From: a virus
Reading direction: 5' to 3' (one strand)
Virus record (IMG/VR): IMGVR_UViG_3300038435_000224
Span: 1-42,538 of that record
DNA length: 42,538 nucleotides
The translations under genes were made by a program, and so were the position numbers. This document shows, piece by piece, positions 1 through 42,538 of this stretch (its first letter is position 1; the number at the start of each line of letters is the position of its first letter). The notes beneath the pieces were generated by a model that saw only the letters and a list, made by a program, of their open reading frames with translations, was not told the origin of the DNA and did no database searches.

Positions 1-300
1 TTATTTTTTATCTTCTTCTTTAAGTCTTAGTTCGCGACAATAAACTTCAATAGCTGGATTGGGGGCAGAATGCGGTGGAGTGTATTGTTGTTCCATAGCA
101 TTTGTATGCCAATGAGCTTTGCAGCCCCTAGAATTGTCGTGCAAATGACTGAGACTGCTATTTGTGCTGTGAAGTTTTGTTATCAGGTCATGCCTGGAAT
201 CAGATTCTTCCAGCCATGGTTGTTGTGCTTGAGCATCTTTCAAATTTTGCCCGGTGTTTTTGGGGTCTTTTGAGAAGAACTTAAATAGAGTTTTTAACAT
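1..300 (-). CDS. Hypothetical protein, probable host flank
   Basis: A complete 99-codon reading frame ends in TAA at the first bases of the window and starts with ATG at 300. An AAGGCG stretch about 8 nt upstream could serve as ribosome binding site. The product starts with a short hydrophobic/aromatic stretch (MLKTLFKFFSK) and continues hydrophilic, rich in His, Asn and Gln, with no motif I recognise. It lies outside the putative attachment site at 511-595 and points away from the integrase, so it is more likely host DNA than phage. It could also be a non-functional frame, since the low-complexity hydrophilic body gives little support for coding. No function is proposed. Confidence 0.4.
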   Translation of the reverse strand: MLKTLFKFFSKDPKNTGQNLKDAQAQQPWLEESDSRHDLITKLHSTNSSLSHLHDNSRGCKAHWHTNAMEQQYTPPHSAPNPAIEVYCRELRLKEEDKK

Positions 301-510
301 AGTGAACGCCTTCGCTTGAATTTAAGCGATTATGTGGCATGGCTGCCAGGGTCAAGTACGGGTGAGTTAGCCTCAATTACAATGATGTTATTAAATTGTC
401 CAACAAAGCAATTGGAATATAGGTTTTATTGAATAAAAAAGTGTGAAACCTTTAATGATTAATGACTTAGGTTTCTATATATCTTAATTATGTATCTTTT
501 GGCTTTAAAT

Positions 511-595
511 TGGGTCATGAAGGATTCGAACCTTCAACCAACTGCTTAAGAGTCAAGAGGCGAAAACGGCTTACCAAATGGCTCTGCGTTGCCCA
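511..595 (-). other. tRNA-Lys(CTT)-like 3' half; probable phage attachment junction
   Basis: Read on the minus strand, positions about 555 to 511 match the 3' half of a tRNA. There is an anticodon loop CTCTTAA (anticodon CTT), then a T-arm GAAGG-TTCGAAT-CCTTC, then ATGACCC and discriminator A. The 5' half (595 to about 556) starts TGGGCAAC. It pairs poorly with the 3' acceptor strand (4 of 7 positions), gives a mispaired anticodon stem, and makes the total 85 nt with no class II variable arm. No CCA is encoded. The simplest reading is that the 3' tRNA segment is the integration core left at the host side, and the unmatched 5' part is phage DNA. The intact tRNA-Lys would then lie at the other prophage end, beyond the window. 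A decayed or chimeric tRNA gene is the alternative. Confidence 0.6.
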
Positions 596-676
596 TTTCC
601 GATTAAATTTTTGATCAATTAATGAGCATCCGGAATGATTGCAGGGCAATGGTTCTGAATCTAGGTTGAATCTATG

Positions 677-706
677 TTGAAAAGTACGCAGCTATCCGTT
701 TTATAT
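677..706 (+). promoter_or_regulatory. Candidate integrase promoter
   Basis: TTGAAA at 677-682 and TTATAT at 701-706 are separated by 18 nt, a fair sigma-70 match. They lie about 65 nt upstream of the integrase start, and no other reading frame intervenes. Not experimentally supported. Confidence 0.4.
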
Positions 707-708
707 GT

Positions 709-736
709 CCCAGTGATAAATCTGGGTTACAACCCA
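709..736 (+). promoter_or_regulatory. Two mutually exclusive hairpins in the integrase leader
   Basis: CCCAG (709-713) pairs with CTGGG (722-726) around an 8-nt loop. TGGGTT (723-728) pairs with AACCCA (731-736). The two stems share bases 723-726, so only one can form at a time. They lie between the putative promoter and the ribosome binding site of int. They may be an RNA switch, or DNA operators for a recombination directionality factor or repressor. Confidence 0.35.
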
Positions 737-771
737 ATAAATTCAATGCACTTTTTGAAAGAGGTGTTCTG

Positions 772-1677
772 ATGTCACATGCATTTCAATTAACATGGGA
801 TAGCATTGCTGCAACCAATCGTGATCTAACTATTGACGAGTTGTTTGCTCATTATTATCAGTACGCTAGAGCGCAATGCCGTACTCACAAAAATATTGCT
901 GCAAACTATCGACGGTACTTTGGACCTGTGGGTAACATGCTTGCTCGAGATTTATCGGCACAACATGTTATGCATTGGCACAGTGAGATAGGTAAACGTT
1001 TTGGAAAGGTAACAGCTAATCATTGTCTTCGACTTCTGAGAACCATCTATAACTATGGTATTCGTTTCAATTTATATGACGGTAAAAATCCTGCGACTGT
1101 TATTAGACAATTTCCAGAAAAATCTAGAGAGCGTTTCGTCACTCGAGAAGAAATGCCAAAGTTTTTAGAAACTATGGAAAAGCTACCGGCGAGAAGTCGT
1201 GATTTTTTCTTTATTCTATTGTTTACTGGCGCTCGTTCAGGTGATGTTCTATCGATGAGATGGGAAGATATAAACATTACCGAAAAAGTATGGATTATCC
1301 GCGATAGTAAAAACGGTGATGATTTACATATTCCACTAGATGCACGCGTACTAGCTGCACTTGCTAGATGTAGAAGATATAGTCGTAATGGCTGGGTGTT
1401 TCCTTCAAAGAAAACAGTTGGACATATGTGGCTACCGCGTCGTGATTGGAATATTTTGAGAAAAGGATTTCCGGACTTGCGAGCTCACGATTTAAGGCGA
1501 ACACTAGCTACATGGCAATTAAATACTGGAACTAAATTGGAAGTGGTAGGGAAAACATTAGGGCATAGATCTATCAAATCAACTGAAATTTACGCACGTA
1601 TGCAGGTAGCACCTGTACGCAAAGCAGTAGATACAGCACTATCTGCTATGTTTGATTCAACCTCTATAGACTTTTGA
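772..1677 (+). CDS. int: Tyrosine-family integrase (phage site-specific recombinase)
   Basis: The 301-residue product has the full catalytic set of the tyrosine recombinase family: Arg155 in TGARSGDVL, Lys180, His239 and Arg242 in HDLRR, His265 in GHRS and the nucleophile Tyr274 in STEIYAR. Residues about 20-105 form the SAM-like core-binding domain and the catalytic domain runs from about 120 to the end. The start is set by GAGGTG five nt before ATG. It lies next to the tRNA-like junction at 511-595, the expected position for an enzyme that recombines phage attP with a tRNA attB. Its 3' end overlaps the convergent gene ending at 1657 by 21 bp, so the two transcripts would be antisense to each other there. 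Length and motifs are normal for a prophage integrase. Confidence 0.96.
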   Translation: MSHAFQLTWDSIAATNRDLTIDELFAHYYQYARAQCRTHKNIAANYRRYFGPVGNMLARDLSAQHVMHWHSEIGKRFGKVTANHCLRLLRTIYNYGIRFNLYDGKNPATVIRQFPEKSRERFVTREEMPKFLETMEKLPARSRDFFFILLFTGARSGDVLSMRWEDINITEKVWIIRDSKNGDDLHIPLDARVLAALARCRRYSRNGWVFPSKKTVGHMWLPRRDWNILRKGFPDLRAHDLRRTLATWQLNTGTKLEVVGKTLGHRSIKSTEIYARMQVAPVRKAVDTALSAMFDSTSIDF

Positions 1678-2964
1678 CCAAAATGGCAGAGGTCCAAAAT
1701 CTGTTTCGACAAATTTGATACGATGACGATTGAATCCAGGCACATTTAGTGATTTAGCACCACGATTATGTGAGAATGCGTGCAATACTTGTTGTCCATG
1801 ACGCCGTGCAAAGTTCGTCACATGTTGATCAACACGTGCTTTGATATAGTAACCTATTCCACGATTTCTAAGATCCCAGCGAATATTCATACCACCAATA
1901 TGACCGCTTCCTCCAATTTCATATCTTTCTCCAACCCCTCTATCATCAGGAGCAACAGTTACAGTACCTACGATTTCGCCCGTGCTTCTATCCTTATATA
2001 TAAATGTTTGATAGAGTTCGCTGCTTTTAAACCTATTGTCCTTGTGATGCTCTTGTATCCAAGTTAAAAAACCAGGAATAATTTCTCCATTGACCTCACG
2101 ATCTAATCCATATTCACCATCACGCTTAGGCTCCATACCAGCAATCCACTTTTCAAACTGTGCTTTTGTTTGTGCGTCGCAAGCAGCATAGGTCAATTCT
2201 TCAAACAAATGTTTTGCTTGAATGACTCTGCCAGCAATTACAGCAGGATTATCAATATTATCAAAATTTCTCCATTCGATTAGTCTGTCTTTAGTAGAGG
2301 AGCGTTCTGGATATTGCAGCTGTTCAAATACATATACATTGTCAGAATCTGCAATGACAGGAGATGGAGTCATGGTATAAAGAGACGGGTAGTCAATCCA
2401 ATAATCATCATCGGTGCTAAGAATTAGCTTATCGCCAGAGGTAATATCATCTTTTGCGATAATTACTAGTGCCAATCCTCTTAATTGTTCAGCATCTTTG
2501 ATTTCTTTACCATTCAAAAAAATCTTTATGTATTTAGGGGAAAGAAAATCCTCCATTAAAGAAATGCCTATAGGACCATTGCGTCTCATTCCAGAATTAC
2601 TTCTATATATAAGTCTTCTTAGGTATGCATTTCCATCGGTGTCCTGTCCAAACATATCGAATAACCAATCAGGTTGTTTACTCAATGCATAATCTAGTGA
2701 AGATGCAAGACTCCCTTTCCCTCCTTCTAACAGTGGAAGATAAGTATCTATTTGTGCAAGATAACGAGATAGTGCAGTTAGAAATACAACAGATAGTGCT
2801 TTAACTCCTGGTGTCCATTGAAAAGTACCAACTTTCCCATAGGCACCGATTGTCTTTCCGCGCATCGCATACATTTCTTTTCCGTCGTCACGACTAAAGA
2901 TAGTTCGTTCAAGCTCAACTTCGTGTGACCAAGATTTAGAGAACCAGAGAACTAATTCTGTCAT
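1657..2964 (-). CDS. Large uncharacterised protein with C-terminal GNAT acetyltransferase domain
   Basis: 435 residues. The last ~120 residues look like a GNAT N-acetyltransferase: the strand TGEIVGTVTVAPDD, then an acetyl-CoA loop-like RNRGIGYYIKARV (R-x-x-G-x-G), then a C-terminal strand HRIKFVETDFGPLPFW. The first ~300 residues match no family I can name. The segment with GKGSLASSLDYAL and the acidic STDDDYWIDYP stretch are its visible landmarks. It is the last gene of a three-gene leftward operon. Its ATG overlaps the stop of the phosphatase gene (TGATG) and AAGGTGAG is the likely ribosome binding site; an in-frame TTG one codon earlier is also possible. It ends inside the 3' end of int on the other strand. 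Inference: it acetylates a product made by the two upstream enzymes. The substrate is unknown. Confidence 0.75.
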   Translation of the reverse strand: MTELVLWFSKSWSHEVELERTIFSRDDGKEMYAMRGKTIGAYGKVGTFQWTPGVKALSVVFLTALSRYLAQIDTYLPLLEGGKGSLASSLDYALSKQPDWLFDMFGQDTDGNAYLRRLIYRSNSGMRRNGPIGISLMEDFLSPKYIKIFLNGKEIKDAEQLRGLALVIIAKDDITSGDKLILSTDDDYWIDYPSLYTMTPSPVIADSDNVYVFEQLQYPERSSTKDRLIEWRNFDNIDNPAVIAGRVIQAKHLFEELTYAACDAQTKAQFEKWIAGMEPKRDGEYGLDREVNGEIIPGFLTWIQEHHKDNRFKSSELYQTFIYKDRSTGEIVGTVTVAPDDRGVGERYEIGGSGHIGGMNIRWDLRNRGIGYYIKARVDQHVTNFARRHGQQVLHAFSHNRGAKSLNVPGFNRHRIKFVETDFGPLPFWSKVYRG

Positions 2965-3623
2965 CAACTCACCTTAATAAACAGTCTGTCAATAATTGTT
3001 TCCAATTGATCAAACGAATCAATAAATGCAAACGGTTTGAGTTGTTCAAGTTTTTCTTTCGAATGAGAACCAAAAGTCACACAGATAGTTTTCACTTTAG
3101 CGTTGGTTCCAAAATTTACGTCGCTAGTTGTATCACCAACCATGATGCATTCATCAGAAGAAAAGCATAGTGTTTTCATAATGTGTCGCAACATTGTTGG
3201 ATCAGGTTTTTCTTTATATTCTGCACCACAACAAGTGATGTCAAAAATTCCTTCGAGCTTGTTATGAGTAATTGCGCTATCAAGTTCTTTGCGACTTTTA
3301 GATGTAGCAATAGCTAATTTGTAGTTTCGTGCTTTTAGAGCTCGAAGCATTTCAACAGAGCCGGGAAACATTTCACCTTGATATTCTTTCAACTGCATTG
3401 TTTCGCGAAATTCGTTACACAAGTTGTCCAGCATTTCTGAAGACACAGAAGGAAAACAAATTTTCATTGCTTCTTTGAATTCCATGCCAAGCACATGTCG
3501 TACTTGTTCTTCAGTAGGTTTATCTACTTCATACTTTTCTGCGAGGTAGTGCTTGCATGCAATTATCTTACTGACTGAGTCAGCTAGTGTACCGTCCCAG
3601 TCAAACACGACAAGCTGTGGCAT
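2964..3623 (-). CDS. HAD-superfamily phosphatase (phosphoglycolate phosphatase-like)
   Basis: 219 residues with all four HAD motifs: DWDGTLADS with nucleophile Asp8 and acid Asp10, motif II Ser/Thr in IATSKSR, the Lys in KEKPDP and the acidic motif MVGDTTSDV. A helical cap domain of about 70 residues follows motif I, the subclass I arrangement of Gph/PGMB-type enzymes that dephosphorylate small phosphometabolites. AAAGGAG lies 5 nt before ATG. The start overlaps the end of the upstream amidohydrolase gene by 23 bp, and its stop overlaps the start of the GNAT gene, so the three are probably translated together. Given the partner, a sugar phosphate is a likely substrate, but HAD sequence alone does not reveal specificity. 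Confidence 0.88.
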   Translation of the reverse strand: MPQLVVFDWDGTLADSVSKIIACKHYLAEKYEVDKPTEEQVRHVLGMEFKEAMKICFPSVSSEMLDNLCNEFRETMQLKEYQGEMFPGSVEMLRALKARNYKLAIATSKSRKELDSAITHNKLEGIFDITCCGAEYKEKPDPTMLRHIMKTLCFSSDECIMVGDTTSDVNFGTNAKVKTICVTFGSHSKEKLEQLKPFAFIDSFDQLETIIDRLFIKVS

Positions 3624-4695
3624 GTGAACTCCTTTTGATTCTTTTAGTTAATACACTTCTTGGGATAACGTTTGTTATGGCTTCTACTTCGACAGTATTC
3701 AAACCAATTGAAAACATGTTTTTTATTTGTTGTTCAACATTAGTAGTGCCAGCGGCAACTATACCCTTGTCTTGATATAACAGGTTGGAACCATCTTTCA
3801 TTACTAAATCTTGACCACCAAGTCGTTTGCTTTCAACTGTATCAGTCATCATCATCATATTCTCTGCACCGACTAATCGCACAGCATGTTGGACAATTTC
3901 TAAATCAACATGTTCTCCATCAAAATTCTGACAAAGCTTGGTAATACCTTTACGTGCATTCCTAATCATAGTGGCAGGTACTGGACCTAGATCTTGTTCG
4001 ATTGAATTTATATTCCAGCTTGATGGATTTACTATTTCTAGATCTGCTTTCCGCTTCGCCTTTTCACCTGGGGTTCGCCAAGCATGTTTAAAGTTCAACG
4101 GCATATCATTGAATAGATGATCAGTAACAGTTACATGTCCTGATTCTTCAACTGCATCAAATATAGACTGCAATGCTCTTGCACTTGCCATCGGATTTGT
4201 TTTAGTAAAGTGTCCCGGTGCTGGTAAAACATTTCCATCCAACAATATTTCAGATATTTGTCGCACACTAAGACCATTTGTTTGAGCTGCATCAGGCGAC
4301 ATAATAACGTAGATCAAACCATTCTTGCCGCAATGGGCTAGGTCATTCCACTGCTGTTTGTCAGGCATCCATATAGAGCTTCCTGGTGTACCACCATAAC
4401 TATCCAGTAATGGACCTTCCAATGCAAAGCCTTCTATATGTGTGAGTTTGCCCTGCTCTTTTAGTCGATGAAATATTTCAGTGAGATTCAAAAACCCTTC
4501 AAAGTATTTTCTTGGCAAATAAAGTGTAAGCACACAGTTGTGCCCTCGTTCAGCCAATACATCATCTATTGTCTGTAATTCCAGCTCAGGGATTTCAGTA
4601 AAATCAAAGCGACTAACTCCATGACAATGCATGTCAATTGCATTCCTTGCGAGACTATTCAGATTCATATTTGGTGACACCACGTGTAAATGCAC
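3601..4695 (-). CDS. NagA-like amidohydrolase (N-acetylglucosamine-6-phosphate deacetylase family)
   Basis: 364 residues of the amidohydrolase TIM-barrel fold. Visible metal and catalytic positions are His23-x-His25 (DMHCHG), Glu93 (FALEGPLL), His162 (PAPGHFTKTN), His193 in TDHLFNDMP and Asp285 in MMMTDTVES. The HLFN-x-M signature and the ALEGP strand are typical of NagA, which removes acetyl from GlcNAc-6-phosphate. Unlike cellular NagA it begins almost directly at the HxH strand, so the N-terminal part of the usual beta-sandwich is missing; the C-terminus is also short. The start is a GTG only a few nt after AGGAGGGT, tighter than usual, so a downstream GTG cannot be excluded. It is the first gene of the cargo operon. 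Substrate identity is inferred from the family only. Confidence 0.82.
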   Translation of the reverse strand: MHLHVVSPNMNLNSLARNAIDMHCHGVSRFDFTEIPELELQTIDDVLAERGHNCVLTLYLPRKYFEGFLNLTEIFHRLKEQGKLTHIEGFALEGPLLDSYGGTPGSSIWMPDKQQWNDLAHCGKNGLIYVIMSPDAAQTNGLSVRQISEILLDGNVLPAPGHFTKTNPMASARALQSIFDAVEESGHVTVTDHLFNDMPLNFKHAWRTPGEKAKRKADLEIVNPSSWNINSIEQDLGPVPATMIRNARKGITKLCQNFDGEHVDLEIVQHAVRLVGAENMMMMTDTVESKRLGGQDLVMKDGSNLLYQDKGIVAAGTTNVEQQIKNMFSIGLNTVEVEAITNVIPRSVLTKRIKRSSHATACRV

Positions 4696-4855
4696 ACCCT
4701 CCTACAGCTTGTAATGCTGTCTGAGCAGTGTTTTTGAGATAACGGGTTTGATTGTATTACAAATCTACATAAACTCTAAAACTTCTAATGTTAAGTCTGA
4801 TAATTGCGGATTGTTGGTTGACAACTGGCGAACCGATATCGTTTGTTGTATGATT

Positions 4856-4890
4856 CAAAAAAGGAAGAGACCCGCTCTAACGAGTCCCTT
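4856..4890 (-). terminator. Strong rho-independent terminator (leftward)
   Basis: On the minus strand AAGGGACTCG (4890-4881) and CGGGTCTCTT (4874-4865) form a 10-bp stem with two G-U pairs and a 6-nt loop. CCTTTTTT follows. It lies just after the small gene at 4908-5048 and upstream of the cargo operon, so it separates the two leftward units. Confidence 0.75.
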
Positions 4891-4907
4891 CTGTTTGAAG
4901 CCCTCAC

Positions 4908-5048
4908 TTATCGCTTACTAGGCTTAGGAGTGGGCTTCTTTTTTTGTCCACCCACAATGGGGTGCACTTGTGGACATTTGGGGCTTTTATGATTGTGCTT
5001 TGGTCCGCACATATAAAATCCATCTGCCACTTTTGAAGTGTTGGACAT
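4908..5048 (-). CDS. 46-aa Cys/His-rich basic peptide
   Basis: A 47-codon frame with a textbook GGAGG 8 nt before ATG at 5048. The product starts MSNTSKVADGFYMCG and contains a Cys/His cluster (CGPKHNHKSPKCPQVH) that could bind one zinc ion or another metal. It ends in a Lys/Pro-rich basic tail (KKKPTPKPSKR), suggesting contact with nucleic acid or membrane. A longer overlapping frame in another phase has no ribosome binding site and is rejected. The leftward terminator at 4856-4890 follows 18 bp after the stop. A second, long-loop hairpin followed by seven T on the plus strand (4897-4945) overlaps its 3' end. It belongs to a short unit driven from the promoter at 5197-5225. I do not recognise the family. 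Confidence 0.65.
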   Translation of the reverse strand: MSNTSKVADGFYMCGPKHNHKSPKCPQVHPIVGGQKKKPTPKPSKR

Positions 5049-5077
5049 GCCATACACCTCCAATCAGCGACATGATT

Positions 5078-5096
5078 TGTTGATAGTAAATCAACA
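5078..5096 (-). other. Perfect 7-bp hairpin between two tiny genes
   Basis: TGTTGAT (5078-5084) and ATCAACA (5090-5096) form a perfect stem around a 5-nt loop, about 30-50 nt upstream of the 46-aa gene start. No T-run follows on either strand, so this looks more like a processing or translation-control structure than a terminator. Confidence 0.35.
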
Positions 5097-5127
5097 GGTC
5101 GCAAGACTGTGCCATTGCTGATGCAAG

Positions 5128-5190
5128 TTAGCCTCTGGCAAAAACTTTTATTCGGTTTTTTCCACCGCCACCACTATGATCTTCTGACAT
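5128..5190 (-). CDS. Candidate 20-aa peptide, possibly from a leaderless mRNA
   Basis: The frame starts at ATG 5190 and encodes MSEDHSGGGGKNRIKVFARG before TAA. The -10 box of the promoter at 5197-5225 ends 7 nt before this ATG, so transcription would begin at or next to the A of ATG. That is the leaderless arrangement known for lambda cI made from PRM. The Gly4 run and the basic C-terminus are the only visible features. It precedes the 46-aa gene in the same unit. It may be a real micropeptide, a regulatory leader ORF, or chance. Confidence 0.35.
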   Translation of the reverse strand: MSEDHSGGGGKNRIKVFARG

Positions 5191-5196
5191 AGTCCC

Positions 5197-5225
5197 TATA
5201 TACTAACATGACTTTTTAAATTCAA
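5197..5225 (-). promoter_or_regulatory. Sigma-70-type promoter for the leftward tiny-gene unit
   Basis: On the minus strand TTGAAT (5225-5220), an exact 17-nt spacer and TATATA (5202-5197) make a good promoter. The predicted transcription start falls on or beside the ATG at 5190. The 5233-5253 hairpin abuts its upstream edge. Confidence 0.55.
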
Positions 5226-5232
5226 ACGAAAA

Positions 5233-5253
5233 TACCCACCAAAAAGATGGGTA
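5233..5253 (-). terminator. Hairpin with T-rich tail, leftward terminator or operator
   Basis: On the minus strand TACCCATC, loop TTTTT and GGTGGGTA form an 8-bp stem with one G-U pair, followed by TTTTCGTTT. It would block transcripts entering from the right and so insulate the promoter at 5197-5225. As a DNA dyad 8 bp from the -35 box it could also be an operator. Confidence 0.5.
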
Positions 5254-5437
5254 CTTCGCACTATGTCCACTATCAAGTGGCGGATTAAAATGTGTCTGGT
5301 CTTTGACCGTTAGCAAAATAGATGCCGAATCGATATCAACCAAACTGGAAGTAAGTTTACTCGCTTTGAATTCCGAGGTCAATTATTTTGTACAGGAATT
5401 TGACAGGTAATAATACATATATTCAGTTATTTGGATA

Positions 5438-5468
5438 GAAAAAATAGAATACCCCCTTCTATTTTTTC
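5438..5468. other. Perfect 12-bp stem-loop
   Basis: GAAAAAATAGAA (5438-5449) and TTCTATTTTTTC (5457-5468) are perfectly complementary around a C-rich 7-nt loop (TACCCCC). On either strand the 3' arm ends in a T-rich run, so it could act as a weak bidirectional terminator. A structural DNA element is the other option. Confidence 0.45.
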
Positions 5469-5711
5469 CGGAGCAATTTGTCAACTGTTCAAAAACCCGT
5501 GTAGTTTTTTACAGGTTTTGTTTTAGCCGATATATATATCAGTACTACTATTTAGTAACAGATATTCCAAATCGCACAAATTTAATCTGGATACTTTTCT
5601 GTAAAACTTCCCAGATTTTTCTTTTTGTTCAAATTCAAACAACAGAAAATATCAAAATATTTTTTTGAATTTCCTGTTTTTATTTCGTGCGTTTTTTCTG
5701 TCGATTTATAT

Positions 5712-6041
5712 AACAATAGTATTGCTTGTTGTCTGCTGGATATATTTTGTGAAGCGTGTGAAGGATCGCGTTTTTAATCCTTCACGCGGAAACCCTTGTG
5801 CCATCTACCTTTGACATCTACTGTGAAGCTGTGAAGCTTTTTTCCCTATTAATTACTAGAGAAAATTACTGAATAAAAATAGAGCAAATATACACAATCA
5901 ATAAACACAATTTGAGAGTAATTAAATAGGGGAAATCCTTCACAGCTTCACAGATTTTTGAAACGCTTGCGGCACAAGCGAAAGCGCGTGAAGCATCTAT
6001 TTTTCAATCCTTCACAGGTAAATGACAACTTAATTATTGTT
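5712..6041. repeat. Long imperfect inverted repeat with GTGAAGG/CCTTCAC dyads
   Basis: The core arms 5821-5857 and 5917-5953 start with 16 perfectly complementary bases (CTGTGAAGCTGTGAAG) and stay largely complementary over 37 nt. Outside the core the arms remain recognisably related: GTGAAGGAT at 5758 and 6015-6007, GCTTCACGCG/CGCGTGAAGC near 5785 and 5985, CTTGTGCC/GGCACAAG near 5800 and 5975, and AACAATA at 5712 and 6041. Local hairpins also exist: 5758-5785, 5964-5980 (CGCTTG-CAAGCG) and 5988-6015. About nine copies of GTGAAG/CTTCAC occur in 270 bp. It lies 60 bp upstream of the HNH/terminase genes. Candidates are a replication or packaging site with protein-binding dyads, a structured RNA, or an inserted MITE-like element. 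Confidence 0.7.
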
Positions 6042-6099
6042 TTTCAAAAAAGTTCTGGTAAAATGCAGCCGCCCTAATTAGAGCCAGGGAGAAACTGTC

Positions 6100-6465
6100 A
6101 TGCCAATGAAGCCAGCTAAACCATGCAACAAACGTGGATGTGGCCGTCTTACTTTAGATAGATTCTGCGCATCACATGATGTTGAATACAAACAACAGAC
6201 GCGAATTGAATATGACAAAAAGCGTGGAGCTGATAAGCAACGATATACCAACAAGCTGTGGCGTGCTAAAAGAAAAAATCAATTACTAAATGAGCCATGG
6301 TGCAAAGAATGCAATTGCTTAGCGAATGAAGTCGATCACATCATTCCACTTGTTGAAGGTGGAGCTGATGATGAAAGCAACTTCCAATCTTTGTGCAAAT
6401 CATGCCACTCACGCAAGACAGCACGAGAGAATGGCGGCTTTGGCAACGAGAGGAAGAGAGCATGA
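6100..6465 (+). CDS. HNH endonuclease (terminase-associated)
   Basis: 121 residues. An N-terminal [18 protein letters not shown] cluster precedes the HNH fold: CKEC (about 71-74), then [32 protein letters not shown]. That gives the DH of the nuclease motif, the central Asn and the final CxxCH zinc ligands. Small HNH proteins encoded beside P27-type small terminases are needed for cos cleavage together with the terminase (shown for HK97 gp74), and this gene is directly upstream of the terminase pair. The start ATG follows AGGGAGA by about 6 nt. It is the first gene of the rightward late operon. Confidence 0.92.
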
Positions 6466-6600
6466 GCCGCGTGGAAAATTTCGTTTTTTTAAAAATTTTC
6501 CATGGGGAGGGGGGTAAAAATCCTTGGAGCTTTTCGTTAGCAAGCCGCGCGGGTAAGCTTGCGTGTATCTCCGCGAAATTCAATGAGGGGGGATATCGAT
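6466..6600 (+). other. Candidate cos region between HNH and small terminase
   Basis: 135 bp without a gene. It contains an AT dyad (GGAAAATTT near 6475 pairing with AAATTTTCC at 6493-6501), a G-rich tract GGGGAGGGGGG after CCAT, and a GCAAGC/GCTTGC dyad at 6540-6562. In HK97-type genomes cos lies between the HNH gene and the small terminase gene, so this is the positional candidate. The exact cut cannot be read from sequence. Confidence 0.4.
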
Positions 6601-7080
6601 TTGGTTAGAGGTCGTACGCCAAAACCCACAAAATTGAAAGTTCTGCAAGGCAATCCTGGTAAACGTGCTTTGAACAAGAGAGAACCAGAACCAAATGCTG
6701 CAGAAAATTTAAAATGTCCAAGTTGGATAAATAAATATGGTTGCCGTGAGTGGAATCGGATTATTCCAGAATTAAAGCGTCTCGGATTACTGACCAAGAT
6801 TGACGTTGGTGCGTTAGAGATGAGCTGCGATGCATATGGTAAATGGGTAGAACTATCTATTTGGCTCAAGAAAAATTCAAATACTTTTACGCTGACAGAT
6901 AACAATGGCAATATAAGATGCATTCAGCAAGTACCTCAAGTATCAATGGCCAAACAGGCCTGCGATAGCTATAGGAAATTTTGTACTGAGTTCGGTTTAA
7001 CTCCCGCATCTAGAAGCAGAATACAATTAGAGACTAAAGAAGACGAAACGGACAAGAAACATGAACGATTCTTTGCCTAA
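6601..7080 (+). CDS. terS: Terminase small subunit, P27 family
   Basis: 159 residues starting at TTG 6601, chosen because GAGGGGGG lies 8 nt upstream and the protein then begins like the family: VRGRTPKPTKLKVLQGNPGK. An upstream TTG at 6559 would add 14 residues with no support. The product is mostly helical with a central KIDVGALEMSCDAYGKW segment and an SRSRI C-terminal motif typical of this family, which binds the phage packaging site and recruits the large subunit. The gene overlaps the large-subunit gene by 20 bp. Confidence 0.93.
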   Translation: MVRGRTPKPTKLKVLQGNPGKRALNKREPEPNAAENLKCPSWINKYGCREWNRIIPELKRLGLLTKIDVGALEMSCDAYGKWVELSIWLKKNSNTFTLTDNNGNIRCIQQVPQVSMAKQACDSYRKFCTEFGLTPASRSRIQLETKEDETDKKHERFFA

Positions 7081-8647
7081 TGACGAATACTATTTTGATG
7101 AAGAAAGAGCAAACCTGATATGTGAGTTCTTTCCAGAAATGTTGGTTCACGTCAAAGGCGAGTGGGGCGGACAACCAATCGTACTCGAAGAGTGGCAGAA
7201 GGAAGATATTATCAAACCGTTATTTGGTTGGAAGAAAAAATCTGATAATACAAGAAGATACCGTACCGGATACATAGAAATACCACGTAAAAACTCAAAA
7301 TCCACTATGTGTTCAGGCATTGGCGCTGCTGTTTTATTTTGCGATGATGAGCCAGGGGCAGAAATTTATTCTGCTGCGACTGATAAAGAACAAGCAAGAA
7401 TTACATTTAAAGCGGCAAAGGATATGATTTTAGCTAGCCCGATATTGAGTAAGAAGTGTAAGATTTTTAAAGATGCGATTGAATACAAAGGACGCGTTTG
7501 GCGTCCTTTATCCGCTGATGCGAAAACAAAAGATGGACTAAATGCTCATCTTGTAATTGTTGATGAATTACATGCTCATAAAAATCGCGAATTGATCGAT
7601 GTGCTTGAAACATCACAAGGAGCCCGCCGGCAGCCAATATTGCTTATCATCACTACTGCTGGCTTATATGATAAGACCCACATCTGTTGGGAGTATCATG
7701 AACATGCGGAACAAGTGAGGGACGGTATTGTATCTGATCCGGAATTTTTGCCTGTCATCTATTCAGCAAATAAAACTGATGATTGGAAATCACTAGAAAC
7801 TGCCAAGAAGGCAAATCCTAATTTCGGGATTTCAGTGAAAGAAGACTACGTCAAACAGAAATTGAAAAAAGCTATTGATATTCCTGGTTTTGAAAATACA
7901 TATAAGCGACTACATTTGAATTTGTGGACAGAGCAAGCGAAAAAATGGCTTTCTATAGAGAGTTGGGACGCGTGTAAACGGATCTATACACCGCAAGATC
8001 TTATAGGAAGGCGCTGTTTTGGCGGACTCGATATGTCATCAACTCAAGATTTATCGGCGCTCGGACTAGTATTTCCCTTTGAAAAAGGAGAACGCTTCTT
8101 AGACTACGAATTTTCAGACAGACATTATGTTACGCTGCAATATTTTTGGGTGCCAAAAGATAGTGCCGAAAAGCGATCAAGAAATGACAAAGTGAAATAT
8201 TTAGAATGGATTCGACAAGGATACATTACAGCTACTGAGGGAAATGTTGTTGATTATGATTTTGTTCGAGCAGATATAAATAAAATTGGCGATCTCTTTA
8301 ATATAAAAGAATTGGCTATTGATCGTTGGAATACAACGCAGTTGCAAACGCAACTCATGGGAGATGGTTTTACAGTGGTGCCTTTTGGTCAAGGATTTGC
8401 AAGCATGTCTGCACCAACAAAAGATTTTGAAACGCTAGTGTTAGGACAAAAATTATGGCACAATGGACATCTGGTGATGAGATTTTGCGTCGACAATATA
8501 GCGATCAAGTCAGATCCTGCTGAAAACATAAAACCTGATAAAAGTACGTCTGGCGAAAAAATTGATGGGGTAGTTGCAACAATTATGGGTTTAGGCAGAG
8601 CAGCCGTTGAAGAACCAGAGTCATCTCCATTAATAGAGGTTTGGTAA
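7061..8647 (+). CDS. terL: Terminase large subunit (packaging ATPase and nuclease)
   Basis: 528 residues, Terminase_1 family. The ATPase half has a Walker A-like PRKNSKST (about 75-82) and Walker B LVIVDEL with Asp-Glu at 168-169, followed by the coupling motif LLIITTAGLYD. The RNase H-fold nuclease half has GLDMSSTQDLSAL (Asp324, Asp330), AIDRWNT and a final Asp in IDGVVATIMGLGRA. Full length and intact. It forms the motor that translocates DNA into the prohead and cuts the concatemer. It shares TAATG with the next small gene. Confidence 0.97.
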   Translation: MNDSLPNDEYYFDEERANLICEFFPEMLVHVKGEWGGQPIVLEEWQKEDIIKPLFGWKKKSDNTRRYRTGYIEIPRKNSKSTMCSGIGAAVLFCDDEPGAEIYSAATDKEQARITFKAAKDMILASPILSKKCKIFKDAIEYKGRVWRPLSADAKTKDGLNAHLVIVDELHAHKNRELIDVLETSQGARRQPILLIITTAGLYDKTHICWEYHEHAEQVRDGIVSDPEFLPVIYSANKTDDWKSLETAKKANPNFGISVKEDYVKQKLKKAIDIPGFENTYKRLHLNLWTEQAKKWLSIESWDACKRIYTPQDLIGRRCFGGLDMSSTQDLSALGLVFPFEKGERFLDYEFSDRHYVTLQYFWVPKDSAEKRSRNDKVKYLEWIRQGYITATEGNVVDYDFVRADINKIGDLFNIKELAIDRWNTTQLQTQLMGDGFTVVPFGQGFASMSAPTKDFETLVLGQKLWHNGHLVMRFCVDNIAIKSDPAENIKPDKSTSGEKIDGVVATIMGLGRAAVEEPESSPLIEVW

Positions 8648-8814
8648 TGAAAAAAATTCCTTCGGTTCAAATAGATTTTTTTGATTTGATATGTCTATTT
8701 GGGGTTGGACTCACGAGCTACTCGTTATACCAGATAAATGTTTTTGCTTGCCTAGCAATGATAGGAATAGTTATATTCATGATTGGTTTGCGCGCTGGAG
8801 GGTATGCTAAATGA
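8647..8814 (+). CDS. Small membrane protein between terminase and portal
   Basis: A 55-residue frame starting MKKIPSVQIDFFDLICLFG. Its ATG overlaps the terminase stop (TAATG) and its TGA overlaps the portal ATG, so coupling on both sides supports coding. Two hydrophobic segments (about 12-29 and 32-50) predict a two-pass membrane peptide ending in GGYAK. Tiny membrane proteins at this position occur in other HK97-type phages, but I know no assigned function. It is too short for common ORF cut-offs. Confidence 0.7.
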   Translation: MKKIPSVQIDFFDLICLFGVGLTSYSLYQINVFACLAMIGIVIFMIGLRAGGYAK

Positions 8815-10520
8815 GTTTATTTCGCACACTGTTAGGAATGCCGGAACGCAGGGAATTTAGTTTATCTAGATGGGAGTGGTTTCTTGATGGTGGCTGGGCA
8901 CAAAGCTCTACCGGCGAAATAATTACCGAGGATCGGGCATATACAATTCCAGCAGTAATGGCGTGCGTGAGAATTATTGCTGAAACTATAGGCTCGCTTC
9001 CTTTGACTCTTTATCAGCAAACGCCAGATGGTGGCAAAAAAGACGCTGTAGATGAAGATCTATATTGGCTTCTAAAGGAAACGCCGAATTCTGAGAATAC
9101 GAGAATGGAATTTTTTGAGACTCTTAGCGGACATGGAGCGATTAGAGGTAATGCATTTACAGAGATAGTTAGAAATAGTAGAGGTTATCCATTAGAGCTC
9201 AACATATTGCATCCAGACCAAGTAAGGGTTAGACGAAAAAATGGAATTCTTATTTATGAAGTGTATCCATTAATGGGTCAGGGAACACCTAGGATATTGT
9301 TTAGCGACGACATTATGCATTTTAGACTATTCAGCAGTAATGGAATTACAGGTATGTCACCGATTGAATTTGCGAGAAACAATTTCGGATTGGCAATATC
9401 TCAAGAGGAACACGCGTCAAAATTATTTAGCAACGGAGCAATGCCGGGCGGAATGCTAACGACAGATAATTCGTTGAGGCAAGATGAAAGAGAGGCTGCT
9501 AAGCAATCGTGGCAAGCTGCACATGGCGGTGTGAAAAATGCTCATAAGATCGCGTTTTTGAGTGGAGGGATAAAGTGGCAGCAGATAAGTATGAATGCCG
9601 AGGATGCCCAATTTTTAGAAAGTCGCCGATTCCAATTAGCTGAAATTGCAAGAATATTCCGGGTTCCATTACACCTTTTACAAGAGTTGGAACGTAGTAC
9701 AAATAATAATATAGAACACCAATCAATTGAATTTGTTGTCCATACAATTAGACCTTGGCTAGTACGATGGGAGTCTGCAATAACTAGAGATTTGTTAACG
9801 GCTAGTCAAAAAAGAAGAGGGCTATTCGTTAAGTTTAATCATGATGCATTGCTTAGAGGGGATACTACGACACAGTCTGAAGCTATTACTAAGTATGTTT
9901 CAGGTGGTATTTATTCAAGAAATGAGGCGCGGGAGATACTTGATCGTAATCCAATTGAGGGTGGTGATGAGTATTTAGTGCCGTTGAACATGGAACCAGT
10001 AGGCAAAAATCAAAATGATAATGCTACGAAGAGGGATATAATTCCTGCACAAAATGATGCAAAAATTGTGCAGAAACGAGCAAAAAACGCCTTTCGTGCA
10101 CTAATTCAGGATATTTCTGAACGAATAGTGAGCAAAGATGTTGCAGCCATACGCAAAAATGCTAAAAAGTTGCGAGCGAAGGATTTTCAAGATTGGATGG
10201 AAAAGTTTTTTGCTGAGCAGCAGGAATTTTTTAGAAGTCAAATGACTCCATTGGCGCAAAAAGTGGCAGATGGCATTGGCGAGTGTGATTCAAGAGAAAT
10301 CTCAAAATATATTGACCAACTGTCTAGCAATTACCACTCGGGCTCATTGGGTGACATACAGTTGGCTATGGATTCATGTAGAAACTTAGAAGATCCAGAA
10401 ATGTTGTGGTCTACATTCTTGGTAAAACTAGATAGTGTTTTGAGTAGTTGGGAGCAGACAAGGGCAATTCTGATAACTGAATCAGTGTTTGAGATTATTG
10501 AAAGGGAGAAAGGATCATGA
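8811..10520 (+). CDS. Portal protein, HK97 family, with extended C-terminus
   Basis: 569 residues. The first ~400 match the HK97-type portal: YTIPAVMACVRIIAETIGSLPLTLYQ, the HLLQELERSTNNNIEHQSIEF clip/stem region and a following GGIYSRNEAREILDRNP motif that ends the family core. Portals form the dodecameric vertex ring through which DNA enters. The extra ~170 residues from about 400 on (KNAFRALIQDISERIVSKD onwards) are charged and helical and are not part of the minimal family; they may be an internal or crown extension. ATG overlaps the preceding TGA. The protease gene begins 4 bp before its stop. Confidence 0.95.
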   Translation: MSLFRTLLGMPERREFSLSRWEWFLDGGWAQSSTGEIITEDRAYTIPAVMACVRIIAETIGSLPLTLYQQTPDGGKKDAVDEDLYWLLKETPNSENTRMEFFETLSGHGAIRGNAFTEIVRNSRGYPLELNILHPDQVRVRRKNGILIYEVYPLMGQGTPRILFSDDIMHFRLFSSNGITGMSPIEFARNNFGLAISQEEHASKLFSNGAMPGGMLTTDNSLRQDEREAAKQSWQAAHGGVKNAHKIAFLSGGIKWQQISMNAEDAQFLESRRFQLAEIARIFRVPLHLLQELERSTNNNIEHQSIEFVVHTIRPWLVRWESAITRDLLTASQKRRGLFVKFNHDALLRGDTTTQSEAITKYVSGGIYSRNEAREILDRNPIEGGDEYLVPLNMEPVGKNQNDNATKRDIIPAQNDAKIVQKRAKNAFRALIQDISERIVSKDVAAIRKNAKKLRAKDFQDWMEKFFAEQQEFFRSQMTPLAQKVADGIGECDSREISKYIDQLSSNYHSGSLGDIQLAMDSCRNLEDPEMLWSTFLVKLDSVLSSWEQTRAILITESVFEIIEREKGS

Positions 10521-11242
10521 ATATAGAACGTAGGTTTTTAAAGGCTGAGCAGGTAAAGCTAGAATTAAGAGACGCATCAGATAAAAAAGTAATGCGTGGT
10601 TATGCCGCTGTTTTCAATAGCATGAGCGAAAATCTAGGCGGATTTCGTGAGATTATCAAACCAGGAGCTTTTGCTAATGTATTGAAAAATTCGAATCTGG
10701 ATTGTTATGCTTTATTCAACCATAATCCCGATCATGTATTAGCCAACAATACAAATGGCTCATTACGTTTAAAAGAAGACGATTATGGTTTACTTGCCGA
10801 ATGGGACTTTTTTGATACGTCTATTGCTCGAGATGTGAAAACTCATGTGGAAGCAGGAAATATTCGATTCATGTCATTTGCTTTTACTGTTGGATATGAT
10901 GGACAACATTGGGAAAATGATTCATCAGGTACACTACGTATAATTACAGATGTAAGAAACCTATTTGATGTGAGCCCAGTTACCTATCCAGCATATAAGG
11001 GAACATCGGTTGATATGCGATCTTATATTGTGTCGAAGGAACTTGATGTGGAAAAAATAGCATCCATTATTGTTCGCGCTGAAAGAAAATTATCCTTAAG
11101 TGAGGAAGATATATCTTTTGCTCGCAATTTTATGGGTATGTTGGGCAAGCTTGTGGCAACGCCTGATAATACAACAGACAACAACCAGAGAACATTGGTT
11201 CATTTGAAAAATACAATTTCTCAATTAAGTGGGTTGACATAA
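10517..11242 (+). CDS. Prohead maturation protease, HK97 family
   Basis: 241 residues of the U35/HK97 prohead protease family. Catalytic positions are visible: His69 in ALFNHNPDHVLA and Ser120 in RFMSFAFTV, within the MRGYAAVFN...FREIIKPGAF framework. It cleaves the scaffold-like delta domain from the capsid protein during maturation. The C-terminal ~60 residues beyond the protease core are hydrophilic. ATG overlaps the portal stop (ATGA). The capsid gene follows after an unusually long 213-bp spacer. Confidence 0.94.
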   Translation: MNIERRFLKAEQVKLELRDASDKKVMRGYAAVFNSMSENLGGFREIIKPGAFANVLKNSNLDCYALFNHNPDHVLANNTNGSLRLKEDDYGLLAEWDFFDTSIARDVKTHVEAGNIRFMSFAFTVGYDGQHWENDSSGTLRIITDVRNLFDVSPVTYPAYKGTSVDMRSYIVSKELDVEKIASIIVRAERKLSLSEEDISFARNFMGMLGKLVATPDNTTDNNQRTLVHLKNTISQLSGLT

Positions 11243-11455
11243 AGAAATTGCCTGGTAAAATTCCAGCAGTTTAGGCGCGGCGGTGTGAAGTTCGGATTTC
11301 TGTAGAATGACCGACACCAAAGCAAAATAACCAGCCCGTTGAGTCTGTTGACTGACGTGAAGTTATTGAAACCGTTGTATTTACGGTATCAGTGGCTTTG
11401 CGGCAGGTTTTTGTCTTGTTTTGCTTCTGATACCAATTCTGAAGGGGATAGGTAT
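11243..11455 (+). other. Structured 213-bp spacer before the capsid gene
   Basis: No gene with a usable ribosome binding site. A TTG-started in-frame extension of the capsid ORF has none and adds an atypical hydrophobic N-terminus. The spacer contains GGTGT/ACACC (11282-11318) enclosing TTC-TGTA-GAA, and AAGCAAAA (11320-11327) complementary to TTTTGCTT (11419-11426). It may hold an RNA processing site or a promoter boosting capsid expression; I saw no clear promoter. Confidence 0.4.
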
Positions 11456-12805
11456 ATGAAGAAAAAAATTTCCGACTTATTGTCCGAAAGAGGACAGAAA
11501 GTCGATGAACTGAATGAAATTGCGACCAAATTGGAAAAAGAAAATCGCTCCGTTATGAATCCGGACGAATTAAAGCGTTCACAAGCGATAGAAGAAGAAG
11601 TCAAAGCTTTCGATGCAACAATCGAGCAGCTTAAACGTAACCAAGAGTTAGCAGCTGCTTCAAACAATGAAGATGGTGGCAACAATCAGTCGACCAGAAA
11701 TACACAAACAAACGTCGAAATTCGTGGCACAAGAATTGAGGGTGTAAAAGATGCAGCAGAAGCGCCTTTCAAAAGCATTGGCGAACAGCTGAGAGCTGTA
11801 GCGATCGCTACAAGGTCTGGCACTGTTGATCCGCGCTTGACTGCTATTCAAAGATCTGCAAGCGGAATGAACGAGTCCGTGCCAGATGAAGGCGGATTTT
11901 TGGTCCAAAAAGATTTCTCTACCGAGTTATTCAAAAAATCTTATGAGACAGGTCTTTTAGTTAGCAAAGTCAGAAGAATTCCGCTTTCTGCATTATCAAA
12001 CGGAATGAAAATAAATGCGCTCGATGATAACAGTCGTGTTACTGGTTCTCGCTATGGTGGGATTCGGGGTTATTGGGCTAACGAGGCAGAGTCTGTAACT
12101 GCTAGTAAACCGAAATTCCGTCAAATCAAAATGGAATTGAAAAAGCTCATGGGCGTCGCCTACATGACTGAAGAGCTCATGGCAGATACAACTGCGTTGG
12201 GTGCGGTCATTAGTCAAGCATTTGCTGAGGAATTTGGCTTTTTGCTGGACGATGCAATACTCAATGGTGACGGTGCAAATAAGCCTCTCGGAATTTTGAA
12301 GAGCCAGGCTTATGTTGCAGTTGCAAAAGAATCTGGACAGTCTGCAGACACTATTGTAGCCAAAAACATAGTGAATATGCGTGCACGTTTGTGGGCAAGA
12401 AGCAGAGCCAACTCTGCATGGTTCATCAATCAAGATATTGAACCACAATTGCATTTGATGTCGATGGCAGTTGGTACTGGCGGTGCTCCTGTCTATCTAC
12501 CAGCAAACGGACTTGCAGGTCAACCATATGACACCCTTTATGGCCGTCCTATCATTCCGATTGAGCAAGCCTCAACTCTGGGAGATTTAGGCGATATCGC
12601 GCTGTTAGATCTTTCTCAATATCTATTAATTGATAAAGGTGAAATACAGTCAGCTAATTCACTGCATGTTCGCTTCTTGTACGACGAACAAGTATTCCGG
12701 TTCACAATGCGTGTTGATGGTCAGCCAGCTTGGAACGCTCCATTAACACCTGCGAAGGGTTCAAACACTCAAAGCCCATTTATTTTTCTTGCTGAACGAG
12801 CATAG
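11456..12805 (+). CDS. Major capsid protein, HK97 fold
   Basis: 449 residues from ATG 11456, placed by AAGGGGAT about 7 nt upstream. Residues 1 to about 75 form a charged coiled coil (the delta/scaffold domain: DELNEIATKLEKENRSV, KAFDATIEQLKRN). An Asn/Gln-rich linker follows, then the HK97 core from about residue 150 with the N-arm sequence GGFLVQKDFSTELFKKSYETG. Family landmarks include YMTEELMADTTALGAVISQAF, ILNGDGANKPLGILK and YGRPIIPIEQASTLG. It assembles the icosahedral shell, with the delta domain removed by the protease upstream. The exact cleavage point is not deducible here. Confidence 0.96.
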   Translation: MKKKISDLLSERGQKVDELNEIATKLEKENRSVMNPDELKRSQAIEEEVKAFDATIEQLKRNQELAAASNNEDGGNNQSTRNTQTNVEIRGTRIEGVKDAAEAPFKSIGEQLRAVAIATRSGTVDPRLTAIQRSASGMNESVPDEGGFLVQKDFSTELFKKSYETGLLVSKVRRIPLSALSNGMKINALDDNSRVTGSRYGGIRGYWANEAESVTASKPKFRQIKMELKKLMGVAYMTEELMADTTALGAVISQAFAEEFGFLLDDAILNGDGANKPLGILKSQAYVAVAKESGQSADTIVAKNIVNMRARLWARSRANSAWFINQDIEPQLHLMSMAVGTGGAPVYLPANGLAGQPYDTLYGRPIIPIEQASTLGDLGDIALLDLSQYLLIDKGEIQSANSLHVRFLYDEQVFRFTMRVDGQPAWNAPLTPAKGSNTQSPFIFLAERA

Positions 12806-12852
12806 GGCTTGAGCTGATTATCACTTTGCATTAATCAAAAAGGAGTTAGGCA

Positions 12853-13320
12853 ATGTCTATTTTTAGTGAATTGAACAAAATTGTTATGGCATTAGCGCCA
12901 GACGCTGATCGTTATAACGGTGACCCAGCGTCAGATGTGGTTGCGCTAGATAAGTATAACCACGCTACATTTATTCTCCAAGAAGGTGAAGGTGGTACTG
13001 GAACCGCCGCAATAACAGTGGAAGCATGCGACGACTTTGTACCAACAAACCCCGTTGCGATTCCATTTAAATACAAGGTGTGTACCACCGGGGATACCTT
13101 TGGAGCAGTACAAAGCGCTACCGCAAGTGGAGTAACACCTGCTGCCGGCGCGAATAAACAAGTGGCGATTGAAGTAGATGCTAGATCGCTGCCTGAAGGT
13201 TACAACAAATGCCGCGCGAAATTGACTGAGGGCGTCAACAGTCCAGTAGATGCAGGAATGATCTGCATTCTATCTGAACCAAGATATGCTCAGGAATTAC
13301 TGCCAACAGCGATAGCCTAG
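12853..13320 (+). CDS. Probable head decoration/virion protein
   Basis: 155 residues, ATG preceded by AAAGGAG. The segment YNHATFILQEGEGGTGTAAITVEACDDF looks like a beta-rich fold. I recall similar sequences next to capsid genes in other HK97-type siphoviruses, annotated only as hypothetical or structural. The position directly after the capsid gene supports a decoration or head-fibre role. No signal peptide, unlike the next gene. A GC-rich hairpin follows the stop. Confidence 0.6.
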   Translation: MSIFSELNKIVMALAPDADRYNGDPASDVVALDKYNHATFILQEGEGGTGTAAITVEACDDFVPTNPVAIPFKYKVCTTGDTFGAVQSATASGVTPAAGANKQVAIEVDARSLPEGYNKCRAKLTEGVNSPVDAGMICILSEPRYAQELLPTAIA

Positions 13321-13329
13321 TAGGAGTTG

Positions 13330-13353
13330 GGAGCTGCCTTAAATGGCGGCTCC
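13330..13353 (+). terminator. GC-rich intercistronic hairpin
   Basis: GGAGCTGCC (13330-13338), loop TTAAAT, GGCGGCTCC (13345-13353): nine pairs including one T-G. No T-run follows, so it is probably a 3'-end stabilising or partial-termination structure separating the abundant head genes from those downstream. Confidence 0.5.
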
Positions 13354-13384
13354 TATCGTCCGTTCACACATGAGAGGAAAATCC

Positions 13385-13948
13385 ATGTCCAAAAAGTATA
13401 TTTTATTAGTGGCTACAGTAATTGCACTTTTAAGCATAGTGCCTGTGTCAATTGCTCAAGGTGTGTCAAATGTTGGCTCACGCTGGGCGGCCGGAGATCT
13501 TGTTTTTTATAAAGTATCAAATGGCGATGAACTATTGACTATTGGTGTGTCGGGAATAAATATTCCGGCATTATCACTAGCTGGAACAGCCGTAAATGCA
13601 ACTGCGACCGAGCTTAATCAATACAGCTTGAATGCTCAATTTGCAGATGCTGGAACAGCCGGTTCTGTATATGTAGTAGCGCCGCATGCTGGAACTTTAA
13701 AATCAATTTCTATTGTAAATCATGCTAACAGCACAACTACCAAAACAGTGTTTACTAGTTCGATTGCTGGTAATGCGGTAACTCATGCAGCGTTGGAAAT
13801 TGCTGCTACCGCAACCGCTGGTACTGCATCAACCATAGCACCATCCGCTGCGAATACTGTAGCAGCGGGTAATGTCATAATCGTCACCAGTGATGGTGGC
13901 ACTGACGCAACCATGCCTGCCTCAGTCACCTTGGTAGTTGAGAGGTAA
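13385..13948 (+). CDS. Secretion-signal-bearing protein in the head gene cluster
   Basis: 187 residues from ATG 13385, placed by GAGAGGA upstream; an in-frame ATG 14 codons earlier has no ribosome binding site. The N-terminus MSKKYILLVATVIALLSIVP is a classic Sec signal peptide with probable cleavage after VSIA. The mature part is Ala/Thr/Val-rich with repeated short beta-type segments (ALSLAGTAVNATATELNQY, SVYVVAPHAGTLKSISIVNH), like phage head-fibre or decoration proteins. A cleavable signal is unusual for a virion protein. It could be exported as a lysogen-surface protein, or the signal could be inherited from a recruited host gene. Family not recognised with confidence. Confidence 0.65.
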   Translation: MSKKYILLVATVIALLSIVPVSIAQGVSNVGSRWAAGDLVFYKVSNGDELLTIGVSGINIPALSLAGTAVNATATELNQYSLNAQFADAGTAGSVYVVAPHAGTLKSISIVNHANSTTTKTVFTSSIAGNAVTHAALEIAATATAGTASTIAPSAANTVAAGNVIIVTSDGGTDATMPASVTLVVER

Positions 13949-13950
13949 AC

Positions 13951-14553
13951 ATGGGAACTGTCCTCATCGAAGCACCTGCTAGTCAACCAGTAAGCGTTGC
14001 GGAAGCAAAGCAACATTGTCGCGTTGTTGTTGATAATGATGATGCTTACATTGGTGCGCTTATTGATAAGGCGGTTGCATACGTTGAGGATCAGATCGGG
14101 CGAGCTCTAATTTCGCAAAAATACAAGCACACACTAATCGATTTTCCAAGGATATGTAGTGATGTAGATGGATTGATGGGGTTATACCTGAAGCCAACAC
14201 CGCTACTATCTGTGGAATCGGTGAAGTATATAGATGTAGATGGTAATGAAATTACGTTGGAAAACAACACGGACTATGTAGTCGATATTTATTCTACACC
14301 TGGTCGTATCGTTCCAGCTTATCAAAAGAGTTGGCCATCTGTGCGTTACGTTCCTAATGCTGTAGCGATTGAGTTTACAGCTGGGTATGGCGGTGTTGAA
14401 AATGTACCAAGTCCCATAAAGCAGGGTGTCTTGATGCTTGTTGCTTCTTGGTACGATGCGCGAGCTGCAGTGTCTGGCATCGACTTGAAAGAATTGCCAC
14501 GCTGTATATCGGCAGAGGCTGTAATTGCTCCCTACAAAGTATGGGGGTTCTAA
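13951..14553 (+). CDS. Head-tail connector (phiE125 gp8 / gp6-like family)
   Basis: 200 residues with the family hallmarks: N-terminal VSVAEAKQHCRVVVDNDDAYI, then GRALISQKYKHTLIDFP, KPTPLLSVESVKYIDVDGNE, PGRIVPAYQKSWPSVRYVPN, FTAGYG and the C-terminal helix IKQGVLMLVASWYDARAA. These proteins form the ring that docks on the portal after packaging. ATG follows GAGGTAAAC and starts 2 nt after the previous stop. Confidence 0.92.
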   Translation: MGTVLIEAPASQPVSVAEAKQHCRVVVDNDDAYIGALIDKAVAYVEDQIGRALISQKYKHTLIDFPRICSDVDGLMGLYLKPTPLLSVESVKYIDVDGNEITLENNTDYVVDIYSTPGRIVPAYQKSWPSVRYVPNAVAIEFTAGYGGVENVPSPIKQGVLMLVASWYDARAAVSGIDLKELPRCISAEAVIAPYKVWGF

Positions 14554-14555
14554 CT

Positions 14556-14876
14556 ATGATTTTTTCAAATATGCTTGATAGACAAATAGAGCTCCAACAA
14601 TATAGTTTTTCCAAATCAGCATTTGGTGAAAAAGAACAAAGTTGGAATACGTTAGCAACCGTTCCTGCAAGCATAAAACCGGTTACTGGCAAAGAAGTAT
14701 TACGCTCGGGTCAAATTACGTCTGAATTTGATGTGATTGTTCGTATTCGACATATACAGGGCGTCGCACCAAAAGATAGGTTTGTTTATGACGGCGAAAT
14801 TTATGACATTCAGGGAGTGTCTGAGATTGGTCGTCGTGAGGGCTTGGAAATCACTGCAAAAAAGGCGGTGAAATGA
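14556..14876 (+). CDS. Head closure/head-tail joining protein (gp16-like)
   Basis: 106 residues from ATG 14556, right after the connector stop. An upstream in-frame extension overlaps the connector and has no ribosome binding site. The sequence MLDRQIELQQYSFSKSAFGEKEQSWNTLATVPASIKP, KEVLRSGQITSEFDVIVRIRHI and DGEIYDIQGVSEIGRREGLEITAKK is typical of the SPP1 gp16/head-tail joining family, small beta barrels that plug the connector. Its TGA overlaps the next ATG. Confidence 0.88.
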   Translation: MIFSNMLDRQIELQQYSFSKSAFGEKEQSWNTLATVPASIKPVTGKEVLRSGQITSEFDVIVRIRHIQGVAPKDRFVYDGEIYDIQGVSEIGRREGLEITAKKAVK

Positions 14877-15286
14877 TGGTTGAAATAAGCGTAAAACTTC
14901 ATGGAGCTAAAGAGTTGAGGGATGCGCTTGCAAAACTTCCATCTGAAATGGGTGAGCGTGTGTTGAGGCGAGCTACCTTCAAAGGTGCAAATATTATAAA
15001 GGATGCCTATTCAGAAAATATGCCGGTCCGTACCGGAAAAACAAAGAAATCGATTCGCGCACGTTTAGATAGTAAACCAATTGAAACGGTGGCTCTATAT
15101 CATATTGGTGCAGGACATTTCGTTGCCAAATTTGTTGAATTTGGTACAAAATTTATGCCTGCTCAACATCCATTGCAAGAAGCATTTGACGAGAAATCTA
15201 AAGAAGCTGTAGATGTTGTTCAAAAAGAATTAGCTGCCGGTATTAAAAGAGCCGTTGCAAAACTTGCTAAGCGAGGTGAGCGCTGA
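14873..15286 (+). CDS. HK97 gp10-family tail completion protein
   Basis: 137 residues. The opening VKLHGAKELRDALAKLPSEMGERVLRRATFKGANIIKDAYSENMPVRTGKTKKSI is characteristic of the family, with the conserved P-x-R-T-G-x-x-x-x-S motif and the later FVEFGTKFMPAQHPLQEAF. Members complete the tail before it joins the head. Overlaps both neighbours by a few bases, consistent with a translationally coupled connector block. The C-terminal tail is basic (KRAVAKLAKRGER). Confidence 0.93.
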   Translation: MMVEISVKLHGAKELRDALAKLPSEMGERVLRRATFKGANIIKDAYSENMPVRTGKTKKSIRARLDSKPIETVALYHIGAGHFVAKFVEFGTKFMPAQHPLQEAFDEKSKEAVDVVQKELAAGIKRAVAKLAKRGER

Positions 15287-15690
15287 TGGCACTTATCGAA
15301 GAAGCTCTATATTCTTTACTCGCTAATACACCATCAATAGTTGCATTAGTCGATGATCGTATATATCCGAACGGTGGCGCCGAGGATGACAGATATCCGC
15401 TAGTCACTTACGAAAAAATTCGCGGCGCTAGTGAACAATCACATGACGGAATTAGTGGACTAGCTCATCCGATTTTTCAAATAAATTGTTTTGCGAGCAA
15501 ATACAGTGACACTATTACACTCGCTGAGGCAATTCGACTCTTATTGCAAGGCTACCGGGGCACTGTTGCCGGAGTAGAAATACAAAGCTCTAGATTTCTT
15601 GGCGACCAAGATGTTGGTAGAGATCCAGAAACAAAGGCTTACGCAAGAGTTCTTGATTTTGAAATTTATCATTCGGAAGCACAATCATAA
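15286..15690 (+). CDS. Tail terminator-type protein (DUF3168)
   Basis: 134 residues. EEALYSLLANTPSIVALVDDRIYPNGGAEDDRYPLVTYEKI, ISGLAHPIFQINCFA and the later AEAIRLLLQGYRGTVAGVEIQS match DUF3168, assigned to tail terminator/completion proteins that cap the tail tube on the head side. The start shares one base with the previous stop. Normal length. Confidence 0.9.
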   Translation: MALIEEALYSLLANTPSIVALVDDRIYPNGGAEDDRYPLVTYEKIRGASEQSHDGISGLAHPIFQINCFASKYSDTITLAEAIRLLLQGYRGTVAGVEIQSSRFLGDQDVGRDPETKAYARVLDFEIYHSEAQS

Positions 15691-15708
15691 AACGAAAGGG
15701 AGTTATTC

Positions 15709-16149
15709 ATGAAATTGATATCAAAACTTATATTAACACTATTGGTGTTCGCGGTGACATTGCATTGTCCAGCATTGGCGGTGAGGACAGATATTACAGC
15801 AATTGTTCCTAAAAATCCTAACGCTGGCACCATCGCAGCCAATGGAGCAGATATATCATTAACGGCAGCTGATGTTAGCAACAAGAATTCATGCACTCTC
15901 ACAGGTAGAGAAATGCTGTTTGCTTTTAATAGCGACGATGACACTGCTTATACAGTAACTGTATCAAGTGTGGCTGATCAACTTGGTCGTACTGGCGATG
16001 TTGAATCTTATTCGATAGGTTTTGGCGAGTATGCATTGATTGGTCCATTCCCACTTGAAGGCTGGAAACAATCAACAGGCAAATTACATTTTGAAGCAAA
16101 TAATGCCGCAATTAAATTTGCGGTGATACGAGTTCCATTTAATAACTAA
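15709..16149 (+). CDS. Second signal-peptide protein, between tail terminator and tail tube
   Basis: 146 residues, ATG after GAAAGGGAG. The N-terminus MKLISKLILTLLVFAVTLHC continues PALA, a clear Sec signal peptide with a predicted A-x-A cleavage site (residue 24); Cys20 is not in a lipobox. The mature domain (ISLTAADVSNKNSCTLTGRE, TVTVSSVADQLGRTGDVESY, EYALIGPFPLEGWKQSTGKL) resembles a small beta-sandwich protein often found without a signal peptide near phage tail genes. It is the second exported-looking product of this operon. Function unknown; virion adhesin or decoration is possible. Confidence 0.68.
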   Translation: MKLISKLILTLLVFAVTLHCPALAVRTDITAIVPKNPNAGTIAANGADISLTAADVSNKNSCTLTGREMLFAFNSDDDTAYTVTVSSVADQLGRTGDVESYSIGFGEYALIGPFPLEGWKQSTGKLHFEANNAAIKFAVIRVPFNN

Positions 16150-16178
16150 TTGACACTAGAAAAAGGGAGAACTATACA

Positions 16179-16607
16179 ATGAGTAATGCTATTGCTGCAA
16201 CAGGTACTTTATTACAAAGAGGCGATGGGGCTACACCGACAGAAAACTTCACTACGATAGCGGAAGTTAAGGATATAACTATAGATTTTAGCGGCGATAT
16301 CATAGACGTAACGAGTCATGATGCTGCAAATTCGTTTCGCGAGAAGCTGCCAACTTTATTAGATGCAAACCTAACTTTTGAAGTAAATCTACTACCGGCA
16401 GATGCAACACATAATCCGTCTGTGGGTGTATGGAGTGACTTACTTGATAAAGTTAAGAGGAATTATAAGGTTGTATTTACCGACAGTGGAAATACTGAAG
16501 TTACCTTACCTGTTCACATAAGTCAGTTTTCTGTAAACGCAGGTGTTGGTGATGCTCTCACTGCATCGATAACAGCGGTTGGTGCTGACGCGCCTACCTT
16601 TGCTTAA
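16179..16607 (+). CDS. Major tail tube protein
   Basis: 142 residues, ATG after AGGGAGAA. The pattern TTIAEVKDITIDFSGDIIDVTSHD, FREKLPTLLDANLTFEVNLLP and a final beta segment (PVHISQFSVNAGVGDALTASITAVGAD) is that of the phage tail tube family (TP901-1/lambda V-like) of long-tailed siphoviruses. Hexamers stack to build the tail tube around the tape measure. It precedes the G/GT chaperone genes, the conserved order. Confidence 0.9.
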   Translation: MSNAIAATGTLLQRGDGATPTENFTTIAEVKDITIDFSGDIIDVTSHDAANSFREKLPTLLDANLTFEVNLLPADATHNPSVGVWSDLLDKVKRNYKVVFTDSGNTEVTLPVHISQFSVNAGVGDALTASITAVGADAPTFA

Positions 16608-16646
16608 AACAGATGACGATCTAAATAGAAAGGAGTAGAAATTATT

Positions 16647-17033
16647 ATGGCTTTATTAGGTAAGGATGACATTGTCAAAGCAGAAGACCTTGTAAAAGAG
16701 GTTGTATCTGTTCCCGAGTGGCGTGGCGAAGTTACACTTCGTACGATGACGGCAGGGGATGCTATGAAAATCAGTGATTTGGTTCAGAAAGATGCTAAAA
16801 AACCTGACAAATGTGCTATTGCTGTCATGCTCTCAAAAGTTATTGAGGGTGCCAATGGTGAATTATTGTTTGATTCGGAAGATGGAGCTGCCGCGCTTGC
16901 GAAAAAGTCGCCGAAGGTTTTACTGCGTTTGTGGGAGCGCGCAGCGAAAATGAATGCGCTTGGTGGTAAGGACGGTGAGGAACTGGAAAAAAACTCCGAA
17001 AAAATGCCATCAGAAGATTCGGCTTCCGATTAG
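16647..17033 (+). CDS. Tail assembly chaperone, G-type product
   Basis: 128 residues when translated without frameshift, ATG after AAAGGAG. The core GEVTLRTMTAGDAMKISDLV, then AIAVMLSKVIEGANGELLF and LLRLWERAAKMNALG, is the usual tail chaperone N-domain. The tail GKDGEELEKNSEKMPSED is a hydrophilic linker containing the slippery site. In lambda, gpG and the frameshifted gpGT bind the tape measure protein during tail assembly and are absent from the virion. Order (tail tube, G, T, tape measure) agrees. Confidence 0.88.
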   Translation: MALLGKDDIVKAEDLVKEVVSVPEWRGEVTLRTMTAGDAMKISDLVQKDAKKPDKCAIAVMLSKVIEGANGELLFDSEDGAAALAKKSPKVLLRLWERAAKMNALGGKDGEELEKNSEKMPSEDSASD

Positions 17034-17362
17034 CGCTTGCCCTCGGGATGACTATTCGGGAGCTATCAAACCGAATGGATGCCCGAGAGCTCGGGGAGTG
17101 GATGGCATTTTATAAAATCGAACCATTCGGCTTTGATGCAGATAATCATAGAGCAGGAGTTATTGCGCAACTCGTTGGAGAAATTCATCGTAATCGCAAA
17201 AAACAACCAAAGCCGTTCACTATTGATGATTTTTATCCAATGTCTTGCTCTAATGAATCTAAAAAGATGGGAGAAAACAAAGACGACAAAGCAGATCGGA
17301 TGAAGCAAATATTCAGATTTTTCCAAGGGTTTTGGGAGGCAAAGAAGAAACAAAATGGCTAA
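16647..17362 (+). CDS. Tail assembly chaperone, GT fusion by -1 ribosomal frameshift
   Basis: The -1 frame is open from 16979 to 17362 and carries the T domain (RFGFRLALALGMTIRELSNR, then ARELGEWMAFYKIEPFG), a typical DUF4035-like sequence. It has no credible start with a ribosome binding site of its own; the ATG at 17048 falls inside the conserved GMT motif. A shift at A AAA AAC (16988-16994) would join 116 codons of G to 122 residues of T, giving about 238 residues. This is the lambda gpG-T arrangement. The gene overlaps the tape-measure start by 8 bp. Confidence 0.88.
16988..16994 (+). promoter_or_regulatory. Programmed -1 frameshift slippery heptamer A AAA AAC
   Basis: In the zero frame the codons read GAA AAA AAC, so bases 16988-16994 form the X XXY YYZ heptamer, one of the most efficient -1 sites in bacteria. 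A short CCGAA (16996-17000)/TTCGG (17018-17022) stem lies just downstream and could assist. The -1 frame leads directly into the T domain. Confidence 0.88.
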
Positions 17363-20300
17363 TACACTTGCTAGTGTTGTAGTTGATTTTGTTGCTCAAA
17401 CAGCAAAATTTCAAACTGACATGAATAGAGCTACTCAGATTGCCGAAAAATCTTTCGCTAGAATCAATCGAGCAGTCGATGCTTTTAAAGCTTCACTTGT
17501 TGGTATTGGGGCGGGACTTCTATTTGGACAAATAATTAAAGAAACATCTGAAGCCGAAAAATCTATGGCTCAGCTTGAAGCTGCAGTTAAATCAACAGGT
17601 GGTGCCGCTGGCTTGACCGCCAAGCAGCTGGCTGATATGGCAAGTTCTTTGCAAAAGACATCAACGTTTAGCGATGAAACGATCCAGAGTGCACAATCAT
17701 TACTTCTCACATTTACCAAAATTAGTAAAGATGTCTTTCCACAGGCTACCCAGTCCGTATTGGATATAGCAACTAGAATGGGCACAGATGCTAAGTCGGC
17801 AGCTATTCAACTCGGTAAAGCGCTAAATGATCCAATTACAGGATTGCAATCTCTGCGCCGGGTTGGTGTTTCTTTTAGCGAAGGTCAAAAAGAGATGATC
17901 AAGTCTCTTGCGGAATCAGGCAAGCTGATGGAAGCTCAGAAAATAATATTGAAGGAGTTGGCAGTAGAGTTTGGTGGTTCTGCAGCGGCGGCCCGCAATA
18001 CATTGGGTGGAGCAATAGACGGGCTCAAGAACAGTTTCGGAGACTTTCTTGAAGCTATTGGAAAGGTTCAATCTAGTGGTTTAACTAACTTGATAAATGG
18101 ACTCAGCAAATTGTTTGATGAGGCTGCAGAACATGGGACAGAAATATCTAATGCCTTATTAGGAATTGCTGCATCAGCTGCAATTTTGCAGGCTGCAAAA
18201 ATACCTGCTTTGTTCACAGTGATTACAGCGACAGCTAAAGCTGCCTTTATAGCTCTTAGCTCAGGTGCTGGAATTGCAACCGGTGGACTATCCATACTTG
18301 CTGGATTGTTAATTACCTTCAAAGACACAACTTTTCAGATTGGAGACTCGCAAGTTACGCTGACAAATTTGTTAGCAGCAACATGGGAAAAGCTAACTCC
18401 TCTGGTTAATACAGCTATTGAAATGATGGTTAGTGCTTTTAATTCAATAACGCAATGGATTCAGAAATTAGCTAATGATGTAGGCAATTTCTTGAATAAA
18501 ACTTTTGGTGGTTTTATAGAGAATACAATAGGCTTCTTTAATGAATTGGCTAATCTTCCTATTGCAAGCGTCATATTTCCGCAAATTAGGTTGATTAAGT
18601 CCGGGGCTCAGCTTGTAAAAAGTTTTGGAGAAAATACAAAATCAACTTTCGATTCAATAGTAAAACGAGCTGCTGAACTTACAAAAATTCAACAAAAAAC
18701 AGGTCCATCCAATGTGCTTCCAGGAGGAATTAAGTCTGCCGCTGAGGAGATGAGCAAATTAGCACGTGAGCAGGCTAAGAAAGCAGCAGACTTTTTTAAA
18801 GATCAGAAAAATATAAATACTGTGCTACAGAAAGAGATCAGCCTTCATGGGATGGCTCTGGAGCTTGAAAAACTTAAAGTACAGTTTGCCGATAAAGTAG
18901 GACGCGAATTACTGCCTGCTGAACTTGGTCAGTTAACGCAAATACTTGAAGTGCGCAAGCAATTAAAAGCAATTCAAGCAATAAAAGATATTGAGCAGGA
19001 GTACGCACAACGCAAACAAATTGCAGAACTTGAGCGGAATCACATGAATGAGTTGATTCCAGGTGTTCAAACGATTCATAAATTGCAGCAACAAGGAATA
19101 GAGTTAACAGAGCAACAAATAGAAAAAATCAAACAACTATCGCTTGAATTTGAGAAGGGACAACTGAATGCTAAGACTCAAGAATATATTGACAGTTTAG
19201 TCGAATCTAACAAGAGGCTGGAAGAGTCGCTTTATTATGAAAAAAATATTGCTGAAGTATTGGATGCTCAGACACAGGCAAGAAAAACTAATAAATTTAT
19301 TTCACAGGAACAATTGGACATTATTGCTCAACAAGTGAAGCTTAGTCAGCAATTAGAGAGCACCAAGAAACTAAAAGAAATTTTCAATGCTAATGAAGAT
19401 AGAAACAAGCAGCTACAAATATCTCTAATTAAAAATAGGGATATACGAGAAGTTCTGATCGCTCAGTTGTCTGCTCAACAATCCATTGGTAGAGAGTTAA
19501 CTGATCAAGAAAAATCTATCATTGCTAATCAAACTGCTTATAAACTTTATGTAGAAGATGTAAATAGAGCCGAAGATATAATCAAGGCTAATCACACTGA
19601 ACAAGAAAAATTCAACGATGACTATAAAGAACTAGTTGAATTATTTGATAAGGGGTTGCTGTCATATGATCAATTTGCTAAGGCGGTAAAGAATTCTTCT
19701 CCACAATTTAAAAAAATCAAAGAATTTGCTGATGATATAGCTAGTTCTTTTACCACGGCTATTGACGAAATTGTTGATGGTTCAAAGAAAATTGGTGATG
19801 TGTTTAAGGATTTAGGAAAATCTATTTTAAAAAATATAGCTAATCAATTATTGATCAATCCATTGCAAACGGGTATCTCAAACGTAATTCAAAATTTATT
19901 CAAAGTTCCTGTTCCCGGAGGAACTATCGCTCAAGGTGGGATAGGATCAGGTATTGGTGGTAAACCTGCTGGTTTTGCAATGGGCTCGTTAGCATCTATA
20001 TTCGGCTTTGGTGGTGGACCAACGATATCTGGCGCTGGACAAAATTCTTCTATCCAGGGCGGCTCTGTATTTGCAAATGGACCAGTGTATGTTAGCAATG
20101 GTCAAGTAATATTTAATGGCAGTAACCCATTGTCTAATGCGTTAAATTCGGGATTTAGTCCACCAGGATTGTTACCGGGTTTAGGTGGTGCTGCACCATT
20201 CTTGCAGCAATTATTTGATAATCCATTGGGATCACTAGGCGATTTGTTTGGTGGTAATTCATCGAATTTACTCAAAGGCGGTATTTCGGCATCCAATATG

Positions 20301-21308
20301 GTCGGTCTTGGTAGTTCTTATAGTAATGATAATGGTATGAGAGGTCCGAGCATTGATGAATTGAGATCAATTCATAAGCAAATTTCTGATAAGCAGGCAC
20401 AAATGACACTGATGGATCCGACAAGATCGTTGTGGGATAGACAAATTGCTGAACAGCAACTAGCTGGTGTGGGACTTCAAAATGCAATAAATCAGCAGTC
20501 AAACAATTTTACGATGCCGAACTTGGCTCTACTAGATCAATATGGTATCAAAACGGATCCTGCACTCCGCAATTATTTAGCTGCATACAATCCGACGTAC
20601 AATCCTATGCAATGGCAAATGGTATCCACGCCGCAAATGGAAATTCCCGATTTCGGTGGGTTTATCGGACCACAAAATCCGAATCGTCCATCTGCAGCAG
20701 GAGTTTATGGCGGTGGATTTGGTACACAGGAAGGTGGAATTGTCGGACCGTATTTTGGTAACGATGCGGAGCGTGCTATCGCTAGAATTACAGGCGGTAA
20801 TTCCAGTTACGGAATGCCTCAAATTGGATCGCCTAATTTGGGCGGATACTATGGATCCCAACCAGCGAGTTATTCTAGCCCAAATATTGTGGACCAACTT
20901 AGTTCCTCTCTGCAAAACTTCCAAGGTGGTAGTGGCGGCTATTATGATTATTCAATTCCACGAGCTGATCTCTATGATAGATACGTTAATTTGCGTGGTT
21001 TTGCTGAAGGTGGCAGACCACCGGTCGGTAAACCTTCAATTGTTGGTGAAAGAGGTCCTGAATTATTTGTGCCGGACGTTGCTGGCAGAGTGATATCAAA
21101 CAGCGATCTGCGTGGTAGCTCGCCAAACGTAAAAATTATCAACAACACAGGAATGCCTATCGGCGCTGAAAATGTTTCTGTCACACAAAATGGTAGAGAC
21201 ATAACAATTCAACTTGACGAATTGGTTGCATCAAAAATTCGCTCTGGCGGTCCAACTTCCCGCGCTATTCAGCAGATGGTACGTGGACAACGTAATGTAC
21301 AGAGGTGA
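17355..21308 (+). CDS. Tail length tape measure protein
   Basis: 1317 residues, the longest gene. The N-terminal ~230 residues (VVVDFVAQTAKFQTDMNRATQIAEKSFARI, then TAKQLADMASSLQKTSTFSDETIQSAQSLLLTF) are the lambda-type TMP domain. A hydrophobic helical segment at about 260-330 could cross the host membrane during ejection. Residues about 470-800 are charged heptad-rich coiled coil; 850-1200 is a Gly/Asn/Ser-rich low-complexity region. The C-terminus FAEGGRPPVGKPSIVGERGPELFVPD is a common TMP end motif. Length dictates tail length, here implying a tail of roughly 200 nm if the usual ~1.5 angstrom per residue holds. ATG overlaps the T stop. Confidence 0.95.
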   Translation: MANTLASVVVDFVAQTAKFQTDMNRATQIAEKSFARINRAVDAFKASLVGIGAGLLFGQIIKETSEAEKSMAQLEAAVKSTGGAAGLTAKQLADMASSLQKTSTFSDETIQSAQSLLLTFTKISKDVFPQATQSVLDIATRMGTDAKSAAIQLGKALNDPITGLQSLRRVGVSFSEGQKEMIKSLAESGKLMEAQKIILKELAVEFGGSAAAARNTLGGAIDGLKNSFGDFLEAIGKVQSSGLTNLINGLSKLFDEAAEHGTEISNALLGIAASAAILQAAKIPALFTVITATAKAAFIALSSGAGIATGGLSILAGLLITFKDTTFQIGDSQVTLTNLLAATWEKLTPLVNTAIEMMVSAFNSITQWIQKLANDVGNFLNKTFGGFIENTIGFFNELANLPIASVIFPQIRLIKSGAQLVKSFGENTKSTFDSIVKRAAELTKIQQKTGPSNVLPGGIKSAAEEMSKLAREQAKKAADFFKDQKNINTVLQKEISLHGMALELEKLKVQFADKVGRELLPAELGQLTQILEVRKQLKAIQAIKDIEQEYAQRKQIAELERNHMNELIPGVQTIHKLQQQGIELTEQQIEKIKQLSLEFEKGQLNAKTQEYIDSLVESNKRLEESLYYEKNIAEVLDAQTQARKTNKFISQEQLDIIAQQVKLSQQLESTKKLKEIFNANEDRNKQLQISLIKNRDIREVLIAQLSAQQSIGRELTDQEKSIIANQTAYKLYVEDVNRAEDIIKANHTEQEKFNDDYKELVELFDKGLLSYDQFAKAVKNSSPQFKKIKEFADDIASSFTTAIDEIVDGSKKIGDVFKDLGKSILKNIANQLLINPLQTGISNVIQNLFKVPVPGGTIAQGGIGSGIGGKPAGFAMGSLASIFGFGGGPTISGAGQNSSIQGGSVFANGPVYVSNGQVIFNGSNPLSNALNSGFSPPGLLPGLGGAAPFLQQLFDNPLGSLGDLFGGNSSNLLKGGISASNMVGLGSSYSNDNGMRGPSIDELRSIHKQISDKQAQMTLMDPTRSLWDRQIAEQQLAGVGLQNAINQQSNNFTMPNLALLDQYGIKTDPALRNYLAAYNPTYNPMQWQMVSTPQMEIPDFGGFIGPQNPNRPSAAGVYGGGFGTQEGGIVGPYFGNDAERAIARITGGNSSYGMPQIGSPNLGGYYGSQPASYSSPNIVDQLSSSLQNFQGGSGGYYDYSIPRADLYDRYVNLRGFAEGGRPPVGKPSIVGERGPELFVPDVAGRVISNSDLRGSSPNVKIINNTGMPIGAENVSVTQNGRDITIQLDELVASKIRSGGPTSRAIQQMVRGQRNVQR

Positions 21309-21314
21309 TTTATA

Positions 21315-21665
21315 ATGCCGAATCCGATATGGCCACTAGATTTACCACAAAGTGTATCTGTTAACTACAGTGAGACTTCGCTACCTAACTCAATATCAAG
21401 TACTATCGATGCTGGACCAGCTAAAATCCGAAAGCGATTTGAAAATCAAATTAGACGATTCAGCGTAACTCAATACCATACAATTGAGCAAAAACAAATC
21501 TTTCAAGAGTTTCATCAAGAAAATGAAGCCAACAGATTTGACTGGCGAGATCCAACTGATAACTCGGCAGCAGAATGTAGATTTGTGCCAAGCGTAGCGC
21601 CTCAATATCAACGAATCTCGCCCACGCACTATTTGATAAGTTTTTCATTTGAGATATTGCCATGA
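21315..21665 (+). CDS. Minor tail protein (lambda M-like position)
   Basis: 116 residues, ATG after AGAGGTGAT. The product (NPIWPLDLPQSVSVNYSETS, KIRKRFENQIRRFSVTQYHT, and FDWRDPTDNSAAECRFVP) looks like a short beta-rich tail-tip subunit. It sits between the tape measure and the DUF1833 gene, where lambda has M. Its stop overlaps the next ATG by 4 bp. The family assignment is by position and general resemblance. Confidence 0.65.
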   Translation: MPNPIWPLDLPQSVSVNYSETSLPNSISSTIDAGPAKIRKRFENQIRRFSVTQYHTIEQKQIFQEFHQENEANRFDWRDPTDNSAAECRFVPSVAPQYQRISPTHYLISFSFEILP

Positions 21666-22156
21666 CGAGGGAGCTATCTGCTACTGCTGATGCTGCGATT
21701 TTTGCACCTGAGACATGCGAAGTTTTTATTAAGCTTATTGAAATAGATCATCCTGATTGGGATGAGCCGTTTCGCTTTTGTCAAAATTCAAATAATGTGG
21801 TCAGCAACGGTGATACTTATGAGCAATTCCCATTCACAATAGAACCACCAAATGACAGTGGTAATGAATCATCTCAAGTCACACTTCTTCTAGATAACGT
21901 GAAACGAACAGCACTGCTTCCGCTCAGACAGCTAGCAGCAAGTTCAAATCGTGCAACTGTTACTTTGAAATTAGTTTTAGCAAGTGAGCCAGATACAGTG
22001 ATTGGAGATGTTTGGGAATTTACGCTGATGGAAATAGGGTATAACGGAAACGTTATTCAATGTTCATTGCTATTCGATGATATCGGAAACGAGCCATTTC
22101 CATCGGATGATATGAGTCCTGCCAATAATCCAGGATTATTCAAGGAGGGTGAGTAG
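21662..22156 (+). CDS. DUF1833 minor tail protein (lambda L-like)
   Basis: 164 residues. The segment EVFIKLIEIDHPDWDEPFRFCQNSNNVVSNGDTYEQFPFTI followed by SSQVTLLLDNVKRTALLPLRQL and a C-terminal FPSDDMSP motif fit DUF1833, a baseplate/tail-tip distal-tail-like family. ATG overlaps the previous stop, and the last base of TAG is shared with the GTG of the following hub gene. It probably forms a ring at the tail tip between tube and hub. Confidence 0.85.
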   Translation: MTRELSATADAAIFAPETCEVFIKLIEIDHPDWDEPFRFCQNSNNVVSNGDTYEQFPFTIEPPNDSGNESSQVTLLLDNVKRTALLPLRQLAASSNRATVTLKLVLASEPDTVIGDVWEFTLMEIGYNGNVIQCSLLFDDIGNEPFPSDDMSPANNPGLFKEGE

Positions 22157-25100
22157 TGAACTTTTTTAATAACTTGTTTTCATCACTGAGCTCTCTCTTT
22201 TCAAATTTTCGCAATGTTAATCCACTCGGACTAATAGTTGGTGGTGCAGCGTTACTGCTTGGAGGATTGTTCAATGCGAATTCTAACGAAAATAATTCTA
22301 ATAGCGTATTACAAGATTCAATTTCAACGGCTCCCACTCCGCCAAGCACTCCTGTCGCTCCCACACCTGCAGCTTTTGGAGGAGCAAAAGATCAACTCGT
22401 TCCACATATAACAGGTGTTTCTAATACTGATGGTAGATTCCTACCCGATCCAAGAATATATGGAACATACAAAATATATCCGGTACTAGCAGCAAGAACC
22501 TTGACTGAAATTAGCGGAAATGACCAATATCTGACAGCCTTATTTTCATTAGGAAAAGGCCCTCTCGATATTTCAGAAATCAAAATTGGCGACAAATTGA
22601 TAACTGAATATCAGGATGTTTTATATGAAGTGCGTCCAGGCTATCCAGATGATGATCCAATCACTCTTTACACACAGGATGTTGAGGAAGTAGAGCTCGA
22701 TTTACCACTTCCATATAATGTCCCCAAAGAGCGGTCTGCTGGACAAAGCGCTACTAGACTATCAGTGGATATCATGTTTCCCGACGGTCTGTTTTGGCTC
22801 GATGAGGAAAATAATCCCACACCGTATACGGTAATTGTACAAGTAGATTACCGATTGCACGGAAGTTCAGATCCTTGGACTACTGCTGGGCAGATCAATG
22901 CAACGGAGGCAACGGGCTCAATTGTTCGTAAAAACCTTTCTTGGACTGTTGATCGTGCCTTGTATGACATTAAACTGACTAGACTGACGCCTGATACAGA
23001 TCCAGAAGCTGGAATTACATCCGACTGTCAATGGACAATTATTCGTGCGTTTGATACTGATGCTCAGCCAGTAACTCAAAGAAAAGATAGATTTGGCAAC
23101 ACCATCGGTGTTGCATATATTGCAGTTCGCATTAAAGCCACAGAAGAACTCAATGGCACCATTGATTCACTTAGCTGCGTAGCTAAATCAATGTTACCTA
23201 TATGGGATGGTGAAGAATGGACGGAGCCACAAATAACTAATAATCCTGCCTGGATTTATGCTGATGTTTTAACTGGTACAGCACTAAAAAAATCACTGTC
23301 AAAAGTGAAACTTGATACTTCCACGCTGTTAGCATGGGCTCAATTCTGTGATGCAAAAGGATACACTTTTAATGCCCCAATTGACACCAAGAGTACTGTT
23401 AACGAAGTTTTGAAGCAGATAGCTTCAGTAGGAAGAGCATCACCTAATGTTGGGGCTAATGGAAAACGTTCAGTAGTAATTGATGATTTAAAAACTGTTC
23501 CTTCTCAATTCTTCACTCCTTTCAACTCAAGAGATTTTGAAGGAGCAATTCAGTGGATTGAACAGCCTCAAGCTCTCAACGTCAGATTCATAAATCCGGA
23601 AGCTAATTGGCAGACCGATGAACGAGTAGTATTTGATGACGGTTACGATTCAAGCAATGCTCACCTGCGTGAGACAATTTCGTTGTACGGTGTGACAGAT
23701 TCAGACCATGCTTGGAAGTTAGGAAGGTATTATTTAGCTCAAGCACGGTTACGTAGAGAGCGGTTTTTTATAACGGTTGATGTTGAAAATTTGAAGTGTC
23801 GTAGAGGAGACAAAGTACTTTTCAATCACGATGTTCCGCAGTTTGGTGTGAAAAGTTCCAGAATTAAGAGTCTTATTTTAAATGGTAGCAATGATATTAC
23901 CGGAGTTACTTTGACTGACGGTGTTCCTACCGACTTGAATACTTTGTATGACGTAACCATCAGAATGGCAAATGGCACAAAGATTAGCCGATCTGTAATA
24001 GGCGATGGAACTGTAATGAACAGTCTATCGTTTACACAAAACATTGCCGCTGCAACCAATCCAAAGCCTGCTACTCAAGATCTTGTCCTCTTCGGTGGTT
24101 TTGTAGAATGCCTCGTCGAGCACATTGAATATTTAAATGATTTATCAGCCCGTCTTACTCTGATTCCGGACAATGCCGGAATATATACTGCTGACTCTGG
24201 CACAATCCCACCACACGATCCTCAAATCACCATAGTGCCAGAGCCTCAGCGGGTAACTCCTAAGCCAGTAATTATTTCTGTTAGATCCGACGAATCAGTT
24301 CTGCAACGTGACACTGATGGAGCTCTGGTTACACGAGTACAGATAATTATTGCTGTACCACCTGCTGATGTGACTTTCCACCAATATCAAACACGCATTT
24401 CTGGAACTAGCCAATGGGGGGATATCGATAACCAGCCTGCACAAAATGGTGAGATATATACCTACGGTGTGCAAGATGGTTCGACGGTAGACATCCGGGT
24501 AAGAAACGTCAGCCGACTAGGAGTTCTCAGCGAGTGGGTGCAGATATCCAATCATTTCGTAGTAGGTAAGACTACGCGACCACCAAATGTCCCTGTTTTA
24601 GAAAGAGTAGGAAATTCTCTTAGGTGGGCTTATACAGAAGAACTGTTAGGGCAACCTGTGCCTCTAGATTTTGCAGGGTTTATCGCAAAAATTACATCAG
24701 GTGGTGGCAGTGATTGGGATGCTGGTATAGCAGTTTTTTCGCTGACAACTGCCACGCAATATCCATTGTCTCTATTGCCTGCTGGGCAGTTTGCATTCAT
24801 GTTGAAGGCTGTGGATGTTGCTGGCAATGAATCACAAGATCCCATTATTTTGAGAGCTAATTTCGGCGATCCATTAATAGATAATGTCATTTTAGAAATT
24901 CCTGAACATCCAGAATTTCCTGGATCTATAACTAACGGCTCAGTTATAGATGATGTGTTAACTGCCGATGAGACCGGTGAGCTGTTTTGGACTAATGACA
25001 CTGCTAAGTTTTGGAGCGGCAACAATAACGATCTGTTTTGGAGTACCACATTTGCAGAGATGATCTATAGGTGGTCGTTTACTATGCCTGGCATATATTC

Positions 25101-25635
25101 AGGTATTGCCCAGTTGACATTGGATTCTGAAATTGAAGCAGAAAATTATGCAATCAAATATCGAATGCGTGGAAGTTCTCTGTTTTGGGCGACTAGTCCA
25201 GGAGCAGATGAAAGTCCGTTTTGGAGCGACGATGACAATGATTTGTTCTGGGATCCAGACCAGCCATTTGTTATATTCCCGGGCGCGATAAATTTACGTG
25301 CTAATGAGCAAGTTGATTTAGAAGCTATTACTGCTGGTAGCCAATTGCACCAAGGGAAAATTAATTCTCTAACAACCTTAGTAGATGTTCCGGATATAGA
25401 GGAGATTTTAGAATTGGTCGAAATTGAATCAGGTGGCACTAGATTGCCTACCAGTGAGCCCTTCATATATATAAAGAGCGTCAACCTGACCCTTGAGTTG
25501 GATTCTGATAATCATCCAAATGCTTTTGTTCCACAGCTAGTAGATCGCTCCACTGCAGGTCCATTGGTCCGCGTTCTAGATGTCTCAGGTGATGAAACTT
25601 CTGGTAAAATTCACGCGGTCGTTAAGGGGTATTAG
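22156..25635 (+). CDS. Tail hub / host-specificity protein (J-like)
   Basis: 1159 residues from GTG 22156, preceded by AAGGAGGG. A hydrophobic Gly-rich stretch near the N-terminus (NPLGLIVGGAALLLGG) occurs in this family. The body includes the phage-tail hub domain (IKIGDKLITEYQDVLYEVR, FDDGYDSSNAHLRETISLYG, LARYYLA-like GRYYLAQARLRRERFFITVD), then fibronectin-like domains (about 690-870). A Trp-rich region follows in which Phe-Trp recurs about seven times (LFWTND, FWSGNNNDLFW, LFWATS, FWSDDDNDLFW). It corresponds to lambda J, the tail-tip receptor-binding hub. No NlpC/P60 (K) or I homologue was seen next to it. Confidence 0.88.
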   Translation: MNFFNNLFSSLSSLFSNFRNVNPLGLIVGGAALLLGGLFNANSNENNSNSVLQDSISTAPTPPSTPVAPTPAAFGGAKDQLVPHITGVSNTDGRFLPDPRIYGTYKIYPVLAARTLTEISGNDQYLTALFSLGKGPLDISEIKIGDKLITEYQDVLYEVRPGYPDDDPITLYTQDVEEVELDLPLPYNVPKERSAGQSATRLSVDIMFPDGLFWLDEENNPTPYTVIVQVDYRLHGSSDPWTTAGQINATEATGSIVRKNLSWTVDRALYDIKLTRLTPDTDPEAGITSDCQWTIIRAFDTDAQPVTQRKDRFGNTIGVAYIAVRIKATEELNGTIDSLSCVAKSMLPIWDGEEWTEPQITNNPAWIYADVLTGTALKKSLSKVKLDTSTLLAWAQFCDAKGYTFNAPIDTKSTVNEVLKQIASVGRASPNVGANGKRSVVIDDLKTVPSQFFTPFNSRDFEGAIQWIEQPQALNVRFINPEANWQTDERVVFDDGYDSSNAHLRETISLYGVTDSDHAWKLGRYYLAQARLRRERFFITVDVENLKCRRGDKVLFNHDVPQFGVKSSRIKSLILNGSNDITGVTLTDGVPTDLNTLYDVTIRMANGTKISRSVIGDGTVMNSLSFTQNIAAATNPKPATQDLVLFGGFVECLVEHIEYLNDLSARLTLIPDNAGIYTADSGTIPPHDPQITIVPEPQRVTPKPVIISVRSDESVLQRDTDGALVTRVQIIIAVPPADVTFHQYQTRISGTSQWGDIDNQPAQNGEIYTYGVQDGSTVDIRVRNVSRLGVLSEWVQISNHFVVGKTTRPPNVPVLERVGNSLRWAYTEELLGQPVPLDFAGFIAKITSGGGSDWDAGIAVFSLTTATQYPLSLLPAGQFAFMLKAVDVAGNESQDPIILRANFGDPLIDNVILEIPEHPEFPGSITNGSVIDDVLTADETGELFWTNDTAKFWSGNNNDLFWSTTFAEMIYRWSFTMPGIYSGIAQLTLDSEIEAENYAIKYRMRGSSLFWATSPGADESPFWSDDDNDLFWDPDQPFVIFPGAINLRANEQVDLEAITAGSQLHQGKINSLTTLVDVPDIEEILELVEIESGGTRLPTSEPFIYIKSVNLTLELDSDNHPNAFVPQLVDRSTAGPLVRVLDVSGDETSGKIHAVVKGY

Positions 25636-25636
25636 T

Positions 25637-27679
25637 ATGACGAGTCTTCCAAATATTACTGGTACAGGTGGAGTTAATGATAACGACACTAACCAAGGTC
25701 AGCAAAAAACAAACCTGGCGAATTTGATTAAATCAGTTGCTGAGATGCCGGGTTCGAGTGAAAGCGTCACGCTTGAGATAGACACAGGGAATATTCAACC
25801 CGCTGCTGGTGCGTCCGGAACTATCCGAATTGAAACCGAAGGCGGTGCCTCGGCTGATGACCTAGCGACTATAAACGCTACTAATTTACGGGATGGTGCA
25901 ATATTGCTTCTTCAGTTGGAAGATAGCTCTCACGTTGTAACTATAAAAAATGGCACAGGTGCAAACAAAATTCGCACTAATACTGGGGCTGATATTGTTT
26001 TAAAAGACAAAATGTTTGTTGAAGTACAATTTGATGCCGATCTTGGATCGGGCGAATGGCAAGTCATTAATATCTTTTATGCGGATCAGACTGCTGACTT
26101 CCGTACATATTTAGGCTTAGGTACTGCTGCTACCAAAACTACCGGTACAAGCGGTGGAAACGTACCACTGGTTTCTGACGGCAATAGTCTTTGGGCAACG
26201 ATAAAACTTCCGGGAGCTCAGGCGTCTTCTGAGCTAACTATAGCGAGTGGAGTCGTTACACCGACTCGTGGTCAACATTCCGTAGATACAGAAAGTGATG
26301 CCTCAACCGATAATCTTGACGAGATGGCTGTAACCAACATTGCTGATGGCGGACACGTTCTATTGTTTGCTGAACATACCGATAGAACAGTTGTTATTCG
26401 GCATAATCAGGGTGGTACTACAAATCCATTTAAAACTTTTGATGGTCAGAGTATTTCAATCGATAATACTGAGAAAGCTGTCTTGTTCCGTCGTAGCGGA
26501 TCCAACTGGATAGAAGTTTATAGAAGTGGGTTCTCAGCTGCAAGCATTTCTCTTCCGGGATTGTGCGGTTTTAGATTGACGGGTAGTACAGGTAATCCAC
26601 TTCCCTCATCAGATGTTACTGGCATTACTACTATGTATTTAAGTCCATATAGTAAAAATGGACCAGGCGGTTTACTTGCATTATATGATGGCAGCAGTAA
26701 CTGGAATTTATATTCTAGTTCTGAGTTGTCTATTGCTGTTCCGGCATCGGTGTTTAGAATTTATGATGTATTTGTTTATGATAATTCTGGTACGCCTGCA
26801 TTAGAGTTAACTGCATGGGATAGTGGCGGTCAAGTTAGCTATTCAGCTAGTGCTGCTACCGCTGCAAATCCTTGCGTGGTCACAATAGGAAGTCATAGTC
26901 TTAACGTGGGTGATATTGTAGCTTGTGCTGGATTTGATAATACTGTTGGCACCGATTCAAGCAGAGGTATAAACGGAAAGATTTGTTATGTATCAGCAGC
27001 AGATGCAACTACGATTACCCTCGAGGGTATGGATACCAGTAGTCTCGCCGCAAGTACAACAGGAACTATATATAAGCTACCAATATCAAGGACTACAAAC
27101 TTAGCTCTACAAAATGGTGTGTATGTAAAATCCGGATCAACTACACGGCGATACGTTGGCTCATTTATGACTGGTGCAACATCCGGAGAAACTGAAGATA
27201 GCTATGCTCGCCGATATATTTATTCTGCTTGTAACGAAGAGAATAGATTGTCTAAGGCGCTTGAAGATACCGATAATTGGACATATTCCACTGCTGCTTG
27301 GAGGTATTCAAATAATAATTCGACCCTCGGTAAGACTAGAATTCAGTTTTTAATCGGACTACAAAAAAACATTCCAATCGAATACATACGTTCATTCTCA
27401 ACAAGCGGCGCTAGTGGTTCTGTAGTATCCGGGATAGTTGTGGACAATGGTGCGTTTTCTAGTCCGACACCAATCAAATTGCAAGAGAATACTGTGTATA
27501 TGGGAGATGCAAATGTCTATTTCACCACTTCCCTTATTACACTGGGTTTAGGTATTGGTCCTCACTTTGTGCAAGCGGGTGAATTTGGAATTGGATCCGG
27601 TACGCAAACTTGGTATGGGGATGGAGGGGCTACCGGTACGAGAGTGTTTAACGGATTGCAGGCGACTATACAGGGATAA
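25637..27679 (+). CDS. Tail fibre protein with duplicated beta domain
   Basis: 680 residues from ATG 25637, one base after the hub stop; a longer in-frame extension into the hub gene is unlikely. The first ~150 residues and residues about 200-300 contain related beta domains: ASADDLATINATNLRDGAIL with an HVVTIKNGTGANK segment, versus ASTDNLDEMAVTNIADGGHV with TVVIRHNQGGTTN. They are joined by the fibre motif TYLGLGTAATKTTGTSGG. The C-terminal ~380 residues are Gly/Ser/Thr-rich and probably form the receptor-binding tip. Position after J matches side or tip fibres. Confidence 0.85.
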   Translation: MTSLPNITGTGGVNDNDTNQGQQKTNLANLIKSVAEMPGSSESVTLEIDTGNIQPAAGASGTIRIETEGGASADDLATINATNLRDGAILLLQLEDSSHVVTIKNGTGANKIRTNTGADIVLKDKMFVEVQFDADLGSGEWQVINIFYADQTADFRTYLGLGTAATKTTGTSGGNVPLVSDGNSLWATIKLPGAQASSELTIASGVVTPTRGQHSVDTESDASTDNLDEMAVTNIADGGHVLLFAEHTDRTVVIRHNQGGTTNPFKTFDGQSISIDNTEKAVLFRRSGSNWIEVYRSGFSAASISLPGLCGFRLTGSTGNPLPSSDVTGITTMYLSPYSKNGPGGLLALYDGSSNWNLYSSSELSIAVPASVFRIYDVFVYDNSGTPALELTAWDSGGQVSYSASAATAANPCVVTIGSHSLNVGDIVACAGFDNTVGTDSSRGINGKICYVSAADATTITLEGMDTSSLAASTTGTIYKLPISRTTNLALQNGVYVKSGSTTRRYVGSFMTGATSGETEDSYARRYIYSACNEENRLSKALEDTDNWTYSTAAWRYSNNNSTLGKTRIQFLIGLQKNIPIEYIRSFSTSGASGSVVSGIVVDNGAFSSPTPIKLQENTVYMGDANVYFTTSLITLGLGIGPHFVQAGEFGIGSGTQTWYGDGGATGTRVFNGLQATIQG

Positions 27680-27682
27680 GTT

Positions 27683-28099
27683 ATGAAAGCAATTGCAGCA
27701 TTTGATCAGTATTTAAAATCACTTGGTATTCCAATAGCGGGGATCTCGGGCAGTGGTGTGAATTGTCGAATCGATTTTTTCCCAGAAGCAACTAGTGAAC
27801 AAAAGACGCAAGCAATTCAGGCGGCAGAAAATTTTGATTGGGAAGATAAACCAGATCCCGATCTAGCTGGGTTTCAGGAAAGTATATTTCAAGACGAAAA
27901 TATTCCGCGTTCGATCAAACTCCAACTCTATTCTTTATTTGGAATTATGGACAAAGTTGTTGGTCGCCCGGAAATCCTGCAACCGGCCTGGCAAGATATA
28001 AAAGACGAATGGGCTGATGCCGAAGTGCCCAATACGATTCCGCAAGCAATTGAGCAGTATGCAACAAATTTCAATATTCCGCTAGTAGCACCACAATGA
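27683..28099 (+). CDS. Tail-fibre-associated protein, unknown
   Basis: 138 residues, ATG 4 nt after the fibre stop. The middle contains FFPEATSEQKTQAIQAAENFDW, a pattern I recall from small proteins encoded after fibre genes in many phages. The remainder is helical (LQLYSLFGIMDKVVGRPE). A role as fibre chaperone or accessory tip protein is inferred from position only. Confidence 0.65.
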   Translation: MKAIAAFDQYLKSLGIPIAGISGSGVNCRIDFFPEATSEQKTQAIQAAENFDWEDKPDPDLAGFQESIFQDENIPRSIKLQLYSLFGIMDKVVGRPEILQPAWQDIKDEWADAEVPNTIPQAIEQYATNFNIPLVAPQ

Positions 28100-28112
28100 T
28101 AGGAGATAGAAT

Positions 28113-28364
28113 ATGGGACTAATCAAGAAATTCAAAGAGATTACTGGTGTAATAAATATTGGAAAAAGTATTGCTAGCGAATTTATGAGACTGAAGCAAG
28201 CAGTGCTTACATACAACTCCCAAGCCGATGTTGAGTGGGAAAAAACAAACCCAGTACCTGCTGCTACGGAGCCTGATTACAAACAAGTTTTCTATTATCA
28301 AAAAAGATCATGGAAATTATTAGTCGAGATGCTTAGTAATGTAGGTAAGCAGCTAAAGGAGTAG
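28113..28364 (+). CDS. Small hypothetical protein before lysis genes
   Basis: 83 residues, ATG after AGGAGATAGAAT. Starts MGLIKKFKEITGVINIGKSI and is amphipathic with a Trp/Tyr-rich C-terminal half (FYYQKRSWKLLVEMLSNVGK). No clear membrane span. Immediately followed by the lysis cassette. I do not recognise it. Confidence 0.6.
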   Translation: MGLIKKFKEITGVINIGKSIASEFMRLKQAVLTYNSQADVEWEKTNPVPAATEPDYKQVFYYQKRSWKLLVEMLSNVGKQLKE

Positions 28365-28367
28365 GTC

Positions 28368-28454
28368 ATGGAGTGGCATGAAGTAGTAAGAATAGTTTTT
28401 TATATAGGAATCTTTAGTTTGATGGTGGTTGCCCATGTCAAACACACAATGTGA
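28368..28454 (+). CDS. 28-aa single-span membrane peptide at the start of the lysis cassette
   Basis: A 29-codon frame with AAAGGAG 7 nt before ATG. The product MEWHEVVRIVFYIGIFSLMV continues VAHVKHTM, essentially one transmembrane helix. Its last 20 bases overlap the start of the putative holin gene in another phase. Strong ribosome binding signal and position argue for expression. It could be a holin regulator (antiholin-like) or a leader that couples holin translation. Confidence 0.55.
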   Translation: MEWHEVVRIVFYIGIFSLMVVAHVKHTM

Positions 28455-28704
28455 AAAACAATGCGCAGTTTGCTGCGATGACAACATTGAAGAAATGAAC
28501 GCTAAGCTAAATGTTCGGCTTCGATTTTGGTCCTTTGTTTTTTCCAGCTTCATAACATCAATCATTATAGGTTTTCATATAAAATTTGCCTATGAAGGAA
28601 AGACCTTACCTATACCAGATATAGTGTGGCCCATAATGCTGTTTGCATGGTGCGGTGAGGGTATTGCTAAGCTACTGCCACTTTTAGGCAAGTCAAAAAA
28701 ATAA
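28435..28704 (+). CDS. Putative holin
   Basis: 89 residues from ATG 28435; a TTG two codons earlier is possible. The N-terminus is Cys-rich (CEKQCAVCCDDN). Two hydrophobic segments follow, about 30-48 (FWSFVFSSFITSIIIGF) and 62-80 (IVWPIMLFAWCGEGIAKLLP), with a basic end LGKSKK. Size, two spans and location directly before the peptidoglycan-hydrolase-like gene fit a class II holin that permeabilises the inner membrane. No strong ribosome binding site is seen, so translation may depend on the overlapping 28-aa frame. Confidence 0.6.
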   Translation: MSNTQCEKQCAVCCDDNIEEMNAKLNVRLRFWSFVFSSFITSIIIGFHIKFAYEGKTLPIPDIVWPIMLFAWCGEGIAKLLPLLGKSKK

Positions 28705-28716
28705 CGGTAAATAACT

Positions 28717-29298
28717 ATGATGAGACTTTCAGCAAAAGAAATCGAAAAATTCAAAGCGGTCAAACCAACATTTGTTCGAGCTCAAGAAATTACACAAGTA
28801 CCTTGGCAGGCAATTGCAGCTGTCTGGTATCGAGAAAGTTTCAGTATTACGCCTCCTAAAACTCCAGGTGGCTCGTTTCAGTTTGATCCAGTACCGCCTA
28901 ACGAATTTTTACGATCGTTACTGGATCGATTTACTACGTTGTCAGATGCGCAAAAGAAAGTGATTGTGGCGGCGGGAGTATATAGATTTGAAGCGGCAGC
29001 AATTCTAGCCGCGTGCTTTTTGCGTCATAAAACTGGACCAAAAATCACAGTTGATGCATCAGATGAGTTCGTTAGAGATGCGTTCTGGGGATACAACGGT
29101 AGATCGTATGGCAGCGCTGAAAATTCGCCTTACGTAATGAATTTTTATGATGCCAATTATTGTGGTCCTAGTGGGCAAGGCATGATCGTAAGAGGCACCA
29201 TTCCAGATGGTAAAGGTGGTCGTATTCATATTCATGGACCGAGTAAGCAGTTAGGTGCATTCACCGTCTATAAACAATTGAAGAAGTTAGAGATTTGA
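28717..29298 (+). CDS. Putative endolysin (lysozyme-like/transglycosylase fold)
   Basis: 193 residues. The motif IAAVWYRESFSITPP with Glu40 followed by PGGSFQFDP and the later FWGYNGRSYGSAENSPYVMNF resembles lysozyme-like and lytic-transglycosylase domains, in which the Glu is catalytic. No signal peptide, so export would need the preceding holin. It is the last gene of the rightward operon and faces the convergent NYN gene 50 bp away. No strong terminator is visible in that gap. Endolysin assignment is by motif and position. Confidence 0.72.
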   Translation: MMRLSAKEIEKFKAVKPTFVRAQEITQVPWQAIAAVWYRESFSITPPKTPGGSFQFDPVPPNEFLRSLLDRFTTLSDAQKKVIVAAGVYRFEAAAILAACFLRHKTGPKITVDASDEFVRDAFWGYNGRSYGSAENSPYVMNFYDANYCGPSGQGMIVRGTIPDGKGGRIHIHGPSKQLGAFTVYKQLKKLEI

Positions 29299-29348
29299 AC
29301 TGCTATATTTGATCTGCTCGTTTAGCTCTGTTAGTAATTCAAGATCCA

Positions 29349-29996
29349 TTAAATAAGTGTCTTCATCCCATCTTTAAACCAATCCCCGGGTTTATAAAAT
29401 TTACCTTTATCATCCTGCATCTCATGGGGAAATTGACATTCAGCAAGTACACCCTCCCTTATTTTCTTATAGAAACTTGCTTCCTTATTCATACGAGTTG
29501 CTGGGTGTCCGTCTCTTTGCGGATCTAATATGCCTATTGTTTTTTTGAAACGAGTTTTTATCATCAGGAGAGGTGCGTAAAAATCAGTATCGCCGGAAAT
29601 TAAAACGGCAGTCTCAAAGTGACGACAATGGGCATCCCATAGTAACATAGAGGTTAAATTAACATCCGACCTTTTTTCTTTTGTTTTCACCACTTCCACA
29701 AACCCACTGCCGTCGGCTTTTGGGAGCTCCACATTCTCTACAATAAACTTTCCTTCTATTATCTCCAAGTTTGGTATTGTTTTTAGCGCTCTAATATATT
29801 TAAGTTGTCTTTGTGGTTTATCTGGATCATCTGGCGTACCACTTACTTGAGCAGTGAAGTAATATATTTTTTCGATACGATTTTGTGGCAATAAAAACTC
29901 ACACAACTTTTGTAAATTAAGCCATTTAAAATCAGTGCCTTTCAAACAACCGTAGTAGAGGTTAAATCCATCTACATAGACGTAAGTTTTTGTCAT
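29349..29996 (-). CDS. NYN-domain (LabA/DUF88-type) putative RNase
   Basis: 215 residues from ATG 29996; a 24-codon upstream extension runs through a perfect hairpin and is considered leader. NYN/PIN-like acidic residues are visible: Asp9 in YVYVDGFNLYYG, Asp111 in KRSDVNL, Asp121, and Asp136/Asp138 in VLISGDTDFYAPL. These coordinate metal in NYN ribonucleases. The C-terminus has an extra KGKFYKPGDWFKDG segment. It is leftward and separated from the early operon by a 328-bp control region with dyads, so it is probably expressed independently, as accessory (moron) genes are. Role could be RNA turnover, defence or host takeover; not determinable here. Confidence 0.85.
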   Translation of the reverse strand: MTKTYVYVDGFNLYYGCLKGTDFKWLNLQKLCEFLLPQNRIEKIYYFTAQVSGTPDDPDKPQRQLKYIRALKTIPNLEIIEGKFIVENVELPKADGSGFVEVVKTKEKRSDVNLTSMLLWDAHCRHFETAVLISGDTDFYAPLLMIKTRFKKTIGILDPQRDGHPATRMNKEASFYKKIREGVLAECQFPHEMQDDKGKFYKPGDWFKDGMKTLI

Positions 29997-30015
29997 ACCA
30001 CCGTCCAATAAAGCA

Positions 30016-30035
30016 GAGGCTCCTTTCGGAGCCTC
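30016..30035 (-). promoter_or_regulatory. Perfect GAAA-tetraloop hairpin in the NYN leader
   Basis: GAGGCTCC-GAAA-GGAGCCTC on the minus strand: eight perfect GC-rich pairs closed by a stable GNRA loop, about 20 nt upstream of the NYN start codon. TGCTTTATT follows, so it resembles an attenuator or terminator without a full T-run. It may control readthrough or translation of the NYN gene. Confidence 0.6.
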
Positions 30036-30113
30036 GCGCCCCAGACCGTAGTCATGGGGATGTTTCATTATTCAATATAGCATATCTATCTGTATGTATA
30101 GTGTTATATAAAC

Positions 30114-30151
30114 AACATACTTAACCAATGCTTAAAGTATGTTTAAGGCAT
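30114..30151. promoter_or_regulatory. Overlapping dyads, probable operator region
   Basis: AACATACTT (30114-30122) is complementary to AAGTATGTT (30135-30143). Overlapping it, ATGCTTAAA-gtatg-TTTAAGGCAT (30128-30151) is a second dyad with one bulge. Both lie upstream of the NYN gene in AT-rich sequence with possible -10 boxes (TATAAC, TATATT) on the minus strand. They are plausible binding sites for the XRE or ribbon-helix-helix regulator of this phage, or for a host factor. Confidence 0.45.
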
Positions 30152-30241
30152 GGATGGTATTTTATTTTTTGGACATGCTCTGAGGGTAAATAATGATGAT
30201 TTTAGGGATGTTCCATGTTCGTTAATTAACACAAAATTGAT

Positions 30242-30259
30242 AGATTAAGCCGTTAATCT
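30242..30259. other. AT-rich hairpin between the ATPase gene and the NYN control region
   Basis: AGATTAA (30242-30248), loop GCCG, TTAATCT (30253-30259). TCTTATTTTTC follows on the plus strand, so it is terminator-like in that direction. On the minus strand the following sequence is less T-rich, so it is at best a weak terminator of the early operon, which ends at 30325. Confidence 0.4.
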
Positions 30260-30324
30260 TCTTATTTTTCTACGAATTTTGTAAGGAATAAAGGTGCGGG
30301 TGGTGGGACTGGTATAAGACCCAT

Positions 30325-32007
30325 TTATGCAGCCACTGTTTCTTTTTGAACAATTTGGGCTACGGCTCCATCCAACCAATACGTAATCCCTAGACCATGC
30401 TCTGCCAGATTTGGCACTTTATGCATTGAATCAGCAGTCATTGTTAACAGTGTAGCCATATCGATATTTGATAGTAGTGTGAACAATCCATTTCTATTTT
30501 CGCCGTCCAGAATATCTGCCGCGTCGACTATAACTACCTGAGAATCGTCGAGCTTGGCTAGACCAATTTGCAAAATAACCCTTGTTCTGAATTTCTCTGA
30601 CTCTGATATCTGACTATAACCAGCTTGTCCATAGGTAATTTTCAAATCAGGCTCAATCCTAACTTCTGGCCAGTCCGCGAGCCTTGATAGCGGAATTAGG
30701 TACTTACTATTGAATTGTTCTACTGCTGACTCTAGTTTCCTTTGACGTAATCCCGTTGGAGCAAGACAGTCTATAACGCGCTGGTTGCTAATTACGTTCT
30801 CATGTAATTTATCAGCCTCAAGCTTTTGTTTTAACGCTTCGATTCTAAGTTCAGCGGTGCGAACAATACCTCTTTGTTTTTCGATCTGTTTTTCTAGTCC
30901 TACCTTGTCTTGCGTCACATTCTTCGCATCATACTTTTTCATTTCCTCGAGAGCTTTTTTGCACTCGATATAAATCTGATTAGAAAAGATTGCCATTTCT
31001 GACAAGCTCTTGAGTTTAGCAACTGCTGTTTCAATCTCTTGCTTCTTAGCATTGATAGTTTCTAGTCTATGAGCTATCTCAGCATCAGATATTTCGTGTG
31101 GTTTTTCTAATTTTCCACCAAACACTACTATTGGTTTTTTACAATGGGGACATGGTGTTGTTTGCTGTTTCTTTTCAGGCTGTGGAAGATTATTCAACTC
31201 GTTGCAGAGTTTTTTGTATTCTTCTTGCGCTTCTTTCTCTTTTTCTTGCGCCTCCTTGAGCTCAGTCTGTGCCAAATCAAAACCAAGTGCTTTCTCCTGA
31301 GTGACAGAGTATTCATGCTCATCAACTGCTTGCATCTTCAATAGACTCTCGAGAGTATCCCGCTCGGTTGCAAGAGCAGCAGTCAGAGTTTCTTGACTAG
31401 TACCCATCAAATTATTTTCCCAATTTTTTGGTAACCACTTGCCACCTTTATCGCTACCATAAGTTTCACCAGCGACTTGACGCCAACGTGACTTATACTC
31501 TTTTCCTTTTTCAACAGAGTAATCATATGTTCTGTCCCAGCCCTTACCCTGTATATATTTCCAAATTTCCTCAATCTCGGTAATAGGATGACCTTTGAGC
31601 GATTTCTCAAGATCATCAAATGTTGGCTCACCTTTAAGAAGTTTCAAAAGCGTAGAACTTCTAGTTTTATCATCTAGATCTACCAAAGATTTTATGCCTG
31701 CTGCAAATTCTGATATATGTAGTGGTTCGCCGTCGGTTATCAACTTACACTCAGGATAAGTCAGTCTGACTGAGCCATGGTCTGTTTTTAATTCCACTTG
31801 TGCATTTGCTGAGCCGCGTTTAACCAACACACCTGCTTGGTTTTTCAATATTCCTTCAATAGGGATTGCTGATCGGGATAGAATCGCTCCGACTGCTTGA
31901 GCGATGCTGCTCTTGCCACTGTTGTTTATACCGGCAATCAAAGTAATAGCATTCAAGGGAATATCAGCTTTTTCAATCCCTTTAAAATTCCTGATTGTAA
32001 TTTCCAT
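30325..32007 (-). CDS. SMC/Rad50-like AAA ATPase with zinc-hook motif
   Basis: 560 residues. Walker A GINNSGKS (26-33) follows the typical N-terminal MEITIRNFKGIE. A coiled coil of about residues 205-400 is interrupted by CPHC (285-288) like the Rad50/SbcC zinc hook. The C-terminal half has an ABC-type signature SESEKFR (467-473) and Walker B VVIVDAAD (490-497), where the usual Glu after Asp is Ala. It is shorter than SbcC (about 1000 residues). GGGAG lies 8 nt before ATG. Encoded at the end of the early operon with an annealing-type protein and a Cas4/RecB-like nuclease, it is probably part of a phage recombination system. The substituted Walker B Glu may slow or alter hydrolysis. Confidence 0.88.
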   Translation of the reverse strand: MEITIRNFKGIEKADIPLNAITLIAGINNSGKSSIAQAVGAILSRSAIPIEGILKNQAGVLVKRGSANAQVELKTDHGSVRLTYPECKLITDGEPLHISEFAAGIKSLVDLDDKTRSSTLLKLLKGEPTFDDLEKSLKGHPITEIEEIWKYIQGKGWDRTYDYSVEKGKEYKSRWRQVAGETYGSDKGGKWLPKNWENNLMGTSQETLTAALATERDTLESLLKMQAVDEHEYSVTQEKALGFDLAQTELKEAQEKEKEAQEEYKKLCNELNNLPQPEKKQQTTPCPHCKKPIVVFGGKLEKPHEISDAEIAHRLETINAKKQEIETAVAKLKSLSEMAIFSNQIYIECKKALEEMKKYDAKNVTQDKVGLEKQIEKQRGIVRTAELRIEALKQKLEADKLHENVISNQRVIDCLAPTGLRQRKLESAVEQFNSKYLIPLSRLADWPEVRIEPDLKITYGQAGYSQISESEKFRTRVILQIGLAKLDDSQVVIVDAADILDGENRNGLFTLLSNIDMATLLTMTADSMHKVPNLAEHGLGITYWLDGAVAQIVQKETVAA

Positions 32008-32010
32008 GTC

Positions 32011-32376
32011 TTATACTCCCTTCTTTAGACTAACTGCAAGCGGCCAGAATATGCTCATGCCAACCGATATTATTGGCGACCACCATTCGCATTTCTCGCG
32101 AAATATTTTCCCGTGATATTTGAAGGGGTGTTGTTCCTTATACGAGCGCAGGTCAGATAAACTTGGCAGTGGCTCATAGCTCCGGAGTGGTATTTCTGAA
32201 CCATCAACCTTATATACGTAGATCTTACGTCCGTGCAAATGCCACCAGTGTTCACGTTTCGCTCGAGTTATCCTTTGCAATCCAAGAATCGGATGGACTT
32301 GCGGTTGTTCCTGCATTGTGGCATGTGTAGGTAATATCATTAGGCTCAATGTCAAACAAATCGTCAAAACCCTCAA
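32011..32376 (-). CDS. Hypothetical protein with hydrophobic ends
   Basis: 121 residues from TTG 32376, chosen because AAAGGAGG lies 6 nt upstream. The first 20 residues (MRVLTICLTLSLMILPTHAT) look like a Sec signal peptide, and SIFWPLAVSLKK near the end resembles a membrane span. The middle (REHWWHLHGRKIYVYKVDGS, LPSLSDLRSYKEQHPFKYHG) is basic and aromatic. The first third overlaps another possible gene (32252-32428) in a different phase, so the N-terminus could instead be an artefact with a shorter protein starting later. Family not recognised. Confidence 0.55.
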   Translation of the reverse strand: MRVLTICLTLSLMILPTHATMQEQPQVHPILGLQRITRAKREHWWHLHGRKIYVYKVDGSEIPLRSYEPLPSLSDLRSYKEQHPFKYHGKIFREKCEWWSPIISVGMSIFWPLAVSLKKGV

Positions 32377-32428
32377 GGTCAGCCTCCTTTATAAATAATT
32401 GTCGTATCCAGTCAAAAAATTTGTTCAT
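32252..32428 (-). CDS. Candidate 58-aa acidic protein overlapping the next gene
   Basis: The ATG at 32428 lies 2 nt after the stop of the upstream 320-aa gene, the tight spacing typical of this operon. The product starts MNKFFDWIRQLFIKEADLEG, continues FDDLFDIEPNDITYTCHNAG and is acidic. Its last 125 bp overlap the 121-aa frame in another phase. The strong ribosome binding site of that frame lies inside it. No independent strong ribosome binding site is visible, so it would rely on translational coupling. Real overlapping genes or one spurious frame are both possible. Confidence 0.4.
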   Translation of the reverse strand: MNKFFDWIRQLFIKEADLEGFDDLFDIEPNDITYTCHNAGTTASPSDSWIAKDNSSET

Positions 32429-32430
32429 GG

Positions 32431-33393
32431 TCAGTACAACTTCTTGCGTTGACCAGAAGCCAATTCGGGAATTGGTTTTTCGGCAGGTTTTGTTTCCTCT
32501 TCCTTAATTGATTCATTTGTTTCAGCTTGTTTTGCTGGTGGTTCAGATTCAGGTGTCAGTGTTTTCGCTGACTCCTGTTTACCTGACTGTACTTTCTTTG
32601 TTGATTTTTGTTCTGGTATTTTGAATTTAGGCGCAAAATAATCATCTGGCTTGGCATCGCCTTCAGACAAAGTAACAAAAACAGTCTTAAGCTCCACGAA
32701 ATCTTCATCTGTGAAATTGACAATTCTCTTGCCAATATATTCCTGTAACTTCTCAGTGTTTACATTGAATTTTTCCTCGAAGTCGTCAATCATATTTTGG
32801 CGCTTAATAGCGTTTACCATTGATCTGGCAACTGTTTGTCTACATGTTTCCAAGGCGTCCTGGACCAAACTTTGTGGTACAACCTTGAAAATACAGTTTC
32901 GCATCTTGCGCGAAGCAACTGCTGCAACAGCTTCTCGGATAGATGTGGGATCTGTTAGTGATTTCGTAAACTCTTTTGTGTACCTTTCATGCTTTACCGT
33001 AAAACGATCAGTATGATGGTTGTTACATTCCATATCCCAGCAAACAGCCTCAAGTTCTGTTAACTCTTTTGTTTGTCTGTGCTCTACAAACATTGTTTGT
33101 AGATTCTCATAGTTTCTAGCTATCAATTCAGCTAGTCTTATTCCACCACCCTCGATGGTGTTTGCACCACGATTGACTTTATATAAACACTTCTCAGCGA
33201 CGGTAACGTTTTTTAGTTCTTCCAAAATGCGGTCACGTATCTTTGCTAAGTCCCGTGGATTTTGTCGAGCAACCAATACTCGAACGTTAACTTCTTGAGC
33301 AGCCCTCACGAATTCTATTTCTGCGCTAAGCGGCACAGATTTATTTCTCATTAGTGGTTTTGCTTCTATAGTCTGTAATTCATTTTCCGACAT
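32431..33393 (-). CDS. Phage recombination-type protein (putative ssDNA annealing family)
   Basis: 320 residues from ATG 33393 (TAATG overlap with the nuclease stop, GGAGGGAGAA upstream). The first ~230 residues (NPRDLAKIRDRILEELKNV, YKVNRGANTIEGGGIRLAEL, VAAVASRKMRNCIFKVVPQS) resemble a conserved phage family encoded beside RecB-like nucleases. I recall the family from many prophages, usually as hypothetical or recombination protein. The C-terminal ~90 residues are a Lys/Glu/Pro-rich disordered tail. The pairing with exonuclease, SMC-like ATPase and SSB suggests strand annealing or exchange, but no diagnostic motif proves it. Confidence 0.65.
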   Translation of the reverse strand: MSENELQTIEAKPLMRNKSVPLSAEIEFVRAAQEVNVRVLVARQNPRDLAKIRDRILEELKNVTVAEKCLYKVNRGANTIEGGGIRLAELIARNYENLQTMFVEHRQTKELTELEAVCWDMECNNHHTDRFTVKHERYTKEFTKSLTDPTSIREAVAAVASRKMRNCIFKVVPQSLVQDALETCRQTVARSMVNAIKRQNMIDDFEEKFNVNTEKLQEYIGKRIVNFTDEDFVELKTVFVTLSEGDAKPDDYFAPKFKIPEQKSTKKVQSGKQESAKTLTPESEPPAKQAETNESIKEEETKPAEKPIPELASGQRKKLY

Positions 33394-34199
33394 TATTTCT
33401 CCCTCCATAATTTACAAAATTTGGTTCCCCATGCTTCACAATATTTTTGTGTACACATCATGCTTGCTGGATTAGCGTTGAACGCCCACGGGTCTCCTGA
33501 TATAGCAAAACTGCTATAATCCTCCACTACCCTATCGATTACATTTAGTGCCGCTTCCCTGCAGACATCTACATCATAGTGTTCAACTACCAATTCCTTT
33601 TGTGTTTTTGTTCTGGCGGTTCGCTTGATGTGGAATACCTGAATGTCATTTACTTCGATATCATTTGACTCTGCAAGTAACGATAATGCGCCCATCTGAC
33701 TGTGATATGCTCTATCGCGAATTCCAGATTTCCAATCAAAAAGGATACCTCCAGCAAGATTGTCTGGATGTCCACTCAATTCAAGACCACGTCCTGTATC
33801 TTTTGCTATAAGTGTTTCTTCAATGATTCCCGGCGATACTCTGCGCCAGAGACCATACCAAGCAAATTCACGGACAATGTTTTCAATCTGTTCATGCGCC
33901 ACCATGACCTGATTAGTGGTTGCATCCCACTCAACACCATTAGCAATTTCTTTGGCAAATCCCTCAAGAGCTTCGTTCAAACCGATATCGTATTTCGGAT
34001 CGTCACCTGTTTCTTTGAAGTATTCGAGCATACGTCTAATGCCGAGGTGAGCAGCAGTTCCTATAGCTGCACCAATCGAGGGCTGAAGTGATCGCAATTC
34101 AAATCCTGCGCTTTCAACTTCAGCACGAAATTGTTTAGCTGCTGCCCTCCTGGCACAGTCCTGGTAATCTGGAAACATGCTTGCTCGAAGTAGAATCAC
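33393..34199 (-). CDS. RecB/Cas4-like PD-(D/E)XK nuclease with probable Fe-S cluster
   Basis: 268 residues from GTG 34199 (after GGGAG, 3 nt off the preceding TAA). Nuclease residues: His51 in GTAAHLGI, Glu127-128, Asp146 in LSGHPDN, Asp155 and Lys157 in FDWKSG and Gln168. Cys15 (YQDCARR) plus three C-terminal cysteines (249, 254 and 262, in CTQKYCEAWGTKFC) give the one-plus-three Cys arrangement of Cas4/AddB-type 4Fe-4S nucleases. It likely resects DNA ends for the partner annealing protein encoded next. No CRISPR or cas genes are near, so a CRISPR role is not supported. Confidence 0.88.
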   Translation of the reverse strand: MILLRASMFPDYQDCARRAAAKQFRAEVESAGFELRSLQPSIGAAIGTAAHLGIRRMLEYFKETGDDPKYDIGLNEALEGFAKEIANGVEWDATTNQVMVAHEQIENIVREFAWYGLWRRVSPGIIEETLIAKDTGRGLELSGHPDNLAGGILFDWKSGIRDRAYHSQMGALSLLAESNDIEVNDIQVFHIKRTARTKTQKELVVEHYDVDVCREAALNVIDRVVEDYSSFAISGDPWAFNANPASMMCTQKYCEAWGTKFCKLWREK

Positions 34200-34403
34200 T
34201 TAGCGATGCTCCCAGCCGTCTTTGCTCAATGAGGTTGTTTCAGGCTTTTGTTTTAGAGAAGCTTTTTTCTGTTCAAAATTATCCATATATCTCCTGAGTG
34301 CCTCTCGTATCAAATCCGATCTGGTTCTATGTTCTATACCTGCAATATCATCTATCTTCATAAGCATCCCTGGTGGCAAAGCCACCAATACTTTTTTGGG
34401 CAT
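34200..34403 (-). CDS. Ribbon-helix-helix (CopG-like) DNA-binding protein
   Basis: 67 residues from ATG 34403, preceded by AAAGGAGAG; an in-frame ATG 23 codons earlier (after GAGGGG) is a second option. MPKKVLVALPPGMLMKIDDI then EHRTRSDLIREALRRYMDNF is the classic RHH pattern: one beta strand and two helices, with dimers binding palindromic operators. The gene start overlaps the 3' end of the primase gene by 56 bp. It is a candidate repressor of this operon or of the dyads at 30114-30151. No toxin partner is encoded beside it. Confidence 0.85.
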   Translation of the reverse strand: MPKKVLVALPPGMLMKIDDIAGIEHRTRSDLIREALRRYMDNFEQKKASLKQKPETTSLSKDGWEHR

Positions 34404-36522
34404 AGTTACTCTCTCCTTTGTTGATTTTGAGTCGTATTCCGATGTACAAATTTCCTGTTCTAGTGTGATCATTTTTAAAACCCCTCATTTTTAAATGGCT
34501 ACTGAATTTTCTTTGGGACATTTCTCGATGTCCGGTCGCTTTGCACCACTGTGCATAATCTGTGTAAAGATCGCTTGCGCTCTCTGAATAACATTTGTCT
34601 CCGACCTCAGCTCGAGTACTAATCCAATCACCCAAAACATCCATTTCCGATTTGTATTCAAGGGTAGCTTGAATAATTTTTTCAGGGGGATTAAGACCGA
34701 TTTTTTGCCAATCTAAACAACCTTGCACAGCCCACGCCAGTATTCCCTTCATTTCAGCATCAAATTTTTCATCAAGTTTTTTATCCCTTTGACCGGGTGC
34801 AAGCTCTGCCTCAAACGGTATAAGCAATACTCTGCGCCACATACCTTTAGTCATGTCAGCAATTGTAGGTTTAGAATTTCCTCGCATCATTATTTTTGCT
34901 TGCGAAGTGAAGTCGAATGGATCTCGCCACAATTTTGAGGCGGTGATAGTATCTTCGCCTGTAAGTTGTTTGATTTTTGCTTCGTCAAGACGATCTCTAT
35001 CGTCAACTTCCGAGCTGATATTTACAAACCGTGCGCCGACAATTTTTGAAGGGTTAGATTCTTTCGTATCGTGTTTGTTTATCATTACGAGCTTTTTGTC
35101 AGCAGATGTGCAATATTCTCCCATCAATTTGACAATTCTTTCCATAAATTTTGATTTGCCGTTTTCTCCTTCGCCATGAAGAAAAGCAAAAACTTGTTCA
35201 GACGTATCACCCGTTAAGCAGTAACCTACAAAGCGCTGCAAGAAAGAAACCATTTCTTGGTTTCCGCGCATTGCCCAATTAAGAAATTCGATCCATTTTA
35301 GACATCTCGCCCGTGGATCATAGTCAATATCTAGAAGTCTTGTCATCAATAATTCTTTGCTGTGTTCAAATAGTTCTCCCGTTTTCAAATTGATAACACC
35401 ATTTCTAACGTTCAATAGATATGGTTTTGAATCAAAATAAGCGATACTCATTGCCGCTGCCGACTTAGAGATGCCCAAAGTACTTGCAATAGCCTTATGT
35501 GTTCTAGATTTTTTAGCCCAGATTTGAAGAGTTCTATCTTCTTTTGCTTCTTGCGCAATCATTTCGATAGTGGACCTAGCGAGTTCTTGAACCTTCTTCA
35601 GCTGATCTAACTTATAGCGTTTACTATCCCAAATCAGCCAACCAACTTCAGTTTTGTACACGATATCTTTATGTTGACTTACGAATCGATCTGAATTTGC
35701 AAACTCTGTGTCTAAATAGTCTTCTGGTCGAAAATCGATAACGTTGTCCTTTTTTTCTTCCGGCTCATCTTTTGGTATAAATTCGGTAGTCTTTTCGACA
35801 AGCTCAATCAGTTCTTCTTTTGAATGACCGTTGCTAAACCAATCAAACACATCACCCTTGTCGGGCAGACCTTCCAATTCAATCATGTAGATTGGTGTTT
35901 TTTCTTTGTGTAATGCTCTAGCGACTATGTTCGCATAATTGCGTCCGGGTATATCATTGTCTGGCAGAATGACGACACCCGCGGCATCTTTCAATACCTC
36001 AACATATTTGTCACGCCAGCTCGTGTTTGAGCCTGAAGTTGTTGCACAAAGTCCACGCGCTATAAGCGCATCAGCACACTTTTCACCTTCAACAAGAAAG
36101 ACAAGCCTACCGGCTTTTACTCCTTCAATTACTTTGGGCAAATTATATAAACATGTTGACTTGCTTTCCTTTATCCATCCACCCATGCCATCGGGGCGTT
36201 GTTGGTAATAACTCTTACTTCCATCGCGTTTTGTATATCTGATCTTCTGACTTACAATGTTGCCATTAATATCTACATAATCCCAGGTCTGATCAGTTGT
36301 TTTTCCGCCTTGTTTTTCTGGCCATAAGCATTTACGTTTCAATTCACCCATTACATTGCTCTGAGAGCATCCAGCATGACAGGTAACTAGTATTTTGCCG
36401 TTATCACAATCCATCAAACTTAGCGATGGATTGTGATCTTCATGCGATGGACAGCAACAGACCCAGCCCTTGCCTGAACGCTTGGCTTTTCCAAGTTGCT
36501 TAGCTATCCACTCGGCATTCAT
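34348..36522 (-). CDS. Primase-helicase (Zn/TOPRIM plus D5-type SF3 helicase)
   Basis: 724 residues from ATG 36522 (ATGA overlap with the upstream stop). N-terminal zinc motif (Cys22-24, His27, Cys48, Cys52), TOPRIM acids Glu145 (VFLVEGEKCADAL) and Asp188/Asp190 (VVILPDNDIPGRNYA), then a D5_N-type linker. The SF3 helicase has Walker A GEGENGKS (450-457), Walker B-like VNISSEVD (500-507) and sensor IMMRGNSKPTI. It is the phage P4-alpha/D5 type of primase with replicative helicase, which opens the origin and primes synthesis. The last ~20 residues overlap the RHH gene. Start coupling suggests co-translation with the small zinc protein gene. Confidence 0.94.
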   Translation of the reverse strand: MNAEWIAKQLGKAKRSGKGWVCCCPSHEDHNPSLSLMDCDNGKILVTCHAGCSQSNVMGELKRKCLWPEKQGGKTTDQTWDYVDINGNIVSQKIRYTKRDGSKSYYQQRPDGMGGWIKESKSTCLYNLPKVIEGVKAGRLVFLVEGEKCADALIARGLCATTSGSNTSWRDKYVEVLKDAAGVVILPDNDIPGRNYANIVARALHKEKTPIYMIELEGLPDKGDVFDWFSNGHSKEELIELVEKTTEFIPKDEPEEKKDNVIDFRPEDYLDTEFANSDRFVSQHKDIVYKTEVGWLIWDSKRYKLDQLKKVQELARSTIEMIAQEAKEDRTLQIWAKKSRTHKAIASTLGISKSAAAMSIAYFDSKPYLLNVRNGVINLKTGELFEHSKELLMTRLLDIDYDPRARCLKWIEFLNWAMRGNQEMVSFLQRFVGYCLTGDTSEQVFAFLHGEGENGKSKFMERIVKLMGEYCTSADKKLVMINKHDTKESNPSKIVGARFVNISSEVDDRDRLDEAKIKQLTGEDTITASKLWRDPFDFTSQAKIMMRGNSKPTIADMTKGMWRRVLLIPFEAELAPGQRDKKLDEKFDAEMKGILAWAVQGCLDWQKIGLNPPEKIIQATLEYKSEMDVLGDWISTRAEVGDKCYSESASDLYTDYAQWCKATGHREMSQRKFSSHLKMRGFKNDHTRTGNLYIGIRLKINKGESNYAQKSIGGFATRDAYEDR

Positions 36523-36767
36523 GATGACCAGCACCCCATCGATGGTGGTAACACAAATACTGTGTAGCCTTTCTCGTCTACATATTTGCTGATATATGGT
36601 CCTTGATAGCCTCTACGCGTATTGCTAGCGTCTCTATTGTTTTCTGATACATAGATATTCATGCAATTTTTGCAAATTACATTTTTACCGGTAATTCCTG
36701 ATCCGTTCGATATTTGACGAAAGGCTTCAGAGGGTAAAAGCTGGTAACAGTTTTTGCAGAGCTTCAT
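36519..36767 (-). CDS. Small zinc-ribbon protein
   Basis: 82 residues. CKNC (4-7) and CKNC (about 32-35) could bind one zinc ion, as in recombination endonuclease VII-like or HNH-type zinc ribbons; a spaced SNGSGITGKNV linker separates them. The rest (RDASNTRRGYQGPYISKYVD) lacks catalytic HNH residues. ATG overlaps the methylase stop (ATGA), and its own stop overlaps the primase ATG. Perhaps an accessory DNA-binding protein; unknown. Confidence 0.7.
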   Translation of the reverse strand: MKLCKNCYQLLPSEAFRQISNGSGITGKNVICKNCMNIYVSENNRDASNTRRGYQGPYISKYVDEKGYTVFVLPPSMGCWSS

Positions 36768-37237
36768 TTATTTCCCAAATCTCCAAAAATAAACAAGCAA
36801 TGTCCCATGTTGGGGCTTCCAACTTTACCTATGTATCCAGGTGGTGGAATAAACTGTATACGTTTCAGAAAACGAACTTTTATTTCCTGCTTTTCGATCA
36901 GTGGATACCACTTATGCCACCACGCCGTCGAAGTATCTGCCTTAATAAGTGCGACTACAAATGCCCCTCTTTGCGATTCTTCGTAAGCTTTGGTGAGCCA
37001 AATATCCACCTGCGAATATGGTGGATTCATGAAACACTTATCTTTGCTCCAATCTTGTTTCAATCCATCCGTCTCTTTGTCGAAATATTTCTGACATTTG
37101 CTATTGTGGGCATCGGCACAAACATCCAAAGTGAAATTGAACTCCAAATCTAATTCAATGAATAATTTGTCCGGAGTTTCCCAAGAATCAGGATCGTAAT
37201 CCGTTTGTTTTTTCTTGTATGCATTTGCGGTGCTCAT
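36764..37237 (-). CDS. Phage DNA N6-adenine methyltransferase (Dam-like)
   Basis: 157 residues from ATG 37237 (GGAAGGGAAA upstream; an 11-codon extension is unsupported). The N-terminal SWETPDKLFIELDLEFNFTLDVCAD and catalytic NPPYS (71-75) identify the phage_Dam family. The C-terminal RFLKRIQFIPPPGYIGKVGS and GSPNMGHCLFIF segments complete it. It methylates adenine in a short motif, protecting phage DNA from restriction or timing replication. No cognate restriction enzyme is encoded nearby, so it is an orphan methylase. Recognition sequence unknown. Confidence 0.93.
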   Translation of the reverse strand: MSTANAYKKKQTDYDPDSWETPDKLFIELDLEFNFTLDVCADAHNSKCQKYFDKETDGLKQDWSKDKCFMNPPYSQVDIWLTKAYEESQRGAFVVALIKADTSTAWWHKWYPLIEKQEIKVRFLKRIQFIPPPGYIGKVGSPNMGHCLFIFGDLGNK

Positions 37238-37473
37238 TTTCCCTTCCGATCGTTGTTCAAACCAGTACAATCACTCATCTCATTATTTTGTTTCTGTCGT
37301 GCACCTGTTATTGCATCGTCCAGCATTGCTGTATGAATTGCTAAGTTGTGTGGGATAATAATTTGTCCGGCTTGCGCAGTTGCAAGCAAGTTTCTATATA
37401 GATACATGCGTGCAATTGGACTGCGAAGCAGTTCTGTAGTTGCCGCTAATCTATTTAGGTCAATAGTGTTCAT
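37234..37473 (-). CDS. Small hypothetical protein
   Basis: 79 residues, helical, starting MNTIDLNRLAATTELLRSPI with a hydrophobic centre and a polar tail (RQKQNNEMSDCTGLNNDRKG). ATG overlaps the regulator stop and its stop overlaps the methylase ATG, both by 4 bp, which supports coding. No family recognised. Confidence 0.6.
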   Translation of the reverse strand: MNTIDLNRLAATTELLRSPIARMYLYRNLLATAQAGQIIIPHNLAIHTAMLDDAITGARQKQNNEMSDCTGLNNDRKGK

Positions 37474-37742
37474 GGTAATAGATCCTTTACGTCTATGGCT
37501 ATGATAGCTGCGATATCGTAAAGAGCTTCTAAAGGAATTCTTTGTGTTCCTGTTTCCAATTTAGCAATTGAAACACGAGTATAGTTTATTGCATAAGCTA
37601 ATTGAAGCTGTGTTAGATTTGCTTGCTTCCTAGCAGTCGCTACATTTGCTCCAATAAACTTCCATAAGTCATCCTTATCGGGAATCTCGATTTCGATCTT
37701 CCTAGTTTTGCAAGCGAAGTTTTTTAGTTTGTGTCTCGTCAT
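37470..37742 (-). CDS. XRE-family helix-turn-helix regulator
   Basis: 90 residues, ATG after CAGGAGT. The C-terminal two thirds form a Cro/C1-type HTH: WKFIGANVATARKQANLTQLQLAYAINYTRVSIAKLETGT and IPLEALYDIAAIIAIDVKDLLP. The N-terminal 25 residues are basic (KLKNFACKTRKIEIEIPD). It is encoded inside the early operon rather than divergent from it, so it looks more like a Cro-type or internal modulator than the primary lysogeny repressor. The overlapping dyads at 30114-30151 are possible targets. Confidence 0.85.
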   Translation of the reverse strand: MTRHKLKNFACKTRKIEIEIPDKDDLWKFIGANVATARKQANLTQLQLAYAINYTRVSIAKLETGTQRIPLEALYDIAAIIAIDVKDLLP

Positions 37743-37773
37743 TTTTTACTCCTGTCAAAATAAGGTTACAAAA

Positions 37774-37968
37774 TTATTTTGATAGTAAGGCTTTATCATA
37801 TTCTTTTTTCCATTTCCTTACATAATTCCTACTGGTAATTACCTTGTAACCGTCTTCAAATTCGACAAGGCAACTATTCATACATCCACGTGCCAATACC
37901 TTGCATGTCTGTCCAAATCTCTCTGGTAATCTGGATTTTACGCGCCAATAATAGCTATCAATTTGCAT
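37774..37968 (-). CDS. Small hypothetical protein (SH3/KOW-like appearance)
   Basis: 64 residues: YYWRVKSRLPERFGQTCKVL, then MNSCLVEFEDGYKVITSRNYVRKWKK. The alternation resembles a small beta barrel with a conserved F-E-D-G-Y turn, but this is impression only. ATG directly abuts the TAG of the upstream 26-codon gene, suggesting coupling. Function unknown. Confidence 0.6.
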   Translation of the reverse strand: MQIDSYYWRVKSRLPERFGQTCKVLARGCMNSCLVEFEDGYKVITSRNYVRKWKKEYDKALLSK

Positions 37969-38049
37969 CTATCGCCTCGAGTTGTTGCTGGCTATTTCCA
38001 ACTGCTCTCTATACTCTTTCAATCGTTCTTTTAAATCTTCATTAGTCAT
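37969..38049 (-). CDS. 26-aa charged peptide
   Basis: A 27-codon frame starting MTNEDLKERLKEYREQLEIA. Its ATG overlaps the stop region of the preceding gene by 8 bp, and its TAG abuts the next ATG. The product is one amphipathic charged helix like the coiled coil encoded upstream. The exact fit between neighbours supports a real micropeptide; a leftover of gene rearrangement is the alternative. Confidence 0.45.
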   Translation of the reverse strand: MTNEDLKERLKEYREQLEIASNNSRR

Positions 38050-38383
38050 GAGTACCGTCCGCATTTATTACGTTATCGCTAACTTGCTTAAGTGCTGCAA
38101 AAAGTTCTTTTTCTGGCATATATTCCATTACCTTTGCTAGTAATGCGACATTTTCCTTCTTCAATCTCTCATTTTCTTCTTTCACATTTTCCCAAGCCTC
38201 TTTTATTTTGGCGTGGCTTTCAGCCTGGTACTTTAGATGCTCATTCTCTTCTTTTAACATAAATAGTTTATCTTCCAGTTCGTTAGTAGCTGCGATAATT
38301 TCTTCGGCGTCTTCAAAGCTAATATAATCGTATAAGCTAAAAACTTTTGTCTTTATGCGTTCACTTAATTTTTTTTGTGTCAT
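38042..38383 (-). CDS. Coiled-coil protein, unknown
   Basis: 113 residues. Residues about 35-95 are a continuous heptad-type coiled coil (LEDKLFMLKEENEHLKYQAE, WENVKEENERLKKENVALLA). The N-terminus is MTQKKLSERIKTKVFSLYDY. It overlaps the upstream gene by 23 bp. Such small coiled coils in early operons are often replication accessories or inhibitors of host proteins; no evidence here decides. Confidence 0.65.
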   Translation of the reverse strand: MTQKKLSERIKTKVFSLYDYISFEDAEEIIAATNELEDKLFMLKEENEHLKYQAESHAKIKEAWENVKEENERLKKENVALLAKVMEYMPEKELFAALKQVSDNVINADGTHD

Positions 38384-38714
38384 TTTGCGCTTGCTCTAGC
38401 CAGTAATTTGGGTTATCAATCCGTATTTGGTTTTTAATTGATAAAGGTTTTATCTCATGGTTCATAATCGACCTAGGACAAACCCATTTACACGCTAATT
38501 CCAGCGCACGGATAAGTAATGGGATATCAGTCACGCTATGAAGAATAAATTCGGCTGTATGTTTTTGTGGTGGATAACTTCCGCAATCAGTTTCGAAAAC
38601 CCCCTTAATATCGTAGCCCATCCTTTCTTCCGGGGGATATAGATACTCCCATGGCAATGGAACTTCTTTAATGGCTTTAGCGTGACGCTCTTTTATTTCT
38701 TCGATTGTGGTCAT
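38361..38714 (-). CDS. Phage early hypothetical protein
   Basis: 117 residues from ATG 38714 (GAGGTG upstream). The sequence MTTIEEIKERHAKAIKEVPL, then WEYLYPPEERMGYDIKGVFE, HTAEFILHSVTDIPLLIRALELAC, resembles a family of phage proteins with an I-x-x-R-H-x-A start and an FI-x-x-S-x-x-DI-x-x-L-I core. I recall these as 'ead/Ea22-like' or hypothetical proteins. ATG overlaps the stop of the preceding 34-aa gene (ATGA). Confidence 0.65.
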   Translation of the reverse strand: MTTIEEIKERHAKAIKEVPLPWEYLYPPEERMGYDIKGVFETDCGSYPPQKHTAEFILHSVTDIPLLIRALELACKWVCPRSIMNHEIKPLSIKNQIRIDNPNYWLEQAQNDTKKIK

Positions 38715-38815
38715 ACCCACCTCAAGTGACAAATGCATTGCCACAAACACAATACGCCTGTCCAAAATTCAGTCATTTGATCAATTCCCTTCGCGCACTT
38801 ATTCTCGTCTTCCAT
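38711..38815 (-). CDS. 34-aa Cys/Trp-rich peptide
   Basis: A 35-codon frame with TGGAG 3 nt before ATG 38815 and a TGA overlapping the next ATG (ATGA). Product: MEDENKCAKGIDQMTEFWTG followed by VLCLWQCICHLRWV, with four cysteines and a hydrophobic end that could insert in a membrane. The junctions support translation; the function is unknown. Confidence 0.5.
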   Translation of the reverse strand: MEDENKCAKGIDQMTEFWTGVLCLWQCICHLRWV

Positions 38816-38853
38816 GACTCCAGTGTGTTACTTCCGTGTGTCCTCGATAGTAA

Positions 38854-39033
38854 TCATTCAACAACCTCCGCAGTCGGAGCGTATTTCTGAATAGCTTTAA
38901 TTGCTCTTTTCGCTCCTTGCTTGTATTTGTAACCTTCGGAAACCGCAATTGGCTGACCATTTGGTGCGAGCATACTAAAATACCACTGGTTGTTCTTAGA
39001 ACTTTTGAATAAAACGAACTTTGCTTTCCCCAT
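38854..39033 (-). CDS. DUF1508 (YegP-like) protein
   Basis: 59 residues from ATG 39033 (GGGGGT upstream; a TTG four codons earlier is unlikely). KFVLFKSSKNNQWYFSMLAPNGQPIAVSEGY with a C-terminal KRAIKAIQKYAPTAEVVE is the DUF1508 pattern: strands with F-x-L and W-Y-F, the NGQ turn and SEGY. Bacterial members such as YegP are tandem repeats of this unit; here there is one unit. Biochemical role not established. Confidence 0.85.
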   Translation of the reverse strand: MGKAKFVLFKSSKNNQWYFSMLAPNGQPIAVSEGYKYKQGAKRAIKAIQKYAPTAEVVE

Positions 39034-39035
39034 TT

Positions 39036-39149
39036 TTACCCCCAATATAATTTGCTAACTAGCGAGTAGAACTCGCAAAATAAATAAATGAAACTAATAA
39101 TCACTACTAATGCGAATAGCAAGAACTTGTAGTCTGAGTTGCTTCGCAT
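39036..39149 (-). CDS. 37-aa single-span membrane peptide
   Basis: The frame starts at ATG 39149 and encodes MRSNSDYKFLLFALVVIISF followed by IYLFCEFYSLVSKLYWG, dominated by one transmembrane helix. GGAGG lies 12 nt upstream, somewhat far. A longer frame in the same phase (to 39299) has an unconvincing N-terminus. The gene overlaps the 59-aa membrane protein gene by 43 bp in another phase. The pair resembles nested small membrane genes such as spanins or superinfection-exclusion peptides, but no lipobox is present. Confidence 0.5.
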   Translation of the reverse strand: MRSNSDYKFLLFALVVIISFIYLFCEFYSLVSKLYWG

Positions 39150-39286
39150 TGTTTCAATCTTCCTCCCATACTTATACCGCCTATCTGAATTTGTTCTACT
39201 CCATACCGATCCAGAAAATAATTCATCACCAACATGACGACAGATAGCCAAATAAAGCCGGCGATCATAAACACAATGTTTTTCAT
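39107..39286 (-). CDS. 59-aa membrane-anchored protein
   Basis: The frame starts at ATG 39286, 6 nt after the SSB stop, with GGTGAAAAG as weak ribosome binding site. MKNIVFMIAGFIWLSVVMLV is a signal-anchor, followed by MNYFLDRYGVEQIQIGG and a soluble tail with two Cys (KQCEATQTTSSCYSH). Preferred over the alternative phase here because of its hydrophobic profile and spacing. It overlaps the 37-aa gene. Function unknown; envelope location is likely. Confidence 0.5.
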   Translation of the reverse strand: MKNIVFMIAGFIWLSVVMLVMNYFLDRYGVEQIQIGGISMGGRLKQCEATQTTSSCYSH

Positions 39287-39292
39287 TTCTTT

Positions 39293-39655
39293 TCACCATC
39301 CCCCTTCTGGTTTATCTTCTGGTTTGTCGTTTGACCCTTCTTTCTTACCGTCCACAAACGTAATTCTGTCCACCAAAACAACTAATTTGCTTCGGCTTTC
39401 CCCACTATCCGTTTGCCACCTTTGTTGTCTTAAATTTCCCGTGATGCCGACTTGTTTTCCTTTTCTAACAAATTCTGCCAAGGTCTCAGCAGTGCTACCC
39501 CAGCACTCACAGTCGATATAGTCCGTGTCTTTTTCCTTGTCTTTTCCCATATAACGATCGAGGGCTAAAGTAAATCTACCTCTGACTTTTTGATTATCGA
39601 AATATTTCATCTCCACATCTTTTGTGGTTCTACCAATTAAATTTACTACGTTCAT
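39293..39655 (-). CDS. ssb: Single-stranded DNA-binding protein
   Basis: 120 residues with the OB fold of SSB: MNVVNLIGRTTKDVEMKYFD, RFTLALDRYMGKDK, DYIDCECWGSTAETLAEFVRKGKQVGITGNLRQQRW and VDRITFVDGKK. It coats ssDNA during phage replication. The disordered tail is very short and ends DKPEDKPEGGW rather than the DDDIPF-type tip by which host SSB recruits partner proteins. ATG overlaps the VRR-NUC stop (ATGA). Confidence 0.95.
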   Translation of the reverse strand: MNVVNLIGRTTKDVEMKYFDNQKVRGRFTLALDRYMGKDKEKDTDYIDCECWGSTAETLAEFVRKGKQVGITGNLRQQRWQTDSGESRSKLVVLVDRITFVDGKKEGSNDKPEDKPEGGW

Positions 39656-40035
39656 TTTGCCTCCAAAATTTTTACTGCGTCTTCGACGGAACGAGCAACA
39701 CCTGCTGCGCCACCGGCAATTTTAACCATCGTTAGGAAATGTAATTGATCAGCGGTTGGTTTCCCGGTCTCTGATTTTGTTTCAATAGCAATAAAACGCG
39801 CAATCTTTTCGCCGACCATATCGGGAGTAATAAATATTGATTGCCATCCAATTAGGTCGCTACTTGCTTGAATCAGTCCAAAGCTAATTTGTCTAGCTTG
39901 ACTTAAGAAAGTGATATTTCCTTTCTTTCCCACGAACTTGCCAGCCCAGGCGACACCCACTGGATTGGTGAATAAAGTTGCTTTCGGACTGAGTGCTTTT
40001 CGAATTTGATTTTTGATTTTTATTTCCGCTGTCAT
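39652..40035 (-). CDS. VRR-NUC-type nuclease
   Basis: 127 residues from ATG 40035 (ATGA with the helicase stop). The core has SSDLIGW, then ARFIAIETKSETGKPTADQLHFL: the D...ExK of PD-(D/E)XK/VRR-NUC enzymes (Asp in SDLIG, Glu and Lys in IETKS, Gln in ADQ). These phage proteins are thought to act as structure-specific nucleases (Holliday junction resolvase-like). Immediately downstream of an SF2 helicase, it would process recombination or replication intermediates. Confidence 0.85.
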   Translation of the reverse strand: MTAEIKIKNQIRKALSPKATLFTNPVGVAWAGKFVGKKGNITFLSQARQISFGLIQASSDLIGWQSIFITPDMVGEKIARFIAIETKSETGKPTADQLHFLTMVKIAGGAAGVARSVEDAVKILEAK

Positions 40036-41420
40036 GCTCGTTTTTTCTTCCGTTTTTGTTTTAAGTTCCACATGAAACGTGCCCAACCGGGTTCGTAATT
40101 TTGTTCTGAAGCAATTACCAATAAGTCTTCGATTGTTTTAGCCCCCCAGACTCGTTTCCAAATCTGCTTCTTTTGGAACTCCCTTAGTTTGAGATCTTCC
40201 TTGACCAACTCGAGCTCGCCTTCTTCTTCCTCTATGTGTCGTGGTTTGCCGATACTCTGAGTTCCGCATTGTGGACATATTTGTTTATGTGCAGAAAAAA
40301 CCGCATAACACTCTTTGCATTGCTTAAGTGAAAGAACTGGTTCTCTTTGGTTTTTCTCACGACCATCTAATGACCATTCGCGCTCATTTTCAGGCAGTCC
40401 GTGTGTAAAACAATTACCAACATGATCCAATACGTACGCGCATGACTTTCCGTTATCAGCCCTCAGCACTCTACCTACTTGTTGTAAGTAGAGCGTCAAG
40501 GACTTAGTTGGTCTGAGTAAAATTGCACATTCAAGTTTTGGTAGATCGAATCCTTCAGAAACTAAATCACAGCTAGTTAGTAATTGAATAGAGCCAGATC
40601 TGAGAGAGTTCACTATCGAACGTCGCTCATAAGGGTTCATAGTTCCATCGATCGATTTTGCCGTGACACCCGCGCTATTGAATTGTTCAGCGACGTTTTT
40701 AGCGTGTTTAACTGACACACAAAATGCTATCGCTGGAACATTAGCGCATATCCTTTTATAATGCTCAATCGCGTTGCCGGTTATTGACGGCTTATCAACC
40801 ATCTCAGCAAGTTCTTCTTTTACATAGTCGCCTGCTCTGGTATGAACACCCGTCAAATTGATTTTTCCAGCAGGAGCATATACTAGAGGTTGCACCAGAT
40901 AGCCATCGACTATTAATTGTTTGATCGATGGTCCGAGAATGAGGTAATCAAATACCTGATTCAATCCACTACCGTCTAATCTCTGAGGTGTCGCTGTCAC
41001 ACCTAAGACGGAGGACATTGGGTGTGCATCAATAATCTTTCGCCAAGAACCAGCTACAGCGTGATGTGCTTCGTCAATGATATAGAGATCAGGAATTTCA
41101 TACTCATCCAAACGTCTAACAAGTGTAAATATGCTAGCTATCTGAATTCTGTCATTAGTCTTCGGATAATGTGGTGAGATAATCCCATGTGGTACATCAA
41201 ATTGATTCAAGCGATCTGAAATCTGATCGATTAACTCTTGTCTGTGCACTACAATCGTTATCCTATTACCAAGTTCATAACCGCCTTTGCATATGGATGC
41301 AAACACGGTTGTTTTTCCCGCCCCCGTCGGAGCTTGGTAACAGACCGACCGGAATTTCTTTAATGCTTGTCCGATTTTTTCGAGTGCATCTTGCTGATAA
41401 TAACGAAGCTGAATGGACAA
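40032..41420 (-). CDS. SF2 DEAD/DEAH-box helicase
   Basis: 462 residues from TTG 41420 with AAGGTGAG 6 nt upstream. Motifs: RYYQQDAL (Q-motif like), APTGAGKTT (30-38), TVVHRQEL-type Ia, IIDEAHHA (DEAH 116-119), GVTATPQR (III), SEGFDLPKLECAILLRPTKS and QQVGRVLRADNGK (VI). A C-terminal zinc ribbon (CKECYAVFSAHKQICPQCG) follows. This is the phage-type UvsW/RecG-like helicase used in branch migration or replication restart. An alternative start is not apparent. Confidence 0.95.
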   Translation of the reverse strand: MSIQLRYYQQDALEKIGQALKKFRSVCYQAPTGAGKTTVFASICKGGYELGNRITIVVHRQELIDQISDRLNQFDVPHGIISPHYPKTNDRIQIASIFTLVRRLDEYEIPDLYIIDEAHHAVAGSWRKIIDAHPMSSVLGVTATPQRLDGSGLNQVFDYLILGPSIKQLIVDGYLVQPLVYAPAGKINLTGVHTRAGDYVKEELAEMVDKPSITGNAIEHYKRICANVPAIAFCVSVKHAKNVAEQFNSAGVTAKSIDGTMNPYERRSIVNSLRSGSIQLLTSCDLVSEGFDLPKLECAILLRPTKSLTLYLQQVGRVLRADNGKSCAYVLDHVGNCFTHGLPENEREWSLDGREKNQREPVLSLKQCKECYAVFSAHKQICPQCGTQSIGKPRHIEEEEGELELVKEDLKLREFQKKQIWKRVWGAKTIEDLLVIASEQNYEPGWARFMWNLKQKRKKKRA

Positions 41421-41422
41421 GT

Positions 41423-41710
41423 TTATCTCACCTTCAATGCCAAGGTATTTAATCTATTGTCTAGTTCGGTGATTATTTTCCACAAGTCATCCGTGGCATT
41501 CGAATTAGCTAATGCATTCATTTGAAGATAATTTTTTAACTTCTCCGTTTGAGCAAGAACTATATTGAATGCTTCAAATACAGAATTCTTGTCCAATTTG
41601 AATTGGGTATCTTCTGCGGTTGTTGTTACCTCCGTTAATCTAGAGTCATCGCGATAGACGCCCCATGTAATTTTTTCTGCCTTAAGTGTTGCATCAAGTG
41701 TTTGTGTCAT
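41423..41710 (-). CDS. Hypothetical early protein
   Basis: 95 residues: MTQTLDATLKAEKITWGVYR, then a helical C-terminal half (VFEAFNIVLAQTEKLKNYLQ, DDLWKIITELDNRLNTLALK). ATG overlaps the TGA of the upstream 48-codon gene. No recognised motif. Confidence 0.6.
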   Translation of the reverse strand: MTQTLDATLKAEKITWGVYRDDSRLTEVTTTAEDTQFKLDKNSVFEAFNIVLAQTEKLKNYLQMNALANSNATDDLWKIITELDNRLNTLALKVR

Positions 41711-41853
41711 TTATTTGCTCCTAGTTTTTCCATTAGCCATCTAACTATTTGTACAATTATGTTTTTAGGCTTAAGTCGTGTGAAATCGACTCGTGAATGA
41801 CATGCTGGGCAGTTGTTCCAGTACATGTCGTGGTACTGATAATTACATTTCAA
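41707..41853 (-). CDS. 48-aa zinc-finger-like protein
   Basis: A frame starting at TTG 41853 with AAGAAGG upstream. The TTG overlaps the stop of the lipoprotein-like gene (TTGA), and its TGA overlaps the next ATG. MKCNYQYHDMYWNNCPACHS followed by RVDFTRLKPKN gives Cys3, Cys15, Cys18 and His19, a likely zinc site, then a hydrophobic amphipathic helix (IIVQIVRWLMEKLG). An internal ATG would give 39 residues but lose the first Cys. Too short for usual gene finders. Confidence 0.6.
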   Translation of the reverse strand: MKCNYQYHDMYWNNCPACHSRVDFTRLKPKNIIVQIVRWLMEKLGANK

Positions 41854-42083
41854 TTTTTGTCAGCCTTCTTTGAATGTAATGTGGTTATCTGTTTCTGCAT
41901 TCCAGAGACCTTACGTTCTAATTCTTCTATGCGATATTCTAATTGTCTGACGTAATCATTTACTGTTAGCCGCACCGTATATTGGTTTGGCGCAAACCTG
42001 TCATCTAGTACCGGCATATCCGCGTATGATGGACTTGTGCATCCCATTAATATTGCTAATGATATGAATATTTTTTTGTTCAC
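41850..42083 (-). CDS. Exported coiled-coil protein, possible lipoprotein
   Basis: 77 residues from GTG 42083 (AAGGAG 7 nt upstream; GTGA overlap with the previous stop). MNKKIFISLAILMGCTSPSY is a signal sequence. Cys15 after ILMG is close to a lipobox, or cleavage may fall after SYA. Residues about 45-75 form a coiled coil (VRQLEYRIEELERKVSGMQK). Size and layout recall small phage envelope proteins, including Rz1-like ones, but it is encoded far from the endolysin. A lysogen or early envelope function is equally likely. Confidence 0.6.
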   Translation of the reverse strand: MNKKIFISLAILMGCTSPSYADMPVLDDRFAPNQYTVRLTVNDYVRQLEYRIEELERKVSGMQKQITTLHSKKADKN

Positions 42084-42538
42084 TGTGCCACTCCTTTAAG
42101 TACTAATGCTCGGTCTAACTTCTTTTCAAACTCATCGATCCATTGCACTGCCAAGGCAACTGCCTGCGAATTCTCCGGTGTATCTCCCGGTTTGATTGCA
42201 AGGAAAAATCTTTCAGCAGGACGAGAGGATTGAGGCTGTAAGCCTTCGATATTTCCATAATTACAATTTCTTATGTTTGCTATTGTGCCAACTAGGCATG
42301 CGCAAGCACCTTCGTAGCACGAACCGTCAACTCTTCCTTCAACGAGAGCTAAACGTAACCCAGATATCTCACCAGGGCACGTGAGCAAAATAGATTCAAA
42401 GTCCTGCTGTATAGGACTCAGGTCTGCGCCACTCAGGTATGCGCCACTCAGGTCTGCGCCACTCAGGTCTGCGCTTCTCAGGTCTGCGCCACTCAGGTCT
42501 GCGCCACTCAGGTCTGCGCCACTCAGGTCTGCGCCACT
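42080..42538 (-). CDS. Pentapeptide-repeat protein (truncated by window edge)
   Basis: The frame is open to the window end. Visible are about eight pentapeptide repeats of the type SGADL (with variants RSADL and SGAYL), then a distinct C-terminal domain (DFESILLTCPGEISGLRLAL, EGACACLVGTIANIRNCNYG, RPAERFFLAIKPGDTPENSQ). I recall that domain from phage pentapeptide proteins. The Met at 42388 is internal, not the start. Pentapeptide repeats form a right-handed beta helix; some members mimic DNA and bind gyrase. The true N-terminus and repeat number lie outside. The stop overlaps the next GTG. Confidence 0.85.
   Translation of the reverse strand, partial: SGADLSGADLSGADLSGADLRSADLSGADLSGAYLSGADLSPIQQDFESILLTCPGEISGLRLALVEGRVDGSCYEGACACLVGTIANIRNCNYGNIEGLQPQSSRPAERFFLAIKPGDTPENSQAVALAVQWIDEFEKKLDRALVLKGVAQ
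42416..42538. repeat. 15-bp tandem repeat encoding pentapeptides
   Basis: About eight head-to-tail copies of a 15-bp unit (GCGCCACTCAGGTCT on the plus strand), nearly identical, running into the window edge. Each unit equals five codons of the pentapeptide gene. The near-identity at DNA level suggests recent expansion and a copy number that may vary between isolates or be misassembled. Confidence 0.9.

Follow-up and report, generated by a model that had tools for sequence, protein, structure and literature searches.

This prophage carries, next to its integrase gene int, a three-gene unit that we read, with a probability of about 0.45, as lysogenic-conversion cargo (a 'moron') derived from a chromosomal amino-sugar module, which would release an amino sugar from its N-acylated, phosphorylated form. 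The window, i.e. the whole stretch of DNA that was analysed, corresponds to the 42,538-base virus record IMG/VR IMGVR_UViG_3300038435_000224. The computed evidence comprises the homology of the first gene product to NagA with a complete active site, the missing sandwich domain, the pairing of its gene with that of a HAD phosphatase, and the gammaproteobacterial origin of the gene. The features discussed are as follows.

511–584 (−): tRNA-Lys(CTT)-like sequence (RF00005, 27.5 bits against a cut-off of 29)
772–1,677 (+): int, tyrosine integrase (PHROG 1, 181 bits), convergent with P0001
1,657–2,967 (−): P0001, 436 aa, GNAT signature at the C-terminus, third gene of the unit
2,964–3,623 (−): P0002, HAD-IA phosphatase, 219 aa, second gene
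3,601–4,695 (−): P0003, predicted barrel-only NagA-type amidohydrolase, 364 aa, first gene
4,751–4,780 (−): promoter-like site TTTAGA-18-TACAAT, a weak consensus match about 55 nt upstream of P0003
4,864–4,891 (−): terminator-like hairpin upstream of P0003, 12 pairs followed by a T run

The sequence-only reading had described three overlapping leftward genes beside int, and all of these open reading frames are present, with the position next to int borne out by the coordinates and the PHROG matches. P0003 and P0002 overlap by 23 nt, P0002 and P0001 by 1–4 nt, and the 3' end of P0001 overlaps the convergent int by 21 nt. The P0001 frame opens with TTG followed by ATG as residue 2 (base 2,964), and this ATG is the likelier start. 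Int, the large terminase, the portal and the major head protein were recognised by their PHROGs and confirm the record as a tailed prophage, whose integrase relatives share only 35–41% identity and whose TerL relatives are remote. The tRNA-like sequence adjoining int has an intact 3' half and a degenerate 5' half, and was not called as a tRNA by ARAGORN; it marks an att site, preserved as a relic at the prophage edge. On the strength of int, the other phage genes and this relic, the cargo is placed inside the prophage, with int on one side and the packaging genes on the other. A separate island made up of int and the cargo, lying beside the phage, is less likely: the ORF lists of this contig, which lacks the right prophage end, showed no further integrase. 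The gene at 1–300 had no match in seven genomes.

The tight overlaps, the adjoining int and the upstream hairpin all favour the layout of a moron, that is, non-phage genes that have their own promoter and terminator and are dispensable for the virion and for replication. Location and content fit this description; the hairpin and the promoter-like site are predictions. The hairpin would insulate the unit from leftward transcription further upstream. Promoter-like sites in this region were fewer than in shuffled sequence, with no enrichment over chance, and the site at 4,751–4,780 (−) is only suggestive as a promoter of the unit.

A 1.4-kb AT-rich gap without convincing genes (4,696–6,100) separates the cargo from the HNH and terminase genes, and contains a 37-nt imperfect inverted repeat with arms at 5,821–5,857 and 5,917–5,953. 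At the other end of the window (42,387–42,538) a 15-nt tandem repeat is present in seven copies, and its minus strand reads (GADLS)n. This encodes a pentapeptide-repeat protein within which the contig ends, so the record lacks the right prophage boundary together with the second att site.

No Pfam match was obtained for P0003, and its family has no Pfam model. Its score against the nagA model TIGR00221 was 21.3 bits (cut-off 225.65), which does not place it in that family. In the PDB, a profile of 33 relatives matched NagA structures and nothing else (E 1.8e-5 to 1.9e-3), and an AlphaFold2 model built from 29 sequences (mean pLDDT 91.2) had as its best 26 PDB folds NagA or the human counterpart AMDHD2 in every case. 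HH alignment of the family with canonical NagA, from a Bacillus and a cyanobacterium, gave a probability of 98–99%, with HxH, the E of LEGP, GH, HL(F/Y)N, DGxH and TD in register. H23, H25, E93, H162, H193, N196, D197, R207, R215, H262 and D285 are invariant among the 33 relatives, and the modelled TIM barrel of P0003 comes with the full catalytic and metal-binding set HxH, E, H, H, H and D. The protein resembles NagA without being one.

The earlier suggestion of a NagA-like enzyme thus stands on both profile and structure matches. The sandwich portion, which had been thought missing from the N-terminus, is absent from both ends: the first HxH histidine comes after just 22 residues (about 60 in the Bacilli members), and in the model nothing folded follows the last helix, the C-terminus being a disordered tail. 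The model of P0003 is accordingly a TIM barrel alone, lacking the beta-sandwich domain of NagA. The HH alignment also shows about 35 extra residues after NDMP, at the site of the HHREPG loop of canonical NagA. An arginine of that loop binds phosphate in the canonical enzyme, and because it is replaced here, and the match to NagA is remote, the substrate of P0003 may differ.

P0002 matched PF13419 over its full length (139.9 bits, cut-off 23.8) and has all four HAD motifs (D8WDGT, T107S, K139 and GD164TTSD168), so the proposed HAD phosphatase is upheld. Its best NCBIfam equivalog reached 110 bits against a cut-off of 225, by which no named substrate is assigned, and a HAD-IA sequence of this kind does not predict its substrate. 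The closest relatives are phosphatases paired with NagA-like genes (36–47% identity).

For P0001, the GNAT call was partly sustained. A match to Pfam Acetyltransf_1 covers residues 315–404 and is sub-threshold, with 16.7 bits for the whole protein and 18.5 bits for the C-terminal part alone (cut-off 20.7). Residues 367–372 (RNRGIG) correspond to the acyl-CoA-binding motif Q/RxxGxG/A, a short motif that is weak evidence by itself. The N-terminal 300 or so residues belong to no recognised family, as had been noted; fragments searched against Pfam and the PDB returned nothing usable, and a single-sequence fold was uninformative (pLDDT 32.8). Full-length relatives of P0001 were absent from plasmids, phage records and IMG/VR, from overlapping samples at class level (369 genomes) and phylum level (398 genomes), from the order sample, and from the genomes and records behind the NagA-like loci, an absence that applies to the samples searched and not to nature. 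The sole match in the plasmid and genome searches spanned 61 residues of the GNAT part (7e-4).

The P0003 family was found at about 53 genomic and plasmid loci, of which 49 came from a one-genome-per-species scan, four from plasmids (one of these being a genome locus) and one more from a class-level sample. At the sensitivity used no relatives were found in phage records or IMG/VR contigs, a search from which the window's own record was possibly left out, and the P0002-type HAD alignment had no match in IMG/VR. In the tree P0003 groups with sequences from Legionellales, from Piscirickettsia and from a single other gammaproteobacterial genome (support 100/99), next to cyanobacteria. From this position, the prophage gene most likely derives from this gammaproteobacterial lineage. 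No publication on this family, or on phages with NagA-HAD cargo, came up in the literature searches.

In six gammaproteobacterial genomes (L005, L006, L007, L008, L051 and L071/L074) a P0002 homologue lies directly downstream of the P0003 relative or overlaps it, although it is truncated in L005 and a remnant in L051. The latter locus (L051, 7,971–8,676), in a Legionellales MAG, is decaying, as its NagA-like gene also has an internal deletion. In Piscirickettsia and L074 the pair is followed by a RhaT-like transporter and then by a convergent HTH/NagK-like protein, which is also present in L005; in L008 an MFS transporter follows the pair. The HTH/NagK-like proteins of Piscirickettsia, L074 and L005 share 41–49% identity, and the best NCBIfam match for the HTH/NagK-like protein beside the pair is NagK_SO3507 (58 and 53 bits). 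As two independent families, NagA-like and NagK-like, meet in this locus, an N-acetylated amino sugar is indicated, and the amino-sugar phosphate chemistry put forward in the sequence-only reading gains support from the NagK-like regulator and the RhaT-like transporter.

Across the wider family, a P0002-type HAD-IA gene was present in the fetched flanks of 26 of 52 loci and in none of 20 control segments of 17 kb, a small control from two genomes, with a HAD profile built partly from these neighbours and with many of the 26 loci being close Streptomyces relatives and so representing fewer independent events. Bacilli loci have a Cof-type HAD instead. The NagA-like/HAD pair is thus a conserved module that has been moved by a phage. 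Within what was searched the trio is no such module: of three genes expected to stay together, the first two do so in gammaproteobacteria and the third has no full-length relative in the genomes and phages searched. The sequence-only reading had named separate occurrence of the genes in relatives as evidence against it, and this is half the case.

The actinobacterial loci resemble biosynthetic clusters, with class III/IV aminotransferases, PurN-like formyltransferases, NDK-like proteins, nucleotidyltransferases, GHMP kinases and SIS domains. Two arrangements were observed among the NagA-like loci. In one (L010, 9,743–13,082; also L014 and L029) an NDK-like protein, a class III aminotransferase and a PurN-like formyltransferase lie beside the NagA-like gene; this set recurs in Actinobacteria and a cyanobacterium, with the PurN-like gene not in every locus, and is apparently an undescribed type of biosynthetic cluster. 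In the second (L036, 7,998–14,878; also L042) the neighbours are a nucleotidyltransferase, a GT4 glycosyltransferase and a class IV aminotransferase, with a SIS isomerase and a GHMP kinase additionally present in L036.

For the prophage unit, we infer a substrate, an order of steps, a GNAT activity and a benefit to the lysogen as follows. Using the metal-dependent mechanism of NagA, P0003 would most likely strip the N-acyl group, probably an acetyl, off an amino-sugar phosphate resembling GlcNAc-6-phosphate, and P0002 would then take off the phosphate, so that the pair most likely yields a free amino sugar. P0001 would probably transfer an acyl group from acyl-CoA to the freed amine or to another acceptor. 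Deacylation is placed before dephosphorylation because canonical NagA acts on a phosphorylated sugar, which is extended here to P0003. In the actinobacterial clusters N-formyl may take the place of N-acetyl, as PurN-like genes adjoin. The three-step pathway as a whole is a guess.

If the pair served GlcNAc-type catabolism, the cargo would be for scavenging nutrients, with P0003 as the missing deacetylase and the HAD in overflow or salvage. In each of the seven genomes examined from cyanobacteria, Bacilli and Actinobacteria, a canonical NagA above the cut-off occurs as well, and in most lineages the NagA-like gene therefore probably does not serve as the GlcNAc-6-P deacetylase. The five gammaproteobacterial genomes examined (G001–G004 and G308) had no canonical NagA above the cut-off, and there the NagA-like gene could be that enzyme; this second point is weakened by the fact that the MAGs may be incomplete. 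The transporter and NagK-like regulator that adjoin the pair on chromosomes would also suit scavenging. The prophage, however, carries no transporter and no kinase or regulator, and a phosphatase acting after NagA would discard the phosphate needed for glycolysis, which leaves this explanation doubtful. Given this coexistence and the biosynthetic or other loci in which the NagA-like gene lies, GlcNAc-6-P may not be its substrate in Actinobacteria, Bacilli and cyanobacteria. A bolder proposal, which we think improbable, is that the family comprises new barrel-only NagA-type deacylases, usually partnered by a phosphatase, whose substrate is some phosphorylated intermediate distinct from GlcNAc-6-phosphate; the prophage version, with P0001, would then perform a three-step amino-sugar acyl exchange that alters the metabolites or surface of the lysogen, a lysogenic-conversion chemistry not described before.

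Altered acylation of an LPS or peptidoglycan amino sugar could instead change the phage receptor and exclude superinfection. The amino-sugar chemistry and acyltransferase signature are compatible with this, as is the position beside int, which is typical for lysogenic conversion genes, but the unit includes no glycosyltransferase, flippase or membrane protein and has no relative in the phage collections searched, and we consider such envelope modification unlikely. Somewhat less likely again is the synthesis of a modified amino sugar that serves as a signal or an antibiotic, which the actinobacterial relatives may perform next to aminotransferases, PurN-like formyltransferases, NDK-like proteins, nucleotidyltransferases, ATP-grasp enzymes and exporters. 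The prophage has three genes only and no exporter, and its P0003 belongs to the gammaproteobacterial clade, where the neighbours are sugar-uptake-like. The suggestion of an undescribed defence system, or an anti-defence system, fared worst and is very improbable. Prophage defence genes are often located beside int, and P0001 is of no recognised family; however, PADLOC returned nothing for the unit except a generic HAD hydrolase model (21 bits), the unit was found in no other phage searched, and the neighbourhoods read around P0003 relatives were sugar or biosynthetic loci with no defence island.

Two other genes of the window resemble those of defence systems. The protein encoded at 29,349–30,068 (−) matches PHROG 7929 (225 bits, function not assigned) and the PADLOC candidate model HEC-09 (130 bits), and looks like an NYN-type nuclease domain. 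An AAA/OLD-like ATPase at 30,325–32,007 (−) has weak matches to several defence ATPases (best 38 bits) and is probably a phage recombination-type protein.

The analysis exposes a widespread NagA-type family with no characterised member found here, an unrecognised branch of the NagA family. Its genes repeatedly adjoin those of HAD phosphatases in Gammaproteobacteria, Actinobacteria, cyanobacteria and Bacillus, and biosynthetic genes are present in many of these loci too; the prophage is an instance in which the deacetylase-phosphatase pair travels as cargo. The greater interest lies in the barrel-only family, which is also frequent in biosynthetic clusters of Actinobacteria; a single enzyme activity would annotate it and give a testable function for many unassigned biosynthetic clusters.

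Compared with known systems, P0003 shares with NagA/AMDHD2 (TIGR00221; PDB 1ymy, 2vhl, 6fv3, 9up6 and 7nut) the TIM-barrel fold (TM-score about 0.6–0.68) and the aligned active-site positions HxH, LEGP, GH, HL(F/Y)N, DGxH and TD, but it has only 14–20% identity, no sandwich domain at either terminus and the insertion after NDMP. P0002 has the four motifs common to the HAD-IA phosphatases (Gph, PpaX and sugar phosphatases; PF13419), yet falls under every NCBIfam equivalog cut-off. P0001 has the RxxGxG motif and a weak C-terminal match in common with the GNAT acetyltransferases (PF00583), from which it differs by its long N-terminal extension and a score under the gathering threshold. The unit can further be compared with the NagA-like/HAD/RhaT-like/HTH-NagK-like locus of Piscirickettsia and related gammaproteobacteria, which is described in this analysis: its first two genes, their order and their close or overlapping junction are those of the prophage (49–52% identity for the NagA-like protein and 42–47% for the HAD), whereas the transporter and regulator are replaced in the prophage by P0001.
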